A stretch of 64,000 bases of DNA. Source: Arthrobacter gandavensis. GTDB taxonomy: Bacteria; Actinomycetota; Actinomycetes; Actinomycetales; Micrococcaceae. Shown here in pieces: positions 1-64,000 of the stretch (positions within the stretch are counted from its first letter, which is position 1; every line of letters starts with the position of its first letter). The position numbers and the translations under genes were made by a program. The stretch is from NCBI RefSeq assembly GCF_009192735.1, contig NZ_VTFU01000001.1, positions 992,001 through 1,056,000 of the forward strand. The letters are read 5' to 3'. The notes under the pieces were generated by a model. The model was not told the DNA's origin. It did no database searches and saw only the letters and a list, made by a program, of their open reading frames with translations.

Positions 1-230
1 TTGGCGGCGCGGATGGCGGCGACGGCGTCGTCATCAATCTTTGCGGCGCGGATGACGGGCAGGCCGAGCTCCTCGGCGCGGGCCGCAACGGGCGACGGCG
101 TGAGGGTGCGTTTGCGGCCCAGCGGTGCATCGGGGCGGGTCAGCACGGCAACGACGTCGAAGCCTGCTTCCAACAGGGCGTTCAGGGAGGGAACTGCGAC
201 AGCCGGGGTTCCGGCAAAAAGTACGCGCAT
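1..230 (-). CDS. fmt: Methionyl-tRNA formyltransferase, N-terminal part (cut by window edge)
   Basis: Read on the minus strand from ATG at 230, the protein opens [20 protein letters not shown], the Rossmann-type start of Fmt, followed by a stretch resembling [13 protein letters not shown]. Fmt formylates the methionine on initiator tRNA in the cytoplasm. The gene lies 12 bp downstream of def, which removes the same formyl group after translation starts; def-fmt is a common bacterial pair. Only about 76 residues are inside the window, so the catalytic Asn-His-Asp region cannot be checked. No strong Shine-Dalgarno is seen, which fits coupling to def. Confidence 0.9.
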
Positions 231-242
231 GGCCACGGGCTG

Positions 243-863
243 CTAGGCCTGTCCGCCGGCGCCCGAGCGTGTGCCCGTGCCGGCTCCGAAGGTGCCGCCG
301 CCGAATGATGCTCCAGCACCAAAAGCTGAGCCGACCGTCTGGGCGCGTTCCGCCGTCGTGCGTCCGGCAATGGCGTCGTAGTCCGCCTGGCGAATGGCGC
401 GAAGCGCCTTCTTGCGGTTCTCGCCCTCGAGCCGGTCGATGTACAGCACTCCGTCCAAGTGGTCGGTTTCGTGCTGGAACGCGCGGGCCAGCATGCCTTC
501 GCCCTCAACGCTGACGGGGTTTCCGAACTTGTCGACACCGGTGACCCTCGTCCAGCGGTACCGCGGCACCGGGTAGCCCAATCCGGGAATCGACAGGCAT
601 CCCTCCATGTGGTCTTCCTGACGGTCCTCACTCAGTTCCAGTACGGGGTTGACCACGTGTCCGGCATGGCCGTCAATCCGGTAGGTGAAAACGCGGAGAC
701 TGACGCCAACCTGCGGTGCGGCAAGTCCGGCACCATCAACGTCCTCCATGGTTTCTTCCATGTCGGCAACGAGCTTGGCCAGTTCAGGCCCGAAGTCCGT
801 GACTTCCTCGGCGCGGGTCCGAAGGACTGGGTCGCCGATTATCCGGATGTTCAGGATTGCCAT
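243..863 (-). CDS. def: Peptide deformylase
   Basis: 206 residues. All three deformylase motifs are visible: GLAAPQVG at 46-53, EGCLS at 87-91 with metal ligand Cys89, and HETDH at 131-135, which supplies two His ligands and the catalytic Glu. The enzyme removes the N-formyl group from nascent proteins at the ribosome using a metal, usually iron. The core resembles short actinobacterial deformylases; about 35 C-terminal residues form a Gly/Ala/Thr-rich tail that is probably disordered and not needed for catalysis. It is followed by fmt 12 bp downstream, so the two are probably co-transcribed. Confidence 0.96.
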   Translation of the reverse strand: MAILNIRIIGDPVLRTRAEEVTDFGPELAKLVADMEETMEDVDGAGLAAPQVGVSLRVFTYRIDGHAGHVVNPVLELSEDRQEDHMEGCLSIPGLGYPVPRYRWTRVTGVDKFGNPVSVEGEGMLARAFQHETDHLDGVLYIDRLEGENRKKALRAIRQADYDAIAGRTTAERAQTVGSAFGAGASFGGGTFGAGTGTRSGAGGQA

Positions 864-1115
864 CTGGGGTTTGTTCCTTACTGTTGCTGCTGACTCTGCT
901 GATGCTTGCTGCCTGCCGGCGGGTACTGCTGACCATCTGGTTCAGCCGGACCTGCCTGCCGGACCGATGTGACAGACGGATCTTTCCGCTTACCAGTCTA
1001 GTTGGACCGCGCGTCATCCAGCGCGCCGCAGGCAGAGTCCGTCCGGGGACATGGCACCAATGCGGATGGGAGCAGGTCAAACACGCGCCAACCGCAGGTC
1101 GTGTCGACCAGGCCG

Positions 1116-1997
1116 TTACGGCACCGAGGGCTGGGAAATCTGCACTGCGTGAGCACCGACGGGAGGCGGCGCGATCGGCAGGAGCGCTCGTCCCGCCGCC
1201 GCGACGTCGTACGAGGTTTGCCACAGTCTGCGGAGTGCGCAGAATTTGAACCAGTGCTGTGGAAGGACCGCCGGGTTGGCGCGCATGGGCCGGACTTCGG
1301 TCTGTCCGACGGCAACTCCGAGCAGCAACGGGTCCTCTCCGTAGGCCCAGGGCTCCCAAATGCCGTTTCCGGCATCGACCAGCGATTCTTTCGCCTTCAT
1401 TCCGGCAACGAGCTGCATGACAACCTTGTCATCCAGGGGCTTGACCTGCCCGTCGCGGTCGGTGTTCTTGGTCTTGTAGTCGATCAGGCAGAGCCTGCCG
1501 TTGATTCGCGCCACCAGATCCAGCGTTCCCGCGTAGCCCAGCTCGTCATTCCACACGGTGATTTCCGGCGCCAGGGGCTCAACCTGGTAGAGGTCCCACC
1601 ACTCGTCAAAGCGGTCCGCAAACTGATGCTCGCCGTGTTCCTGCAGCGCGGCACGTGCTGATTCGACCTCGTGCGGAAGGTTCAGTGCACGGAGTGATAC
1701 CTGCTCACAGTAGAAGTGAACCCGCGTTCCGCGTTCCGCCGCCTTGTCCCGATAGCGCTCGGAGGCGCGCGAAGCTTCCTTGGCCACGGAGCGAAGCGCT
1801 CCAGGGTTGCCCAGGCTTGCTGCCAGCTTGGGGTCCTTGATGACGGCATTTGCTGCCATGTGGCCATGCCAGCCGTCGAGCGAAGTGGCGCCCTGCGCGA
1901 TGACAGTGGTGATGGAGGGTACCGACGGCGGTTCCGAGAGGGAACGGGAGTACATCCGCCCAAATTCTGTTGAATGTGCCAGAGCTGGTTCAGTCAT
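1116..1997 (-). CDS. PD-(D/E)XK nuclease-like protein (RecB/Cas4-type fold)
   Basis: 293 residues. The central part, roughly residues 160-195, reads ...TLDLVARINGRLCLIDYKTK, with the spaced Asp and the D-x-K pair typical of PD-(D/E)XK nucleases of the RecB C-terminal/Cas4/phage exonuclease group. An upstream Glu-rich helix and a Gln after the core (VMQLVAG) fit the same fold. No Cys cluster for a Cas4-type iron-sulfur centre is evident and no helicase domain is fused. No CRISPR or prophage genes lie nearby; def and fmt are the downstream neighbours. Nuclease activity is inferred from the motif only and the biological role is unknown. Confidence 0.6.
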   Translation of the reverse strand: MTEPALAHSTEFGRMYSRSLSEPPSVPSITTVIAQGATSLDGWHGHMAANAVIKDPKLAASLGNPGALRSVAKEASRASERYRDKAAERGTRVHFYCEQVSLRALNLPHEVESARAALQEHGEHQFADRFDEWWDLYQVEPLAPEITVWNDELGYAGTLDLVARINGRLCLIDYKTKNTDRDGQVKPLDDKVVMQLVAGMKAKESLVDAGNGIWEPWAYGEDPLLLGVAVGQTEVRPMRANPAVLPQHWFKFCALRRLWQTSYDVAAAGRALLPIAPPPVGAHAVQISQPSVP

Positions 1998-2202
1998 ATC
2001 TTCAGTTTGTCATCCGGCACCGACCTTTAGGCAAAACGGGTGCTCCGGGCGATTTCGATGTCGAGGAAGTCCCTTCACGGCGTACATCCGGACATGGGGC
2101 GGCAGCGGCGGAGGGCGAGCAACGAGCGGGAGGTGCGTAGTGGTGGGAGGTGCTTTGATATCGGGAGGTGCTCAGTGGCGAACCATGCTCAGGAGCGTTA
2201 AC

Positions 2203-2226
2203 AAAAAAAGGCCCCCGAAGGGACCT
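2203..2226 (-). terminator. Terminator of tRNA-Val(CAC)
   Basis: On the minus strand, a short stem AGGTCCC / GGGGGCCT with a TTC loop is followed by a run of seven T residues (2203-2209 on the plus strand is an A run). It sits about 30 bp after the tRNA-Val 3' end, as expected for an intrinsic terminator. Confidence 0.75.
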
Positions 2227-2255
2227 CTTAGTGAAGCATCTACTTCTGTAACTGG

Positions 2256-2330
2256 TGGTGGGCGATACTGGGTTCGAACCAGTGACCTCTTCGGTGTGAA
2301 CGAAGCGCGCTACCACTGCGCCAATCGCCC
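2256..2330 (-). tRNA. tRNA-Val (anticodon CAC)
   Basis: Minus-strand cloverleaf: acceptor GGGCGAT pairs with ATCGCCC, anticodon stem CTTCG/CGAAG encloses the loop TTCACAC (anticodon CAC, reading GUG), and the T loop is GGTTCGAACCC. The 3' CCA is encoded at 2256-2258. Body and T arm closely match the tRNA-Val(GAC) genes at 3159 and 3388, but this copy points the other way and has its own terminator. Confidence 0.95.
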
Positions 2331-2926
2331 CCTTGCCGCGAGTTGTCTGCACAACCGCAACGTGTAAAGATGCTAGCCCAGATTGGAGCCGACTCCAAAC
2401 CGGCGTGCATTCAGCGGATTTCCGGGCACTCGACATTCACCGGAACCCCTTGGCCGCGTTGGCGCTTGTCAGCCGGGACGACCGGCGTCGTCGTACCCAC
2501 CATGTCGGCGCTCCCGCTGCACCCACTCACGCGTGCCCCCATCCACCAAGCCTCCACCCACTAGGCCGCCGTCGCATTCCTTGATGCATCATTTCGCCAC
2601 CCCTTCGAATACGCCTGGTCCATCTCCACGCATCTTGGGATGAATGCCGAATTGTTGGGCAATAGGCGATCACCGAGTGGGCGGCCAGCCCACTTCGGTC
2701 AGTTCCGCAGCTCCTCGCCAGCGTGCACGCCGTGGCCGTGCGGCGGGATTGGGCCCTCACCTGCGACGATACTTAGGACCATTCGAAAGCCACCCAACCA
2801 CGCCGAAGTTTGGTCCGATTGGACGAACCACGAAACGTCCAGTAGAGTTTTTCTTCGTTGGAAAGCGGGAGTTCGCCGCGAAAAGCGAAAGCGATTCGGG
2901 GATGAAAACACTAACTTTCTCAGCAT
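2331..2926. other. Gene-free stretch between divergent tRNA genes
   Basis: About 600 bp separate the 5' ends of tRNA-Val(CAC) on the minus strand and the Gly-headed tRNA array on the plus strand. The overlapping short ORFs in all frames look random, with no domain, no Shine-Dalgarno and mixed composition. Promoters for both tRNA transcripts must lie here, but no convincing -35/-10 pair could be assigned by eye. No repeats or RNA gene are seen. Confidence 0.6.
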
Positions 2927-3000
2927 GCGGACGTAGCTCAGCTGGCTAGAGCACCACCTTGCCAAGGTGGATGTCGCGGGTTCGAATCCCGTCGTCCGCT
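2927..3000 (+). tRNA. tRNA-Gly (anticodon GCC), copy 1
   Basis: Acceptor GCGGACG pairs with CGTCCGC, discriminator T; anticodon stem CCACC/GGTGG with loop TTGCCAA (GCC); T arm GCGGGTTCGAATCCCGT. CCA is not encoded. First of three identical Gly copies in the array. Confidence 0.97.
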
Positions 3001-3061
3001 CGCAAGTCACTGTAAAACCGGTTGATTCTGACTGGTCGGCCTATGCTTATGCAGTGGTCAC

Positions 3062-3135
3062 GGTGGGGTGGCCGAGAGGCGAGGCAGCGGCCTGCAAAGC
3101 CGTATACGCGGGTTCGAATCCCGTCCCCACCTCCA
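3062..3135 (+). tRNA. tRNA-Cys (anticodon GCA)
   Basis: Acceptor GGTGGGG pairs with CCCCACC, discriminator T, encoded CCA at 3133-3135; anticodon loop CTGCAAA (GCA); T arm GCGGGTTCGAATCCCGT. Actinobacteria commonly place a single tRNA-Cys beside Gly and Val genes, as here. Confidence 0.95.
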
Positions 3136-3158
3136 CGGTGGACTTGCAAGCCCTTTGG

Positions 3159-3230
3159 GCGCGATTGGCGCAGCGGTAGCGCGCTTCCCTGACACGGAAG
3201 AGGTCACTGGTTCGATCCCAGTATCGCGCA
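3159..3230 (+). tRNA. tRNA-Val (anticodon GAC), copy 1
   Basis: Acceptor GCGCGAT pairs with ATCGCGC, discriminator A; anticodon stem CTTCC/GGAAG with loop CTGACAC (GAC); T arm ACTGGTTCGATCCCAGT. CCA is not encoded. Confidence 0.97.
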
Positions 3231-3268
3231 CTACAGTTAGACGCTTTTTGCGTGCAACTGTGTTTTTT

Positions 3269-3342
3269 GCGGACGTAGCTCAGCTGGCTAGAGCACCACC
3301 TTGCCAAGGTGGATGTCGCGGGTTCGAATCCCGTCGTCCGCT
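3269..3342 (+). tRNA. tRNA-Gly (anticodon GCC), copy 2
   Basis: Identical over the whole gene to the copy at 2927. The 38-bp spacer before it is T-rich and unrelated to the spacer before copy 3. Confidence 0.97.
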
Positions 3343-3387
3343 CTCTTGACTGCATCAGAGGTTCCTCTGGAACATTTGATGTGTCAA

Positions 3388-3459
3388 GCGCGATTGGCGC
3401 AGCGGTAGCGCGCTTCCCTGACACGGAAGAGGTCACTGGTTCGATCCCAGTATCGCGCA
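3388..3459 (+). tRNA. tRNA-Val (anticodon GAC), copy 2
   Basis: Identical to the copy at 3159; it repeats the Val-Gly order of the preceding pair. Spacers differ, so only the tRNA bodies are conserved. Confidence 0.97.
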
Positions 3460-3484
3460 CGGACAGTTTCGGCTGTCTTGTTTT

Positions 3485-3558
3485 GCGGACGTAGCTCAGC
3501 TGGCTAGAGCACCACCTTGCCAAGGTGGATGTCGCGGGTTCGAATCCCGTCGTCCGCT
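3485..3558 (+). tRNA. tRNA-Gly (anticodon GCC), copy 3
   Basis: Third identical tRNA-Gly copy; last gene of the array and followed 30 bp later by a long hairpin terminator. Confidence 0.97.
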
Positions 3559-3588
3559 CAGATGATTACCTCCGGAGTCCGGAGCAAT

Positions 3589-3627
3589 ACGCAGAAGGAG
3601 CAGACCAATGGTCTGCTCCTTCTGCGT
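3589..3627 (+). terminator. Terminator of the tRNA array
   Basis: Eighteen-base perfect inverted repeat: ACGCAGAAGGAGCAGACC at 3589-3606 against its complement at 3610-3627, loop AAT, then a short T stretch. One of the strongest hairpins in the window; it marks the end of the Gly-Cys-Val-Gly-Val-Gly transcript. Confidence 0.9.
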
Positions 3628-3715
3628 TTAACGAGTCACCCAGCGTTTGCCGTCTTGAACCACGCTTACCCTGTGGCCCGCAGGCCTGCGGCGCCAGGCA
3701 CTGAGGCATCGGGGA

Positions 3716-3810
3716 GCGGCGGACGACGGCGGGGCGGCGGGGCGGCGGGCGACGGCGGGGTGGTCGACGACGGCAGGGCGGCGACGGTACGGCGGCAAGG
3801 GCGGTGACGA
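3716..3810. repeat. GGC/GAC-rich low-complexity tract
   Basis: A purine-biased run built from irregular GGCGG and GACGG units fills most of the space between the tRNA terminator and the HNH gene. It is not an exact tandem repeat. No gene is seen in the 355 bp from 3559 to 3913 apart from the terminator and this tract; strand-slippage expansion is a likely origin. Confidence 0.6.
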
Positions 3811-3919
3811 TGGCATGCCGTGTCCTCCACAGCCAGCCAGAGATTCGCCCGCATCGCTAGTTGTCCACAAAATCGAACATGCGTTCGAAGAGGCTGGCCG
3901 TTCCTGAAATGCTGTGTGT

Positions 3920-5422
3920 ATGGAAGATGACCAGCACAGCCAGTCGGTTTCATCACATTTTCTAGATCCACAACTTGCCACTACGCCCAACGCCACCCCC
4001 TGCGGTGGGTCGTCCGGCTCTGCCTGCATCGAGGAACTGGTGCGAGTCACTTCAGTTGCGCGCAACATCTTTTTCGAACTTCACACATCGCTGCCCCTGC
4101 TCGATGCCCCGGAACTTGTGGCCTTTGCCTCAACTGCAGAGGAACTCTCCCGGATCGTGGACCACATGCAGCTGGCTGCCGCGGCGGCGTTGGACCGTGC
4201 GCGGATTTGTGCTGAGGTATCTGAGCCATGGGTGACTCCGGAGGGCAAGATCCAGCAGGAATACAAAAATACGGCGGAGTACCTGCGGCATAGGCTGCGG
4301 ATCAGCCGGCGGGAAGCCTGGAAACGGATTCGGCTTGGGTCGGCGCTGGCGCCGGTTGTGAGTTTGACCGGTCAACCGATCCCCCCGGAGCTTGCCGCGC
4401 TCTCCGAACGCTCTTCCCGCGGGGAAGTATCCGGAGACGGAGCTCAAGTGGTGAGCCTTGCCATGAGACAGGTTCAGGGCTGCGGCACTCCGGAAGATCG
4501 GGCGGCTATGGAGTCCGCTCTGACCGATGTTGCCGCCAGCCAGGATCTGGACGCACTAAGTGTCGTGGCAAGCGCCTGGGTGAATCATCTGGACCCGGAC
4601 GGAACAGAGCCAACGGATCAGCAAAAAGCGGAGCTGCAGGGCCTGTTTATCCGCCGTAAGTACCGAGGACTGCATCGCGTGGATATCTTCGCCACGGATG
4701 ATCAGTTCGAAACACTCATGACGGCGCTGGCGCCTGAGGCCAACCCCCGTGGTGGTGCCGCCCAAGTCCCAAACGGATCCTGTGAGGATATGGAAGGCAA
4801 GGAACGTGCAGTCCCGAGTGATCCCCGAACCTATCCGCAGAAGTGCCTGGATGGGTTGGTCACTTCCTGCATGCTCGCCCTGTCCTCCGGCCAGTTGCCG
4901 GCAAGTGGCGGGTCGAAGCCACAGGTTCTGGCCGTCATACCGTACGAACAGCTCAGGGACCGGATCGTAAGAAAAGCGGAGAGCGGCATGCTGGCCTTTG
5001 CCGGCCCTGTTCCTCCTCATCAGATCCGCCGTATCGCATGTGATGCCGACATCATTCCGGTTGTGTTGAATGGGGAAGGCCGCATCCTGGACGTCGGGAA
5101 GGCCGCCCGCTTTTTCCCGCCGCATCTTCGAAAGGCAATCATCGCCAGAGACGGTGGCTGCGCCTTCCCCGGATGCACCTCCCCCGCACCCTGGTGCGAA
5201 GCCCACCACATTGAATATCACTCCCACGGAGGCACCACCAGCACAGACAACGGTGTCTTGCTGTGCGGATTCCACCATCACCTGATCCACCGGGAGAAAT
5301 GGCGCATCAACATCATGCGCGGCACACCGTGGTTTACCCCTCCCACTTATGTTGACCCGTTCCAGGCGCCGCTGCGGAATACCTACTTCCATCCGCTGCG
5401 TCCTTACCGGCGGGTGGGCTGA
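3920..5422 (+). CDS. DUF222 / HNH endonuclease (13E12-repeat family)
   Basis: About 500 residues. The N-terminal two thirds match the helical DUF222 layout of the actinobacterial 13E12 family (SRREAWKRIRLGSAL, then a long Ala/Glu-rich part). The C-terminal part carries an HNH domain: RDGGCAFPGC (Cys pair), CEAHHIEYHSHGG (HH catalytic core), DNGVLLCGFHHHLIH (Asn, Cys and His ligands). ATG at 3920 was chosen; GTG at 3914 is also in frame. Such genes occur in many copies in Arthrobacter and mycobacteria; their function is not settled, with a homing-like or mobile nature often suspected. It sits just after a tRNA array but no attachment-site duplication was seen. Confidence 0.85.
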   Translation: MEDDQHSQSVSSHFLDPQLATTPNATPCGGSSGSACIEELVRVTSVARNIFFELHTSLPLLDAPELVAFASTAEELSRIVDHMQLAAAAALDRARICAEVSEPWVTPEGKIQQEYKNTAEYLRHRLRISRREAWKRIRLGSALAPVVSLTGQPIPPELAALSERSSRGEVSGDGAQVVSLAMRQVQGCGTPEDRAAMESALTDVAASQDLDALSVVASAWVNHLDPDGTEPTDQQKAELQGLFIRRKYRGLHRVDIFATDDQFETLMTALAPEANPRGGAAQVPNGSCEDMEGKERAVPSDPRTYPQKCLDGLVTSCMLALSSGQLPASGGSKPQVLAVIPYEQLRDRIVRKAESGMLAFAGPVPPHQIRRIACDADIIPVVLNGEGRILDVGKAARFFPPHLRKAIIARDGGCAFPGCTSPAPWCEAHHIEYHSHGGTTSTDNGVLLCGFHHHLIHREKWRINIMRGTPWFTPPTYVDPFQAPLRNTYFHPLRPYRRVG

Positions 5423-5480
5423 GTACCCTCATCGCCGGCGGTTCGAGCGCCAGCACGACAGGCGGTTCGAGCAGGTTGGG

Positions 5481-5540
5481 CACCATCCTCACCGGGGCTT
5501 TGAACACCATGAGGACGGGGTTTGAACACCATCCTCACCG
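5481..5540. repeat. Short interleaved direct repeats after the HNH gene
   Basis: CACCATCCTCACCG occurs at 5481-5494 and 5527-5540; GGGG(C)TTTGAACACCAT occurs at 5494-5510 and 5517-5532. The repeats lie in the 309-bp gap between the HNH gene and the small antitoxin-like gene, which otherwise shows no gene. Confidence 0.6.
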
Positions 5541-5731
5541 ACAGATGGATTGAGTACCGTTTTCCACCAGCGGTGCCCATCGCCGCCCCCCGGCGGGTGA
5601 GCTTGATTCTCACCGTCTCGCCCCAAGCATCAGCGATTCCCTTGCTTTCTGTCCTTGGCCCATCTGCTCAGTGGGCTTACCATTGGAATGAACGGGAAAC
5701 GTATGGTTTTCCCTGCGAAAGGAGGTGGTCC

Positions 5732-5989
5732 GTGTCTGTATTTGACGGGCTCAAGGGCAAGGCCGGAGAGCTGAAGGACAAGGCTACCGAACTTGTGGGC
5801 GAAAATGCCGACAAGATCAAGGGCGGCATCGATCACGCAGGAAAGTTCGTCGATGAGAAGACCGGCGGCAAGTACTCCGACAAGATCGATGGCTTCCAGA
5901 GCAAGGCCTCGGAAGCGGTGGACAAGGTCGACCGCAAGCAGGGCCCAGACTCCGGAACCGAATCCGGACCCACTCCTCCGGCCGCATAA
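5732..5989 (+). CDS. MT0933-like antitoxin family small protein
   Basis: 85 residues from GTG at 5732, preceded by a near-perfect Shine-Dalgarno, AAAGGAGGTGG, at 5718-5728. The sequence is Lys/Asp/Glu/Gly-rich with repeated amphipathic elements (FDGLKGKAGELKDKATELVG, DKIKGGIDHAG, DEKTGGKYSDKIDG), the pattern of PF14013 (MT0933-like antitoxin) and CsbD-like stress proteins. The tail is Pro/Ser/Thr-rich. No toxin partner is adjacent, so a toxin-antitoxin role is only a family label here. Many such small proteins are abundant and stress-induced. Confidence 0.75.
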   Translation: MSVFDGLKGKAGELKDKATELVGENADKIKGGIDHAGKFVDEKTGGKYSDKIDGFQSKASEAVDKVDRKQGPDSGTESGPTPPAA

Positions 5990-6007
5990 GCTCCAGAGCA
6001 CGACAGG

Positions 6008-6041
6008 GGTCCCGGTCCCGCCGAGAGGCGGCACCGGGACC
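6008..6041. terminator. Bidirectional terminator hairpin
   Basis: GGTCCCGG (6008-6015) pairs with CCGGGACC (6034-6041), with an inner CCGCC/GGCGG stem and a GAGA loop. It lies between convergent genes (small protein ending 5989, ZapE-like gene ending 6141). The T tract is weak on both sides. Confidence 0.7.
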
Positions 6042-6140
6042 TTCGTCATTTCCGAAGCGGCCTGGCCACCCGGGATGAGCCAGACGCCCGGCGCCAACAC
6101 TGCCAGTGCAGTGATTCAGACCGGTAAACCGGGACCGAGG

Positions 6141-7178
6141 CTAGGCTGCTTCTCCGGTCTGTCCCTCACGGGCCAAAGCGGTAAGACGGGAAACCGCACG
6201 GAAGTATTTCTTCATGTAGCCGCCGTTCATCATTTCCTTAGTGAACAGTTGGTCAAAGGGAACCCCGCTGGCAAGAATCGGAACGTCCTTGTCGTACAGC
6301 CGGTCAGCCAGAACCACAAAGCGCAGCGCCACGGACTGCTCAGTGATCGTGCCGACGTTGTGCCAGGCGACGGCGTCGACACCGTCAATGAGCTGACGGT
6401 ACCGGCTCGGATGAACAGTCGAGAGATGATTGATGAGGGCAGAGAAATCATCTTCGGCAACCACTTTGCCACTGAACTCCGCCGTCACTCGGTCAGCAAG
6501 CTCATCCTCCGCAACAGGATCGGGAGACTGCGGCAAACCACGGTGCCGGTAGTCCTCACCGTCGATGCGCACGACGTCGAACTGGTCAGCCAGGACCTGA
6601 ATCTCCCGCTGGAAGTCGACGGCGGCAAAGCGCCCCTCGCCGAGCGAACCGGGCAGGGTGTTGGACGTGGCTGCAAGTTTGACGCCGGCGTCGGCCAATT
6701 CCCGCATCAGACGGGACATCAGGACTGTGTCTCCCGGATCATCCAGTTCAAATTCATCAATGCACACCAGTTTGTAGGCGCTGAGGGCATCAACGGTTTT
6801 CCGGAAGGACAGGGCGCCCACCAGGTTGGTGTATTCGACAAACGTTCCGAAAGCCTTCGGGCCCTCGACGGCGTGCCACAGGCTGGCCAGCAGGTGGGTC
6901 TTACCGACACCAAATCCGCCGTCCAGATAGAAGCCGGCCTTGGAATCCGGTTTCTTGGCACCAAAAAGCTTGCGCAGCCCGGTGGGCGCGGGAACGTCGA
7001 CTGCAGCAGCGAAGTCCCGCATGGAGCTCACGGCCTGCGACTGCGAAGGCTGCGATGGATCCGGACGGTAGCTGTCGAAGGACACTGAACCGAACCGGGG
7101 CGAAGGAAAGAATCCCTTCAGCAGTTCATCCGTCGAAACCTGGGGAGTCCGCTCCGCAAGGTGCTCCACTTGTGCCAC
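6141..7178 (-). CDS. zapE: ZapE/AFG1-family ATPase
   Basis: 345 residues from GTG at 7178; an in-frame extension upstream to 7451 lacks family similarity and was left out. Walker A is GGFGVGKT at 87-94, Walker B is LVCIDEFELDD, and a sensor-like ATSNTLP follows, all typical of AFG1-like P-loop ATPases. ZapE in enterobacteria binds the Z ring during division under stress; mitochondrial AFG1 acts in inner-membrane protein quality control. The actinobacterial role is inferred. It is convergent with the antitoxin-like gene and divergent from the membrane protein at 7330. Confidence 0.85.
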   Translation of the reverse strand: MAQVEHLAERTPQVSTDELLKGFFPSPRFGSVSFDSYRPDPSQPSQSQAVSSMRDFAAAVDVPAPTGLRKLFGAKKPDSKAGFYLDGGFGVGKTHLLASLWHAVEGPKAFGTFVEYTNLVGALSFRKTVDALSAYKLVCIDEFELDDPGDTVLMSRLMRELADAGVKLAATSNTLPGSLGEGRFAAVDFQREIQVLADQFDVVRIDGEDYRHRGLPQSPDPVAEDELADRVTAEFSGKVVAEDDFSALINHLSTVHPSRYRQLIDGVDAVAWHNVGTITEQSVALRFVVLADRLYDKDVPILASGVPFDQLFTKEMMNGGYMKKYFRAVSRLTALAREGQTGEAA

Positions 7179-7329
7179 TGTGCGCAATCCGTCCGTTTGT
7201 TGCCTGCATCCGGCCCTGGGTTGCCGGTCCTGCTGCTGATCTGGTGCGGCGTTCTGCCGCCTTCGCAACGATACGCCAAAGAGCCCGGGTATTTGGAAAT
7301 GAGAACGCTGGACGGAGGCATTACCCGCG

Positions 7330-7776
7330 GTGAACACTCGGAGCATGGATAAGCGGACAAGGCACGCCGGACCGGGACGGTATTCACCCCAGGAACGGGC
7401 ACTCATCGGAATGGAATTGGGAACGGCGGTTTCCGCCATCGGTGGCGGCATTCTCTTGGCGCTGCGCCCTGACGGTTCCTTTCTCCACGCGGATCCGGCA
7501 GTGCTTAGCCGTACACCGTTTTCCTCATGGCGGATCCCAGGCCTGCTTCTTGCCGCAGGATGCGGCGGAGGCTACGCCATCGCAGGATTGCTTCACCTGC
7601 GGCGGAGCAGGGCGGCACGCTGGATTTCCATGGCGGCAGGCACGGATCTGGTTGCTTTGGAGGCCTGGGAAATCACGTTCATCGAGTACCAGCCGCTGGA
7701 AGTTGTCTTCGCCGGAATCGGGGTCACTGTCGTGGTGCTGGCATTACGGCTGCCGCTTCCGAGCCACGCCACCTGA
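7330..7776 (+). CDS. Small integral membrane protein, unknown function
   Basis: 148 residues from GTG at 7330 (GGAGG at 7314-7318); ATG at 7345 is an alternative. About four hydrophobic segments are visible (IGMELGTAVSAIGGGILLAL; IPGLLLAAGCGGGYAIAGLL; a middle one around ISMAAGTDLVALEAW; and VVFAGIGVTVVVLALRLPL). An acidic/aromatic loop, WEITFIEYQP, lies between the last two. No recognised domain. Divergent from the ZapE-like gene with 151 bp between them. Confidence 0.65.
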   Translation: MNTRSMDKRTRHAGPGRYSPQERALIGMELGTAVSAIGGGILLALRPDGSFLHADPAVLSRTPFSSWRIPGLLLAAGCGGGYAIAGLLHLRRSRAARWISMAAGTDLVALEAWEITFIEYQPLEVVFAGIGVTVVVLALRLPLPSHAT

Positions 7777-7894
7777 AGCGCCCCGTGCCAGTGGGAAGCC
7801 ACTCACCGAACCGTCAGTGGAAGTTTTCACCGCCCGGCGTCGTTAGGCTTGTAGGAAGCCCTGAATATCCAAGCCAAGGAAAGAAGTTTTGCGA

Positions 7895-8794
7895 ATGTCG
7901 ATAGCCGCTGACAGCAACCCCAAGTTTTCCGCCTATGCCCACCCGGAGCGTCTGGTGTCCACACAGTGGCTCGCGGAGAACCTGGACGCGGAGAACTTGG
8001 TGGTCCTCGAGTCCAATGAGGACATCCTGCTGTATGAAACGGGCCACATCCCCGGGGCCCGAAAGATCGACTGGCACACGGACCTGAACGACGCCGATAC
8101 CCGCGACTTCGTGGACGGAGAGGCCTTTGCACAGCTGATGGCCCGCAAGGGCATCACCCGCGAGTCCACCGTTGTGCTGTACGGCGACAAGAGCAACTGG
8201 TGGGCTGCCTACGCCCTCTGGGTCTTCACCCTCTTCGGTCACGAGGACGTGCGCCTGCTCGACGGCGGCCGCGACAAGTGGGTCGCCGAAGGCCGTCCCA
8301 TGACCACTGACAAAGTTTCAGTGGAAGCGACCGAATACCCGGTGGTGGAGCGCCGCGACGAAGAGATCCGCGCCTTCCTGCCCGACGTCGTCGGCCACCT
8401 GGGCAAGGGACCGCTCATTGACGTCCGCTCCCCCGCCGAATACACCGGCGAACGCACGCACATGCCCGATTACATGGACGAAGGCGCCATGAAGGGCGGG
8501 CACATTCCCACCGCCAAGTCCGTTCCGTGGGGCAAGGCTGCCGCTGAGGACGGAACGTTCCGCACCCGGGAGGAGCTCGAGGCCCTCTATAAGGACGGCG
8601 CCGGCTTGCAGGAGGGCGACGACGTCGTGGCCTACTGCCGCATCGGCGAGCGTTCCAGCCACACCTGGTTTGTGCTGAAGCACCTCCTCGGCTTCGAGTC
8701 CGTGCGCAACTACGACGGATCCTGGACCGAGTGGGGCAACGCCGTCCGCGTTCCGATTGCCCGCGGCGAAGAGCCCGGCAGCGCTCCCAGCTGA
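7895..8794 (+). CDS. sseA: Thiosulfate sulfurtransferase (two-domain rhodanese)
   Basis: 299 residues from ATG at 7895 with AAGGAAAG upstream. Two rhodanese domains: the N-terminal one has the [11 protein letters not shown] signature but no catalytic Cys; the C-terminal one has ...[11 protein letters not shown] and the active loop CRIGERS with Cys248. It transfers sulfane sulfur from thiosulfate or a similar donor to thiol or cyanide acceptors in the cytoplasm. SufE follows 45 bp downstream, so a shared role in sulfur delivery is plausible. Typical length for the CysA/SseA group. Confidence 0.92.
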
Positions 8795-8839
8795 GCTCGC
8801 TAACCGCCCATACAACCCAGAACAGCAGAAAGATCTCCC

Positions 8840-9307
8840 ATGAGTGCCACCACCCCCGAAACATCCATCCCGGAGCAGCTCGCCGAGATTGTCGATGACT
8901 TCCAGGCCATGGAGGAAGCAGAGCGGCTTGAACTGCTGCTTGAGTTTTCCCAAAGCCTGCCCGATCTGCCCGCGGAAATAGCGGACCGTCCCGAGCTGAT
9001 GGAGCAGGTGGTGGAATGCCAGTCACCCGTGTTCCTGAGCCTGGACGTGGATGACTCGCCCGAGCACCTGGTCTCCCTGTTCTTCAAGGCGCCCCGTGAA
9101 GCGCCAACCACACGCGGCTTCGCGAGTGTGCTGTATGAGGGCCTGAACGGGCTGCCTGCCGCACAGATCCTGGCCGTACCGGCGGATGTTCCGGACCGTC
9201 TGGGCCTCACCCGTGCCATCACACCGCTGCGCATGCGGGGAATGTCAGCCATGCTGGGACGTATCAAGCGCCGGCTGGCCGAACACGAAAAGCTCGCCCA
9301 GCCGTAG
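8840..9307 (+). CDS. sufE: SufE-family cysteine desulfuration protein
   Basis: 155 residues. The SufE catalytic Cys motif is VECQSPVF (Cys60), corresponding to the conserved GCQSxVW region. SufE accepts persulfide sulfur from a SufS-type desulfurase and passes it on for iron-sulfur cluster assembly. No sufS or suf operon lies here; the upstream rhodanese is the only sulfur partner in view. Actinobacteria with SufU often keep such a stand-alone SufE next to rhodanese. Confidence 0.9.
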   Translation: MSATTPETSIPEQLAEIVDDFQAMEEAERLELLLEFSQSLPDLPAEIADRPELMEQVVECQSPVFLSLDVDDSPEHLVSLFFKAPREAPTTRGFASVLYEGLNGLPAAQILAVPADVPDRLGLTRAITPLRMRGMSAMLGRIKRRLAEHEKLAQP

Positions 9308-9332
9308 TTCCGCACTGAGGAAAGGGCGCACC

Positions 9333-9854
9333 ATGGCAGGGAACCGGGACAAGCACGCAGACAAACACTCGGGCAAAGGCTCGACGCCGGCCACACGGCT
9401 GCTCGACGAAGCGAACGTTCCGTACACAGTGCGTCACTATGAGCACGACGACGGCGCACCCTCGTACGGCCTGGAGGCGGCCGAGAAGCTCGGGCTGCCT
9501 CCCGAAGCCGTCTACAAGACGCTCATGGTGGACCTGGGCGGACGGCTTGCCGTCGCCATGGTGCCGGTCGCCTCGAACCTCGACCTGAAGAAGTTTGCCG
9601 CCCTCATGGGTGCGCGCAAGGCCGTCATGGCTGACCGGCGCGAGGCCGAGCGGCGCACGGGCTACGTGGTGGGCGGCATTTCTCCCCTGGGCCAGAAACA
9701 TCCGTCCCATGCCGGAATCGACAGCCAAGTGGAACTGCTGGACGAGGTGTATGTGTCCGGCGGCCGCCGAGGCCTGCAGATCGGGCTCTCTCCGTTTGAC
9801 CTGATCCGGTTGACCTCTGCACTTACGGCACCCATCGCTGCTTCGCCTGCCTAG
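9333..9854 (+). CDS. ybaK: YbaK/EbsC-family Cys-tRNA(Pro) deacylase
   Basis: 173 residues from ATG at 9333. The fold signature PATRLLDEANVPYTVRHYEH at the start, the KTLMVDLGG strand with the conserved Lys, and the GGISPLGQK loop are typical YbaK features. YbaK hydrolyses Cys-tRNA(Pro) and related mischarged tRNAs in trans. The Lys/His/Asp-rich N-terminal extension is unusual but short. It lies 25 bp after sufE and 14 bp before the CPBP gene, so the four genes from 7895 may form one operon. Confidence 0.9.
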   Translation: MAGNRDKHADKHSGKGSTPATRLLDEANVPYTVRHYEHDDGAPSYGLEAAEKLGLPPEAVYKTLMVDLGGRLAVAMVPVASNLDLKKFAALMGARKAVMADRREAERRTGYVVGGISPLGQKHPSHAGIDSQVELLDEVYVSGGRRGLQIGLSPFDLIRLTSALTAPIAASPA

Positions 9855-9868
9855 CGGCGGCACCGTAT

Positions 9869-10690
9869 TTGCCGCCGGTCCCGGACGGCTGGCAGGATGA
9901 GCCATCACCGTACGGCTTATCCAGCACCATCACCGGGGGAAATCTTTTGCTGCCAGCGCCAGCCAGTGAAACTCGTCAGCAAGCCCGTCCAGCGAACGTG
10001 GTCACTCTCGGGCAGGCGGCCTGGGCCTTGATGTTCGTTGCCCTTTACGTGCTGGCGGCAGCCGGCGCCCTCGCAGCACTCGGGCTCTCGGGCGCCGTCC
10101 GCTTCACCCTCGAATCGCTGCTCCCCGCTGCCCTGGGCTCCATCACCGCCGCGGCCATGCTTGCCGTCCATGTACATCTGCTCCGCCGTAACTCACTGAG
10201 CGCCACGGACCTCGGCTTCCGCCGGCCCGGACCGCGCATGCTGCACCTGCTGTGGCAGATACCCGCAGCTGTCATGGCCTGTCTGCTGGCGCAGGGCTTG
10301 TTCATCGGCCTTCTGTCCCTAATCGGCATCGACACATCTGCTGCCGCATCCACCAACGACCCACTCGATGACATCGGCGGCCTGTCCCCTCTGCTGACCG
10401 CCGTAGTGGTGCTTGTCATCGCGGTCCTGACGCCGCTGTGGGAAGAAGTCCTGTTCCGGGGCGCGGTCCTCGACGGACTTTCACGCCGCGTCCCGCCCTT
10501 CGCCGCAATCATCCTGTCCGCAGCACTTTTCGCCGCGGTGCACCTGGTCCTGGTGGGCTTCGCTTACCTGTTCATGCTGGGCGTAACGCTGGCGTGGCTG
10601 AGACGCTTCCACCGGAACCTCTGGGCACCGGTACTGCTGCATGCCGCAAACAACGCCCTTGTCACCCTCGTTGTCCTCAGCTCCGTTTAG
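9869..10690 (+). CDS. CPBP-family intramembrane metalloprotease
   Basis: 273 residues from TTG at 9869; no in-frame ATG gives a better start, and the 14-bp distance to ybaK suggests coupling. About eight hydrophobic helices. The CAAX-protease/bacteriocin-processing motifs are present: EEVLFRG (Glu-Glu-x3-Arg), a His in FAAVHLVL and LLHAANN near the C terminus. These residues form a glutamate/His intramembrane active site in the family. Substrate unknown. The stop codon overlaps a tandem TTTAGC repeat. Confidence 0.87.
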   Translation: MPPVPDGWQDEPSPYGLSSTITGGNLLLPAPASETRQQARPANVVTLGQAAWALMFVALYVLAAAGALAALGLSGAVRFTLESLLPAALGSITAAAMLAVHVHLLRRNSLSATDLGFRRPGPRMLHLLWQIPAAVMACLLAQGLFIGLLSLIGIDTSAAASTNDPLDDIGGLSPLLTAVVVLVIAVLTPLWEEVLFRGAVLDGLSRRVPPFAAIILSAALFAAVHLVLVGFAYLFMLGVTLAWLRRFHRNLWAPVLLHAANNALVTLVVLSSV

Positions 10691-10734
10691 CGCCATTTAG
10701 CGCTGTTTAGCGCCGTTAGCACCGTTTAGCACCG
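10685..10734. repeat. Tandem (G)TTTAGCGCC repeat at the 3' end of the CPBP gene
   Basis: Five near-identical 9-11 bp units: GTTTAGCGCCA, TTTAGCGCTG, TTTAGCGCCG, TTAGCACCG, TTTAGCACCG. The first unit contains the TAG stop codon of the protease gene, and nearly every unit brings another TAG. Confidence 0.8.
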
Positions 10735-10740
10735 CACCGG

Positions 10741-10770
10741 CCGCCCCGGCCGCACCCGCGGCCCCGGCGG
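10741..10770. terminator. Symmetrical GC hairpin between convergent genes
   Basis: CCGCC-CC-GGCCGC / ACCC loop / GCGGCC-CC-GGCGG: an outer 5-bp and inner 6-bp stem separated by a CC/CC internal loop. It lies between convergent genes ending at 10690 and 10790. No T tract, so its termination strength is uncertain. Confidence 0.6.
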
Positions 10771-10789
10771 CATCATCCGAACGGATCCG

Positions 10790-12073
10790 CTATTCCTCGT
10801 CCAGACGGCGCACCGCAGGATGCCTCGTCCGGCCCAGGACATTGTTGAGCCAACCCAGCACCACGCGCTCCCACCGCTCGGGATCGACGTTGTATTCCTT
10901 GGTGTGCCCGGCCTTGGAGAACCTCTCGAAGGTCACGACGCCGGGGTTCTTCTCCGCCAGCTCAGCCGAAGGGCCGGACGGAACAAATTCGTCGTCCTCG
11001 CTGTGCAGGATCAGCGTGGGAATCCGGATTTCCTCGGCGCGGGACACCCAGTCCATGCTCTTAAGGTCCAGCGGAGCGGCTAGGCCGGTCAGCGTGCGGC
11101 CCGCGGGCTTGGATATGAGCCACTGCCCCAGCCGGCCGGACTGAACCGGAATCCGGTTCAGGCGTGCGTGATGGCTCAGGACATCGATCCAGTTGATAAC
11201 CGGTCCGTCGAGCACGAGCGCCCGGATATGGCGGCGCAGCGGTGAACGGTCGGCGGCCTGCAGGCTGACGGCACCGCCCATGGACCAGCCGAACAACACA
11301 ACATCCTTGGCGCCGTGGGCCAGGGCGTAGCGGATGGCGGATTCGACGTCGTGCCACTCGGTCAGGCCAAGCCCGTACCGGCCGTCCGAAGTGTAGGGAG
11401 CTTCGCCGTCGTTCCGGTAGGAAATGAGCAGACTGGTCATACCAGCCTCGCGCGCCGTGCGGATGGCCCGCAGGCATTCGGTGCGCTGGGCACCGCGCCC
11501 ATGAACCATGATGGCCCAGGTGGCGGCGTCGGAATCGGCGCGGACCAGCCAGGCCGGAGCAAGGCCGCCATCCACGGGAACGTTCACTTCCTCCTCGGCG
11601 AGGCCGACGGCGGACGGCGAGGGATAGATGGCACCGCTCCACCAGCCGCGCACCGCCTGGGTGAGGTCACCGCTGTATATTTCTTCGACATCACGCTGCA
11701 CGGTGCCTTCGCGCGGTTCGTAGGAGCGAATGGCACCAATCCGGGCATGGCCTGCACCCCCGTCGAAATACAGGCTGTAGGTGCCGTCAACGGTGGTGTC
11801 CTCATTGGCGGGAAGAATGATCTGTTTCCCGTTCTCGGACTCAAAGACGGCCAGGATTTCCAGATTTTCATCCCGGATCCGGCGCGGAGTGACTACCTGG
11901 CGCGCAAAATACACACCCAGTCCGGACGTTGCCGCAAACAGGACTGTCGTTGCGGCAGCCCCCACTCCTGCCCCAAACGCCGTCCACTTGATCCACGGAG
12001 CTGACAGACCGGTCGCCGGTCCGGATTCGACGGGAACAACCACTGAGGAACGCGCAGGAATGGAGATAGCCAT
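10790..12073 (-). CDS. Membrane-anchored alpha/beta hydrolase
   Basis: 427 residues from ATG at 12073; a longer in-frame start at 12211 is less likely. A hydrophobic segment near residues 30-50 (FGAGVGAAATTVLFAATSGL) suggests an N-terminal anchor. The hydrolase domain follows: MVHGRGAQRTE (oxyanion region), nucleophile elbow GWSMGG with Ser264, Asp in LHSEDDEFVP and His in SKAGHTKEY near the end, completing the triad. Resembles dipeptidyl-peptidase or BAAT-like esterases in Actinobacteria; substrate unknown. Convergent with the CPBP gene and divergent from the gene at 12202. Confidence 0.85.
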   Translation of the reverse strand: MAISIPARSSVVVPVESGPATGLSAPWIKWTAFGAGVGAAATTVLFAATSGLGVYFARQVVTPRRIRDENLEILAVFESENGKQIILPANEDTTVDGTYSLYFDGGAGHARIGAIRSYEPREGTVQRDVEEIYSGDLTQAVRGWWSGAIYPSPSAVGLAEEEVNVPVDGGLAPAWLVRADSDAATWAIMVHGRGAQRTECLRAIRTAREAGMTSLLISYRNDGEAPYTSDGRYGLGLTEWHDVESAIRYALAHGAKDVVLFGWSMGGAVSLQAADRSPLRRHIRALVLDGPVINWIDVLSHHARLNRIPVQSGRLGQWLISKPAGRTLTGLAAPLDLKSMDWVSRAEEIRIPTLILHSEDDEFVPSGPSAELAEKNPGVVTFERFSKAGHTKEYNVDPERWERVVLGWLNNVLGRTRHPAVRRLDEE

Positions 12074-12189
12074 ACCTCCATTCTTACCGACGGGAGCAAA
12101 CCGGACGGCCGGGACGTGCCGTCCGGGGACAAGTGTCACTGCCGCCACACCGGCGGGCGCCGGCAACGGATGCACGCCCGGCTTCGGAC

Positions 12190-12195
12190 TAAGCT
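12190..12195 (+). promoter_or_regulatory. Putative -10 box of a leaderless transcript
   Basis: TAAGCT, then six bases (GGCCGC), then the ATG at 12202. There is no Shine-Dalgarno. The same spacing recurs before 34549, 40213, 45732 and 49417. Confidence 0.5.
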
Positions 12196-12201
12196 GGCCG
12201 C

Positions 12202-12693
12202 ATGACTGCAACTATCGTGGTGCTGACCGAAGAGTCCCTGAACGACAAAGACATTTCCAACCTGCGGTACCTGGTGCAGGACAACCCTGCGCGCTTTGAC
12301 GTACTGGTGCCGTCGGATACCCGCCGCAACCTGCTGGTGGATGTGCTGGACAACCTCAGCATGCTGGAATTCGCGGCAGCCTTCCGTGACCTCACCGGAG
12401 GCAAGCCGACAAAGGATGAGGAAACCAAGGCCGCAGAGATCGAGCTCGCCGAATCACTGGAGCTGATGAGGGCCTCCGGCCTGGAAGCCACGGGCTCGGT
12501 CACCGGTGAGGATCCGGTGCAGGCTGTGGTGGCGGCAACCAAGGCATCGGATGCCCAGCAGGTTGTCGTCATCACCACCCCGCACGCCGTGGAGGACACC
12601 TTCGGGACCGATTGGGCCAATGAAGCACAGGACCGGTTGGGAGTGCCCGTGCTCCACCTGTACTCCGGCTCGGGATTTATTGGCGACTCTTAA
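12202..12693 (+). CDS. Universal-stress-like hypothetical protein
   Basis: 163 residues. Alternating beta strands and helices (TATIVVLTEESLNDKDISNL; ARFDVLVPSD; AQQVVVITTPHA; VPVLHLYSGSGF) suggest a small Rossmann-like fold similar to universal stress proteins, but the nucleotide-binding G-x2-G-x9-G motif is not clear. It lies 14 bp upstream of msrB. Function not assigned; conserved actinobacterial proteins of this type are annotated as hypothetical. Confidence 0.65.
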   Translation: MTATIVVLTEESLNDKDISNLRYLVQDNPARFDVLVPSDTRRNLLVDVLDNLSMLEFAAAFRDLTGGKPTKDEETKAAEIELAESLELMRASGLEATGSVTGEDPVQAVVAATKASDAQQVVVITTPHAVEDTFGTDWANEAQDRLGVPVLHLYSGSGFIGDS

Positions 12694-12707
12694 GCGTTGA
12701 CGCGGAT

Positions 12708-13172
12708 ATGACTGAAGAAACCACCGGAACCGTCCCGGTACAAAAGACAGATGAGCAGTGGCGCGAGGAGCTGAGCCCGCAGGAATACCAGGTCCTCCGC
12801 AAGGCCGGAACCGAACGTCCCTACACCGGCGAATACTGGGACACCAAAACGGCAGGCGTTTACCAGTGCCGGGCCTGCGGCAGCGAGCTCTTCACCTCCA
12901 GCGAGAAGTTCGATTCCCACTGCGGCTGGCCGTCCTTCTTCGCCCCGCTGGCCGAGGGCAAGGTGCGTTACCTCCACGACCGCAGCATGGGCATGGACCG
13001 GATCGAAGTGCGCTGCGCCAACTGCGACTCGCACATGGGACACCTGTTCGAGGGCGAAGGTTTTGACACGCCCACCGATCAGCGTTTCTGCATCAACTCC
13101 ATCTCCGTGAAGCTGGTTCCCGCCGGGGACGGCGGGCAGGCCGACGGCGGACAGCCCGGCACTTCCAAGTAG
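12708..13172 (+). CDS. msrB: Peptide-methionine (R)-S-oxide reductase MsrB
   Basis: 154 residues. Two structural zinc CxxC pairs, CRACG and CANCD, the substrate motif CGWPSF, GH in SHMGHLFE, and the catalytic Cys128 in RFCINS are all present. It reduces methionine-R-sulfoxide in damaged proteins. The start ATG at 12708 lies 14 bp after the preceding gene and a flavin reductase follows 6 bp downstream, so the three genes probably form one operon with an oxidative-stress theme. Confidence 0.96.
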   Translation: MTEETTGTVPVQKTDEQWREELSPQEYQVLRKAGTERPYTGEYWDTKTAGVYQCRACGSELFTSSEKFDSHCGWPSFFAPLAEGKVRYLHDRSMGMDRIEVRCANCDSHMGHLFEGEGFDTPTDQRFCINSISVKLVPAGDGGQADGGQPGTSK

Positions 13173-13178
13173 GAGGAC

Positions 13179-13721
13179 ATGGAACACGGCGTATTTCCGG
13201 GCGAGGTTGTCCCTGCGGAGGTAACGGACGAGGCGGTCAACAGCTACCGCCTGCTCAGCGCCGACATCGCATCCGGAGTGGCTGTGGTATCCACACGGCT
13301 GCGCGGACGGGACTATGCGGCCACGGTCAGCGGTTTCCTTTCGGTATCGTATGACCCGCCCACGCTTCTGGTCAGCCTCTATGCCGAATCCCGGATAGCC
13401 GAGGCAGTGGTGGAAAGCGGCACCTGGGCGCTCAGCCTCCTCTCGGCCCGCCAGCGGGGTACCGCAAATTGGCTCGCCAGCCCGGGATCACCTTTGGAAG
13501 GACTCCTCACCCAGGTGGACTACGGGCGGGGACCGGTCACGGAAGCTGCGGTCATCGAGGGCTGCATTGCCTGGTTCGAGGTCCGCACCACCTCCGTCAC
13601 GACGGCGGCGACTCACCAGTTGGTGGTCGGTGAAGTGGTGGCCATGGGCCGCCGGGCCTCTGCGGAGGACGAAGCCGATCCACTGGTGCACTTCGCGTCG
13701 GCGTACTCCCGGCTGGGATAG
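13179..13721 (+). CDS. Flavin reductase-like domain protein (FMN-binding split barrel)
   Basis: 180 residues. The order GVAVVSTR...DYAATVSGFLSVSYDPPTLLVSL...SGTWALSLL...GCIAWFEVR...HQLVVGEVV is typical of the flavin reductase-like (HpaC/NTA monooxygenase component B) fold, with the T/S-x-S-F-x-S-V-S-x-D-P-P motif that holds FMN. It would reduce free flavin with NAD(P)H or bind FMN for another role. No flavin-dependent monooxygenase is adjacent. A strong terminator follows. Confidence 0.88.
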   Translation: MEHGVFPGEVVPAEVTDEAVNSYRLLSADIASGVAVVSTRLRGRDYAATVSGFLSVSYDPPTLLVSLYAESRIAEAVVESGTWALSLLSARQRGTANWLASPGSPLEGLLTQVDYGRGPVTEAAVIEGCIAWFEVRTTSVTTAATHQLVVGEVVAMGRRASAEDEADPLVHFASAYSRLG

Positions 13722-13751
13722 CACGCCGGGACAATTCCATTCGGCAGGAAG

Positions 13752-13782
13752 GGTCCGGACGCGTTCGCGTCCGGACCTTTTT
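13752..13782 (+). terminator. Terminator of the msrB-flavin reductase transcript
   Basis: GGTCCGGACG (13752-13761) pairs with CGTCCGGACC (13768-13777) around a CGTTCG loop, followed by TTTTT. A textbook intrinsic terminator separating this operon from the ferritin/V-ATPase operon. Confidence 0.92.
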
Positions 13783-13799
13783 GGTGCCTGCGTCTGGCG

Positions 13800-13944
13800 C
13801 GGCCCGGCTTTCCACTGCCACGGCTTGGCTTTCCACTGCCACTGTGCTGTGGGATCTCTATGACTTGGGTTGGGACTTCAATGACATGGGTTGGGACTTC
13901 AATGACTTGGGATGGAACTTCAGTGACTTGGAGTAGGACTTCAG
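13800..13944. repeat. 21-bp tandem repeats (two related blocks)
   Basis: Block 1: two 21-bp units, CGGCCCGGCTTTCCACTGCCA and its near copy, at 13800-13841. Block 2: four units of about TGACTTGGGTTGGGACTTCAA at 13861-13944, with 1-4 differences each. The 19 bp between the blocks look like a decayed unit. Because 21 is a multiple of three, both strands stay open and encode heptads (MTWVGTS on plus, VIEVPTQ on minus). The repeats fill most of the 423-bp gap between the flavin reductase gene and the EncFtn-like gene; no confident gene is in that gap. Confidence 0.85.
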
Positions 13945-14144
13945 TGACTTTGGCACCGGGCGGCGAGGGCGCCGCTCGTGCCATTGTCTCCCCGCCGGGC
14001 CAACCGTAACCTCGAACTACGGCGGGCGTAACGGAAAACCTGCATCATCCGGGGAAAACAGACAGCCCGGACAGCCCGGACATCGTCCGCCAAAGAGCGG
14101 GCTGCACCTTGGCCCGGAATTGCTGGCCGCACCAGGAGATACCC

Positions 14145-14525
14145 ATGGGCACAGAGCAGTACCACGAGCCACCATCCGAACTTCCCGCAGAAACCCGAAC
14201 CTTCGCCAGGATGTGCGCGAGTTTGAGCGAAGAAGCCGAGGCGATTGGCTGGTACGTCCAGCGCATAGCAGTGGAACCCGATGCCCAATCACGCGCCATC
14301 ATGCACGATTCCCTGGGTGAAGAGTTCAAGCATTTCAGCATGGAACTGGAGTTCCTGCTCCGCCGGACACCCCTGTGGAGGGAGATAGCCCGCGGCATCC
14401 TCTTCACCGACGGTGACATCGTGCAGCACGGTGAAGCATCCGAAGCCGCTGCAACGGGCGACGGCGACGGAAACAGCGACGGTGACGGGACCGCGGGAAG
14501 CGGCCCCGGAGTGTCCGGCAGATAG
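14145..14525 (+). CDS. EncFtn-type (encapsulated ferritin-like) protein, first gene of the V-ATPase operon
   Basis: 126 residues from ATG at 14145 with AGGAGA at 14134. Two helices carry Glu29, Glu30, Glu32, Trp36, Tyr37 and Glu59, Glu60, His63, followed by a GILFTD turn. From memory of the Rhodospirillum rubrum EncFtn (E31, E32, E34, W38, Y39, E61, E62, H65), every ligand is kept at a constant offset of two. EncFtn is a half-ferritin whose ring dimers build the ferroxidase centre and normally sits in an encapsulin shell. The last 30 residues are a Gly/Asp/Ser linker ending GPGVSGR, like the linker before a cargo-loading peptide, but no LxxGSL motif is seen. The next gene, 68 bp away, is V-ATPase subunit G; no terminator is obvious between them. 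Confidence 0.8.
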   Translation: MGTEQYHEPPSELPAETRTFARMCASLSEEAEAIGWYVQRIAVEPDAQSRAIMHDSLGEEFKHFSMELEFLLRRTPLWREIARGILFTDGDIVQHGEASEAAATGDGDGNSDGDGTAGSGPGVSGR

Positions 14526-14593
14526 GCCGGCCGCATCCAGCGTCCGCCGGATCCCCAGCACCCGGCATTACTGCTTGACGAGGAGGTGCTTCG

Positions 14594-15031
14594 ATGGCAC
14601 GCAACAGCTTGCTCGACAGGTTCCGGCCCGTAGGGTCCCCCGGACCGGCCGGCCCTGCCGGTGTTCCGGCAGCAGACAATCAGGGTCCCGAAGCCGAACT
14701 CGTTCCGGTTTTTGAGGCACTGGATCCAACGATCAACCAGACACAGGATTTGATCGACGACGCAAAACAGCGGGCGGAAGAGACAGTGCGGCAGGCACGC
14801 GCGCGGGCCGCAGCGGAGGTTGAGCATGCACGGCTGGAAAGCGGCGCGGTTCGTGCCCGTGCAGCGGCAGAGGTAGCCAGCAAAGCCGAGGCCGCCGATT
14901 CGGAACTGCTGCTGAACGCAGAGAATGAAGCGGCGGAGCTGAAGAGTCGGGGCGAATCCAGGGTTCCCGAACTGGCAGCGGCCATCGTGGCGGATCTGGT
15001 GCAGGACCTGCTCGGAAACACGAACCCATGA
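14594..15031 (+). CDS. V/A-type ATPase peripheral stalk subunit G/H-like
   Basis: 145 residues, with a strong GAGGAGGTG Shine-Dalgarno before ATG at 14594. After a Pro/Gly-rich first 35 residues comes a long Ala/Glu/Arg coiled coil (residues about 50-125, e.g. DDAKQRAEETVRQARARAAA). This is the layout of the G (AtpH) stator subunit, which pairs with subunit E. A Pro-rich N terminus is unusual for the family. The end overlaps the next gene by 4 bp (ATGA). Assignment rests on shape and operon position, since G subunits have little sequence conservation. Confidence 0.75.
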   Translation: MARNSLLDRFRPVGSPGPAGPAGVPAADNQGPEAELVPVFEALDPTINQTQDLIDDAKQRAEETVRQARARAAAEVEHARLESGAVRARAAAEVASKAEAADSELLLNAENEAAELKSRGESRVPELAAAIVADLVQDLLGNTNP

Positions 15032-15952
15032 GATCCGACTGGGTGGCGGCATCGGTACGGGCCCGGTCCATGGCGCAGCGCCGGGCCGGCGCCGGGACCT
15101 GCCGCACGATTGCTGCAACACCTGGGTTGGAGGCGGCCCTTTCCCAGCTCGCTGACACGGTGTACGGCAGGGAACTGAAGTCCGCACAGACGCTGTCCCA
15201 GGCACACCGGGCAACCCGGAGAACCGTCCTGTGGCAGCTGCGCGTGCTGGCGGGATGGCTTCCCGCCGGAGGAACCCGCCTCATCCGGGCCGCCGCGGCG
15301 GTCTTCGAGGCCGACAACATCCTTGCCCTGGATCTTCGTCTCCGCGGGGAGGAGACCAGCGCCCCCTCAGCTTTTGACCTTGGCGGCCTGGCAACGGCAT
15401 GGCCGCGCCTCCAGACGGCAGCAACTGATGAGGAGCTGCGGGCGGCACTTGCCTCGTCACCGTGGGGCGATCCCGGACCGGAGTCCGCCCTTCGGGACAT
15501 TCTTACGGCCGTGTGGCTCCGCCGGCTGACCTCCGAGGCAGCAGCGGTGCGGCCCTGGGCGGCAGCGGCAGCGGCTCTGATTGCCGCCAGGCTGGTGTTG
15601 GTGGACGGAACAGCTCCGGCACCCCGGCTGGCCAGTTTGCTCCGCCCCCTGCTGGGCACCGGCTGGACGGCTGCAGGCACCGGAGAACTTCCCACCCCGG
15701 AACTGCTGCGCAGCACTTTGCCTCCGGCCGCCGCACAGGCCATGAACGGGGTGGACCGCACAGCTGACCTGTGGCGGGCCGAAGCGGCACTGGCCGCACG
15801 CATCGAAAACGACGGGTTCGGCTTGCTCCGGGCCGGACTTCCCGGACCGGATGTGGTCCTTGGTGCCATGGCGGTACTCGCCGCCGATGCCTGGCGGGTC
15901 CGCGCAGCACTGGCCTCGGCCGCTGTGTCCGCCGGAACGAGCGAGGTGCTGG

Positions 15953-15966
<14 letters not shown>
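15028..15966 (+). CDS. atpC: V/A-type ATPase subunit C (AC39/d)
   Basis: 312 residues, Ala-rich and mostly helical, consistent with the funnel-shaped subunit C that links the central stalk to the c ring. Conserved-type features include the N-terminal segment SVRARSMAQRR and the repeated WLRRLTSEAAAV-like helices; no catalytic motif is expected. Starts inside the previous gene (ATGA) and its last 14 bp overlap the start of subunit I. Sequence is diverged, so the call leans on operon order and size (usual family length 320-360). Confidence 0.72.
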
Positions 15967-18022
<2,056 letters not shown>

Positions 18023-18023
<1 letters not shown>

Positions 18024-18550
18024 TGAACCGACTGCCCGCCGGATCAGATGCCGCCCTTGAAGCCGTCCGTTATGCGCTGCGCCGGCAGGCAGAGTCTGAG
18101 GCAGGCCGCCTGGCCGCGGACGCCCGTCACCAGGCCGAAACGCTGCTCTCCAACGCCGGCACGGAAGCCGCGGAAATCCGGGCAGAGGCAGCACGGCAGG
18201 GAGCCGAAGCAGCACGCACGGAAGCTGCGGGCCGTTCGGCCCGCGTCCGCCGGGAAGCACGGCGCACCGTCCTGGCGCAGCAGGAAACGCTGCGGTCCGA
18301 ACTGCTCCGCCAGGTCCTGGAGCGGACCCGGGACCTGCGCAGCGACCCGCGGTATCCGCAGCTGCTTCGGCGCCTCACCGAGCGTGCTGACGCGCTCCTG
18401 GGGCCGTTGGCATCCGTGACGGAAAGCTACAAGGGCGGCGTCACCGGCACGGCCGGATCCCGCCACCTGGACCTCTCCCTTCCCGCGCTGGCGAAACAGG
18501 CCATGGAAAGCCGCGCCGGGGAGGTGCACCGTTTATGGGACGACAAATAG
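18023..18550 (+). CDS. atpE: V/A-type ATPase peripheral stalk subunit E
   Basis: 175 residues. N-terminal Ala/Glu/Arg coiled coil (residues about 10-95) and a C-terminal globular part with RDLRSDPRYPQLLRRLTERA, the segment that docks on the A3B3 head in family members. Together with the G-like protein it would form the stator. Its 3' end overlaps the subunit A start by 16 bp, the longest overlap in the operon. Confidence 0.85.
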
Positions 18551-20451
18551 GTGGAAACGGCGCAGCACGCGGGACCATCACCCGGGTCAGCGGGCCGCTG
18601 GTCGAAATCACCGGACTGTCCGGGCTCTCCATGCTGGAAGTCGTGGCGGTGGGCCCCGACCGGATCTCGGCCCAGGCCGTCGCCGTCAACGGTGAGGACG
18701 CCACCCTGCAGGCCTACGAGTACACCGGCGGGTTGAAGGTCGGCGACACCGTGGAGCGCACCGGACACGAATTGTCCGGACTGCTGGGCCCGGGGCTGCT
18801 GGGCTCTGTCTTTGACGGACTGCTCCGCCCGCTGTCCTCCGCTCCCCTGTGGCTGGCCCAGGACCGGATGTCCTCCACCGAGGACCCGTCGGTCCTGAAC
18901 ACCGCATGGGGGTTCACGCCGTCGGTGTCGGTGGGCGATACGGTGCGGGCGGGGCAGGTCCTCGGCACCGTGCCGGAAGCAGGGGCGGTGGAGTTCCGGG
19001 TAATGGTGCCGCCACACGTTGCCGGCGAGGTCCAATGGCTGGCACACGGCCCCCTTCATCCGCTGGATCCGGTGGCGCGGGTGGGCGGCACCGACGTTCC
19101 GCTGGCCCAGCAGTGGCCCGTGCACCGGCCCCGGCCCTTCGGCGAGCGCCTGACCGACACCGTGCCGCTGAACACCGGCCAACGGGTCCTGGATCTGCTC
19201 TTCCCGCTCCCCCGCGGTTCGGCAGCGGCTGTTCCGGGTGGCTTCGGGACGGGCAAGACGCTGACCCTCCAACAGATTGCCAAGTGGTCCGACGCGGACG
19301 TCATTGTCTACGTGGGCTGCGGCGAGCGCGGCAACGAGATGGCCGACGTCTTGGACGGCCTCTCCGGACTGGACGATCCCCGGACCGGCGGCAAGCTGAT
19401 CGACCGGACCGTGATTATCGCCAACACCTCCAACATGCCGATGATGGCCCGGGAGGCGTCCATTGCCACCGGCGTCACGGTGGCGGAGTTCTTCCGCGAC
19501 ATGGGGTACGACGCCGTCGTCATTGCCGACTCGACCTCCCGCTGGGCCGAAGCGCTGCGCGAGTTCGCCAACCGCAACGGGGACCTCCCCGCCGAGGAGG
19601 GCTATCCGGCATCCCTGGCCAGTGAGCTGGCCGCCTTCTATGAGCGTGCGGCGCTCGTTCAGACCCTGGGTGGTGCGACGGCGTCGGTCACCGTGATTGG
19701 GGCGGTCTCCCCACCCGGCGGAGACATGAGCGAACCGGTTACCACCGACACCCAGCGCTTTGTGCGTTCGCTGTGGATCCTCGACCGGGATCTGGCGTAC
19801 TCCCGGCACTATCCGGCCGTCAGCTGGCGCGGCTCCTTCTCGCGCGATGCCGAGACGCTGGGCCGCTGGCATTCCGCGCACGGGGATCCGCTCTGGGCAC
19901 AGCGCCGGGCATCGGCGTCCCTTCTCCTGTCCGAAGCGGACCGGCTGACGGCCCTGGCGGAGATCATCGGGACCGCATCCCTGCCCGGGCACGAGCGGAT
20001 GGTGCTGCTGGGCGGGCGTCTGGTGCGTGACGGTGTCCTGCTGCAAAACGCCCTGAGTCCCAATGACGGTTACAGTTCCCGGGAAAAGGGTGCCGCTCTG
20101 CTGCAGACGGTCCTGGATGTGGTGGATGTGTGCCAGTCACTGGTCAACCGCGGAGTGCCGGCCGAGGACATCGAACGCTTCGACTTCACCCCGGTGCTGC
20201 GGCTGCGCGAAGACACCGGCCCCACCGACGCCGAGGGCGTGCTCTCGCGGGGACGGGAATTCCTGGCCCGGCTGCGGCAGGTGGACGACGGCGGGATCGA
20301 ACGCGGAAGGGACGACACTGCGGGGGCGGACGGCGGCGGTGGGGATTTGTCGGCGGCGGGCGCCCATGCCGGCGGAGCCTATACCGGTGGACAAGCCCAA
20401 ACCAAAGGACAAGCCCACGCCGGTAATCAGTCGGAAAGAGGGCCCGCATGA
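18535..20451 (+). CDS. atpA: V/A-type ATPase catalytic subunit A
   Basis: 638 residues. Walker A is GGFGTGKT with Lys241, catalytic region GERGNEM with Glu264, Walker B-like VVIADSTSRWAEALRE, and the phosphate loop region GAVSPPGGDMSEP. The V-type non-homologous insert (about residues 120-190) is present, separating it from F-type beta. It hydrolyses or makes ATP in the A3B3 head. The last 55 residues form an unusual Gly/Ala/Gln/Asp-rich tail absent from typical A subunits. ATGA overlap with subunit B. Confidence 0.97.
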   Translation: MGRQIGGNGAARGTITRVSGPLVEITGLSGLSMLEVVAVGPDRISAQAVAVNGEDATLQAYEYTGGLKVGDTVERTGHELSGLLGPGLLGSVFDGLLRPLSSAPLWLAQDRMSSTEDPSVLNTAWGFTPSVSVGDTVRAGQVLGTVPEAGAVEFRVMVPPHVAGEVQWLAHGPLHPLDPVARVGGTDVPLAQQWPVHRPRPFGERLTDTVPLNTGQRVLDLLFPLPRGSAAAVPGGFGTGKTLTLQQIAKWSDADVIVYVGCGERGNEMADVLDGLSGLDDPRTGGKLIDRTVIIANTSNMPMMAREASIATGVTVAEFFRDMGYDAVVIADSTSRWAEALREFANRNGDLPAEEGYPASLASELAAFYERAALVQTLGGATASVTVIGAVSPPGGDMSEPVTTDTQRFVRSLWILDRDLAYSRHYPAVSWRGSFSRDAETLGRWHSAHGDPLWAQRRASASLLLSEADRLTALAEIIGTASLPGHERMVLLGGRLVRDGVLLQNALSPNDGYSSREKGAALLQTVLDVVDVCQSLVNRGVPAEDIERFDFTPVLRLREDTGPTDAEGVLSRGREFLARLRQVDDGGIERGRDDTAGADGGGGDLSAAGAHAGGAYTGGQAQTKGQAHAGNQSERGPA

Positions 20452-21890
20452 GCACTGACGATGCCACCAGTCCCGGCACGGAATCCGTGCCCTCCACGTC
20501 ACCCCGGGTCGGCTACAGAGGGGTGCGCGAATTGCGCGGTCCCCTGCTGGTCCTCGGCGACGCGGAGGGAGTGGGCTGGGACGAGTTCGCCACGGTCGGG
20601 GTGGCCGGGCAGCGGGACCGGCACGGACTGGTGCTGGAGGTGGACGGAGATGAAGTAACCCTGCAGGTCCTTGAAGGGACCGGAGGAATGTCGCTGGGCG
20701 GCATCGAAGTCCGGTTCCAGGGGCGGCCGCTGGCGGTTCCCACCGGCCTTGGCTGGCTTGGCCGGGTTTGCAACGGGCGGGGAGAACCGCTCGACGGCGG
20801 CCCGCCGATCACCGCCGGACAGACGGCCCCCGTGGGCGGCTGGCCGCTGAACCCGGTGTACCGCGAACCGCCGCAGGATCCGGTGATTACGGGCATCTCA
20901 GCCGTGGACGCCCTGACCACGCTGGTGCGGGGACAGAAACTCCCCATCTTCTCCGTTCCCGGCCTGCCACACCTGACCCTGGCCACTCAGATCGCCGCCC
21001 AGGCCACCACATCTTCGGGACGGGCCTTCCGGGTGGTGTTTGCCGCCATGGGGATGACGCACGCCGACATTGCCTACATCCGCGACCGGCTGGAGGAACG
21101 CTCCGCGGCGGGTGAGCTGGTCCTGCTGCTCAACGCCGCTGATGATCCGGTGATCGAACGCATCCTCACTCCGCGGATTGCCCTCACCGTCGCTGAATCC
21201 CTGGCCTACGACGAGGGCACGGACGTCCTGGTGGTGATGTCGGACATGACCAGCTATGCCGAGGCAGTGCGGGAAGTTTCCGCGGCACGGCGGGAAATCC
21301 CGGCCCGGCGTGGATACCCCGGTTATCTGTACAGCGACTTGGCCGGTCTCTACGAACGGTGCGGCCGCGTCCGGGGCCGGGAGGGTTCCGTCACCATTGT
21401 TCCCGTGCTGACCATGCCTGCCGGAGACATCACCCATCCGGTTCCGGACCTGACCGGTTACATCACCGAGGGGCAGGTGGTCCTCGACCCGGACGTCGAC
21501 GCGCGGGGCATCTACCCGCCGGTGGATGTGCTGTCGTCGCTGTCCCGCCTGATGCGCAGCGGCGCCGGAAAGGGGCGCACCCGCGAAGACCACCTGGATG
21601 TTGCGGCGCAGATTCTATCGGCCATGGCTCGGGCACGGTCCGCCGCGGAACTGGCCGAGCTCGTGGGAACCGCGGCATTGAGCGAGACAGACAACGCCTA
21701 CATTGAGTTCAGGTCCGTGGTGGAGCGAAACCTGCTCAGCCAGGGCCGGGATGAGCTGCGCACTTTCGACCAGACCATGGACCTCGCCTGGCAGGCCCTG
21801 TCGCTGCTGCCGCGGCGGGAACTGACCATGCTCTCCGGTGAGTTCCTGGACAAGTACCTGCCGGGTCCGATTGGCGGGGCACGGCTGTGA
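20448..21890 (+). CDS. atpB: V/A-type ATPase non-catalytic subunit B
   Basis: 480 residues. The family's degenerate nucleotide site SVPGLPHLTLATQIA replaces a P-loop; MGMTHADIAYIRDRLE, VVMSDMTSYAEAVREVS and the PGYLYSDLAGLYERCGR block are all typical of V-type B. A Ser/Thr/Pro N-terminal tail of about 20 residues precedes the beta barrel. It alternates with subunit A in the head. GTG of subunit D overlaps its stop. Confidence 0.97.
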   Translation: MSTDDATSPGTESVPSTSPRVGYRGVRELRGPLLVLGDAEGVGWDEFATVGVAGQRDRHGLVLEVDGDEVTLQVLEGTGGMSLGGIEVRFQGRPLAVPTGLGWLGRVCNGRGEPLDGGPPITAGQTAPVGGWPLNPVYREPPQDPVITGISAVDALTTLVRGQKLPIFSVPGLPHLTLATQIAAQATTSSGRAFRVVFAAMGMTHADIAYIRDRLEERSAAGELVLLLNAADDPVIERILTPRIALTVAESLAYDEGTDVLVVMSDMTSYAEAVREVSAARREIPARRGYPGYLYSDLAGLYERCGRVRGREGSVTIVPVLTMPAGDITHPVPDLTGYITEGQVVLDPDVDARGIYPPVDVLSSLSRLMRSGAGKGRTREDHLDVAAQILSAMARARSAAELAELVGTAALSETDNAYIEFRSVVERNLLSQGRDELRTFDQTMDLAWQALSLLPRRELTMLSGEFLDKYLPGPIGGARL

Positions 21891-22486
21891 GCGGGTTCCG
21901 GAGCGGCGGCAGCCGAGCGGATCGGGCCGATGTGGAGCGCCGGCTGGCAACCGCCACCCGCGGTGCCGAGCTGTTGGACCGTAAACAGCGCATACTGCAG
22001 CGTGCCATTGAAGGGCTGCGGGAAAAGGCAGACTCAGCCCGGGAAGCGTGGGAAGATCAGGCCGCGGTGGCTGCGGTGTGGCTGCAGCGCAGTGCCGGCT
22101 TGGACGGGGAGGACCGAATCAATGCTTCGGTTCCCGCAGACACCGCCGTGGCAGAGGTTCAATGGGGCGGAGCAATGGGGATCTCCTACCCCGAAGCAGC
22201 GCGGTGCGTGCTTCCCGCCGCTTTTCCGTCCGGAGGAAGCTCTGCCCTTGCGTACGCGGCATCCACCCACCGGGCAGCACTTGAGACCGCTGTTACTGCG
22301 GCGGGCGCCGCCCGGGCACTGCTGCTGGTGTCCGGGGAACTGGATGCCACCCGCACCCGGCAACGGGCAGTGGAGAACCGCTGGATTCCCCTGCTGCAGG
22401 AGCAGCTGGACGGGATTAAGCGCAAGGTCGCCGAGCAGGAACTCGAAGAGAGCCTGCGGCTGCGCTGGTCCGCCGGGATCCTCTAA
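21887..22486 (+). CDS. atpD: V/A-type ATPase central shaft subunit D
   Basis: 199 residues from GTG at 21887. Long N- and C-terminal helices: ELLDRKQRILQRAIEGLREK near the start and VENRWIPLLQEQLDGIKRKV near the end, the antiparallel coiled coil of the rotor shaft (family motif LLKxKRdaL and RvNALE-like). It is the last gene of the operon; the convergent SDR gene ends 13 bp later, so the transcript must stop within or beyond it. Confidence 0.93.
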   Translation: MSGFRSGGSRADRADVERRLATATRGAELLDRKQRILQRAIEGLREKADSAREAWEDQAAVAAVWLQRSAGLDGEDRINASVPADTAVAEVQWGGAMGISYPEAARCVLPAAFPSGGSSALAYAASTHRAALETAVTAAGAARALLLVSGELDATRTRQRAVENRWIPLLQEQLDGIKRKVAEQELEESLRLRWSAGIL

Positions 22487-22498
22487 GACACCGGAACG

Positions 22499-23329
22499 CT
22501 AGCCGTCAACCGCGGTGTCCTCGCTTACGGCGCGCCAGGTCTCCAACGATGCAAGCCGGGACTGCAGGACCTCTGCGTAGGTGCCGGTCGCATCCGCTCC
22601 GAGAACGAGCAGCTCCGGGGTGTTGGCAGATTCCACCGCTTGGATGATGGCCGTGGCGGCTTTGGCCGGGTCACCGGGCTGAGTGCCGTGGGTTTTGTCG
22701 TTTTCCTTGCGGCGCTGGCCGGCTGTCCCGGCATAGTCAGGGATTGCGGTGGCGGACTGCTGGAGGGAGCGGCCCGAGAAGTCCGTGCGGAAACCCCCGG
22801 GCTCGATAACCATGGCTTTGATGCCAAGGGGTTCGAGTTCCTTGCGCAGCGATCCTGTGAGGCCTTCGACCGCAGACTTCACCGCTGCGTAGTATCCGGA
22901 ACCGGCCGGGGTCATTGTGGCCCCAATGGATGACAGGTTCACGATCGTGCCGGACCGGCGGGCCCGCATTTGCGGAAGGACGGCCTTGATCATGTCCACG
23001 GAGCCGAAGAAGTGCGTATCGAACAGGGTGCGTACATCTGCGTCCGAGCCTTCCTCCACAGCGGCCCGGTAACCGTACCCGGCGTTGTTCACCACCACGT
23101 CGATCCCGCCGAAACGTTCGGTTCCCTTGTCCACCGCAGATTGAATCTGGCCGGGATCGGTGACGTTAAGGGCAAGGGCGAGCGCCGTTTCGGGATATTT
23201 TTCTGCGAGGTCTTCAACCTTGGCGGGATCGCGGGCGGTCACCACCGCGTTATCGCCGTGCCGGAGAACGGCTTCCGCCAGGGCTCGTCCGAGTCCTGTC
23301 GAGCAGCCGGTGATGAGCCAGGTGGCCAT
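22499..23329 (-). CDS. Short-chain dehydrogenase/reductase (classical SDR)
   Basis: 276 residues. Cofactor motif TGCSTGLG, NNAGYGYR, catalytic Ser in LSSIGA and Y-x3-K in YYAAVK are all present. The Arg in TARDPAK suggests NADP preference (inference). Substrate unknown; close relatives are broad carbonyl reductases annotated as oxidoreductases. AAAGGC before ATG at 23329 is the likely Shine-Dalgarno. Convergent with the V-ATPase operon and divergent from the sugar-acid operon. Confidence 0.88.
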   Translation of the reverse strand: MATWLITGCSTGLGRALAEAVLRHGDNAVVTARDPAKVEDLAEKYPETALALALNVTDPGQIQSAVDKGTERFGGIDVVVNNAGYGYRAAVEEGSDADVRTLFDTHFFGSVDMIKAVLPQMRARRSGTIVNLSSIGATMTPAGSGYYAAVKSAVEGLTGSLRKELEPLGIKAMVIEPGGFRTDFSGRSLQQSATAIPDYAGTAGQRRKENDKTHGTQPGDPAKAATAIIQAVESANTPELLVLGADATGTYAEVLQSRLASLETWRAVSEDTAVDG

Positions 23330-23437
23330 GACGTATGCCTTTCAGCAGCCGGCACTGTTCCGGCTGGTTAGTAGTTGCTGCTTTCGGCTGACCACCCTGC
23401 AGGTGGCATTACACCTTAAAGCCAGTCGCTGGAAGTA

Positions 23438-23488
23438 CTTGTGATCTGGATAACAAGACATATAGCATAACGGCCATTCCTATAGGAA
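23438..23488 (+). promoter_or_regulatory. Promoter/operator region of the sugar-acid operon
   Basis: TTGTGA (23439) and TATAGC (23461) are 16 bp apart and could be -35/-10. CTTGT at 23438-23442 and ACAAG at 23453-23457 form an inverted repeat over the -35 box, and TTCCTATAGGAA at 23477-23488 is a perfect palindrome covering the ribosome site of the first gene. The GntR/FCD protein at 31596 is the natural candidate binder. Confidence 0.5.
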
Positions 23489-23498
23489 GGCTGCTGCG

Positions 23499-24557
23499 AT
23501 GGTGGATCAGCACTTTGCCCCGCAAGACCTGACGCGCTTTGCCACGGAGGCGCTGTCGGCCCGAGGCGTTCCGATGGAGGACGCCGGGCTCACTGCCCGC
23601 TCCCTGGTGCAGGCCGATCAGCGGGGCATCTACTCGCACGGAATGCTCCGTCTGCCCCTGTACTGCGAAGCCCTGCGCCTTGGCGGCATCAACCCCGAAC
23701 CACGCCTGAAATTCTCGAAGGACAGCGGCAGCATTGCCGTCCTCGACGCCGATGCCGGGCTGGGCCAAATTGCGATGCAGGCGGCTGTGGACCGCGTCAT
23801 TGAGGTGGGCCGCGTTCAGGGCATCGCGGCGGTGGCGGTCCACAACAGCAGCCACTACGGCGCCGGCGGTTTTTGGAGCGACCAACTCGCAGAGGCGGGC
23901 TTTATCTCCTTCATCACCTCGTCCACCGGTCCGGTGGTCGCGCCGTATGCCGGAGCCAGCAAGGTCCTCGGCACCAATCCGCTGACCTTCGGCGCTCCGA
24001 GCGCCTCGGGATGGCCGCTGACAGCGGACCTCGCCACCAGCAACGGGGCATATGGCAAGGTGATCGCCGCCAAGAACGAGGGCACGCCGCTGCCCGAAGG
24101 GTGGGCCGTTGATGCCCTCGGCAACCCCACAACAGATCCGGCGGAAGCGGAAAAGGGATCCATGATTCCCTTCGGCGGCCATAAGGGCTCCGCCGTCGCC
24201 GTGCTGCTCGAAGCCTTTGCAGCGTCGCTGACGGACGCCACCTTCGCCTTCGAGACCGTCGACATCTGGTCCAACCCGTCCTCCCAAATGAACAACGGCC
24301 ATCTGGTGATCGGCCTCAATACAGCCGCCTTTGCCGGGAGGGAGCAAACAGAATCCCGGATCGCCGAACTCCAGGACCGCGTCCGATCCTCCGGCGCCGA
24401 CGGCCGTGCCGTCCTTGCACCGGGAGATCCGGAACGCCACCGCCAGGCGGAAGCCGAAGAGGCAGTCTCCCTGCCCGAATCCACAGTGAACCAACTGGCC
24501 TCCCTGGCCGAAGAGCTGTCCCTCGTGCCTCTGGAAATGCGTCAAGCGTCACGCTAA
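23499..24557 (+). CDS. Malate/L-lactate dehydrogenase-like (LDH2 family) oxidoreductase
   Basis: 352 residues. Family signatures: DQRGIYSHGMLRLPLY, HNSSHYGAGGFW (catalytic His), LGTNPLTFGAP and PFGGHKGSAVAVLLE. These NAD(P)H-dependent 2-oxoacid reductases act on malate, ureidoglycolate, 2,3-diketogulonate, sulfolactate and similar acids. As the first gene of a sugar-acid operon it may reduce or oxidise the imported acid, but the substrate cannot be read from sequence. A run of eight C residues lies in the gap before the next gene. Confidence 0.88.
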   Translation: MVDQHFAPQDLTRFATEALSARGVPMEDAGLTARSLVQADQRGIYSHGMLRLPLYCEALRLGGINPEPRLKFSKDSGSIAVLDADAGLGQIAMQAAVDRVIEVGRVQGIAAVAVHNSSHYGAGGFWSDQLAEAGFISFITSSTGPVVAPYAGASKVLGTNPLTFGAPSASGWPLTADLATSNGAYGKVIAAKNEGTPLPEGWAVDALGNPTTDPAEAEKGSMIPFGGHKGSAVAVLLEAFAASLTDATFAFETVDIWSNPSSQMNNGHLVIGLNTAAFAGREQTESRIAELQDRVRSSGADGRAVLAPGDPERHRQAEAEEAVSLPESTVNQLASLAEELSLVPLEMRQASR

Positions 24558-24584
24558 TCACCCCCCCCTTGGAAGGATTCAGCA

Positions 24585-25631
24585 ATGGAGCGCGAAATCT
24601 GTCCCATGGAAAATCCCCCGGCGGCTCCACGCCGTCGAAAAACCCTCATCAGCGTTGCCGCCGCCGCTTTGATCCTGACCGGTTGCAGCGTCGGGACGCC
24701 GGTGGACCGCGACAGCGTTGAAGAGGTGGACCCCAACGCCAAAACCCTCCGGCTGGCCCACGTGTACGACTCGAGTCACCCGGTGGAGGAATGCGGCGTC
24801 GCCACCATGAAAGAGGAGCTGCAGGGCAGCGGCCTCCAGCTCCAGAGCTTCCCGTCCGCGCAGCTTGGCAACGAGTCCGAACTGCTGGAGCAGGTCGGAT
24901 CGGGCAGTTTGGACATGGCCGTGGCCGGCCCGTCCTTCCTCGGCGTCTGGGAAGAGAACGCAGCGGTCCTGGATGCGGCCTATCTGTTCGAGGACGTGGA
25001 CCACTTTGTGGACACCGCCAACGGCGAAGAGATGGCAGCTGTTTTCGACGATTTGTACGAGTCCTCCGACATTAAGGTGCTTTCGAACTGGTACTACGGA
25101 ACCCGCCACGTCACGGCCAACAAGGAAATCAGCACCGCCGAGGACTTCGCCGGACTGAAGATCCGCACCCCCAACGCGCCGCTCTACTTGGCCAATATCA
25201 GCGCCATGGGTGGAACAGCGACACCGATGGCACTTGACGAGGTGTACCTGGCACTGCAGCAAGGCGTTATCGACGCCCAGGAAAACCCCATTCCCACCAT
25301 CGCCACAGCTAAGTTCAATGAAGTCCAGGACTACATCAACCTCACCGGCCACATGATTCAGGGCGTGGAAATCACCACGGGCCGGGCCGTGTATGAAGGC
25401 CTGTCCGACGACGAACGCACGGCGCTGGAGGAGGCAGTGCAGAAGGGCGCCGATGCCACCCGCGAGTGCGTCGAGGAGCAGGAAGAATCCGTCCTCGCGG
25501 AGTGGAAGGCCGGCAGCGGCATTCAGGTCAACGAGAACGTGGACCGGGATTCCCTGGCTGCGGCAGCCGGGGAAGCCATGCGCAGCCAGCCCTGGGGCGA
25601 CCTCTACGAGCAGATCCAGGCAAACCGGTGA
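24585..25631 (+). CDS. dctP: TRAP transporter substrate-binding lipoprotein (DctP type)
   Basis: 348 residues from ATG at 24585 (GGAAGGA 7 bp upstream). A Lys/Arg-rich start, hydrophobic AAAALILTGC lipobox with Cys at about residue 33. The DctP pattern follows: LRLAHVYDSSHPVEE, SFPSAQLGNESELLEQVGSG, and FAGLKIRTPNAPLY containing the family Arg that binds the ligand carboxylate. ALDEVYLALQQGVIDAQENP is the typical lid segment. It captures an acidic solute outside the membrane for the DctQM pair encoded next. Overlaps dctQ by 4 bp (GTGA). Confidence 0.94.
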   Translation: MEREICPMENPPAAPRRRKTLISVAAAALILTGCSVGTPVDRDSVEEVDPNAKTLRLAHVYDSSHPVEECGVATMKEELQGSGLQLQSFPSAQLGNESELLEQVGSGSLDMAVAGPSFLGVWEENAAVLDAAYLFEDVDHFVDTANGEEMAAVFDDLYESSDIKVLSNWYYGTRHVTANKEISTAEDFAGLKIRTPNAPLYLANISAMGGTATPMALDEVYLALQQGVIDAQENPIPTIATAKFNEVQDYINLTGHMIQGVEITTGRAVYEGLSDDERTALEEAVQKGADATRECVEEQEESVLAEWKAGSGIQVNENVDRDSLAAAAGEAMRSQPWGDLYEQIQANR

Positions 25632-26242
25632 CCGGGGCCGCCGGCGAACAGCCGGCTTCCGGCAGCGAGAACAACCTTGCCACCGGACTGCGGGTCCCCC
25701 AGGAGCCGGACGACCCGGACTTCCCGGAGCAGCTCAGCCGCGTCTACCACTACATCGTGAACGTGGAGAGGATCGCGGCGTGTTCCTTCCTCGTGGCAAC
25801 CCTGGGATTGATCATCCTGCAGGTCATCAGCCGCTACATCTTTAATGCCCCGCTGACATGGACCGAAGAACTCGCACGCTTCGCCCTCCTGTGGTTCACC
25901 TTTGTGTCCGCCGGATTCGTGATGGCCCGGCGGGTCCATATCGCCGTGGACATCGTCGCCAGCAAACTGGGGCGCACCGGAACCGTGGTGCTGGACACCT
26001 TCGCGCTGGGGATGGTGATCATCGCCTCCGCAACCATGGCCTTCGCCGGCGCGGAGTTCGCCGCCTCGGCGGCGCGCCTGAGTGCTCCCGCGACGTCGCT
26101 GCCCATGAGCCTGGTCTACAGCTCCGCAGTGGTGGGGTTCGGGCTGATCTGTTTCCACGCCGTCGTCCACCTCTACCTCAACATCCGCCATCCGGAACTT
26201 GTCCCGGATGCGATGGAAAACCTTGAGCGGGAAGCTGTCTAG
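25628..26242 (+). CDS. dctQ: TRAP transporter small permease (DctQ type)
   Basis: 204 residues from GTG at 25628, with a Pro/Glu/Asp-rich cytoplasmic N terminus of about 45 residues and four membrane helices. SRYIFNAPLTWTEELARFAL is the DctQ signature loop between helices 1 and 2, and MARRVHIAVDIV follows helix 2. Works with DctM in sodium-driven uptake. Confidence 0.93.
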   Translation: MTGAAGEQPASGSENNLATGLRVPQEPDDPDFPEQLSRVYHYIVNVERIAACSFLVATLGLIILQVISRYIFNAPLTWTEELARFALLWFTFVSAGFVMARRVHIAVDIVASKLGRTGTVVLDTFALGMVIIASATMAFAGAEFAASAARLSAPATSLPMSLVYSSAVVGFGLICFHAVVHLYLNIRHPELVPDAMENLEREAV

Positions 26243-26251
26243 GAGCCGGTC

Positions 26252-27532
26252 ATGACTCTACTCATCATGGTGGTCAGCCTGCTGCTGCTCCTGGCCCTGC
26301 GCGTTCCCGTCTCCTTTGCGCTCCTGATCCCGTCCCTCGGATATGTCGTCACGGACCCGACCGTCCGGCTCGGCACAGCCGTGCAGCAGACCGTTTCGGG
26401 CGTCGACAGCTTTTCCATTCTGGCCGTGCCCATGTTCATCCTGCTGGGAAACCTGGCGAACGTCTCCGGCGTCACCGACAAGCTCTACGACGCCGCGGTG
26501 GCCGCCATTGGCCATCTCCGGGGAAGCCTGGGCTACGTCAACGTGGCCACCAGCTTTGGGTTTTCCTGGATGAGCGGCGCGGCCATCGCCGACGCCGCGG
26601 CGATGGGCCGCGTGCAGGTTCCGGCCATGGTGAAACGCGGGTACAAGCGTGAATTCGCGCTGGGCGTCACCGGAGCGTCGAGCCTGATTGCCCCCATGAT
26701 CCCGCCCAGCATTCCCGCCGTCATTTATGCGGTGACGGCGGGAGTGTCAGTGGGAGCGCTGTTCATGGCGGGCATCGTGCCGGCCCTGATCCTGGTGGCG
26801 GCCCTGTGCCTCACCGTATGGATTTCCATGCGGAAGCGAAATGAACTCCGGCTGCCGAAGGCAACGTGGGGAACCCGCGGCAAGACAGCGCTCAGTGCCG
26901 TACCGGCGCTTGGCTCGGCAGTGGTCATCCTGGGCGGCATCCTCAGCGGAATCTTCACGCCCACCGAAGCCAGCGGCATCGGCGTCGTCTACATTGCGCT
27001 GCTGGCCGTGATCTACAAGGCGCTGACCTGGCGGAAGATGTACCGTACGCTGCTCACAACGGTGGAGACTTCCGGATCGGTTCTCCTGATTGTTGCGGCC
27101 GCGGCGCTGTTTGGCTGGGTCCTGGCCAGGGAACAGGCGCCGCAGGTGGCCGCAAACCTCATCCTGGACATCACGAATCAGCCCATCATGTTCCTGATCC
27201 TCGTCAATGTGCTGCTCCTGCTCGTGGGATGCGTGCTGGAGCCGACAGCCGCAATCCTCATCCTCGTGCCGGTGCTCCTCCCGGTCGCGGAAACCTTCGG
27301 CATCGACCCCGTCCACTTCGGCATCATGGTGATCTTCAACCTCCTCATCGGGCTGATCACCCCGCCGGTCGGTTTGGTCCTGTTTGTCCTCTCCAGCGTG
27401 ACCAAGGCCCCGGTCCCGGTGGTCATCAGGGGCATCCTGCCGTTTTTCGGGCCCATGGTGGTGACCCTGCTCTTCGTCAGCTTTGTTCCGGCCGTAACGC
27501 TGGCACTGCCGACGCTTCTCGGCTTCCTCTAA
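26252..27532 (+). CDS. dctM: TRAP transporter large permease (DctM type)
   Basis: 426 residues with about 12 membrane helices. Typical DctM segments: FILLGNLANVSGVTDKLYD, SWMSGAAIADAAAMGRV, APMIPPSIPAVIYA and LIGLITPPVGLVLFV. It forms the ion-coupled translocation path. Shine-Dalgarno TAGGAG lies just before ATG. Genes for an acid-sugar dehydratase and dehydrogenase follow, so the cargo is probably an aldonate. Confidence 0.95.
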   Translation: MTLLIMVVSLLLLLALRVPVSFALLIPSLGYVVTDPTVRLGTAVQQTVSGVDSFSILAVPMFILLGNLANVSGVTDKLYDAAVAAIGHLRGSLGYVNVATSFGFSWMSGAAIADAAAMGRVQVPAMVKRGYKREFALGVTGASSLIAPMIPPSIPAVIYAVTAGVSVGALFMAGIVPALILVAALCLTVWISMRKRNELRLPKATWGTRGKTALSAVPALGSAVVILGGILSGIFTPTEASGIGVVYIALLAVIYKALTWRKMYRTLLTTVETSGSVLLIVAAAALFGWVLAREQAPQVAANLILDITNQPIMFLILVNVLLLLVGCVLEPTAAILILVPVLLPVAETFGIDPVHFGIMVIFNLLIGLITPPVGLVLFVLSSVTKAPVPVVIRGILPFFGPMVVTLLFVSFVPAVTLALPTLLGFL

Positions 27533-27562
27533 CCCGCCCCGTGAACCCGCAAGGAACAGCTC

Positions 27563-28867
27563 ATGTCAAAAATTGAATCCGTCACCACCACTGACGTCCG
27601 CTTTCCCACCTCGCTGGAGCTGGACGGCTCGGACGCCGTCAACGTCGATCCCGACTACTCGGCTGCCTACGTGGAGATCAGCACCGACGACGGCGAAAGC
27701 GGCTACGGCTTTGTTTTCACCTGCGGCAGGGGAAACGAGATCGTCACCGCCGCCATGGACAGCTACGGCGAACTGCTGGTGGGCCGGGACACCGACGAAC
27801 TTGTCTACAACCTTGGAGACTCCTCCCGCCGGCTCATCCACGACTCCCAAATGCGCTGGCTCGGCCCAGAGAAGGGCGTGTCCCACATGGCATGCGGCGC
27901 GCTGGTGAATGCACTGTGGGACATCAGGGCACGGCGGGAGAAAAAAACGCTGTGGCTGCTGCTGAGCGAGATGGATACCGACGAAATCATCAGCGCCGTG
28001 GACTTCACGCATATCCGCAACGCATTGACTCCCGAAGATGCCGCCGACATTCTGCGGAAGGGGCATACCGGCCGGGACGAGCGCATCGCCGAACTCAAGC
28101 GGTTTGGCTACCCGGCCTACACCACCACACCCGGATGGCTCGGCTACAGCGACGAAAAACTCGTGCGGCTCGCCAGGGAGGCGGTCGCCGACGGCTTCGG
28201 CATGATCAAGCTCAAGGTCGCGGGAAGCATCGAAGATGACCGGCGCCGCCTGTCCCTGGCACGCGAAGCGGTGGGGCCGGACGTCCGGATCGCCATTGAC
28301 GCCAACCAGCGCTGGGAGGAGCAGGAGGCCATTGACTGGGTCAACCAGCTGCAGGATTTCCGTCCGTACTGGATCGAGGAGCCCACCAGCACCGATGACA
28401 TCCTCGCCCACGCAGCCATCCGCCGGGCCGTCCATCCCATCAAGGTGGTCACCGGTGAGGCTGTCCACAACCGGATCATCTTCAAGCAAATGCTCCAGGC
28501 GGGAGCCATCGACATCATGCAGATCGATTCGACGCGGGCAGCAGGCGTCAACGAGAACATCGCCAACCTGCTGCTGGCCGCCCGCTTCGAGACACCAGTC
28601 TGCCCGCACGCCGGCGGCGTCGGACTCTGCGAACTCGTGCAGCACTTTTCCTTCTTCGACTACGCCGCCGTCACCGGCACCATGGAAGACCGCGTCATTG
28701 AGTACGTCGACCACCTGCACGAACATTTCACCGAACCGGCAGTCATCTCCAACGGGCGCTACCAGGCACCGAAGCTTCCGGGCATCGGCGCCGAAATGCT
28801 CCCCGAATCCACCTCCCGCTGGTCCTACCCCGGCGGCGCCGTATGGCAGGAACTGAACAACCGCTGA
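27563..28867 (+). CDS. L-fuconate dehydratase-type enolase superfamily enzyme
   Basis: 434 residues. Mandelate-racemase-group active site: K216/K218 in IKLKV, D246 in IDANQRW, E272 in WIEEPTS, E299 in TGEAVHN and H349 in CPHAGG. From memory, Xanthomonas FucD uses K220, D248, E274, E301 and H351, so all five keep the same offset of two, which supports fuconate dehydratase strongly. FucD turns L-fuconate into 2-keto-3-deoxy-L-fuconate and also accepts D-arabinonate, which has the same C2-C4 configuration. Follows the TRAP genes by 30 bp. Confidence 0.88.
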   Translation: MSKIESVTTTDVRFPTSLELDGSDAVNVDPDYSAAYVEISTDDGESGYGFVFTCGRGNEIVTAAMDSYGELLVGRDTDELVYNLGDSSRRLIHDSQMRWLGPEKGVSHMACGALVNALWDIRARREKKTLWLLLSEMDTDEIISAVDFTHIRNALTPEDAADILRKGHTGRDERIAELKRFGYPAYTTTPGWLGYSDEKLVRLAREAVADGFGMIKLKVAGSIEDDRRRLSLAREAVGPDVRIAIDANQRWEEQEAIDWVNQLQDFRPYWIEEPTSTDDILAHAAIRRAVHPIKVVTGEAVHNRIIFKQMLQAGAIDIMQIDSTRAAGVNENIANLLLAARFETPVCPHAGGVGLCELVQHFSFFDYAAVTGTMEDRVIEYVDHLHEHFTEPAVISNGRYQAPKLPGIGAEMLPESTSRWSYPGGAVWQELNNR

Positions 28868-28883
28868 TAATCCGGAGGAATCC

Positions 28884-30371
28884 ATGAGCACCACCACCCC
28901 AACCGTCGCCACCACACCTGAACAGGTGGACCTCGCCGCCCAAGAGGCGCACGCCGCGTTCCTGCGCATCGCAGATGAAACGCCCTCCGCACGTGCGGCA
29001 CGGCTGAACACCATTGCCGACGCCCTCCGCGGCCATGCCGGGGAATTGGTAACCCTTGCCGCCGCTGACACGAACCTCGCCGAAACCCGGCTCCAGGGCG
29101 AACTGCAGCGGTCCGCCTTCCAGCTGGATCTGTTCGCGGAGGAGGTGCGCACCGGCGTTGCCCTGGATGCCACGATCGACCATGCGGATCCTGACTGGGG
29201 CATGGGACCCCGTCCGGACATCCGCAGGGTCAATGTCCCGCTGGGGGTTGTTGGCGTCTTCGGAGCGTCCAATTTCCCGTTTGCCTTCAGCGTCATGGGC
29301 GGAGACAGCGCTTCAGCCCTCGCCGCCGGGTGCGCCGTCCTGCACAAGATCCACCCGGGCCACCAGAACCTGGCCCTGCGGACCGGGGAAATAGTTGCCT
29401 CGGCCCTGGCCGCGGCAGGTGATCCAGCCGGTTTGTTCTCCCTGGTGGACGGGCGTTCCGCCGCAGAGGCCCTGGTGGATCACCCGCTCGTCCGTGCCAT
29501 CGGATTCACCGGTTCAACAGTGGGCGGACGGGAACTCTTCAACCGTGCGAGCGCCCGGCCGGTGCCGATCCCTTTTTACGGGGAATTAGGCAGCATCAAC
29601 CCTGTCTTCGTCCTCCCGGAGGCCTGGGACTCCCGGGCTGAGGAAATCCTCTCCGGATTTGCCGGCTCCTTCACCATGGGCATGGGGCAGTTCTGCACGA
29701 AGCCCGGAGTCCTTTTCGTTCCGGATTCCGCGTCGGAGGAGCAGCTGCGCACCGGGCTGGGGTCCGCCCTTGGACAGGCTCCCCTGGCAAAGCTGCTCAC
29801 CCCGGGGCTGCGCGAATCGTTCGGCAAAGCCCTGGAGGAGGTGGCTTCCTTCGATGGAGTGCAGCCCCTGGTGCCCGGAACGGATGACGAGGTTCCCTCC
29901 CCCACCGTTCTGCTGGTGGATGCCCGGACCGCGGCATCGGATCCGGGGGTGCTGCAGCGGGAGATGTTCGGACCGGCAACCGTGGTGGTCCGCTACCACG
30001 ACGTCGCTGACCTTCCCTCGCTCGCGGAAAGCATGGAGGGCCAGCTGACGGCCACCATCCACGCCGACGCCGGGGATTCCACGGGTGCACTGCTGTCCGC
30101 CCTCACGGGAATTGCGGGCCGGGTGCTGTGGAACGGATGGCCCACCGGAGTCACGGTCTCCTACGCACAGCAGCACGGCGGCCCCTATCCGGCCACCACC
30201 GCACCTGGAACAACATCCGTCGGCACAGCGGCCATCGGCCGGTTCATGCGGCCGGTCGCTTATCAGGACGTTCCCGACGACGCGCTTCCGCCGGCATTGC
30301 AGGAGTCCAACCCCTGGTCCATAGCCCGCAGGGTTGACGGAGTCTTTATCCCTGCAGGAGAGGCCCAGTGA
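28884..30371 (+). CDS. Aldehyde dehydrogenase, alpha-ketoglutarate-semialdehyde type
   Basis: 495 residues. Catalytic Cys271 in GMGQFCTKPG, Glu in PFYGELGSINPVF, cofactor segment VGVFGASNFPFAFSVMGGD and NGWPTGVTVSYAQQHGGPYPAT near the end place it with the NADP-dependent KGSADH group rather than with general ALDHs. KGSADH oxidises 2-oxoglutarate semialdehyde to 2-oxoglutarate at the end of non-phosphorylative pentose or aldarate routes. GGAGG lies before ATG at 28884; the stop shares a base with the next start. Confidence 0.87.
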   Translation: MSTTTPTVATTPEQVDLAAQEAHAAFLRIADETPSARAARLNTIADALRGHAGELVTLAAADTNLAETRLQGELQRSAFQLDLFAEEVRTGVALDATIDHADPDWGMGPRPDIRRVNVPLGVVGVFGASNFPFAFSVMGGDSASALAAGCAVLHKIHPGHQNLALRTGEIVASALAAAGDPAGLFSLVDGRSAAEALVDHPLVRAIGFTGSTVGGRELFNRASARPVPIPFYGELGSINPVFVLPEAWDSRAEEILSGFAGSFTMGMGQFCTKPGVLFVPDSASEEQLRTGLGSALGQAPLAKLLTPGLRESFGKALEEVASFDGVQPLVPGTDDEVPSPTVLLVDARTAASDPGVLQREMFGPATVVVRYHDVADLPSLAESMEGQLTATIHADAGDSTGALLSALTGIAGRVLWNGWPTGVTVSYAQQHGGPYPATTAPGTTSVGTAAIGRFMRPVAYQDVPDDALPPALQESNPWSIARRVDGVFIPAGEAQ

Positions 30372-31603
30372 TGCGGCTGGACACCAGCGCGGTTCTGCCG
30401 GAGGATTCCTCATCCGCCCAGCTCATTGGCCGGATCTGGGATCCGGAGACCCGGGGGCCGCGCCCGGTCCTGTTCTCCGACGGCCTGCTCCTGGACCTCT
30501 TTGACACCGCCGGCACGGTGTCCGCCCTGCTCAACAGCGATGACCTTCCGGAGTTGCTTCAGCAGGCAAGGAACAGTGATGTGCGCCGGTGGGACCTTCA
30601 GGACGTCCTCGCATCCGCGGAAGTTCCGGCCGGTCCCGCCGGTTCCGCCAGCCCCGCCGGAGAAACGGACGGCACGGAGTTGCGGCTGCTGTCGCCTCTG
30701 GACCTGCAGGCTGTCAAGGCCTGCGGCGTCACCTTCGTGGACAGCATGATCGAGCGGGTCATCGAGGAACGCTGCGCCGGAGACCTTCGGCTCGCGGAGA
30801 CCATGCGGGCGCGGGTCATGGAATCCATCGGCGGAAGCCTTGCCGGGCTGAAACCGGGCTCAGACGAGGCTGCACGCGTGAAGGAGGTGTTTCTCCGGGA
30901 AGGGTTCTGGTCCCAGTACCTTGAGGTGGGGATCGGCCCGGACCCGGAGGTGTTCACGAAGGCGCCCGTTCTCTCAACCGTAGGGTGTGGCGCCGGCATC
31001 GGCATTCCGCACTTCTCCACCTGGAACAACCCGGAGCCCGAGCTGGTGCTGCTGGTCGACTCCCGGGGACGGATCCGCGGCTGCACCCTTGGCAATGACG
31101 TGAACCTGCGTGACGTCGAGGGGCGCAGCGCCCTCCTGCTGGGCATGGCGAAGGACAACAACGGTTCCGCCGCCGTCGGCCCGTTTATCCGCCTGTTTGA
31201 TGACGCCTACACGCTGGAGGACGCCCGGCAGGAGACCATCCGCCTGACCGTTCACGGAAGTGACGGCTACACGCTCAGCGGCACCAACAGCGTCCAGCGG
31301 CTCAGCCGTCCCTTCGAAGAACTGGTGGGAGCCGCATACGGGCGCCACCATCAGTATCCGGACGGGTTCGCCCTCTATACCGGAACCCTTTTTGCCCCCA
31401 GCGAGGACCGGGACGCTCCCGGCATGGGCTTCACCCACAAGATCGGTGACACCGTCCAGATCAGCAGCAGCCGCCTGGGTACGCTCACCAATGCCGTGGA
31501 GCGGACCGAAGACCTGGCACCGTGGACGTACGGCATTGGGTCCCTGCTGGACTACCTGGTGCAGACCCGCCGGACGGCAGCGCGGGCAGGCACGAATGGC
31601 TGA
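30371..31603 (+). CDS. FAH-fold enzyme, probable 2-keto-3-deoxy-acid dehydratase or diketo-acid hydrolase
   Basis: About 410 residues from ATG at 30371 (GTG at 30368 also in frame; AGGAGAGG upstream). C-terminal fumarylacetoacetase-like domain: PELVLLVDSRG, GCTLGNDVNLRDVEGR (metal-binding Asp region), VGPFIRLFD, SGTNSVQRLSRP. N-terminal half is variable and contains a Pro/Gly/Ala linker. In Sulfolobus a FAH-fold 2-keto-3-deoxy-D-arabinonate dehydratase makes 2-oxoglutarate semialdehyde; other FAH enzymes split 2,4-diketo-3-deoxy acids. The adjacent KGSADH favours the dehydratase reading. Ends inside the GntR start. Confidence 0.72.
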   Translation: MRLDTSAVLPEDSSSAQLIGRIWDPETRGPRPVLFSDGLLLDLFDTAGTVSALLNSDDLPELLQQARNSDVRRWDLQDVLASAEVPAGPAGSASPAGETDGTELRLLSPLDLQAVKACGVTFVDSMIERVIEERCAGDLRLAETMRARVMESIGGSLAGLKPGSDEAARVKEVFLREGFWSQYLEVGIGPDPEVFTKAPVLSTVGCGAGIGIPHFSTWNNPEPELVLLVDSRGRIRGCTLGNDVNLRDVEGRSALLLGMAKDNNGSAAVGPFIRLFDDAYTLEDARQETIRLTVHGSDGYTLSGTNSVQRLSRPFEELVGAAYGRHHQYPDGFALYTGTLFAPSEDRDAPGMGFTHKIGDTVQISSSRLGTLTNAVERTEDLAPWTYGIGSLLDYLVQTRRTAARAGTNG

Positions 31604-32294
31604 TGACCGCAGGGCCGTCGCCGTCCTTGATGTTTATGGCACGTTGCGGACCAAGATCCTTGATCTTCAGCTGCCGCCGGATGAAAGGGTCAACATCGAT
31701 GCAATCGCCCGCGAATTCGGCGTATCGCAGACCCCCATCCGGGAAGCGCTGAGCCAGCTGGAGGGCGACAACCTCATCATCAGGACCCCCGGGAAGGGGT
31801 ACCGGACCACACCGCTGCTCGGAAAGGCGGAGCTGGCGGAGCTGTTCGAGTTCCGGCTGCTGGTGGAGCCGTGGGCCGCGCGGGCTGCCGCCGTGAACCG
31901 GCTCCGCAATCCGTCCTCCGCGCTGAGGTCGTCACTGGCGGATTTCATCGACAACGCAGAGTCCTCGCCCAGCGTGCGGCACCTCCTCGTGGCGCACGAC
32001 ACCAAATTCCACGACAGCATCCTCAGCGCCGGCAGCAATGATTTCACTCTCCGGGCTTACCGGGCCACACATTGCCATCTGCATCTCTTCCGGCTCCATC
32101 CGGCGGACTATCAGGGGAAGCAGACCGTGGGCGAGCATCGGGCAATTGCCGATGCCGTTGCCGCCTGTGACCCGGATGCCGCCGAAAAAGCGATGCACGA
32201 CCACCTCATCGGCGCGTACCACCGCTTCGCCGAGGTGTTTTCCGAGGGCATTGTCCGGGGTCCGAGGATCCCGCCGGCCGCGAGGCTTTTTTAA
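31596..32294 (+). CDS. GntR/FCD-family transcriptional regulator
   Basis: 232 residues from ATG at 31596, overlapping the FAH gene by 8 bp. Winged helix-turn-helix: NIDAIAREFGVSQTPIREAL, then LEGDNLIIRTPGKGYRT. The FCD domain has putative metal/ligand residues Asp/His in AHDTKFHDS, His in GEHRAI and His in AMHDHLIGAYHRF. FCD regulators commonly sense sugar acids or other carboxylates and repress neighbouring operons. The palindromes at 23438-23488 are candidate targets. Confidence 0.9.
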   Translation: MADDRRAVAVLDVYGTLRTKILDLQLPPDERVNIDAIAREFGVSQTPIREALSQLEGDNLIIRTPGKGYRTTPLLGKAELAELFEFRLLVEPWAARAAAVNRLRNPSSALRSSLADFIDNAESSPSVRHLLVAHDTKFHDSILSAGSNDFTLRAYRATHCHLHLFRLHPADYQGKQTVGEHRAIADAVAACDPDAAEKAMHDHLIGAYHRFAEVFSEGIVRGPRIPPAARLF

Positions 32295-32376
32295 TGCTGT
32301 TTTTACGGTGCGCCCGCTTGCCGGCCTTGGCCGCCGTCACCGCCGAAGTTTCCCGTCCCAGCCGCAAAGGTGGATC

Positions 32377-33135
32377 ATGAGTTCCTTTTCCGGCCTTCGC
32401 GCCATAGTTACCGGCGGTGCGTCCGGCATCGGCGCGGCTGTCACGTCCGCACTCCTTGAACGCGGAGCCCAGGTGGCTGTTCTTGACCTGAACACCACCG
32501 GGGCGCCGGCGGGAGCCATTGGTGTCCACTGCGACGTTGGTGACCGGCACAGCGCGAACGCGGCGGTGGGCGCCGCCGCCGAGGCCATGGGCGGCCTTGA
32601 CCTCCTCGTCAACAACGCGGGTATCGGCGCCGTCGGCTCCGTTGCAGATAACGACGACGACGAATGGCACCGCGTCCTGACCGTCAACGTCGTGGGCATC
32701 GCCAGGGTCTCAACCGCCGCGCTGCCCCACCTCCGACATTCAGCCAGTGCGGCCATCGTCAACGTCGGTTCCATTGCCGCCACCCACGGGCTCCCGCAGC
32801 GGGCCCTGTATTCGGCGAGCAAGGGAGCGGTGGACGCACTCACCAAAGCGATGGCCGCTGATCATCTCCCGGAGAAGATACGGGTCAACTGCGTGAATCC
32901 CGGCACGGCGGACACGCCATGGGTGGAACGCCTGCTCAGTGCCGCACCCGATCCTAAGCAGGAACGCCGGGCGCTGGAAGCCCGGCAACCGCACGGCAGG
33001 CTCGTGACGACCGTCGAGGTGGCAGCATCGATCCTCTTTCTGGCCGACCCGGCAAACGGTTCCACCACCGGTGTTTGCCTCGCCGTCGACGGGGGCATGC
33101 ACAGTCTTCTCCTACGGCCTCCCGGGTCCGGGTGA
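32377..33135 (+). CDS. Short-chain dehydrogenase of the sugar-acid operon
   Basis: 252 residues from ATG at 32377 (AAAGGTGG upstream). TGGASGIG, NNAGIGAVG, Ser in VGSIAATHG, Y-x3-K in YSASKGAVD and C-terminal AVDGGMHS are all classical SDR. LDLNTT after the second strand suggests NAD preference. Relatives include L-fucose dehydrogenase and 2-keto-3-deoxy-L-fuconate 4-dehydrogenase, both of which would suit this operon; which one cannot be decided by eye. Confidence 0.85.
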   Translation: MSSFSGLRAIVTGGASGIGAAVTSALLERGAQVAVLDLNTTGAPAGAIGVHCDVGDRHSANAAVGAAAEAMGGLDLLVNNAGIGAVGSVADNDDDEWHRVLTVNVVGIARVSTAALPHLRHSASAAIVNVGSIAATHGLPQRALYSASKGAVDALTKAMAADHLPEKIRVNCVNPGTADTPWVERLLSAAPDPKQERRALEARQPHGRLVTTVEVAASILFLADPANGSTTGVCLAVDGGMHSLLLRPPGSG

Positions 33136-33208
33136 CGGCCTGCCCCGGCCACAGCGCCGCGGCGTGCACCGGCGAGGGGTGCAGCGCCGCCGCCTTCAGC
33201 GTTGATTC

Positions 33209-34375
33209 CTACAGTCGGAACCCCTCGTCGAGCCGCTCAATGATGGTGACGTTGGCCTGCCCGCCGCCCTCGCACATGGTCTGCAGTCCGTAGCGGCCGC
33301 CGGTGCGCTCCAGTTCATGCAGCAGAGTAGTCATGATGCGGGCACCCGTGGCACCGATGGGGTGGCCCAGCGAGATGCCTCCGCCATTGACGTTCACCTT
33401 GTCCATGTCAACGTCGAGCTCCCGCTGCCAGGCCAGCACCACCGAGGCAAACGCCTCATTGATTTCGAGCAGGTCCATCTGGTCGATGCTCATGCCGGTG
33501 CGCCCGAGGGCATGGCGCGTGGCCTCGATGGGAGCACTGAGCATCATGATCGGATCATCTCCCCGGGCGGAAATGGAATGGATGCGCGCCCGCGGCTTCA
33601 GTCCGTAGCGCCGCACGGCATCCTCGGAGGCAAGCAGCAGCACGGCGGCGGCGTCGGAAATCTGCGAGGAGGTCGCAGCGGTGAGGCGGCCGCCCTCGGA
33701 CAGCGGCGCCAGGGATTCGATCTTGGCGCGGTTCGGCTCCCGCGGCCCCTCATCGGCGCTGATGCCGTTCAGGGGCAGGATCTCGCGGTCGAACCGGCCC
33801 TCCGCTTGCGCGGCAAGCGCGCGCACATGGGATTCGACGGCAAAGTCTTCCATTTCCCTGCGGGTCAGCCCCCACTTGTCCACCATCATTTCGGCGCCGG
33901 CGAACTGGGAGACCTTCTGGTCTCCGTACCGCTCGGCCCACCCCGTTGATCCGGTGAAGGGGTCCGGAAAGCCCAGTTCCACTGCCGCGGTGTTCGCGTA
34001 ACCGATGGGAATGGAGGACATGCTTTGCACCCCGCCGGCAAGCACCAGATCGCTGGTTCCGCTCATCACGGCCTGAGCCGCATAGGACACGGCCTGCTGT
34101 CCGGACCCGCACTGGCGTTCCACGGTGGTTCCCGGCACCCGCTCCGACAGGCCGGCGGCCAGCCATGCAGTACGGGCAATGTCCATGGACTGCGGTCCCA
34201 CCTGGTCAATGGCGCCGAGGATAACCTCGTCAAACTCGGCGGAGTCAATGCCGGTGCGGCGCACTGTTTCAGCAATGACATGGGCGGCCATATCTGCCGG
34301 ATGAATGCTGCTCAGTCCGCCCTTGCGCCGGCCAACCGGGGTGCGTACCGCGCCAATAATGAATGCTTCAGCCAT
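33209..34375 (-). CDS. Acetyl-CoA C-acyltransferase (thiolase)
   Basis: 388 residues. Acyl-carrying Cys89 in VERQCGSGQQ, NEAFAS, GHPIGATGAR and the C-terminal catalytic Cys in TMCEGGGQAN are all present. A degradative or biosynthetic thiolase working on acyl-CoA/acetoacetyl-CoA; no beta-oxidation genes are next to it. IGAVRTPVGRRKG is the usual N terminus. Convergent with the sugar-acid operon (SDR ends 33135). Confidence 0.92.
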   Translation of the reverse strand: MAEAFIIGAVRTPVGRRKGGLSSIHPADMAAHVIAETVRRTGIDSAEFDEVILGAIDQVGPQSMDIARTAWLAAGLSERVPGTTVERQCGSGQQAVSYAAQAVMSGTSDLVLAGGVQSMSSIPIGYANTAAVELGFPDPFTGSTGWAERYGDQKVSQFAGAEMMVDKWGLTRREMEDFAVESHVRALAAQAEGRFDREILPLNGISADEGPREPNRAKIESLAPLSEGGRLTAATSSQISDAAAVLLLASEDAVRRYGLKPRARIHSISARGDDPIMMLSAPIEATRHALGRTGMSIDQMDLLEINEAFASVVLAWQRELDVDMDKVNVNGGGISLGHPIGATGARIMTTLLHELERTGGRYGLQTMCEGGGQANVTIIERLDEGFRL

Positions 34376-34536
34376 GGGAAAGGGCCTTTCGTCGCTGGAA
34401 GGCGGCAGCCGGAACCGCTGCGGTTACCCGGCCTATGGTGTCGAAAACCACACTAGGCGATGAGGACGGCGAGGGCACCAGACCACCGGTATGAGTGCGG
34501 CACCGGCGCGGCGGCACGGGATTTGCGCGCGAAGAC

Positions 34537-34542
34537 TACGCT
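34537..34542 (+). promoter_or_regulatory. Putative -10 box of a leaderless transcript
   Basis: TACGCT followed by six bases (GCTCGA) and the ATG at 34549; no Shine-Dalgarno is visible. Confidence 0.45.
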
Positions 34543-34548
34543 GCTCGA

Positions 34549-35088
34549 ATGGGACTTGCAGGCATTGCCATCTTTCTGAACGGAACCGTGGGAGCGGGCA
34601 AGACAGCCACCGCCGACGCGCTGAGTGATCTCCTCCGGATGGGACAGGTGCCTCATGCGGTCATCGATCTGGACCGTATCCGGCAGGCCTGGCCGCCGGT
34701 GGAAGGAGACCCCTTCAACCACGCCCTCGAACTCGCCAACCTCAAAGCCGTGGCATCGAACTACCATGCTGCCGGCATAACCACGCTGGTTCTTGCCGGC
34801 GTCATCGAGCAGAAGACCGCCGTCGCAGAGTACATGGAGGCCCTGGAACATTGGCAGCTGTTCATCATCCGGCTGACAGCTGAGGAAGCAGTCCGCCGGA
34901 AGAGGATTGAGGAGCGCCACGTCACTGATCCTGCCGGCCGCGGGTGGCACCTGCGGCGAACCCTGGAACTGGAGGCAATCCTTGAAGCCGGACATCTGGA
35001 GGACGCCGTGATCGACACTTCCGCCTGCTCCCCCGCGGAAGCCGCGCAGCGAGTTCTGGAAGCGGTGGTCGCGGGCCTTCCGCAATAA
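34549..35088 (+). CDS. P-loop nucleotide kinase-like protein
   Basis: 179 residues from ATG at 34549. P-loop GTVGAGKT at about residues 10-17, DLDRIRQAWPP (acceptor/Walker B-like), a lid-type ERHVTDPAGRG, and a Ser/Thr/Asp C-terminal strand VIDTSA. Resembles adenylylsulfate-kinase-like or small-molecule kinases of the AAA_33 type; the phosphate acceptor is unknown. The start fits a leaderless promoter rather than the longer ORF from 34495. Confidence 0.7.
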   Translation: MGLAGIAIFLNGTVGAGKTATADALSDLLRMGQVPHAVIDLDRIRQAWPPVEGDPFNHALELANLKAVASNYHAAGITTLVLAGVIEQKTAVAEYMEALEHWQLFIIRLTAEEAVRRKRIEERHVTDPAGRGWHLRRTLELEAILEAGHLEDAVIDTSACSPAEAAQRVLEAVVAGLPQ

Positions 35089-35089
35089 C

Positions 35090-35130
35090 AAGAATCCTTT
35101 ATCAAGAACCCTTGCTAAAGATTCCTTTAC
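35090..35130. promoter_or_regulatory. Direct-repeat operator candidate before the ArsR-type gene
   Basis: AAGAATCCTTTA at 35090 and AAGATTCCTTTA at 35118 are near-identical and separated by 28 bp start to start, in an AT-rich 59-bp gap that is unlike the flanking coding DNA. TTGCTAAAG between the repeats could be part of the promoter. Autoregulation by the next gene product is a natural reading. Confidence 0.45.
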
Positions 35131-35147
35131 TCATTACGCTCCGAAGA

Positions 35148-35831
35148 ATGGACACTGAACAGGACACGGATTCCGGCGAGCGCCACGAGGGTAGACCCCG
35201 CGAAGAGAGCGCAGCCCCCGGTGAGCGCGGTGATACGACGAAGCATTCCGCATCCCCTGGCTATCCCGGGGAACAGATGGTCACGGACCCCGTCCGGATC
35301 CGGGCCCTGGCCCATCCGGTCCGGCTGGAACTGCTGGATTTCCTCGACGATGCCGGCAGCGCCACCGCCACGGAATGTGCCGCCGCTATCCGAGCATCAG
35401 TGGCCAGTTGCTCCTACCATTTGCGGACCCTCGCCAAGCACGGCTACATCGAGCAGGTCAGCCCGACTGGCAGGGAAAAACCGTGGAAAGTGGTCTCCCG
35501 CAGCCGTTCACAGGGCATCGACCCCAACATCCCCGGATCCACGCACGCCGTTGCCGCAACGGCAGCCGTGCAGGTGGACCGGCAGCTGAACCGGATCCAG
35601 TCCTGGCTCCGGCAGGCACCGGCCCTTCCGCCGGAGGACGTGAACGTCTCCACTGTCTTCGGCGTCGGGTTCTATGCCACCCGCGAGGAGATCATGGAGT
35701 ACCGGCAGGAGCTGTGGAAACTTACCGAACGCTTCGACGGACGGCGGGACAATCCGGAACAGCGTCCCCCGGGAGCCGTCGCGGCCCGGCTGTTCGCCGT
35801 CGTCAACGTCGAACCGGAGCAAGGTCCATGA
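35148..35831 (+). CDS. ArsR-type winged-helix transcriptional regulator
   Basis: 227 residues from ATG at 35148. After a 50-residue Glu/Arg/Gly-rich leader comes a winged helix: VRIRALAHPVRLELLDFLDD, TATECAAAIRASVASCSYHLRTLAKHGYIE. No metal-binding Cys cluster of classical ArsR/SmtB is seen, so it belongs to the HTH_20 'helix-turn-helix domain' group often paired with MFS exporters. Its TGA overlaps the ATG of such an MFS gene, which implies joint control. Confidence 0.88.
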   Translation: MDTEQDTDSGERHEGRPREESAAPGERGDTTKHSASPGYPGEQMVTDPVRIRALAHPVRLELLDFLDDAGSATATECAAAIRASVASCSYHLRTLAKHGYIEQVSPTGREKPWKVVSRSRSQGIDPNIPGSTHAVAATAAVQVDRQLNRIQSWLRQAPALPPEDVNVSTVFGVGFYATREEIMEYRQELWKLTERFDGRRDNPEQRPPGAVAARLFAVVNVEPEQGP

Positions 35832-37102
35832 CCGGTGAAAGCGGCGTGACAGTCAGCATAGGCACCAACCGCGACGCTATGAAGGTGCCCGCCTTCCGCC
35901 GGCTGGCCCTGGGCTGGGTCCTCTCCAACTTCGGCGACTCCGTCCTGTTCCTGACGGCCGCTATCTGGGTCAAGCAGCTCACCGGGAGCGACGCCGCGGC
36001 GGGCCTGGTCTTCGCCGCCCTTGGCCTGCCTGCCCTGCTGGCGCCGTTTACGGGCCGCCTCGCGGACCGGTACCGGCGCCGGCCCCTGGTCATCATGAAC
36101 AACATTTGCGCCGCAGTGGTGGTCCTGGCCCTTCTGCTGGTGCGGGACACCAGGGACCTCTGGATCGTTTACACAGTGATCGTCATCTACTCGAACACTG
36201 CCTACATCACGGCAGCGGCCCAGTCGGGACTGCTCCGCGATCTGCTGCCGGACCGGCTGTTGGCACCGGCCAACGGCGTCCTCAGCAGCATTGACCAGGG
36301 CCTGCGCATCGCATCGCCGCTGCTGGGGGCCGGAATGCTCGCACTGTGGGGCATGGACTCTGTGGTGCTGCTGACCGTCGCATGCTTCCTCACCGCTGCT
36401 GCCGTTCTCGCCACCTTGCAGCTAAAGGAGAGCGTGCATGAGATGGACCCTGAAGAGTCCTTCTGGCGCAGCACGACGGCGGGATTCCGTTTCCTCGCCA
36501 CCCATCCCCTGCTGCGCCGGGCGTTACTCACTCTGGGAATCGCCATCGGAGCCACCGGCATCCTGAATGTGACAATCTTCGCCACAGTGGACCTGGGGCT
36601 GGGGAGACCGCCTGAGTTCCTCAGCGTCCTGCTCGGATTCCAGGGCGTCATGGCCGTGGCCGGGGGCATCACCGCGAGCATGGTGATACGGCGGTTCGGG
36701 ATCCCTGCCACCATCGCCGCGGGTGTTCTCCTGCTCGCCGCCGGACTGCTGACCACGGCCTTCTCCTCGCTGGCCCTGATACTGGGAGGTGCGGCCCTGA
36801 CCGGCGTCAGCGTCTCCTGGGTGGCGATAGCCTTCATCACCCTGCGGCAAACCGAAACACCGGCCGGGATGCAGGGACGCACGGCCGCTGCCACTCAGGT
36901 GATCATGAATGTGCCGCAGGTTGGTGCTTCGATGATCGCGGCTGCCCTGATCTGCATCGTGGATTACCGCGCCATGATTATCGCCATGAGCGCACTCTGC
37001 GCGCTGGCGGTGCTGCCCCTGGTACTGGGCAGCGGGCGAAGCGCCGCTGCGGAGTCCGGGAACAGGACTGCTCCGTCCGAAGAGCCTGCACCGAACGGCT
37101 AG
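35828..37102 (+). CDS. MFS transporter (paired with the ArsR-type regulator)
   Basis: 424 residues, about 12 membrane helices. Major-facilitator motif GRLADRYRRRPLVIM follows helix 2; N-terminal LGWVLSNFGDSVLFLTAAIW is typical of the MFS_3/enterobactin-exporter-like group. Probable drug or small-molecule efflux. Overlaps the regulator by 4 bp (ATGA). Another MFS of the same group lies at 50608 without a regulator. Confidence 0.88.
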   Translation: MTGESGVTVSIGTNRDAMKVPAFRRLALGWVLSNFGDSVLFLTAAIWVKQLTGSDAAAGLVFAALGLPALLAPFTGRLADRYRRRPLVIMNNICAAVVVLALLLVRDTRDLWIVYTVIVIYSNTAYITAAAQSGLLRDLLPDRLLAPANGVLSSIDQGLRIASPLLGAGMLALWGMDSVVLLTVACFLTAAAVLATLQLKESVHEMDPEESFWRSTTAGFRFLATHPLLRRALLTLGIAIGATGILNVTIFATVDLGLGRPPEFLSVLLGFQGVMAVAGGITASMVIRRFGIPATIAAGVLLLAAGLLTTAFSSLALILGGAALTGVSVSWVAIAFITLRQTETPAGMQGRTAAATQVIMNVPQVGASMIAAALICIVDYRAMIIAMSALCALAVLPLVLGSGRSAAAESGNRTAPSEEPAPNG

Positions 37103-37185
37103 AATGGAAAGGCTGTCATTGCTGGCAGCACAGCCGCGAGTGCCAAGCCCTGCGGCCGCATCCCACCACACGTGAAAGCAGCGGA

Positions 37186-38832
37186 GTGTCCTTACAGGTT
37201 CAGCCCACCGTCAGCGCCACCACCAGTCCGGCCGGCAAAGCGACTGCGGCAATTGCCCGCGAGTCCTCCCGACGCCGCACCTTTGCGGTGATCTCGCACC
37301 CCGACGCCGGTAAGTCCACATTGACTGAGGCGCTGGCCCTCCATGCCCGCGTTATCGGCACGGCAGGCGCCACCAACGGCAAGGAAAACCGCCGCGAGAC
37401 GGTCTCTGACTGGATGCAGATGGAAAAGGACCGAGGTATTTCCATCAGCTCGACGGCGCTGCAGTTCGCGTACCGGGACACGGTCATCAATCTGCTCGAC
37501 ACCCCGGGCCACGCCGACTTCTCCGAGGACACCTACCGCGTCCTCGCTGCCGTCGACTGCGCCGTGATGCTCGTGGACGCTGCCAAGGGCCTGGAAACGC
37601 AGACCATGAAGCTCTTCGAGGTGTGCCGCGCCCGCAACCTTCCCATCATCACAGTGATCAACAAGTGGGACCGTCCCGGCCTGGATCCGCTGGCGCTGAT
37701 GGACGAAATCACCGAACGCACCGGACTGACCCCCATGCCGCTGACCTGGGCCGTGGGTATCGCCGGTGATTTCCGCGGCGTCTGGGACCTGAAGAAGGAC
37801 GAGTACGTAAAGTTCGAACGGCAGAACTCCGGCGCGTCGCTGGCCAAGGAGGACCACTTCACTCCGGAGGAAGCCCTGGCCGCCGAAGGCGAAGTGTGGG
37901 AAGACTCCTTGGGCGAAGCCGAGCTGGTCATCGACGGCCGCGAATTTGACCGTGATGCCTTCCTCAACGCCAAGGCCACCCCCATTCTTTTCTCCTCCGC
38001 CGCACTGAACTTCGGCGTGAAGCAGATCCTGGACGCGCTGGTGGACCTGGCGCCGTCGGCAGGACCGCGCGAAGACAAGGAAGGCGAACTGCGTCCCGTG
38101 GATGCACCGTTCTCCGGCTTCGTCTTCAAGGTGCAGGCCGGCATGAACAAGGCACACCGCGACCACGTTGCCTTCATCCGGGTATGTTCGGGCGTCTTTG
38201 AGCGTGGCATGGTGGTCACCCATTCGAATACCGGCAAGACGTTTGCCACCAAGTACGCCCAGCACCTCTTCGGCCGCGAACGCGAGGTCATTGACCAGGC
38301 CTGGCCCGGCGACGTCGTCGGGCTGGTGAACGCTTCCGCGCTCCGGGTGGGTGACAGCCTGTATGTGGAGGCGCCGGTGGAGTTCCCGCCGATTCCGTTC
38401 TTCAGCCCGGAACACTTCCGCGTGGCCCGTTCCAAGGACCCCAGCCGCTACAAGCAGTTCCGCCGGGGCATCGACCAGCTCGAGCACGAGGGCATCATCC
38501 AGGTGCTGCGCTCGGACCGGCGCGGTGACCAGGCACCGGTGCTGGCCGCCGTCGGTCCCATGCAGTTCGAGGTGGTGGAGGACCGCATGACGCAGGACTT
38601 CAACGCCCCCATGCGCTACGAGCAGCTGTCCTACTCGCTGGCCCGGCTCACCACACCCGACGCGGCGGAGGTCCTGGCCAACGTGCACGGCGCGGAGGTT
38701 CTGCAGCGCACCGACGGCGCCTACCTGGCCCTGTTCAACGATGTCTGGGCACTCAAGCGCGTGGAGAAAAACCACCCCGAGGTGTCGCTGACGGTCATCG
38801 GCACGGAGTCCCCCAACAGCCGCGGCTACTAA
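37186..38832 (+). CDS. prfC: Peptide chain release factor 3
   Basis: 548 residues from GTG at 37186. GTPase motifs: G1 HPDAGKST, switch region KDRGISISSTALQF, G3 DTPGHADF, G4 NKWD. RF3 recycles RF1/RF2 from the ribosome after termination. Length matches the family (about 530). The upstream gap carries TAGAAT at 37100, a possible -10 overlapping the MFS stop codon, with an untranslated leader of about 80 bp. Confidence 0.96.
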   Translation: MSLQVQPTVSATTSPAGKATAAIARESSRRRTFAVISHPDAGKSTLTEALALHARVIGTAGATNGKENRRETVSDWMQMEKDRGISISSTALQFAYRDTVINLLDTPGHADFSEDTYRVLAAVDCAVMLVDAAKGLETQTMKLFEVCRARNLPIITVINKWDRPGLDPLALMDEITERTGLTPMPLTWAVGIAGDFRGVWDLKKDEYVKFERQNSGASLAKEDHFTPEEALAAEGEVWEDSLGEAELVIDGREFDRDAFLNAKATPILFSSAALNFGVKQILDALVDLAPSAGPREDKEGELRPVDAPFSGFVFKVQAGMNKAHRDHVAFIRVCSGVFERGMVVTHSNTGKTFATKYAQHLFGREREVIDQAWPGDVVGLVNASALRVGDSLYVEAPVEFPPIPFFSPEHFRVARSKDPSRYKQFRRGIDQLEHEGIIQVLRSDRRGDQAPVLAAVGPMQFEVVEDRMTQDFNAPMRYEQLSYSLARLTTPDAAEVLANVHGAEVLQRTDGAYLALFNDVWALKRVEKNHPEVSLTVIGTESPNSRGY

Positions 38833-38921
38833 GCGGCTGTTTCCCCGGGTGCCGGGGCGCAGCTAATTCCCGGATGGCCGGGCGGCAGGTAATACCGGAA
38901 ACCCCTTCGTTGGGACCCCTT

Positions 38922-38942
38922 GTGTCCGGACACTATTAGTGT
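38922..38942. promoter_or_regulatory. Two overlapping perfect palindromes before the PadR gene
   Basis: GTGTCCGGACAC (38922-38933) and ACACTATTAGTGT (38930-38942) share four bases. They end 12 bp before the PadR start codon and overlap candidate -10 hexamers (TATTAG, TATTAC). No Shine-Dalgarno is visible. Probable autoregulatory operator. Confidence 0.55.
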
Positions 38943-38954
38943 TTTATTACTAGC

Positions 38955-39305
38955 ATGTCCCGAATACAGGCCCAGCAGGATGCGCAGATGGTCCGTGCCG
39001 TCCTGCCCCTGCTGACCCTGACGTTGCTTGCCGAGGATGAATCCTACGGCTACGAGCTCACCGAACGGTTGTCCGCCCACGGGCTGGACGTCACCACAGG
39101 GCTGGTATACCCGCTGCTCAGCAGGCTTGAGCGGGACGGCCTGGTCAGCACGCGCATGGTTCAGTCCGCTAACGGACCGCCCCGGAAATACTTCGCCCTT
39201 ACGCCGGCAGGCATGGCGGCGCTGGAAGCGGCGCAGGAGCAGTGGCAGGTCGTATCCACCGCCGTCCGGGACGCCACCGAGAAGGAGCACCCGAAAAATG
39301 ACTGA
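38955..39305 (+). CDS. PadR-family transcriptional regulator
   Basis: 116 residues. Winged helix with LLTLTLLAEDESYGYELTERL, GLVYPLLSRLERDGLV and PPRKYFALTPAG, the PadR signature. Short form with one C-terminal helix for dimerisation. Its end overlaps by 8 bp a HAAS-like membrane protein, a common PadR partner arrangement. Confidence 0.92.
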   Translation: MSRIQAQQDAQMVRAVLPLLTLTLLAEDESYGYELTERLSAHGLDVTTGLVYPLLSRLERDGLVSTRMVQSANGPPRKYFALTPAGMAALEAAQEQWQVVSTAVRDATEKEHPKND

Positions 39306-39837
39306 CGGCAGCCTGCGCACCGCAGCTACGCCCCAACGCTCTGTCCGCGACCGGATGAACACCAGCTGGTATCTCACCCGCCTCGAGTGGCACCTTGAAG
39401 GGCTGGTAGCCGGCAGGGAGCGCAAGGCAATCATCCGGGAACTTCGCCAGACCCTGGCCGGTGATCCCCGGGAGACTGCCGCTGCTGTCGCCGACCTCGG
39501 AGCACCGGGAACTCTGGCCCGGCAATATGCACATGAGAGTCCACGTCGGCCGCTGTGGTCCGTGGGTGCCGCTGCGGCCGCGCTGTCACTCTTCGTCTAC
39601 TGGTTGGCGTTCCTGCTGTTCACCTTTGGAATGCTGGCAGCTGTGGACTCGATCGCACCGGCGGAGGCACACGCCACCTTCCTGTTTGTCGACGTCGAGG
39701 CCTTCTCATTTCCTGACGCCGTCGGCATCGGATGGACCAGCACCTGGAACTGGCTGGTGGTGCCCGGCGGGATTGTTGTGCTCACCTTCCTGCTCGGCTC
39801 ACGCGCCTGGCGGGCGGCCGGGAAGCGGACTCAGTAG
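39298..39837 (+). CDS. HAAS-domain-like membrane protein
   Basis: 179 residues. The N-terminal half has the helical HAAS/DUF1700 pattern (YLTRLEWHLEGL, ERKAIIRELRQTLAGD, AAVADLGAPGTLARQY); two membrane helices follow (SVGAAAAALSLFVYWLAFLL; WLVVPGGIVVLTFLLGS). In this family such proteins are encoded after PadR and are thought to sense or transmit envelope signals. Confidence 0.75.
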   Translation: MTDGSLRTAATPQRSVRDRMNTSWYLTRLEWHLEGLVAGRERKAIIRELRQTLAGDPRETAAAVADLGAPGTLARQYAHESPRRPLWSVGAAAAALSLFVYWLAFLLFTFGMLAAVDSIAPAEAHATFLFVDVEAFSFPDAVGIGWTSTWNWLVVPGGIVVLTFLLGSRAWRAAGKRTQ

Positions 39838-39980
39838 CGCCCGTGTTCTAAACTTCGGGGCGCCCGGGGCTTTCCCGGGATGAACAGCAGGAGCGAACCC
39901 AGAAATGCCAGCAATACTGAAATCGTCCAGCCCAGCACCCCCTGCGTTGTCGTACTGGTACTGGTTGTTCGGACCGGCAT
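39831..39980 (-). CDS. Possible small membrane protein
   Basis: 49 residues read from ATG at 39980: a Thr/Ser-rich start, one clear membrane helix (VLGWTISVLLAFLGSLLLFI) and a basic tail. The helix makes random occurrence less likely, but there is no good Shine-Dalgarno and it overlaps the end of the HAAS gene by 7 bp. Confidence 0.35.
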   Translation of the reverse strand: MPVRTTSTSTTTQGVLGWTISVLLAFLGSLLLFIPGKPRAPRSLEHGRY

Positions 39981-40200
39981 TAAAGGACTGTGCGGAAATA
40001 TCGGTTCCGGCAAAGATGAAAAAACGGAATTCAACTCCTGTGGCTATGCGTTTTCCGTGATGATGCCCCGGCGAGCTTCGCCCACAACGCCTGCCCCCCT
40101 CCCATCGCCGGACAGGTGCTGATATGCGGCGCCGGCTTACGTGCGGCGGCGGAAAATGGCGCGCATTCCCGCCTGGCAGTAATCCGAGAGCGACACCGGC
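39981..40200. other. Intergenic stretch with no confident gene
   Basis: Between the HAAS-like gene and the SdpI-like gene (375 bp in all) only the possible minus-strand small membrane ORF stands out. The remaining part has lower GC around 39990-40040 and no hairpin terminator or repeat could be recognised. Confidence 0.5.
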
Positions 40201-40206
40201 TAGGCT
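40201..40206 (+). promoter_or_regulatory. Putative -10 box of a leaderless transcript
   Basis: TAGGCT, six bases (GGCGCC), then ATG at 40213. Identical hexamer and spacing to the GNAT gene at 49417. Confidence 0.5.
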
Positions 40207-40212
40207 GGCGCC

Positions 40213-40575
40213 ATGGGGATTAGTGGAGTTTTGTTAATTGCGGCAGGAATAGCCATTTCGTGGGCGGCGGAGGCAACGGCGAGGGGGAAGCTCGGAATTA
40301 ATTCCCTCGTCGGCATCCGGGTAGGGTACGTGAGGCATTCTCCGGAAGCCTGGCTTGCCGGGCACCAGGCCGCACGCTGGCCAACTCATGCCGCCGCCGG
40401 GTTCTTTGCTGCCTGCGGCATTCTGGTCCTTGCGCTAAATCCCTCCGAAGAGACTGCGGGTGGAATCATTATCGGAGGCGCTCTGGCCGGACTGGCCGCA
40501 ATTACCGTTGCGGCGGTCAAGGCAAACCGGGCGGCGGAACTCGCAGTTGTTTCCGGTGCACGGCCTACTGCCTGA
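40213..40575 (+). CDS. SdpI-family membrane protein
   Basis: 120 residues, three membrane helices. KLGINSLVGIRVGYV followed by SPEAWLAGHQAARW is the SdpI/YhfL signature between helices 1 and 2. Bacillus SdpI gives immunity to the SdpC toxin and controls a repressor, but no such toxin genes are here and many actinobacterial members are of unknown role. Confidence 0.82.
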   Translation: MGISGVLLIAAGIAISWAAEATARGKLGINSLVGIRVGYVRHSPEAWLAGHQAARWPTHAAAGFFAACGILVLALNPSEETAGGIIIGGALAGLAAITVAAVKANRAAELAVVSGARPTA

Positions 40576-40860
40576 CTCCCGGGGCCTTCACCTTCCGGGG
40601 CTCCGGGCATGAGTCCATGCATCATCTGATTGCACCAACAACCAGCCTGCATGCTGCCTGGACGGAAGCGCCCCCCCTTGAAGTATCACGTGCGGCTGCA
40701 GGTTATGGTCCAACGGACAACGGTCGGGACTGAGCATAAGAGGTTCTAATGAAAGCCTCGATAAAAAGTAAGCGTTAGTTTTTTGTGAGTATGCTCGACC
40801 CAACACATCGTCAGCCGCTCCCCCGCAGTTCCGGAGCGGCGTCTCCGGAAGGTCGCCGCC

Positions 40861-42252
40861 ATGTCTCTTCACGCGTTCCCCTCGCTCCCCCGTCCCCGCT
40901 TTGATGACGTGGCTTCGGACGGTAACCCGGTGGATTCCGGAGCCTGGCAGGCCCTGAAACAGGCGGCCACCGACCTGCAGCAGATGCAGAACAAGAACGG
41001 CGCGGTTGATGCCGAGAACCGCTCCGCCGCAGAGGACCTGATTGGCATCATCGCTGCCACTGTCTCTGCCCTGGCTCCGGCTTTCCCGCACGACGCCGAA
41101 TACCTCCGCCTGGTGGTTCAGGACCTGGAGCGCTGGGTCGCCGACGGATTGGGCGAACCGGACTTCCTGGATTCCCTGCTCGCGTTCTCCCCGCAGCTGG
41201 ACCGCACCGACGGCCTGCGGCACCTGGTGCTCTTCCCCATGTACACGCAGAACGGCTCGACGAACCGCTACGTGGAAGCGGTCCTGATCGAGGTTGTCTG
41301 GCCCGATTTCATCGGTGAACTCGAAGCCGGCGAGTACTCCAACAAGCTCTTCGTGCCCATCCGCTTCCTGGACTTCACCCCCGGCTATGACACCAACTCA
41401 GCGGTGCTGTTCCCGGAGTCCGTGGCCGTGCGCGAAACCCCCACCTTCACCTGGGGCGCCATCTTTGCCGACCGTGAAGCCGCACGTTTCCGCCGGGTGC
41501 TGCGCGCCGCCGCCGAGATCACCTCGCTGCAGCTGCCGGAAGACGCGGCGGCTCTGCTTGATGACCAGCACCTTGCCGAGGAAACCTTCGTGATGTGGGA
41601 CCTGATCCACGACCGCACGCACATGCGCGGAGACCTGCCCTTTGATCCGTTCATGATCAAGCAGCGCATGCCGTACTTCCTCTACTCCCTGGAGGAACTG
41701 CGCTGCGACCTCACCGCCTTCCGAGAAGCCGCGAAGATCGAAATGGACGAGGATGCTTCCCCGGAAGCGCGCAAACATGCCACGCTGGTCCAGTACGCGG
41801 TGATCTTTGACCGGATCTTCCGGTTCGCTATTACGGGCAGCCGGGTGCGCAACTATGACGGCCTCGGCGGCCAGCTGCTGTTCGCGTGGATGCACCAGAA
41901 CCACGTCCTGCACTGGACCGACGGCAAACTCAGCATCGACTGGGAAGACGTGGCCGACGTCGTCGTGCGCCTGGGCGCGAACATCGAGGACCTGTACTGG
42001 CGCTCCATCGACCGGCCGAAGACCGCCCACTGGTTCGCCGCCTACGATCTGGTCTCGGCGACACTGACGCCCAATCCGGCATCGGTGTGGGCCAAGGGGC
42101 CCGATGCGCTGCCGCTCGACGGTCCGCCGCGCGGGCTTACTGACCAGGTGCTGGACGACGAATTCCCGCTGTCCATGTTCTACGAAGCGTTGTCCAAGAA
42201 AATGAACACAGTCATCGAGTCCACCTCGGGCATCACAGGGAGTTCACAGTAA
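40861..42252 (+). CDS. DUF6421-family protein
   Basis: 463 residues, soluble. The middle contains FVMWDLIHDRTHMRGDLPFDPF and, 15 residues later, LEELRCDLTAFREA, an H-x3-H plus E-E/D arrangement that resembles a zinc-hydrolase or helical metal site (inference; no known catalytic assignment). Conserved in actinomycetes, where it sits before an SDR gene as here. The stop TAA is one base before the ATG of the SDR gene, so the two are coupled. Function unknown. Confidence 0.75.
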   Translation: MSLHAFPSLPRPRFDDVASDGNPVDSGAWQALKQAATDLQQMQNKNGAVDAENRSAAEDLIGIIAATVSALAPAFPHDAEYLRLVVQDLERWVADGLGEPDFLDSLLAFSPQLDRTDGLRHLVLFPMYTQNGSTNRYVEAVLIEVVWPDFIGELEAGEYSNKLFVPIRFLDFTPGYDTNSAVLFPESVAVRETPTFTWGAIFADREAARFRRVLRAAAEITSLQLPEDAAALLDDQHLAEETFVMWDLIHDRTHMRGDLPFDPFMIKQRMPYFLYSLEELRCDLTAFREAAKIEMDEDASPEARKHATLVQYAVIFDRIFRFAITGSRVRNYDGLGGQLLFAWMHQNHVLHWTDGKLSIDWEDVADVVVRLGANIEDLYWRSIDRPKTAHWFAAYDLVSATLTPNPASVWAKGPDALPLDGPPRGLTDQVLDDEFPLSMFYEALSKKMNTVIESTSGITGSSQ

Positions 42253-43023
42253 ATGAGCACTGAGCCGGCCGCAGGATCATCCAAAACCCTGTCCGTCCGC
42301 GGACGGATCGTCCTCGTGGCCGGCGCCGCCTCAGCCTCCGGCACCGCGGTGTGCCGGGCGCTGGAGGCGGCCGGTGCGAAGGTGGTTGCGGTGGGCCGTG
42401 ATGCGGCCCGGCTGGAAAACACCCTCGCTGATCTGCTCGACGCCGATCTGCGCACCTGCGATCTGTCCAATCCCGGAGACGTGGATGCCCTGTCGCAGGA
42501 TTTGCAGGAGACCTACGGCGGCATTGACGGCCTGATCCACCTGGTGGGCGGCTGGCGCGGCGGCGGCGGAATCACCGGCCAGACCGACGATGACTGGGAC
42601 TTCCTGGAAACCAACATCCTGCGCACCCTGCGCAACGTCAGCCGCAGCTTCTATGACCAGCTGGCAGCGTCCGACGACGGCCGGCTGGCGATCGTCTCCT
42701 CCACCGCCGTCGATTCGCCCACGGCCGGCGGCGCCGGATACGCGGCGGCCAAGGCCGCTGCCGAAGCCTGGATGCAGGCCATCGCGCAGGGCTTCCGCCG
42801 GGCCCAGTCCGGCGCCAAGCAGGACCCTGGACCCCAGCGGTCGGCCGCCGTCATCCTCGTGGTCAAGGCACTGGTGGATGACTCGATGCGTCAGGCCGAG
42901 CCGGACCGCAATTTCAGCACCTACACCGATGTGCGGGACCTGGCCGGCGCCGTCGTCGGGCTCTTCACAGAGGATGCGGCCGCGCTGAACGGCAAACGCA
43001 TTTCGCTGGTTCCCGGAGCCTAG
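42253..43023 (+). CDS. SDR-family protein with altered cofactor loop
   Basis: 256 residues. Glycine loop is AGAASASG instead of TGx3GxG; HLVGGWRGGG replaces NNAG; catalytic Ser in VSSTAVDS and Y-x3-K in YAAAKAAAE are kept. It starts right after the DUF6421 gene and precedes threonine aldolase by 89 bp. Substrate unknown; the altered loop may reflect a changed cofactor mode. Confidence 0.82.
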   Translation: MSTEPAAGSSKTLSVRGRIVLVAGAASASGTAVCRALEAAGAKVVAVGRDAARLENTLADLLDADLRTCDLSNPGDVDALSQDLQETYGGIDGLIHLVGGWRGGGGITGQTDDDWDFLETNILRTLRNVSRSFYDQLAASDDGRLAIVSSTAVDSPTAGGAGYAAAKAAAEAWMQAIAQGFRRAQSGAKQDPGPQRSAAVILVVKALVDDSMRQAEPDRNFSTYTDVRDLAGAVVGLFTEDAAALNGKRISLVPGA

Positions 43024-43112
43024 GCCCGACTCCTCCGCCGGCCGGGAACCCGGCGGAACCTCGCCGGCACTGCCGGTGAAAACTGATCGAACCGTAAGAG
43101 ATACTGGACACT

Positions 43113-44222
43113 GTGACCAACATTTCCCCCCTGCATGACATATCCATCCGAGCGTTTGCCTCCGACAACTATTCCGGTGTGCATCCGGAAATCCTGGACG
43201 CCCTGACCGCCGCCAACCAGGGCCACCAGGTGGCCTACGGCGAGGACGTTTACACCGCCAAGCTGCGCGAGGTGCTTGCCGCACACTTCGGCCAGCAAAT
43301 GCGCGCCTTCCCGGTGTTCAACGGCACCGGCGCCAACGTGACCGCCCTGCAGTCACTGCTGCCGCGCTGGGGTGCCGTCATCTGCGCCTCCACAGCCCAC
43401 ATCAATGTGGATGAAAACGGCGCACCGGAGCGGATCGGCGGCATGAAGCTGCTGCAGATCCCCACTCCGGACGGCAAGCTCACGCCCGCACTGATCGACC
43501 AGGAGGCCTGGGGCTGGGGCGATGAGCACCGCGCGCAGCCGCTGGCCGTGTCCATCACGCAGTCCACCGAGCTGGGCACCCTCTACACGGTGGAGGAAAT
43601 CACCGCCATCGCCGAGCACTGCCACAAACACGGCATGACCCTGCACATGGACGGCGCCCGGCTGGGCAACGCCGCCGCCGCACTGGGTGTGGGCCTGGGC
43701 GCGATGACATCCGAGGCCGGCGTCGACATCCTGTCCCTGGGCGGAACCAAGAACGGCATGATGTACGGCGAGTGCATCGTCTCGCTGAACCCCGAGGCCT
43801 CCCCCGGCCTGGATTACCTGCGCAAGATGAACATGCAGCTGGCCTCGAAGATGCGCTTTGTCTCCGCGCAGTTCATCGCCCTGTACGGGGATGACCTGTG
43901 GCTGCGGTCGGCGTCGCACGCCAATGCCATGGCGCAGCGGCTGCGCGCCGCGGTGGAGAAGATCGACGGCGTCGAGCTGACCCAGGCCACCGAGGCCAAT
44001 GCCGTCTTCGCCAAGCTGCCGGCCGGCGTGGCCGACCGGCTGCGGTCCTCGTTCCGGTTCTACGACTGGGACCAGGCCACCGGCGAGGTGCGCTGGATGT
44101 GCACCTTCGACACCTCCGAGTCCGACGTCGACGCGTTTGCCGAGGCCATTGCCCGTGAGGTTGCCGCCGGCCCTCAGGCTCCCGCGGCTCCCCAGGACCC
44201 GGAAGCGCTGCCGATCAGCTAG
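43113..44222 (+). CDS. ltaE: Low-specificity L-threonine aldolase
   Basis: 369 residues from GTG at 43113. PLP-binding Lys213 in LGGTKNGMMYG, DGARLGNAAAALG (Asp that contacts the pyridine N) and FNGTGANVTAL (phosphate loop). Splits threonine/allo-threonine to glycine and acetaldehyde. The C-terminal 20 residues are Ala/Pro-rich and beyond the usual family end (about 345). A strong GC hairpin follows. Confidence 0.93.
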   Translation: MTNISPLHDISIRAFASDNYSGVHPEILDALTAANQGHQVAYGEDVYTAKLREVLAAHFGQQMRAFPVFNGTGANVTALQSLLPRWGAVICASTAHINVDENGAPERIGGMKLLQIPTPDGKLTPALIDQEAWGWGDEHRAQPLAVSITQSTELGTLYTVEEITAIAEHCHKHGMTLHMDGARLGNAAAALGVGLGAMTSEAGVDILSLGGTKNGMMYGECIVSLNPEASPGLDYLRKMNMQLASKMRFVSAQFIALYGDDLWLRSASHANAMAQRLRAAVEKIDGVELTQATEANAVFAKLPAGVADRLRSSFRFYDWDQATGEVRWMCTFDTSESDVDAFAEAIAREVAAGPQAPAAPQDPEALPIS

Positions 44223-44235
44223 CGCTTGAGCTCCT

Positions 44236-44273
44236 GCCGGTCCCGGGTCCGCTTACCGCAGCCCGGGACCGGC
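44236..44273. terminator. Bidirectional terminator hairpin
   Basis: GCCGGTCCCGGG (44236-44247) against CCCGGGACCGGC (44262-44273), loop 14 bp, between the convergent ltaE and sarcosine-oxidase-type genes. Confidence 0.75.
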
Positions 44274-44291
44274 CGCAAATGGCCAGGGGGT

Positions 44292-45467
44292 TCAGACCAA
44301 CCGGAACATGGTGTCGAAGTTCGGATCGGTGATGGCCGGCCGCGTCAGGCTGAAGGCGTCAACGGGATATTCGGTGCTTCCCTGCAGCATCAGCTCGGAC
44401 ATGATCCTGCCGATCAGGCTGCTGAACTTACCGGCATGACCGGCACCGTTGAAGACAGCGACATGCTGATGTCCGGGAAGCGTATCCAAGACAAAATCCC
44501 GGTCCGCCGGCATGTCATAAACACAGGTTTTATTGGCCAGCGACGGTCCGGCCGCTTCCGGCAGGTGTGCGGCCAGGAATCCCCGCAGAACGGCCGCCTC
44601 GGTTTCATCACCCTCGAAAGCCCGTTCTGCGCTCGTAATGTAGTGCCCGCGCATATCCCGTGCCAGTTTCACGGCGGCCTCGCCGTAGACCGGAAAGCCG
44701 TAATACGTTTCAGTGTCGTGCCAAACCCAGATGGGGAATTTATCCGGGGTAAATTTGGCCAGGTTTTCGCCGGCGAAGTAGCTCACCTGTTCCTGGGACA
44801 GGGTCAGACGGAAATTCAGGCCAAGATCAGGCATCAGCTCTCCCAGCCAGGAGGCGGCGCAGACCACCAAATGGTCCGCGGTGAACGTCCCGCCGGAGGA
44901 AGTGACCACAACGTCAGAGTTCCGGACGGTAATCGCCTCAACCTTTGTCCGCGGCAGGAACTCCACACCGCCGGCCATAGCCAGCGAAGTGTGCGCGGAG
45001 ACGGACTTACGAATATCCAGCAGCCCTCCCTCATCCTGATACATGCCCACAACGTCGTCGTCGATGCGCCACTGCGGGTAGCGCGCACGTATTTCAGCGG
45101 CATCAAGCATGGAGTACGGGATGCCGACGGCGTCCATGGCGGTCCGGTACCCGTTGATGTCGGCCATCCCCACGCCGGTGGACGGCGCGAGGTCCAAACC
45201 TCCGGTTTTATGCACCAGCTTCAGACCCGAGCGTTCCTCCACCCGGTCCCAGGTCTCGAACATCGCGTGGGTGAGCGAGGTGTAGGCGGTGCTGTGGTAG
45301 GCATGGCGAATTATCCGGGAATGGTCCCCCGAGGATCCCAGAGTGTTGAGCAGGTCATACTGCTCCAGCACGAGCACGCGCTCCGCCCCGTTGGCCTGAA
45401 GCCAGTACGCCGTCGCCGAACCAATGGCTCCGGCTCCGATCACAATATGGGAATAACCCTTTGACAC
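44292..45467 (-). CDS. Monomeric sarcosine oxidase / N-methyltryptophan oxidase-type flavoprotein
   Basis: 391 residues from GTG at 45467 with AAGGAG upstream. FAD-binding GAGAIGSATAYWL, GSSGDHSRIIRHAY near the flavin, and covalent-flavin Cys315 in NKTCVYDMPADRDF; Cys315 is the same number as in Bacillus MSOX, from memory. C-terminal GAGHAGKFSSLIGR completes the family pattern. Oxidises N-methyl amino acids with release of H2O2. No creatine or glycine-betaine pathway genes are adjacent. Confidence 0.88.
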   Translation of the reverse strand: MSKGYSHIVIGAGAIGSATAYWLQANGAERVLVLEQYDLLNTLGSSGDHSRIIRHAYHSTAYTSLTHAMFETWDRVEERSGLKLVHKTGGLDLAPSTGVGMADINGYRTAMDAVGIPYSMLDAAEIRARYPQWRIDDDVVGMYQDEGGLLDIRKSVSAHTSLAMAGGVEFLPRTKVEAITVRNSDVVVTSSGGTFTADHLVVCAASWLGELMPDLGLNFRLTLSQEQVSYFAGENLAKFTPDKFPIWVWHDTETYYGFPVYGEAAVKLARDMRGHYITSAERAFEGDETEAAVLRGFLAAHLPEAAGPSLANKTCVYDMPADRDFVLDTLPGHQHVAVFNGAGHAGKFSSLIGRIMSELMLQGSTEYPVDAFSLTRPAITDPNFDTMFRLV

Positions 45468-45567
45468 GCCTGCTCCTTGTTTGTTGACCAGGATTCAAGA
45501 CTAGGGCCGGGGGCGGCGCCTTCCGGAATGTGAAGCGGGGAAACAGTGGGCACCCCTTCCGCTTCGG

Positions 45568-45642
45568 CGGCCCTGTGGCCTTTTGCCCGAAGCCGCCCTG
45601 TGGCCTTTTGGCCGAAGCCGCCCTTCGGCCTTCCGGCGGGAG
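45568..45642. repeat. Three tandem 25-bp repeats
   Basis: Units CGGCCCTGTGGCCTTTTGCCC-GAAG (45568-45592), CCGCCCTGTGGCCTTTTGGCC-GAAG (45593-45617) and a diverged third unit (45618-45642). Each contains a short hairpin (GGCC..GGCC). Located in the gap between the flavoprotein gene and DUF3000. Confidence 0.8.
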
Positions 45643-45731
45643 AAACCCGAACCTAGGCTGGACAGGTAACGAATGGGATACGTCGGCGAGCCTCAACCTC
45701 CACCCCGTGCCGGCACCCGTAGTCTGCGGAG

Positions 45732-46370
45732 GTGAGTGCAATTGGTGACTTATCACAAGTACCCCCGGAATTCCTGAAAGCCCTTGGTTCGCTGCGCAGG
45801 GCGCAGTGCCGGCCAGAGCTGCATCTTAATGAAATTCCGGCTCCCACCCGCTTGGCTCCCTTCGCGGTGTCGCTGGGCGCGGAAGTCCTCGCCTCCGGGC
45901 CGCTGGCACGGGACGAGGGCCTGGGCCACGGCCCCTCCGGAATCGTGATTCCGGAGCAGACCGAACTGGCCACAGGCCGCTTCATCCTGCTGCATGACCC
46001 GGAAGGATCCGCCGTCTGGAACGGGACCTTCCGCATTGTCACCTACATCAGGGCCGAGCTGGAACCGGATATGGGCAACGACGAACTGGTTGGCTCCGTG
46101 GCCTGGACGTGGCTGGTGGAAGCCCTGCAGGAACACAAAGCCGGCTACTCCTCCGCCGGCGGAACCGCCACCCGGATCCTGTCCGAAAGCTACGGCACCC
46201 TTGCCGGCCGCGGCGACGCCATCGACATTGAACTGCGGGCATCCTGGACGCCGGACTCAGCAGACGTTCAGGCGCATCTGGAGGCATGGTCGGACATGGT
46301 CTGCACCTTCGCCGGACTGCCGCCGCTGCCGGAGGGCGTTACTCCCCTGCCCCGGGTGCGCCGCAGTTAA
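45732..46370 (+). CDS. DUF3000-family protein
   Basis: 212 residues from GTG at 45732, the only possible start. TAGTCT lies six bases upstream, so a leaderless transcript is likely. Conserved actinobacterial block: RLAPFAVSLGAEV, ATGRFILLHDPEGSAVWNG, LVGSVAWTWLVEAL, STAxxL-like GGTATRILSESYGTL and LEAWSDMVCTFAGLPPLP. Function unknown; almost always upstream of RNase D, as here (108 bp gap). Confidence 0.88.
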   Translation: MSAIGDLSQVPPEFLKALGSLRRAQCRPELHLNEIPAPTRLAPFAVSLGAEVLASGPLARDEGLGHGPSGIVIPEQTELATGRFILLHDPEGSAVWNGTFRIVTYIRAELEPDMGNDELVGSVAWTWLVEALQEHKAGYSSAGGTATRILSESYGTLAGRGDAIDIELRASWTPDSADVQAHLEAWSDMVCTFAGLPPLPEGVTPLPRVRRS

Positions 46371-46478
46371 GCCGCCAGCCAGCGATGCCTTCCGCCGCTT
46401 GCCATTACATCCCGTGCCCGGCCGGCAGGCTCCGCCCTGTCACCACGGCACCGGCAGACTCGATAGACTGAAGTTCTT

Positions 46479-47780
46479 ATGACCGCGCAAATACCCGGCT
46501 CCTCCACGCAAACCCCATCCGCTGACCAGAACGTTGAGCCCCCGCAGCTCCCGTTGCTGGAGGCACCAAAAGACGGGGTGCCCCTGATCATCGACACCCC
46601 CAGGGGCCTGGAACGAGCGGCAAAGGCCCTGGCCGCGGGAACGGGGCCCGCCGGCGTCGACGCCGAACGCGCCTCCGGCTTCCGCTACGGCCAGCGCGCC
46701 TTCCTGGTCCAGATCCGCCGTGAGGGCTCCGGCACCTGGCTGATCGACCCGGAACCGTTCGACAATTTGGACATCATCAACGATGCCCTGTCCGGCGTGG
46801 AATGGATCCTGCACGCCGCCACCCAGGACCTTCCCTGCCTGTCCGAACTGGGCATGTGGCCGGACAAGCTCTTCGACACGGAGCTGGCCGCACGGCTGGC
46901 GGGGCTTCCCCGCGTTGGACTGGCCGCCGTCATCGAGAACCTGCTCGGCTTCACATTGGCCAAGGAACATTCCGCCGCGGACTGGTCCACACGTCCGCTG
47001 CCCGAGCCCTGGCTCCGCTACGCGGCACTGGACGTTGAGGTCCTGGCGGAACTGCGGATCGAACTGATCAAACTGCTCGACGACGCCGGGAAGCTCAGCT
47101 TCGCCGAACAGGAGTTCGAAGCCATCCGCACGGCTCCCCCGGCTCCCCCGCGGGTGGATCCGTGGCGCCGCACCAACGGAATGCACCAGCTGCGGGACCG
47201 CCGCCAGCTCGCCGTCGTGCGCGAACTGTGGACCGAACGCGAGCACCTTGCCGAAAACCGCGACACCGCTCCGGGACGGCTGATCCCCGACTCGGCCATC
47301 GTGGCCGCCGCCAGGGCCATGCCCGCCACGGTGCCGCAGCTGCTGTCCACCCCGGGTTTTCACGGCCGTGCCGCCCAGAAGGAGGCTCCGCGGTGGATGC
47401 GCTGCATCTCCGCGGGCCGTTCCTCGACGGACCTGCCGCCGCTGCACATCCCCACGCATGCGCCGCCGCCCCCGCGGGTGTGGGCCAAGAACGATCCGGT
47501 GGCAGCAGCCCGGCTCCAGACGGCAAAGCCGCGGCTGGCTGCGGTCGCCGAGAAGCTGAACCTGCCGATCGAGAACCTGCTGACGCCGGACACCCTGCGC
47601 CGGGTCGCCTGGCGTCCGCCGGCCGACATTAACCTGGACAGCATCAGTGCGGCCCTCCGGGGCCTCGGCGCACGCGAATGGCAGATCGAGCAGACGGCGG
47701 CCGTGCTTACCGTGGCGTTCCTGGATCCGGACCCGCTGGTGGAGAAGGAAAAGGACAAGGACACCACGGCTGCCCGCTAG
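46479..47780 (+). CDS. rnd: Ribonuclease D-like 3'-5' exonuclease with HRDC domain
   Basis: 433 residues. DEDDy exonuclease: Asp-Glu in GVDAERASGFRY, Asp in HAATQDLPCL, Tyr-Asp in LRYAALDVEVLAEL. HRDC domain follows at about residues 225-300 (LRDRRQLAVVRELWTEREHLA, IVAAARAMP). A C-terminal extension carries the second HRDC-like helices. Trims tRNA and structured RNA 3' ends. TAGACT at 46464 could be the -10 box. Confidence 0.92.
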   Translation: MTAQIPGSSTQTPSADQNVEPPQLPLLEAPKDGVPLIIDTPRGLERAAKALAAGTGPAGVDAERASGFRYGQRAFLVQIRREGSGTWLIDPEPFDNLDIINDALSGVEWILHAATQDLPCLSELGMWPDKLFDTELAARLAGLPRVGLAAVIENLLGFTLAKEHSAADWSTRPLPEPWLRYAALDVEVLAELRIELIKLLDDAGKLSFAEQEFEAIRTAPPAPPRVDPWRRTNGMHQLRDRRQLAVVRELWTEREHLAENRDTAPGRLIPDSAIVAAARAMPATVPQLLSTPGFHGRAAQKEAPRWMRCISAGRSSTDLPPLHIPTHAPPPPRVWAKNDPVAAARLQTAKPRLAAVAEKLNLPIENLLTPDTLRRVAWRPPADINLDSISAALRGLGAREWQIEQTAAVLTVAFLDPDPLVEKEKDKDTTAAR

Positions 47781-47836
47781 GGACGCTTCGCCGCCCGGGC
47801 CGTTTTCGGAAGTAGTGGCTGGGCGGTTCCGCCTTG

Positions 47837-48415
47837 TCACGATTGGTTGCTCCGCAGACCACCCCAACCCGTCCAGACGAACGAAGCTCCGAAGCCAACC
47901 GAGAGCATGATCACCAGATAACCCGCGGTGAATGATTGAGGCTCGCCCTCTATGACCGACTTGCTTGGGTTAGAGCGATCATAGAAAACTATCCTTTTCT
48001 CTCCATGCATTTCGGTTGCAACTGTCGATTTTGGTCCATCGATATGCTCGTAATAGCGCTCACGGGAGCCTTTGGCGTAAATACGTCTATCCTCGGTGAG
48101 AAAGGAAACCGTCAGTTCCTTGTATTCTTCTTGCCTGCCACCGGTGGAAAACTCGACTTTGGTGATGACGCCGGTGGTTCGGACACCTTCGTCCAGGACT
48201 CTGTGGTCATCGTGAGCCTTGAGGACCACACCCATACCCAAGGCGCTTCCCCCGAAAAAAATCAGCAGCCCGGCAATCAGAAACGCTGTCGCCTTGGCCG
48301 TTCGGGCGTATTTACCCTTTGCTAGACGGTCCCTTCCAGAACGCCTAGCCACTCTGATCCCTTCATTGCCTGCTTTTTTACTTTTCGAAATCCTATCACC
48401 GGCCGAACACGGCAT
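47837..48415 (-). CDS. DUF3592-like membrane protein
   Basis: About 192 residues from ATG at 48415 (GTG at 48427 also possible). Lys/Arg-rich N terminus, helix TAFLIAGLLIFFGGSALGMGVVL, an extracellular beta-rich domain (TTGVITKVEFSTGGRQEEY, KRIVFYDRSNPSKSV) and a second helix YLVIMLSVGFGASFVW. This two-helix layout is that of DUF3592. Base composition is visibly less GC-rich than its neighbours, with codons such as AAA, ATA and TTT, which may point to recent acquisition. Confidence 0.7.
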   Translation of the reverse strand: MPCSAGDRISKSKKAGNEGIRVARRSGRDRLAKGKYARTAKATAFLIAGLLIFFGGSALGMGVVLKAHDDHRVLDEGVRTTGVITKVEFSTGGRQEEYKELTVSFLTEDRRIYAKGSRERYYEHIDGPKSTVATEMHGEKRIVFYDRSNPSKSVIEGEPQSFTAGYLVIMLSVGFGASFVWTGWGGLRSNQS

Positions 48416-48457
48416 GGCCTGCCGCACTTCGGGAAATACCGGGAATGAAGTCCCACG

Positions 48458-48832
48458 CTAGAAGTTCTCCGAATAGCGTCTGGCATTCTCCACGGCCTCG
48501 CTTCCCAGCACCCAGCACAACCAAAAATCCAGGGCGGCCAGCGCAAAGATCACTGCTGCTGTCAAGGTCTTTGGCCATCGACGGGGCTGCATTCCGGCGG
48601 CCACCGCTGCCGACGCGGCCGCCACCGCGGGAACCAGCAAGGTGATGGCCATCATCGCCTGGCGCCGGGGAATCTGTTCCAGATAGTACGAGCCGGGGTA
48701 GTCGTCCGGATCAAAATCAAAGCCGGAAGCGAACGCGAAGAATGTCGAGACCGGGGTCAGGCACAAAAACCCGACCGCGAACCCCAGCCATGTCTCGTGG
48801 CCCCAGCGCCTGCCCTCATGCGGCCTGCTCAC
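48458..48832 (-). CDS. Small membrane protein, unknown
   Basis: 124 residues from GTG at 48832, whose GTGA overlaps the stop of the upstream DUF2975-like gene. Three to four hydrophobic helices (WLGFAVGFLCLTPVSTFFAF, AITLLVPAVAAASAAVAA, LTAAVIFALAALDFWLCW) with an acidic loop DFDPDDYPGSYY between the first two. No family recognised; likely acts with its overlapping partner. Confidence 0.65.
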   Translation of the reverse strand: MSRPHEGRRWGHETWLGFAVGFLCLTPVSTFFAFASGFDFDPDDYPGSYYLEQIPRRQAMMAITLLVPAVAAASAAVAAGMQPRRWPKTLTAAVIFALAALDFWLCWVLGSEAVENARRYSENF

Positions 48833-49299
48833 GGGAACTGGCGATGTTCGGCCGCCCGGCTCAGCTGGCGGTACTTCGCCATGCCGATCAGCGCAGCAGC
48901 TGCGCATCCCCCGATCCCCAGCAGCAGCGCCAGCGGCGGGATCGGGCCGCCCGTGCCCTGGTCCGCCTCAGTGATCACGGCCAGAACCGTTCCCATCAGC
49001 CCGGCAGCGGCCAGCAGCGACAACACCAGGGTTATGAACCAGGGACGAGAGTCCCGCCGTCGGAGGCGGTCCTGGCCAGCCAGCGTCAGCAGTCTCCAAA
49101 GACACACCAGCGCCGCCTCAACACAGGCCACCGCAAGGACGGACAGCACCAGGACGGGCCGATACAGGTTCTCGGCTTCCGGAAAGTGCGCGACGACGTC
49201 CGCGCCCATCCACGGCAGGACGACGGTCTGGGCAACCACAGCCCCGGCGAACAGGATGGCAACGATCAGCTTGAGCTCAGCTGCGGCTGCTTTGGTCAT
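48829..49299 (-). CDS. DUF2975-like membrane protein
   Basis: 156 residues from ATG at 49299, preceded by GGGGGATA. Four hydrophobic helices with the DUF2975 pattern: N-terminal LIVAILFAGAVVAQTVVLPW, central VLSVLAVACVEAALVCLWRLL, then LVLSLLAAAGLMGTVLAVIT and LALLLGIGGCAAAALIGMA. DUF2975 proteins are usually encoded with a Cro/CI-type regulator, but none is adjacent here. The palindrome at 49334 precedes it. Confidence 0.7.
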   Translation of the reverse strand: MTKAAAAELKLIVAILFAGAVVAQTVVLPWMGADVVAHFPEAENLYRPVLVLSVLAVACVEAALVCLWRLLTLAGQDRLRRRDSRPWFITLVLSLLAAAGLMGTVLAVITEADQGTGGPIPPLALLLGIGGCAAAALIGMAKYRQLSRAAEHRQFP

Positions 49300-49333
49300 G
49301 AATATCCCCCATAGATTGACTGACGGCAATTAT

Positions 49334-49350
49334 CTATCGAAGGTCGATAG
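49334..49350. promoter_or_regulatory. Palindromic operator candidate in a divergent promoter
   Basis: CTATCGA-AGG-TCGATAG, perfect 7-bp arms with a 3-bp spacer, in the 117-bp gap between the DUF2975-like gene (minus) and the GNAT gene (plus). TATCGA...TCGATA sites are bound by several PadR/GntR-type repressors; no regulator gene lies beside it. Confidence 0.55.
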
Positions 49351-49404
49351 TGCCACGCGGATTCCACCTGCACAAGAGGTCCCGGAATTTGCTGCACATG
49401 CCGG

Positions 49405-49410
49405 TAGGCT
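49405..49410 (+). promoter_or_regulatory. Putative -10 box of a leaderless transcript
   Basis: TAGGCT, six bases (GTCGCC), then ATG at 49417; no Shine-Dalgarno. Confidence 0.5.
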
Positions 49411-49416
49411 GTCGCC

Positions 49417-49860
49417 ATGCCCACCCCTGAAATCGCCGCTGGCAGCGATTTGCCCCTTGCCGCCGTCGTCCGCCTGTACGATTCTGTGGGCTGGAGCGCG
49501 TACACGGATGCACCGCACACCCTGGCCGCAGGACTGGCGGGGTCCGCGAAAGTGGCGGTGGCCTGGGAGGGACCGGAACTGGTGGGCCTGGCCCGGGTCG
49601 TTTCCGATGGACACACGGTCTGTTACCTCCAGGACGTCCTGGTTGATCCGCGGCACCAGCGCACGGGCCTGGGCCGAAGCCTGGTCGAGCTGGTACTCGC
49701 GCCCTTTGCGCATGTTCGCCAAAAAGTGCTGCTGACGGACACCGAACCCGGACAGAAAACCTTTTACGAGTCCCTTGGCTACCGGCAGGCAGGCGGAGAC
49801 TTGCCGGCGGACGACGACGCCGGCCTGCCGCTGCGCGCCTTTGTCCGGTTCGATGCGTGA
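49417..49860 (+). CDS. GNAT-family N-acetyltransferase
   Basis: 147 residues. Acetyl-CoA loop is HQRTGLGRSLVE (Q/R-x2-G-x-G/A) after the strand YLQDVLVDPR; the C-terminal FYESLGYRQA is also typical. Substrate unknown. Probably leaderless. Confidence 0.88.
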   Translation: MPTPEIAAGSDLPLAAVVRLYDSVGWSAYTDAPHTLAAGLAGSAKVAVAWEGPELVGLARVVSDGHTVCYLQDVLVDPRHQRTGLGRSLVELVLAPFAHVRQKVLLTDTEPGQKTFYESLGYRQAGGDLPADDDAGLPLRAFVRFDA

Positions 49861-50029
49861 CCCGCTGGCAAGCTGCCCTGGACGGGACCGGGCAGCGGTA
49901 ACGATCCGGCAACATGCGCTGGCGCACCGGGGAGCGCTGAATTACTCTCGGCCACCGGTCCGGGTCTCCCACTGTCCATCCCTCCGGCCCGCGCACGCCC
50001 ACACAGCGCTGTACGGAAAGGCAACTGCC

Positions 50030-50464
50030 ATGCCCAATGCTGCTTCCACTGAGATCATCTATTCCGCCGCTGTGGCGTGTCCGCCCGACGAGGTGTGGCG
50101 CGCACTCACCGCCACCAACGTGACGCGCAGCTGGATGTGGAACTCGGTTCTCCGCGGGCCGATGGAACCGGGCACCGATTACTCCATGAGCGCCGACGGC
50201 GAAGACCTTATTGTGGGAACCGTCCAGGAGACTGATGCCCCCTACCGGCTGGTGATGACATTCGACGCGCGCTGGGATGAAAGGGTGGCCGGCGAGCCGG
50301 CGGGCGAGCTGGAATACCTCATCACGCCCACTGGGGACAGCGAGTCAGTGTTCAGCGTGCGGCTGTCGGGCCTGACCGGGGTGAGCGCGGACGCCGCGGA
50401 GCAGGACACCCCGGAGCTTTACTCCCGGCTCAGGGCCTGGCTCGAGCAAAACCACGGTGACTGA
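50030..50464 (+). CDS. SRPBCC/AHSA1-like protein
   Basis: 144 residues from ATG at 50030 (GGAAAGG upstream). Bet v1-like fold: IIYSAAVACPPDEVWRALT at the start, WMWNSVLRGPMEPGTDYSM, YRLVMTFDARW, and a C-terminal helix ELYSRLRAWLEQNH. AHSA1-type domains bind hydrophobic ligands or chaperones; often paired with ArsR regulators, but not here. Confidence 0.85.
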   Translation: MPNAASTEIIYSAAVACPPDEVWRALTATNVTRSWMWNSVLRGPMEPGTDYSMSADGEDLIVGTVQETDAPYRLVMTFDARWDERVAGEPAGELEYLITPTGDSESVFSVRLSGLTGVSADAAEQDTPELYSRLRAWLEQNHGD

Positions 50465-50607
50465 GCAGAAGCTTTCCCGCCCGTTCCGTGAAGCCGCGTC
50501 ACTCGTGAGCGCCAGGTTGTGGTTGACTGGCCCTTGCTTTCGGTGACGGCATTTTCGAATGGCCGCCTCGCCGTTGATGCATGCCGGATGGCCAATGGGG
50601 GGCGCGG

Positions 50608-51942
50608 ATGAAACTCGGATCAGAGTACCGAAAGATCTGGACGGGCAACGCCGCCTCCAACCTGGCTGACGGCATCACGTTCATCGCCCTGCCCCTGCTG
50701 GCAGCCGCCATCACCAAAGACCCTTTGGCCATTGCCGCTCTCTCGATCTTCTACACCGCGCCGCGGCTGCTGACGGTCCTGGGGATCGGGGTCCTGGTGG
50801 ACCGGGTGGACCGGCGCCGGCTGCTGTTTTTGGCCAACCTGTCCCGGGCAGCGATCTTTGCCGGCCTCACCGCCCTGATAATTGCCGAAGCCACTCCCCT
50901 GGCTGCTTTGTACGCCGTTTATGCCTTTATGGGCGTTGTCGAAACGATCTCAGACAGCGCAGCGGTTGCCGTCCTGCCGCAGGCGGTTCCACCGGAACAG
51001 CTGGACCGGGCCAACTCCCGGATCGCTGGAACCCAAACCCTGGTGGATGAGTTCATCGGACCTCCGCTGGGCGGCTTTCTGTTTGCCCTCGCGGCGTTTG
51101 CCCCGTCCCTGGTCACGGTGGGAGCTTTCCTCCTGGCAGGAGCCGCATACTGGCGGCTTCGCGACTGCTACCAGCCGGTGGGAAGCGAGGCTGGCACCGC
51201 ATCGGCCGGCACCGCCCCCAGCGACCCAGACCATCCCTCCGCCCTGTCCCGCCCCGCCAGCCGTGCCATGCCGGACGCGGGAGTTTCCGGCCAGATCCGG
51301 GAAGGAGCCGTGTGGGCCATGCGCCACCCGGTCGTGCGGACCCTGATCATCATCGGTGGACTGGCAAGCGTGGGGTACATGATTCCCTTCTCGTATCTGG
51401 TGCTCTACGCGCAGGACGTGCTGCAGCTCGACGCCGCGGGCTACGGGCTGCTGTTGTCGGTCTCGGCACTGGGCGGATTAGCCGGCAGCGTGGTGGCCGG
51501 CCCGCTGCGGCGCGCGATCGGTTACGGCAGGGCAATAGCTGCGGTGCTCCTGACCGGAGCGGCCGCCTTTGCGGTGATCGCCGCCACCACCAGCGTTTGG
51601 CCGGTGGGGCTTAGCCTTGCTGTTTACATGGCCCATGCCGTCATCTGGAATGTCCTGGCCACAACCATCCGGCAGAAGGCAGTTCCGGCGCACATGATGG
51701 GACGCGTTGGCTCCGTCGGCCGGTTGGTGGGGCTGTGCGGCCTGGCCGCGGGCGCTGCCCTGGGTGGCCTCCTCGCGACACACCTCGGCCTGCGGGCCCC
51801 GTTCGGTATAGCGGCGGCGTTTTTTACCGTTGCCGCCCTGCTGGTTATGGCCACGCGGCGCAGTTTCACCGTGTGGGAAAAGTTGGACGCAAATTCGGCA
51901 ACCGGCTCGTCGATCGTCTCCGGTGGTGCCGGAACCCAGTAA
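50608..51942 (+). CDS. MFS transporter
   Basis: 444 residues from ATG at 50608 with GGGGGGCG upstream (ATG at 50581 also in frame). About 12 membrane helices; VLVDRVDRRRLLFLANLSRA is the loop 2-3 motif and IWTGNAASNLADGITFIALPLL the start. A Pro/Ser/Ala/Thr-rich loop of about 45 residues separates the two six-helix halves. Same MFS_3 group as the gene at 35828; probable efflux. Confidence 0.87.
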   Translation: MKLGSEYRKIWTGNAASNLADGITFIALPLLAAAITKDPLAIAALSIFYTAPRLLTVLGIGVLVDRVDRRRLLFLANLSRAAIFAGLTALIIAEATPLAALYAVYAFMGVVETISDSAAVAVLPQAVPPEQLDRANSRIAGTQTLVDEFIGPPLGGFLFALAAFAPSLVTVGAFLLAGAAYWRLRDCYQPVGSEAGTASAGTAPSDPDHPSALSRPASRAMPDAGVSGQIREGAVWAMRHPVVRTLIIIGGLASVGYMIPFSYLVLYAQDVLQLDAAGYGLLLSVSALGGLAGSVVAGPLRRAIGYGRAIAAVLLTGAAAFAVIAATTSVWPVGLSLAVYMAHAVIWNVLATTIRQKAVPAHMMGRVGSVGRLVGLCGLAAGAALGGLLATHLGLRAPFGIAAAFFTVAALLVMATRRSFTVWEKLDANSATGSSIVSGGAGTQ

Positions 51943-51970
51943 TCCTGCCGACCCGGCCTGCTCAAAGAAA

Positions 51971-52006
51971 CGGCAGGGACCGAAATCCAATCTTCGGTCC
52001 CTGCCG
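51971..52006. terminator. Bidirectional terminator hairpin
   Basis: CGGCAGGGACCGAA (51971-51984) pairs perfectly with its complement at 51993-52006, loop of eight bases, between the convergent MFS and M6 protease genes; TTCATTT follows. Confidence 0.85.
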
Positions 52007-52007
52007 C

Positions 52008-52071
52008 TTCATTTCAGTCCGCCAACGGCAAACTGGCTGTTCATTTCAGTCCGCCAACGAGTAATTGGCTA
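52008..52071. repeat. Duplicated 32-bp unit after the terminator
   Basis: TTCATTTCAGTCCGCCAACG occurs at 52008-52027 and 52040-52059; the following 12 bases are similar (GCAAACTGGCTG / AGTAATTGGCTA). Each unit can form a small GCCAA/TTGGC-type hairpin. The second copy ends at the stop codon of the protease gene. Confidence 0.75.
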
Positions 52072-53895
52072 GTTGACCCTGACGGTCATCATGCCCTTGG
52101 AATTGCTTTGGATTACCTGAATCTTGGTTCCGGTTCCGGCCACCAGCACACTTGCCTGCGGATTCGCGGGATCGTAGTAGGCATTCGGGTTGGTGTCGTC
52201 GAAGACGGCTATGCCGGGACGGGACGGCACCTTCAGAGTGGTCAGGCCCGCCGGTGTTTCACGGTGCAGGCTGATCGGGTCAGTAGCTTCCTTGCCGAAC
52301 GTGGCATCGAAGCTCTGAATACGGTTGCGCACCAAGGTTCCGTCAGACCACAGCAGGCTTTGGGGACGGGCATCCACGGGAAGGGCCAGTCCGGCACCGG
52401 GGTGCTGGCGGGTGTTGTTGTTGCGCTGCCCGGCGTTCCAGTACGTAATGAGCAACCCGTTCTGGTACGGGTAGTGTTCCACCGTGTCCGGCGCGCTGAC
52501 ACCCCAGCCGAAGTTGTACGGTCCGGTCTGCAGTGTGCTGTCATAGCCTGCGTACTGCCGGTTCTCGGCAATGTAGTAGCGGCCGTTCCCCTGGGCGTCG
52601 CGGGGAAGCGTCACCACCAGGGCCTGCTGTTTCTTCGTGGCGTGGTACGAGGCACCGAGCATATGCGTGGACTTTTCGCCGGCCGATGCCACCTCATAGT
52701 CCAGCCATCCCAGCTGGAGTTTCTCCCAGGCTCCCATGTGGTTGGGTGTGGTGCCGATGGAACCGTCACCGTGGCCCAGCCAGGAACCTGAACTCATCAG
52801 CGTCCAGAAACCGGTGCCGTTCTCTCCTCCGCTGGTGTCATACAGGTCCGGCAGCCCCAGGTCATGGGCGTATTCGTGGGCAAAGACACCGAGACCGCCG
52901 TTTTCCGGTTCCGTGGTGTAATCGCGGATCCACACATCGGAGTCCCCGATCTTGACTCCGCCGAAGAGGTTGTCAGCAGGGCCCTGCGTGCCCCGGCCGG
53001 CCTGACCTGCGGACCAGCGGTGCGACCAGATAGCCGACGACGGCGCACCGGCTTCTTCACCCTCTCCGGCATGGATGGCCTGGAAGTGGTCGATGTAGCC
53101 GTCCGGCTCATCGAAGTTTCCGTTGTTGTTGTAGTCGTAGCGGTCCCACTGATCGAAAGCGGCAAGGTACGCATCGATGTCCGCCGGGCTCTTGCCCTCA
53201 GCGAGCTGGGCGTCGTACCACGCGTTTGCCGCATCCTGGATGAAACGGGTCATGTCCGTCTGGCTCTCGGTCTCACCGTAGCTGGCCGAGTTGTAGGGGA
53301 CGGTAACCCAGTCGCTGACGTCACCGGCCACTGTGTACCGGCCGCTGGAGAGCTCCTCATACAAGGTCGTCAGTGACTCGCCCTGAGGATCGAAGAACAT
53401 GTCCAGATAATGCTCCCGGTCAAAGTCCGGCTCCCAATACGTCGAGTTGTCCGTACTGCGGTCCGGCGCCGGAATCTGGTTCTGCACCGGCCCCGGGGCG
53501 GCATTCGGGAACCGTGGATCGCTCTGGCTGCCGAAGCCAATGAGGAAGGACAGGATCTGGTCACTGTCCTCAAGGCCATACTCGGCCCACTGGCCGGGAG
53601 CCACCTCCACCGATTGGGAGCCGCCCCGGACCGCAGGCTGCTTCTCGCCGCGGACGACCTGCTCCACGGCTTGCTGGTTCAGGGTCCGGCGTTCATCGGC
53701 CGCCTGATCCGGCCGGTCATCCATCCGGGCCAGGGTGCCTGCCGCGTCAGGGGAGCCCGTTGCGGTGGCGCGGATCTGGTCCGACGGCGGTGAGGCCGGA
53801 GCGGCCGTAGCCGCCATCGGAGAGAGCAGAAGTGCGCTGCCCACGGCAAGGACTGTGGCCCGCCGTGCCTTTCTGCGCGTGTTGTAACTGGTCAC
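52069..53895 (-). CDS. Secreted M6-family metalloprotease (immune inhibitor A-like)
   Basis: 608 residues from GTG at 53895 with AAGGGGA upstream. Signal peptide: RRKARRATVLAVGSALLLSP then AATAAPA cleavage region. Zinc site HEYAHDLGLPDLYD: His340, Glu341, His344, with the family's Gly and Asp. A calcium-type loop DYNNNGNFDEPDGYID lies before it. Immune inhibitor A proteases of Bacillus degrade host antibacterial proteins and matrix; in a soil actinomycete general protein digestion is more likely. Shorter than InhA (about 790), lacking the C-terminal MAM-like part. Confidence 0.93.
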   Translation of the reverse strand: MTSYNTRRKARRATVLAVGSALLLSPMAATAAPASPPSDQIRATATGSPDAAGTLARMDDRPDQAADERRTLNQQAVEQVVRGEKQPAVRGGSQSVEVAPGQWAEYGLEDSDQILSFLIGFGSQSDPRFPNAAPGPVQNQIPAPDRSTDNSTYWEPDFDREHYLDMFFDPQGESLTTLYEELSSGRYTVAGDVSDWVTVPYNSASYGETESQTDMTRFIQDAANAWYDAQLAEGKSPADIDAYLAAFDQWDRYDYNNNGNFDEPDGYIDHFQAIHAGEGEEAGAPSSAIWSHRWSAGQAGRGTQGPADNLFGGVKIGDSDVWIRDYTTEPENGGLGVFAHEYAHDLGLPDLYDTSGGENGTGFWTLMSSGSWLGHGDGSIGTTPNHMGAWEKLQLGWLDYEVASAGEKSTHMLGASYHATKKQQALVVTLPRDAQGNGRYYIAENRQYAGYDSTLQTGPYNFGWGVSAPDTVEHYPYQNGLLITYWNAGQRNNNTRQHPGAGLALPVDARPQSLLWSDGTLVRNRIQSFDATFGKEATDPISLHRETPAGLTTLKVPSRPGIAVFDDTNPNAYYDPANPQASVLVAGTGTKIQVIQSNSKGMMTVRVN

Positions 53896-54217
53896 GTGAT
53901 CCCCTTAGTGCGAAATGGAGCGAGCGGAAGTGAGATGGGATCAAAGTACGGGTATTCCGGGTTTTCGCAGAAATGACAAGCATCATTACTGGTATTTCGG
54001 GAAAAATACCCGCAGTTACCACTTGTGCTCTTTTAAATTTGGGGGTTTCACGGTAAAGAACCTGTTTGCAGGGGCTATGCAGCATGGAAAATTCAGCAGG
54101 GCCGGATAAATCAGTCGTGTATTCCTTCGACTCCGCTTGGTGACTTCCTCTCGAACGGAACCGTGGCGCGGGGAAATCGGCCCAGCTTTTCACGGGTTCC
54201 CGCCGGGTAATCTTCGG
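53896..54217. promoter_or_regulatory. AT-rich regulatory region upstream of the M6 protease
   Basis: 322 bp without a gene, clearly less GC-rich than the surroundings around 53935-54110. It contains GGTATTT-CGGGAA-AAATACC (53991-54010), a 7-bp inverted repeat, and a related half at GGGTATTCC (53950). Likely holds the protease promoter on the minus strand and operator sites; no binder is known. Confidence 0.45.
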
Positions 54218-54736
54218 TTACTCCCCCGTTGTTCCGTCCAGGAGTTCGCGCACAATGTCCAGGTGCCCGCAGTGCCGTCCGGTTTCCTCGATCATGTGCG
54301 TGAGAATCCAACGGACGTTATGCCCGGAGGGGTTGTGGGGACTCACGTCGTCGAGACTGTAGCGGGAGAGCACCTCCCGGGATTCGGCGCAGGCGTCCTC
54401 GTAGTCCTTGATGATCCCGGCCAGGCTATCGTCGGGCCCCACCAGGAATTCGCCGTCGGGCTCCTCGTCGCTCCACCGGGTGGGTACACCGTCCTGACCG
54501 TCGAGGCGTTCGCGGAACCAGGACCGCTCAACGTCGGCCAAATGCCGCAGCAGCCCGGACACAGTGGTCAGGGACGGCAGGACCCGGCGCGCGGCATCGG
54601 CGTCACTCAATCCCTGGGCCTTGAACACGGCAGTGGCCCTGAGGAAGTCGAGGAAACCGCACAGGATTTCCCGTTCACTTCCAGCGTTCGGTGGTTCTGG
54701 CCGGGTGTCGATTACGGGCTGCGGCTCCTGGGTCAT
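54218..54736 (-). CDS. DinB-family protein (DUF664 type)
   Basis: 172 residues from ATG at 54736 (GAGGA upstream). Four-helix DinB pattern: metal His in LLRHLADVERSWFRERL, and C-terminal HMIEETGRHCGHLDIVRELLDG with two more His. Such proteins often are mycothiol-dependent transferases or hydrolases in actinomycetes; the activity here is unknown. Confidence 0.9.
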   Translation of the reverse strand: MTQEPQPVIDTRPEPPNAGSEREILCGFLDFLRATAVFKAQGLSDADAARRVLPSLTTVSGLLRHLADVERSWFRERLDGQDGVPTRWSDEEPDGEFLVGPDDSLAGIIKDYEDACAESREVLSRYSLDDVSPHNPSGHNVRWILTHMIEETGRHCGHLDIVRELLDGTTGE

Positions 54737-54766
54737 GGCGTTTATCCTCGTTGTCTCGGGTGGGCA

Positions 54767-54830
54767 TTGTCGGGGTATGCCGGGGCATTTGTGGGCGGAG
54801 TACAAGGCCGGCGTTGTCGGGGCATGCCCG
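54767..54830. repeat. Repeat of TTGTCGGGG(C/T)ATGCC
   Basis: TTGTCGGGGTATGCCG at 54767 and TTGTCGGGGCATGCCCG at 54814, with GGGGCATTTG between them. The copies contain GGCATGCC-like palindromic cores. Situated between the DinB start and the lacZ stop. Confidence 0.55.
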
Positions 54831-54847
54831 AACCGGCGGCACCGTCC

Positions 54848-58943
<4,096 letters not shown>

Positions 58944-58947
<4 letters not shown>

Positions 58948-59921
58948 GAGGACTTCCTGTTCGTCAGCTTGAGGAAGGTGAAGGAGAGAGCAAAGGCGAC
59001 GACGGCGATCAGGACCGCCTGCGCCGCGGCGACGTTGTACTCGTTGTAGGCAAACGCCGTCGTGTACGCGCTGAGGTTTGGCGTGTACTGGCTGTCGATG
59101 GCCGGCGATACGGTTTTGAGGACCTGCGCCTCAGCGAAAAGCTGCAGGGTGCCGATGATGGAAAAAACGGTGGTCAGCAGCAGTGCCGGCCGGATCAGCG
59201 GCAGCTGGATGCTGCGCGCCACCCGCCAGGTGGAGGCACCGTCAACGCGGGCCGCCTCGTACAGCTCCGTTGGAATCGCTTTCAGCTGGGCAACAATGAT
59301 GAGCATGTTGTAGCCGGTGTAGCTCCAGAGGACGATGTTGGCGATGGACCACAGAACCGTTGACGGGCCCAGGAAGTCGGGTGTCAGACCCACCAGGGCG
59401 GCCACATCAAAGAGCGGGCTCAGCCCCGGTATGTACAGGAAGGACCACAGGATCGTGGCGATGACACCGGGCACTCCATAGGGCAGGAAGTACGCCGCCC
59501 GGAAAAAGGATGGCCACTTTGCCGACGCCGACTCAAGCATCAGGGCCAGCGCCGTGCACAGAACGATCATGACCGGGACCTGCACGGCGCCGAACAGGAG
59601 CATGCGGCCAATGGAAGCGGTGAAATTGCCGTCTTCCAGTGCTTGGGCGTAGTTGGAGAACCCGGCGAAGCCGCTGGTAATGCCGTCTTCACCGAAGAGT
59701 CCGCTGCGGGTGACCTTCGTGAAACTGGAGCCGATGGCCACGATGATCGGCAGCACGAAGGTCAGGACGAAGAGAGCCAGGAAGGGCGCCAGCAGCATCC
59801 AAGGGGCCCGTGCGGTGGCCGCGTTCCGACTGGCGGGACGCGCCGGCCGCCGGGTGCTGCTGTCCGCCGCGGGCGCCCGGGCCGGATCGGGCGTACGGAC
59901 CGGATCAATCGCGGCGCTCAT
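58944..59921 (-). CDS. Carbohydrate ABC transporter permease (MalF-type)
   Basis: 325 residues; six membrane helices, Ala/Pro/Arg-rich N terminus. EAA loop: YEAARVDGASTWRVARSIQLPLIRPA. Pairs with the following permease. No ATPase gene is in the operon; a shared MsiK-type ATPase encoded elsewhere is the usual actinobacterial solution. Confidence 0.94.
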
Positions 59922-61258
59922 GCCTGCTCCTTACGGATAGTCAGACCCTTGTTCTCGAAAACGGTCATGATTTGCCGTTCCGACTCGGCGATCGAATCCA
60001 CCAGGCTGGTTCCCGAGGTCTTGCGGCGGAAACCGTCGCTGAGGATGTTGAAGGACTGCTGGGTGGTGGGCCACCATGACCAGTCCGGATTTTGCTCCTT
60101 GGCAGCCGGAACGAAAATTTCCCGGTTGTAGGCCTGGCCGCTGAAGAACTCGGAACCGCTCTGCCGGGACGTGCCGATGAAGTCCTTCGCCGGGGACCAC
60201 CCGATGCCGCTGTTGGCGATCATCGCGTCGATCCCTTCCTTCGACGTCGTCATCCAAACCGCGAATTCCAGCGCCTCCCGCGGATGCTTGCTGCTGGACA
60301 TCACCGCCGCCGTCGAACCTCCGAGGTAGCTGGAGCCGAATCCGGAGCCTTCCCAGACCGGCATGCGCGCGCCCTTCCATTTCCCGGCGCCGCCGCTGAC
60401 ACCCTCCACGAGCGCGTCTCCCCAGCTGGCCGTGACGACAGACGCGATCTTTCCCTGGGAGGCCGCGGCGAACCAGGCCGGAGTGTAGGCACCGTACCCG
60501 ATCTGGACCAGGTCCTTGTCGATCGCCTGATCAAAGAAGTCAGCAACCTGGAGGGTGGCATCATCGGTCATGTTGATGACCCAGCCGTCTTCCTCGGCCC
60601 TAAACCATTGGGCACCGGCCTGGCCTGCCAGTGCGGCAAAGACCGAGGCATCAGCCAGTGGGAAGCAGTCGATATAGACGTCGAGCCCGCGGAGTTCCGC
60701 AGCAACCTCAGCCCATTCGGGCCACGTGCGCGGGGTGCCCGTGACGCCCACCGTGCTGAAGACTTCGGGCTGGTAGAACATCGCCATCGGACCGGAGTCC
60801 TGCGGGATCGCATAGACGCCGTCCATGTAGCTGACCTGCTGCCACAGGGTCTCGTCATACAGCGGTGCGTACTCGTTGGCGCCGTACCGCGAGAGGTCGA
60901 CCAGCCCGTTGACCAGCATGAATTCCGGAATCGAGCGCATTTCGACCTGGCCGATGTCCGGGCCGGCGCCGGCGGCCAGCGCGGAGTAGAGCTTCTGGTA
61001 ACCGCCTTGGTTGCCGCCCGGGATCCAAGTTGCTTCCACCTGCACGTTGGGATTGGCGGCATTCCAGACGTCCAGGACCTTTTGCAGGTCCTTCAGCCAT
61101 GCCCAGTAGGAAAGGGTGATCTTCTCCCCGCCCGCCGGTGCGATGGTTGGTGCCGTATTCACCGACACGGTCCCGGGTGTGCTGCAGGCGGAGAGGAACC
61201 CTCCCGCCGCTGCTCCCAGACCTGCGCCGAGCAATTGCCTGCGGCTGAATGCAGCCAT
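59918..61258 (-). CDS. Extracellular sugar-binding lipoprotein
   Basis: 446 residues from ATG at 61258 (AAGGAAG upstream); the longer ORF to 61330 lacks a ribosome site. Twin-arginine-like SRRQLLG then GGFLSAC lipobox with Cys at about residue 25. Family 1 binding-protein pattern: KITLSYWAWLKD, EVRS-type IGQVEMRSIPEF, YAIPQDSGPMAMFYQPEVF. Captures an oligosaccharide, probably a beta-galactoside given lacZ in the same operon. Confidence 0.93.
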   Translation of the reverse strand: MAAFSRRQLLGAGLGAAAGGFLSACSTPGTVSVNTAPTIAPAGGEKITLSYWAWLKDLQKVLDVWNAANPNVQVEATWIPGGNQGGYQKLYSALAAGAGPDIGQVEMRSIPEFMLVNGLVDLSRYGANEYAPLYDETLWQQVSYMDGVYAIPQDSGPMAMFYQPEVFSTVGVTGTPRTWPEWAEVAAELRGLDVYIDCFPLADASVFAALAGQAGAQWFRAEEDGWVINMTDDATLQVADFFDQAIDKDLVQIGYGAYTPAWFAAASQGKIASVVTASWGDALVEGVSGGAGKWKGARMPVWEGSGFGSSYLGGSTAAVMSSSKHPREALEFAVWMTTSKEGIDAMIANSGIGWSPAKDFIGTSRQSGSEFFSGQAYNREIFVPAAKEQNPDWSWWPTTQQSFNILSDGFRRKTSGTSLVDSIAESERQIMTVFENKGLTIRKEQA

Positions 61259-61364
61259 GTGCCGATCACTTCCTTGTGTGGGCAGAATGTCCTCGTGCTG
61301 ACACGGTTCGCCCTTCTGCGAAGCCGCCAAAGAGGTACTAGAACGCTACACAGGCATCAAAAGT

Positions 61365-61401
61365 AACACCAGCCCCACAAAAGACCTGTGGGGCTGGTGT
61401 T
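61365..61401 (-). terminator. Terminator after the UvrA-like gene
   Basis: AACACCAGCCCCACA (61365-61379) pairs perfectly with TGTGGGGCTGGTGTT (61387-61401), loop of seven bases; on the minus strand TTACTTTTG follows. It also separates uvrA from the promoter of the sugar operon. Confidence 0.88.
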
Positions 61402-61437
61402 ATCTATTCTTGATCTTCAGCTGGGGACGGCTCCGGT

Positions 61438-63981
61438 TCAGGGCAGCGCCTTCAGGGCGGCCGCCAGGTACGACGACGTCCGGCTGGCTGAGCAGGCCGC
61501 CACGTCGGCGGGCGTGCCGGCGCAGATAACGCGGCCGCCGTCGTCTCCTCCGGCCGGGCCCATGTCGATGACCCAGTCCGCGGAGGCCACCACGTTCATG
61601 GAATGCTCCACCACCACGACGGTGTTTCCGGCGTCCACGAGGCGGTTGAGCTGGGCCAGCAGCAGGCGGACGTCCTGGGGATGCAGTCCGGTGGTGGGTT
61701 CATCGAGCAGGTAGAGGGTGTGGCCGCGGCGGGCACGCTGCAGCTCGGTGGCCAGCTTGATGCGCTGCGCTTCACCGCCGGACAGCTCGGTGGCGGGCTG
61801 GCCCAGGCGCAGGTACCCAAGGCCGACGTCGAGCAGGGTCCGCAGGCTGCGTGCCGCCGCCGGTACGTCGGCGAGGAACTCGGCGGCCGTTTCCACCCGC
61901 ATGGCCAGCACATCGGCAATGCTCTTGCCGCGGTAGGTCACTTCGAGGGTTTCCTCGTTGTAGCGGGCGCCGTGACACTGCGGGCATGGCCCGTAGGTGC
62001 CGGGCAGGAACAGCAGCTCGACGGCGAGGAACCCCTCGCCCTGGCAGGTCTCGCACCGCCCGCCGGCCATGTTGAACGAGAAACGGCCGGCGTTGTAACC
62101 GCGTGCCCGGGATTCATCAGTGGCGGCGTAGAGCTTGCGGACGGCGTCGAACAGTCCGGTGTAGGTGGCCAGGTTGGAGCGCGGCGTGCGGCCGATGGGC
62201 CGCTGGTCCACCTTCACGAGGCGGTCCAGATGCTCCAGCCCGGCAATGTCGCGCACCGAGGCGCCGGGGTCGACGTCGTCGTCCGCCTCTGTTTCGGGAT
62301 CCTCCGCAACTGCCGGGGAACCGTTGACGTGCTCCCCCACCGTTTCGGCCAGGACCTGGCTGACCAGCGTGGATTTTCCTGACCCGGAAACGCCGGTGAC
62401 GGCGGTGAGCACGCCCAGCGGAATCTCGGCGTCGAGCTCCTTCAGGTTGTGCCGGGAAATGCCCTTGAGGTTCAGCCACTGCCCGGGAGTGCGCCGGGCG
62501 GGGGCGATTTCCTCGGCCTCGCCGAACAGGAAGGGCCGGGTCGCGCTTTCGGCAACATCCGCAAGCCCGGCCACCGGGCCGCTGTACAGCACCGTGCCGC
62601 CGCCGTCGCCGGCCTGCGGTCCCACGTCCACGATCCATTCGGCGCTGCGGACCACGTCCATGTTGTGCTCGACGACGAACACCGAGTTCCCGGCGTCCTT
62701 CAGCTCCTGCAGCACGGCGAGCAGGGGTTCGGCGTCTGCCGGGTGCAGGCCGGCGGAAGGCTCGTCGAGCACGTAGATGACGCCGAACAGGCCCGAGCGC
62801 AGCTGGGTGGCAATCCGCAGCCGCTGCATCTCCCCCGGTGAAAGTGTGGGGGTAGCGCGGGACAGGCTCAGGTAGCCCAGCCCCAGGTCAATGAGCACCT
62901 GCAGCCGGGACAGCAGGTCGCGGGTGATCGTGACGGCAACTTCGGTGTCTTCGTTGGAGGCCTTGGCCCGGGAGGCGGTGCCCGCGGCCTTCAGCTCCGC
63001 CGTCGGCCGAATGATGTCCGCGAGCTCACCGAGGGTGGCGCCGTTCAGTTCGGCAATGTTCCGGCCGGCAAAGGTGACGGCGAGCGCTTCGGGACGCAGG
63101 CCGGCGCCGCCGCAGACCGGGCAGGGGCCGGAGACCATGTACTCCAGCACCCGCTTGCGCATCTGCTCGCTGCCGGAATCCGCCAGGGTATGCAGCACGT
63201 AGGACTTCGCGCTCCAGAAGCGGCCCTTGTACGGCTTGGCCACGCGGTCGCGCTGCGGGGTGATCATGACCACGGGCTGCTCGTCGGTGAACAGGATCCA
63301 GTCGCGGTCCTTCTTCGACAGCTTCTTCCACGGCACGTCGACGTCATAGCCGAGCTGGATGAGGATGTCGCGCAGGTTCTTGCCCTGCCAGGCGCCGGGC
63401 CATGCGGCAATGGCGCCGTCGCGGATGCTCAGCTCCGGATTCGGAACCAGCGAATCCTCGGTCACGGTGTGGGCAATCCCCAGGCCGGAGCACTCGCGGC
63501 AGGCACCCGCGGCCGTGTTGGGCGAGAACGCATCCGAGTCCAGGCTGCCCGGTTCGGCATCCGCCGGATAGGTGCCGCCGCGGGAAAACAGCATGCGCAT
63601 GGAGTTCGACAGTGTGGTCAGCGTGCCCACGGTGGAACGGGAACTGGGGGTGCCGCGGCGCTGCTGCAGCGCGACGGCGGGAGGCAGGCCGGTGATCTGC
63701 TCCACCTTGGGCGTGTGACCCTGGGACAGCAGCCGGCGCGCGTAGGGTGCCACGGACTCGAAGTAGCGGCGCTGGGCCTCGGCGTAAATGGTGCCGAAGG
63801 CCAGCGAGGACTTGCCCGAACCGGAGACGCCGGTGAAGGCCACTATCGCGTCCCGTGGGATATCGACGTCGACGTCGCGCAAGTTGTTCTCCTGCGCTCC
63901 GCGCACCCGCACCATGCCGTTGGTGCCGGGATCAGTGCTTTGGTTGCGGGTGTTTTCCGGGGTCAGCTCAGCGATACTCAT
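61438..63981 (-). CDS. UvrA-family ABC ATPase (UvrA2-like)
   Basis: 847 residues, about 100 fewer than canonical UvrA. Two ABC halves: Walker A GVSGSGKSSL (near residue 52) and GVSGSGKSTL (middle); signatures TLSPGEMQRLR and ELSGGEAQRIK; Walker B YVLDEPSAGLHP and YLLDEPTTGLHP. Zinc sites CRECSG, CPVCGGAG, CETCQGEG and CPQCHG. Size and the short insert after the first Walker A match class II UvrA, linked in Streptomyces and Deinococcus to tolerance of DNA-damaging drugs rather than main excision repair. The start lies 19 bp from the window edge. Confidence 0.87.
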   Translation of the reverse strand: MSIAELTPENTRNQSTDPGTNGMVRVRGAQENNLRDVDVDIPRDAIVAFTGVSGSGKSSLAFGTIYAEAQRRYFESVAPYARRLLSQGHTPKVEQITGLPPAVALQQRRGTPSSRSTVGTLTTLSNSMRMLFSRGGTYPADAEPGSLDSDAFSPNTAAGACRECSGLGIAHTVTEDSLVPNPELSIRDGAIAAWPGAWQGKNLRDILIQLGYDVDVPWKKLSKKDRDWILFTDEQPVVMITPQRDRVAKPYKGRFWSAKSYVLHTLADSGSEQMRKRVLEYMVSGPCPVCGGAGLRPEALAVTFAGRNIAELNGATLGELADIIRPTAELKAAGTASRAKASNEDTEVAVTITRDLLSRLQVLIDLGLGYLSLSRATPTLSPGEMQRLRIATQLRSGLFGVIYVLDEPSAGLHPADAEPLLAVLQELKDAGNSVFVVEHNMDVVRSAEWIVDVGPQAGDGGGTVLYSGPVAGLADVAESATRPFLFGEAEEIAPARRTPGQWLNLKGISRHNLKELDAEIPLGVLTAVTGVSGSGKSTLVSQVLAETVGEHVNGSPAVAEDPETEADDDVDPGASVRDIAGLEHLDRLVKVDQRPIGRTPRSNLATYTGLFDAVRKLYAATDESRARGYNAGRFSFNMAGGRCETCQGEGFLAVELLFLPGTYGPCPQCHGARYNEETLEVTYRGKSIADVLAMRVETAAEFLADVPAAARSLRTLLDVGLGYLRLGQPATELSGGEAQRIKLATELQRARRGHTLYLLDEPTTGLHPQDVRLLLAQLNRLVDAGNTVVVVEHSMNVVASADWVIDMGPAGGDDGGRVICAGTPADVAACSASRTSSYLAAALKALP

Positions 63982-64000
63982 CCATTCCAGCGTATCGAGG

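What the first reader, a model, noticed from the sequence alone, without database searches (positions are those of the whole stretch)
14486..14525. Flexible Gly/Asp tail on the ferritin-like protein may be a decayed or unusual loading peptide
EncFtn proteins end with a linker and a short peptide that binds the encapsulin shell. Here the linker (GDGDGNSDGDG...) is kept but the end reads GPGVSGR, without the usual LxxGSL pattern. Either the shell partner uses another motif or the protein works outside a shell.
Basis: partly seen in the sequence, partly recalled or inferred. Interest (0 to 1): 0.5.

Follow-up and report, generated by a model that had tools for sequence, protein, structure and literature searches.

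The report
Shell-free encapsulin-type ferritin in Arthrobacter
This small, probably iron-oxidising protein belongs to a family usually packed inside a protein shell, but here no shell gene and no address tag were found, and its odd glycine/aspartate end looks like a recent repeat-made extension rather than a worn-out tag.

Summary
The tail is real: the EncFtn-like protein (14145-14525, +) ends GDGDGNSDGDGTAGSGPGVSGR, without LxxGSL. It is not a decayed loading peptide. In the window's genus (Arthrobacter in the strict sense) 26 of 29 genomes carry the gene and 0 carry a PF04454 encapsulin. Of these 26 proteins, 18 end at 106-107 residues with no linker or peptide; seven, the window's included, have extensions of differing length and letters. 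Of 123 distinct relatives, 67 of 68 with a shell gene next door end in an LGIGSL-type peptide, against 0 of 55 without. The di-iron ligands are kept and the core is under purifying selection. Best reading: a cytosolic shell-free EncFtn ferroxidase, like the short class (s-FLP, such as NE0167) whose encapsulation a 2024 review calls unclear. New here: it leads a V/A-ATPase operon in 24 of 29 genomes, behind a promoter-like element (13982-14015) kept in 28 of 29 even where EncFtn or the ATPase is missing. Whether the two work together is unknown.

The parts
14145..14525 (+). EncFtn-like (shell-free) probable ferroxidase gene, 126 aa; predicted helices 15-43, 47-74, 76-85, 92-104; predicted ligands E29/E30/E32, Y37, E60, H63 (Rru_A0973 E31/E32/E34, Y39, E62, H65)
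   Evidence: PF22277 69 bits; AlphaFold2 mean pLDDT 85; Foldseek 5n5f/3k6c/5da5; ligand columns
14457..14525 (+). C-terminal extension (residues 105-126) plus stop; no loading-peptide motif; predicted disordered
   Evidence: pLDDT under 50 for residues 108-124
14457..14488 (+). imperfect GGCGAC hexanucleotide repeat (5.3 copies, 73% matches, score 36, weak) coding the Gly/Asp run
13982..14015 (+). promoter-like element CATTGT-N17-CGTAACCTCGA, conserved upstream of EncFtn/ATPase in the genus
   Evidence: 1 match in the window, 0 in 100 shuffles; 28 of 29 genus loci, 0 of 24 other loci; motif was derived from these loci
14594..15031 (+). first V/A-ATPase gene downstream, G/H-like stalk subunit (weak match), 68 bp after the EncFtn stop
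   Evidence: PF03179 E=0.0024, under cut-off; spacing
15028..22486 (+). rest of the V/A-ATPase operon: C/d-like (15028-15966, weak), I (about 15881-17293), K (17290-17751), F-like (17748-18023, weak), E-like (18023-18550, weak), A (18535-20451), B (20448-21890), D (21887-22486)
12708..13172 (+). upstream msrB (methionine sulfoxide reductase B), found at this place in the window and all 28 genus loci examined
   Evidence: PF01641; synteny
13179..13721 (+). upstream flavin reductase-like gene, at this place in some but not all genus loci
   Evidence: PF01613; synteny

Best explanation
The gene encodes a shell-free, encapsulin-type ferritin (EncFtn) that most likely works in the cytosol as a ring-shaped di-iron ferroxidase, not as encapsulin cargo. 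Shown: the EncFtn core and its metal ligands are intact and under purifying selection; no encapsulin was found in the genome or genus; the orthologues have no loading peptide; the tail is a variable extension, coded here by a weak repeat. Inferred: the protein assembles into EncFtn-type decamers, oxidises Fe(II) and passes Fe(III) on (for example to the genome's own ferritin or Dps-like protein), since EncFtn alone does not mineralise iron (PMC5012862 abstract). The tail is read as a dispensable disordered end. The gene is probably co-transcribed with the V/A-ATPase genes from a shared promoter, but a shared function is not shown.
For: Genus: EncFtn in 26 of 29, encapsulin in 0 of 29, V-ATPase D subunit in 27 of 29 genomes. 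Own genome: no PF04454 or PF19307 match; two PF00210 proteins, one ferritin and one that reads as Dps-like. Tails: of 26 genus proteins 18 end at 106-107 aa, 7 have extensions (111-126 aa) and one (L063) has a broken 5' part with the short end. Shell/peptide concordance: 67 of 68 distinct proteins with a shell gene next door carry the peptide, 0 of 55 without; within it, the phylum sample gives 8 of 8 against 0 of 12 by whole-genome search (not independent). Core dN/dS about 0.06 over 25 genes. E29, E30, W36, Y37, E60 and H63 are invariant in 84 of 84 aligned proteins, E32 in 79. Tree: the genus copies are one side of a branch (98/89) and join six shell-free copies of other genera (99/90).
Against: Ferroxidase activity and the decamer rest on homology only. 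Six of the seven extended tails end alike ([AVT][SP]G[GRS]; L046 ends GAG), so some constraint, or only shared descent, cannot be excluded. The assembly has 12 contigs, so absence of a shell gene is not strictly proven, and shell families 3 and 4 were not searched. pS of 0.55 is near saturation, so dN/dS is rough. Three genus genomes lack the gene, one with a remnant, so it is dispensable there.
Confidence: 0.78

Rival explanations
1. Decayed loading peptide: the Arthrobacter protein was recently encapsulin cargo, the shell gene was lost, and the tail is the worn linker and peptide.
For: Peptide-bearing, shell-linked EncFtn exist in other genera of the family; a far older loss of the peptide is possible, since the tree needs few changes between shell-linked and shell-free (6 on the full tree; 3 after leaving out three rows).
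Against: The shell-free relatives nearest to the genus, and its branches outside the 19-row cluster (koreensis, citreus, luteolus, gallicola types), end at 104-107 aa without any linker, so the window tail most simply lies beyond the ancestral end; its letters differ between close strains.
Confidence: 0.07
2. Unusual sorting or docking peptide: the Gly/Asp tail binds something else, for example the V/A-ATPase, another compartment or the membrane.
For: Six of the seven extended tails end in a similar short pattern.
Against: 18 of 26 orthologues lack it although 16 of those 18 sit before the same ATPase; residues 108-124 have pLDDT under 50; the Gly/Asp run is coded by a simple, weak repeat.
Confidence: 0.07
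3. The protein is a working part or helper of the V/A-ATPase (assembly, iron or redox protection), which is why it leads the operon.
For: 24 of 29 genus genomes have EncFtn 4 to 146 bp before the first ATPase gene, same strand; a promoter-like element upstream is kept in 28 of 29 genus loci, also in those that lack one partner.
Against: Two genomes keep EncFtn without the ATPase and three keep the ATPase without EncFtn, one with a remnant; ten ATPase loci of other genera in the family show no EncFtn-type hit (L090 begins at a contig edge), and of those ten genomes only G052 has any EncFtn, elsewhere and with a shell; shell-free EncFtn in other genera have no recurrent neighbour.
Confidence: 0.17
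4. A shell exists but was missed: outside the assembly, or of an unrelated kind.
For: The assembly has 12 contigs; shell families 3 and 4 were not searched; the PF19307 search rang in 1 of 14 control genomes and not over its cut-off.
Against: Completeness 100; 0 of 29 genus genomes have PF04454, eleven of them single-contig.
Confidence: 0.04

Closest known systems
Rru_A0973 EncFtn, Rhodospirillum rubrum (PDB 5da5), FLP-TP class
   Same: fold (Foldseek TMt about 0.9, about 40% identity over the core), ferroxidase ligands in register
   Different: Rru has a linker, a SLGIGSLK(R) peptide and an encapsulin partner (passages of PMC11202242 and PMC5012862); here neither peptide nor shell was found
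NE0167, Nitrosomonas europaea (PDB 3k6c), s-FLP class
   Same: EncFtn fold without targeting peptide (PMC11202242 passage)
   Different: 37-38% identity only; the putative s-FLP peptide LFTD(E/N)KPIAHE lies in a segment that here is shared with shell-linked, peptide-bearing relatives; the window protein carries an added tail of about 20 residues
EncFtn plus encapsulin pairs of other Micrococcaceae, Microbacteriaceae and Solirubrobacterales (for example L162, L120, L122)
   Same: close sequence relatives, 58-71% identity to the window protein among the shell-linked rows
   Different: end in LGIGSL-type peptides beside an encapsulin gene

Membership tests
EncFtn-like family (PF22277) | profile match over the curated cut-off | tested here: met
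   69.1 bits against 27
EncFtn-like family (PF22277) | E-E-x-E, W-Y and E-x-x-H metal-ligand pattern | tested here: met
   E29 E30 E32 W36 Y37 E60 H63; ligand roles from passages of PMC5012862, Trp as site residue recalled
EncFtn-like family (PF22277) | fold as in 5da5 | tested here: met
   predicted model only
EncFtn-like family (PF22277) | annular decamer and ferroxidase activity | not testable with these tools
   inferred from homology
Encapsulated ferritin (FLP-TP, TIGR04535) | C-terminal targeting peptide | tested here: not met
   no LGIGSL-like end
Encapsulated ferritin (FLP-TP, TIGR04535) | encapsulin partner in the genome | tested here: not met
   no PF04454 or PF19307 match; shell families 3 and 4 not searched
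Encapsulated ferritin (FLP-TP, TIGR04535) | TIGR04535 curated cut-off | tested here: not met
   77.2 against 125 bits
s-FLP (short EncFtn) | no targeting peptide | tested here: met
s-FLP (short EncFtn) | no long disordered C-terminus | tested here: inconclusive
   18 of 26 genus orthologues end at 106-107 aa; the window protein itself has about 20 disordered residues

The most novel reading that the evidence does not exclude
Short EncFtn proteins form a widespread class that has left the encapsulin shell and acts as free cytosolic ferroxidase rings; in Arthrobacter one such ring has been recruited as the leading gene of a V/A-ATPase operon, under a shared promoter, and links iron or redox state to the pump.
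Probability: 0.15. Interest if true: 0.6.

Novelty: new variant of a known kind. Interest (0 to 1): 0.36.

Why it matters
A 2024 review (PMC11202242, passages read) says that short EncFtn proteins were first classed as non-encapsulated and that it is unclear whether they carry a hidden shell-binding sequence. The concordance found here (peptide where a shell gene is, none where it is not) suggests that in the Actinomycetota sampled they mostly have no shell to enter, and it points to culturable Arthrobacter strains, some with and some without the gene, in which a shell-free EncFtn can be tested directly. The V/A-ATPase linkage gives a first genomic lead to its physiology.

Tried and rejected
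Looked for a shell in the own genome (families 1 and 2) and in the genus (family 1): no match. Looked for a conserved neighbour of shell-free EncFtn in 20 loci outside the ATPase setting (family names for 20 chosen neighbours): no neighbour family recurred in more than two loci. A Na/Ca exchanger in two Cryobacterium loci (named on L138; L115 by similarity), a molybdopterin oxidoreductase in two loci (named on L172; L173 by similarity), a ClC channel and a cytochrome oxidase subunit in single loci are taken as chance. Tried to show that all shell-free copies are one clade: not shown, not rejected (AU p 0.40; L130, L152 and L154 left out there). Modelling the tail in a shell pocket was dropped because no shell was found. 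One search's shell column is wrong (its query held an out-of-frame stretch) and was replaced. Counts hold duplicate genomes; one search is the count of distinct proteins. Seven hits were dropped by its motif filter: L130 (Skermania, SLDIGGL tail, no shell next door but a shell gene elsewhere in its genome) and six distant ferritin-like rows. Its one exception (L016, A. mobilis) holds a run of N, and the reading frame runs on into the shell gene. L152 runs off its contig and was not counted. In the report check I looked again at the upstream alignment, found a conserved block that I had first passed over, and tested it; for this I raised the ATPase-helper rival from 0.15 to 0.17.

Full report
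What is there. The gene at 14145-14525 (+) encodes a 126-aa protein (the longest reading frame listed starts earlier, at a TTG at 14109; the ATG at 14145 is the start shared by the genus). It matches PF22277 EncFtn-like with 69 bits (cut-off 27), and TIGR04535, the NCBI model for encapsulin-associated ferritin-like proteins, with only 77 bits (cut-off 125). In the PDB its sequence relatives include Rru_A0973, H. ochraceum EncFtn and NE0167. An AlphaFold2 model from 84 rows has mean pLDDT 85 with a confident core and residues 108-124 under 50; Foldseek returns chains of 5n5f, 3k6c and Rru_A0973 entries first, TM about 0.9 by target length. The residues that bind metal in Rru_A0973 (passages of PMC5012862: Glu32, Glu62, His65, Tyr39, entry site Glu31/Glu34) fall on E30, E60, H63, Y37, E29 and E32; all but E32 are the same in 84 of 84 aligned proteins, E32 in 79. 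Trp38 as a site residue is recalled; its column (W36) is invariant.

The tail. Residues 105-126 read GDGDGNSDGDGTAGSGPGVSGR (14457-14522). A weak GGCGAC tandem repeat covers 14457-14488 (score 36, 73% matches). In the 26 genus genomes with the gene, 18 proteins end at 106-107 aa (..EASEAEATGD..EASEAAATQDE and the like), seven have extensions to 111-126 aa that differ in length and letters (window, L044, L046, L050, L054, L060, L061), and one (L063) has a broken 5' part but the short end. Six of the seven extended tails end in SGG, SGR, SGS or PGG, which may be shared descent or weak constraint. The 14 shell-free rows of other genera in the 84-row alignment are all 104 or 105 aa long; of four further ones outside it, L115 and L116 end alike, L150 is 2 and L160 9 residues longer at the end. 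So the tail most simply lies beyond the end of the ordinary protein; it is not a retained linker.

Is there a shell? No PF04454 and no PF19307 match in the own genome (the PF19307 search rang in only 1 of its 14 control genomes and below its cut-off, so it is weakly controlled). In 395 genomes of the family, 53 have an EncFtn hit (52 over the cut-off), 40 an encapsulin hit (39 over) and 38 a V-ATPase D hit (37 over). In the window's genus (29 genomes) the numbers are 26, 0 and 27. Of the 27 EncFtn genomes outside the genus, 25 have an encapsulin hit (one, G056, a fragment); G015 and the doubtful G381 do not. Names come from a scan of genome contigs (413 relatives, the best 80 kept) and equal contig lengths: the genus group holds Arthrobacter koreensis, citreus, luteolus, gallicola, pullicola and zhaoxinii. 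Other records named Arthrobacter (A. crystallopoietes, A. mangrovi, A. rhombi) lie in other genus groups of the family and do have shell and peptide, so the statement holds for the genus in the strict sense only.

Peptide and shell go together. Of the EncFtn-type proteins in the loci held, 124 are distinct after a motif filter and 123 have a stop: shell gene next door (within 1.5 kb, same strand) and peptide 67; neither 55; shell but no peptide 1 (L016, a record with a run of N); peptide without shell next door 0. 'Peptide' there means a match to L-[GDR]-I-[GR]-[GSD]-[LMK]. Seven hits were dropped by the filter; one of them, L130 from Skermania, has a peptide-like tail, no shell next door, and a shell gene elsewhere in its genome. 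Of 17 genomes with a shell-free copy outside the genus searched whole, 13 have no encapsulin match and 4 have one (G760, G763, G771 and a fragment in G766); five of the 13 are MAGs and may be incomplete, and some of the 17 are genomes already in the family sample. A phylum draw of 296 genomes gave 54 with PF22277 hits; I tested the 20 best apart from the own genome: 8 have an encapsulin and all 8 EncFtn tails carry a peptide-like end (L202 reads SLGIGGK, L187 LRIGSL, L191 LGIGDL), 12 have none and 0 of 12 tails carry one. These proteins are also among those. Three of the 12 (L195, L196, L203) are short and distant and may not be EncFtn proper. The 33 weaker hits were not tested. An order draw of 396 genomes gave 9 hits; its five new ones fit too (four with shell and peptide, L173 with neither).

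Selection and descent. Over 25 genus genes (L063 left out) the first 102 codons give pS 0.55, pN 0.062, dN/dS about 0.06: not a decaying gene, though pS is near saturation. In a 94-row tree on the core alone (tail left out), the genus copies form one side of a branch (98/89) inside a set of 31 shell-free rows (99/90) with copies from Subtercola, a Cryobacterium, a Paenarthrobacter record and MAGs; a second cluster of shell-free copies (Leifsonia, Glaciibacter, Cryobacterium, Tersicoccus and others) lies apart and also holds two shell-linked Occultella rows (99/98). One clade for all shell-free copies is not rejected (AU p 0.40). Position 28, just before the metal ligands, is S or A in 35 of 36 shell-free rows and T in 41 of 48 shell-linked rows.

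Surroundings. In 24 of 29 genus genomes the gene stands between msrB (often with a flavin reductase gene after it) and a V/A-ATPase operon, 4 to 146 bp before the first ATPase gene (one of the 24, L063, has a broken EncFtn; in L048 the contig ends within the D gene). Two genomes (G080, G183) keep EncFtn at the same place without the ATPase; three (G058, G306, G312) keep the ATPase without EncFtn, G306 with a truncated remnant. An element CATTGT-N17/18-CGTANNNTCGA lies upstream in 28 of 29 genus loci (the other, L046, has the CGTANNNTCGA half), including the five that lack one of the two partners, and in 0 of 24 ATPase or shell-free EncFtn loci of other genera; in the window it is at 13982-14015, once, with none in 100 shuffles. 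The motif was taken from these same loci, so the genus count is no independent test, but the sequence around it varies much more. It looks like a promoter that serves whichever gene comes first; that is inference. Ten ATPase loci from other genera of the family show no EncFtn-type hit (L090 begins at a contig edge, and an eleventh genome with only a weak partial hit, G190, was not fetched). The genome also has an F-type ATP synthase a subunit, and two PF00210 proteins, one a classical ferritin by sequence and one Dps-like by eye.

How it most likely works. EncFtn alone is an active ferroxidase that cannot mineralise iron (abstract of PMC5012862). Without a shell, this protein probably oxidises ferrous iron in the cytosol and hands ferric iron on, to ferritin, Dps or another sink; msrB and flavin reductase nearby fit a redox-stress setting. 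These steps are inferred. Shared upstream element and short spacing suggest co-expression with the ATPase, but absence of either partner without the other argues against a strict functional pair.

Literature. PMC11202242 (passages and parts of its reference list read, not the whole text) describes four classes of encapsulated ferritin-like proteins, among them s-FLPs without targeting peptide, 'initially classified as non-encapsulated' with reference to Giessen and Silver 2017 (not read), and calls it unclear whether their short end holds a binding sequence; it lists a putative s-FLP peptide LFTD(E/N)KPIAHE. The equivalent segment (ILFTDGDIVQHGE here) has a counterpart in peptide-bearing relatives (for example VLFRDGDIVEHGE in L012), which speaks against it being a shell-binding signal. 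Of PMC5012862 I saw the abstract and passages, of PMC4571993 two passages. Searches: EncFtn with V-type ATPase gave no paper; encapsulin with Arthrobacter and ferritin-like, V-type ATPase with Arthrobacter and operon, and searches gave listings in which no title or abstract start names this gene arrangement. Preprints and most subscription journals were not searchable.

Noticed in passing
window 13860-13950: 21-bp tandem repeat (4.3 copies, 87% matches, unit ATGACTTGGGTTGGGACTTCA) in the gap upstream of the EncFtn gene.
   Followed up: no
window 14594-22486: V/A-type ATPase operon in an actinobacterium that also has an F-type ATP synthase; D subunit in 27 of 29 genus genomes but 38 of 395 family genomes. 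Several subunits match their Pfam models only weakly.
   Followed up: partly
L067 4175-4507 (+): Truncated EncFtn remnant directly before the ATPase genes in G306; no EncFtn hit in L066 and L068.
   Followed up: partly
L041, L042, L052 between msrB and EncFtn: Inverted repeat followed by a T run, terminator-like, just upstream of EncFtn and overlapping the CGTANNNTCGA element (seen by eye in the alignment).
   Followed up: no
alignment A2, column of window residue 28: S/A in shell-free against T in shell-linked EncFtn, next to the metal ligands.
   Followed up: no
window 24585-30371 (+): Reading frames that look like a TRAP-type transporter, an enolase-superfamily enzyme and an aldehyde dehydrogenase, a likely sugar-acid use cluster (by eye, no family search).
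   Followed up: no
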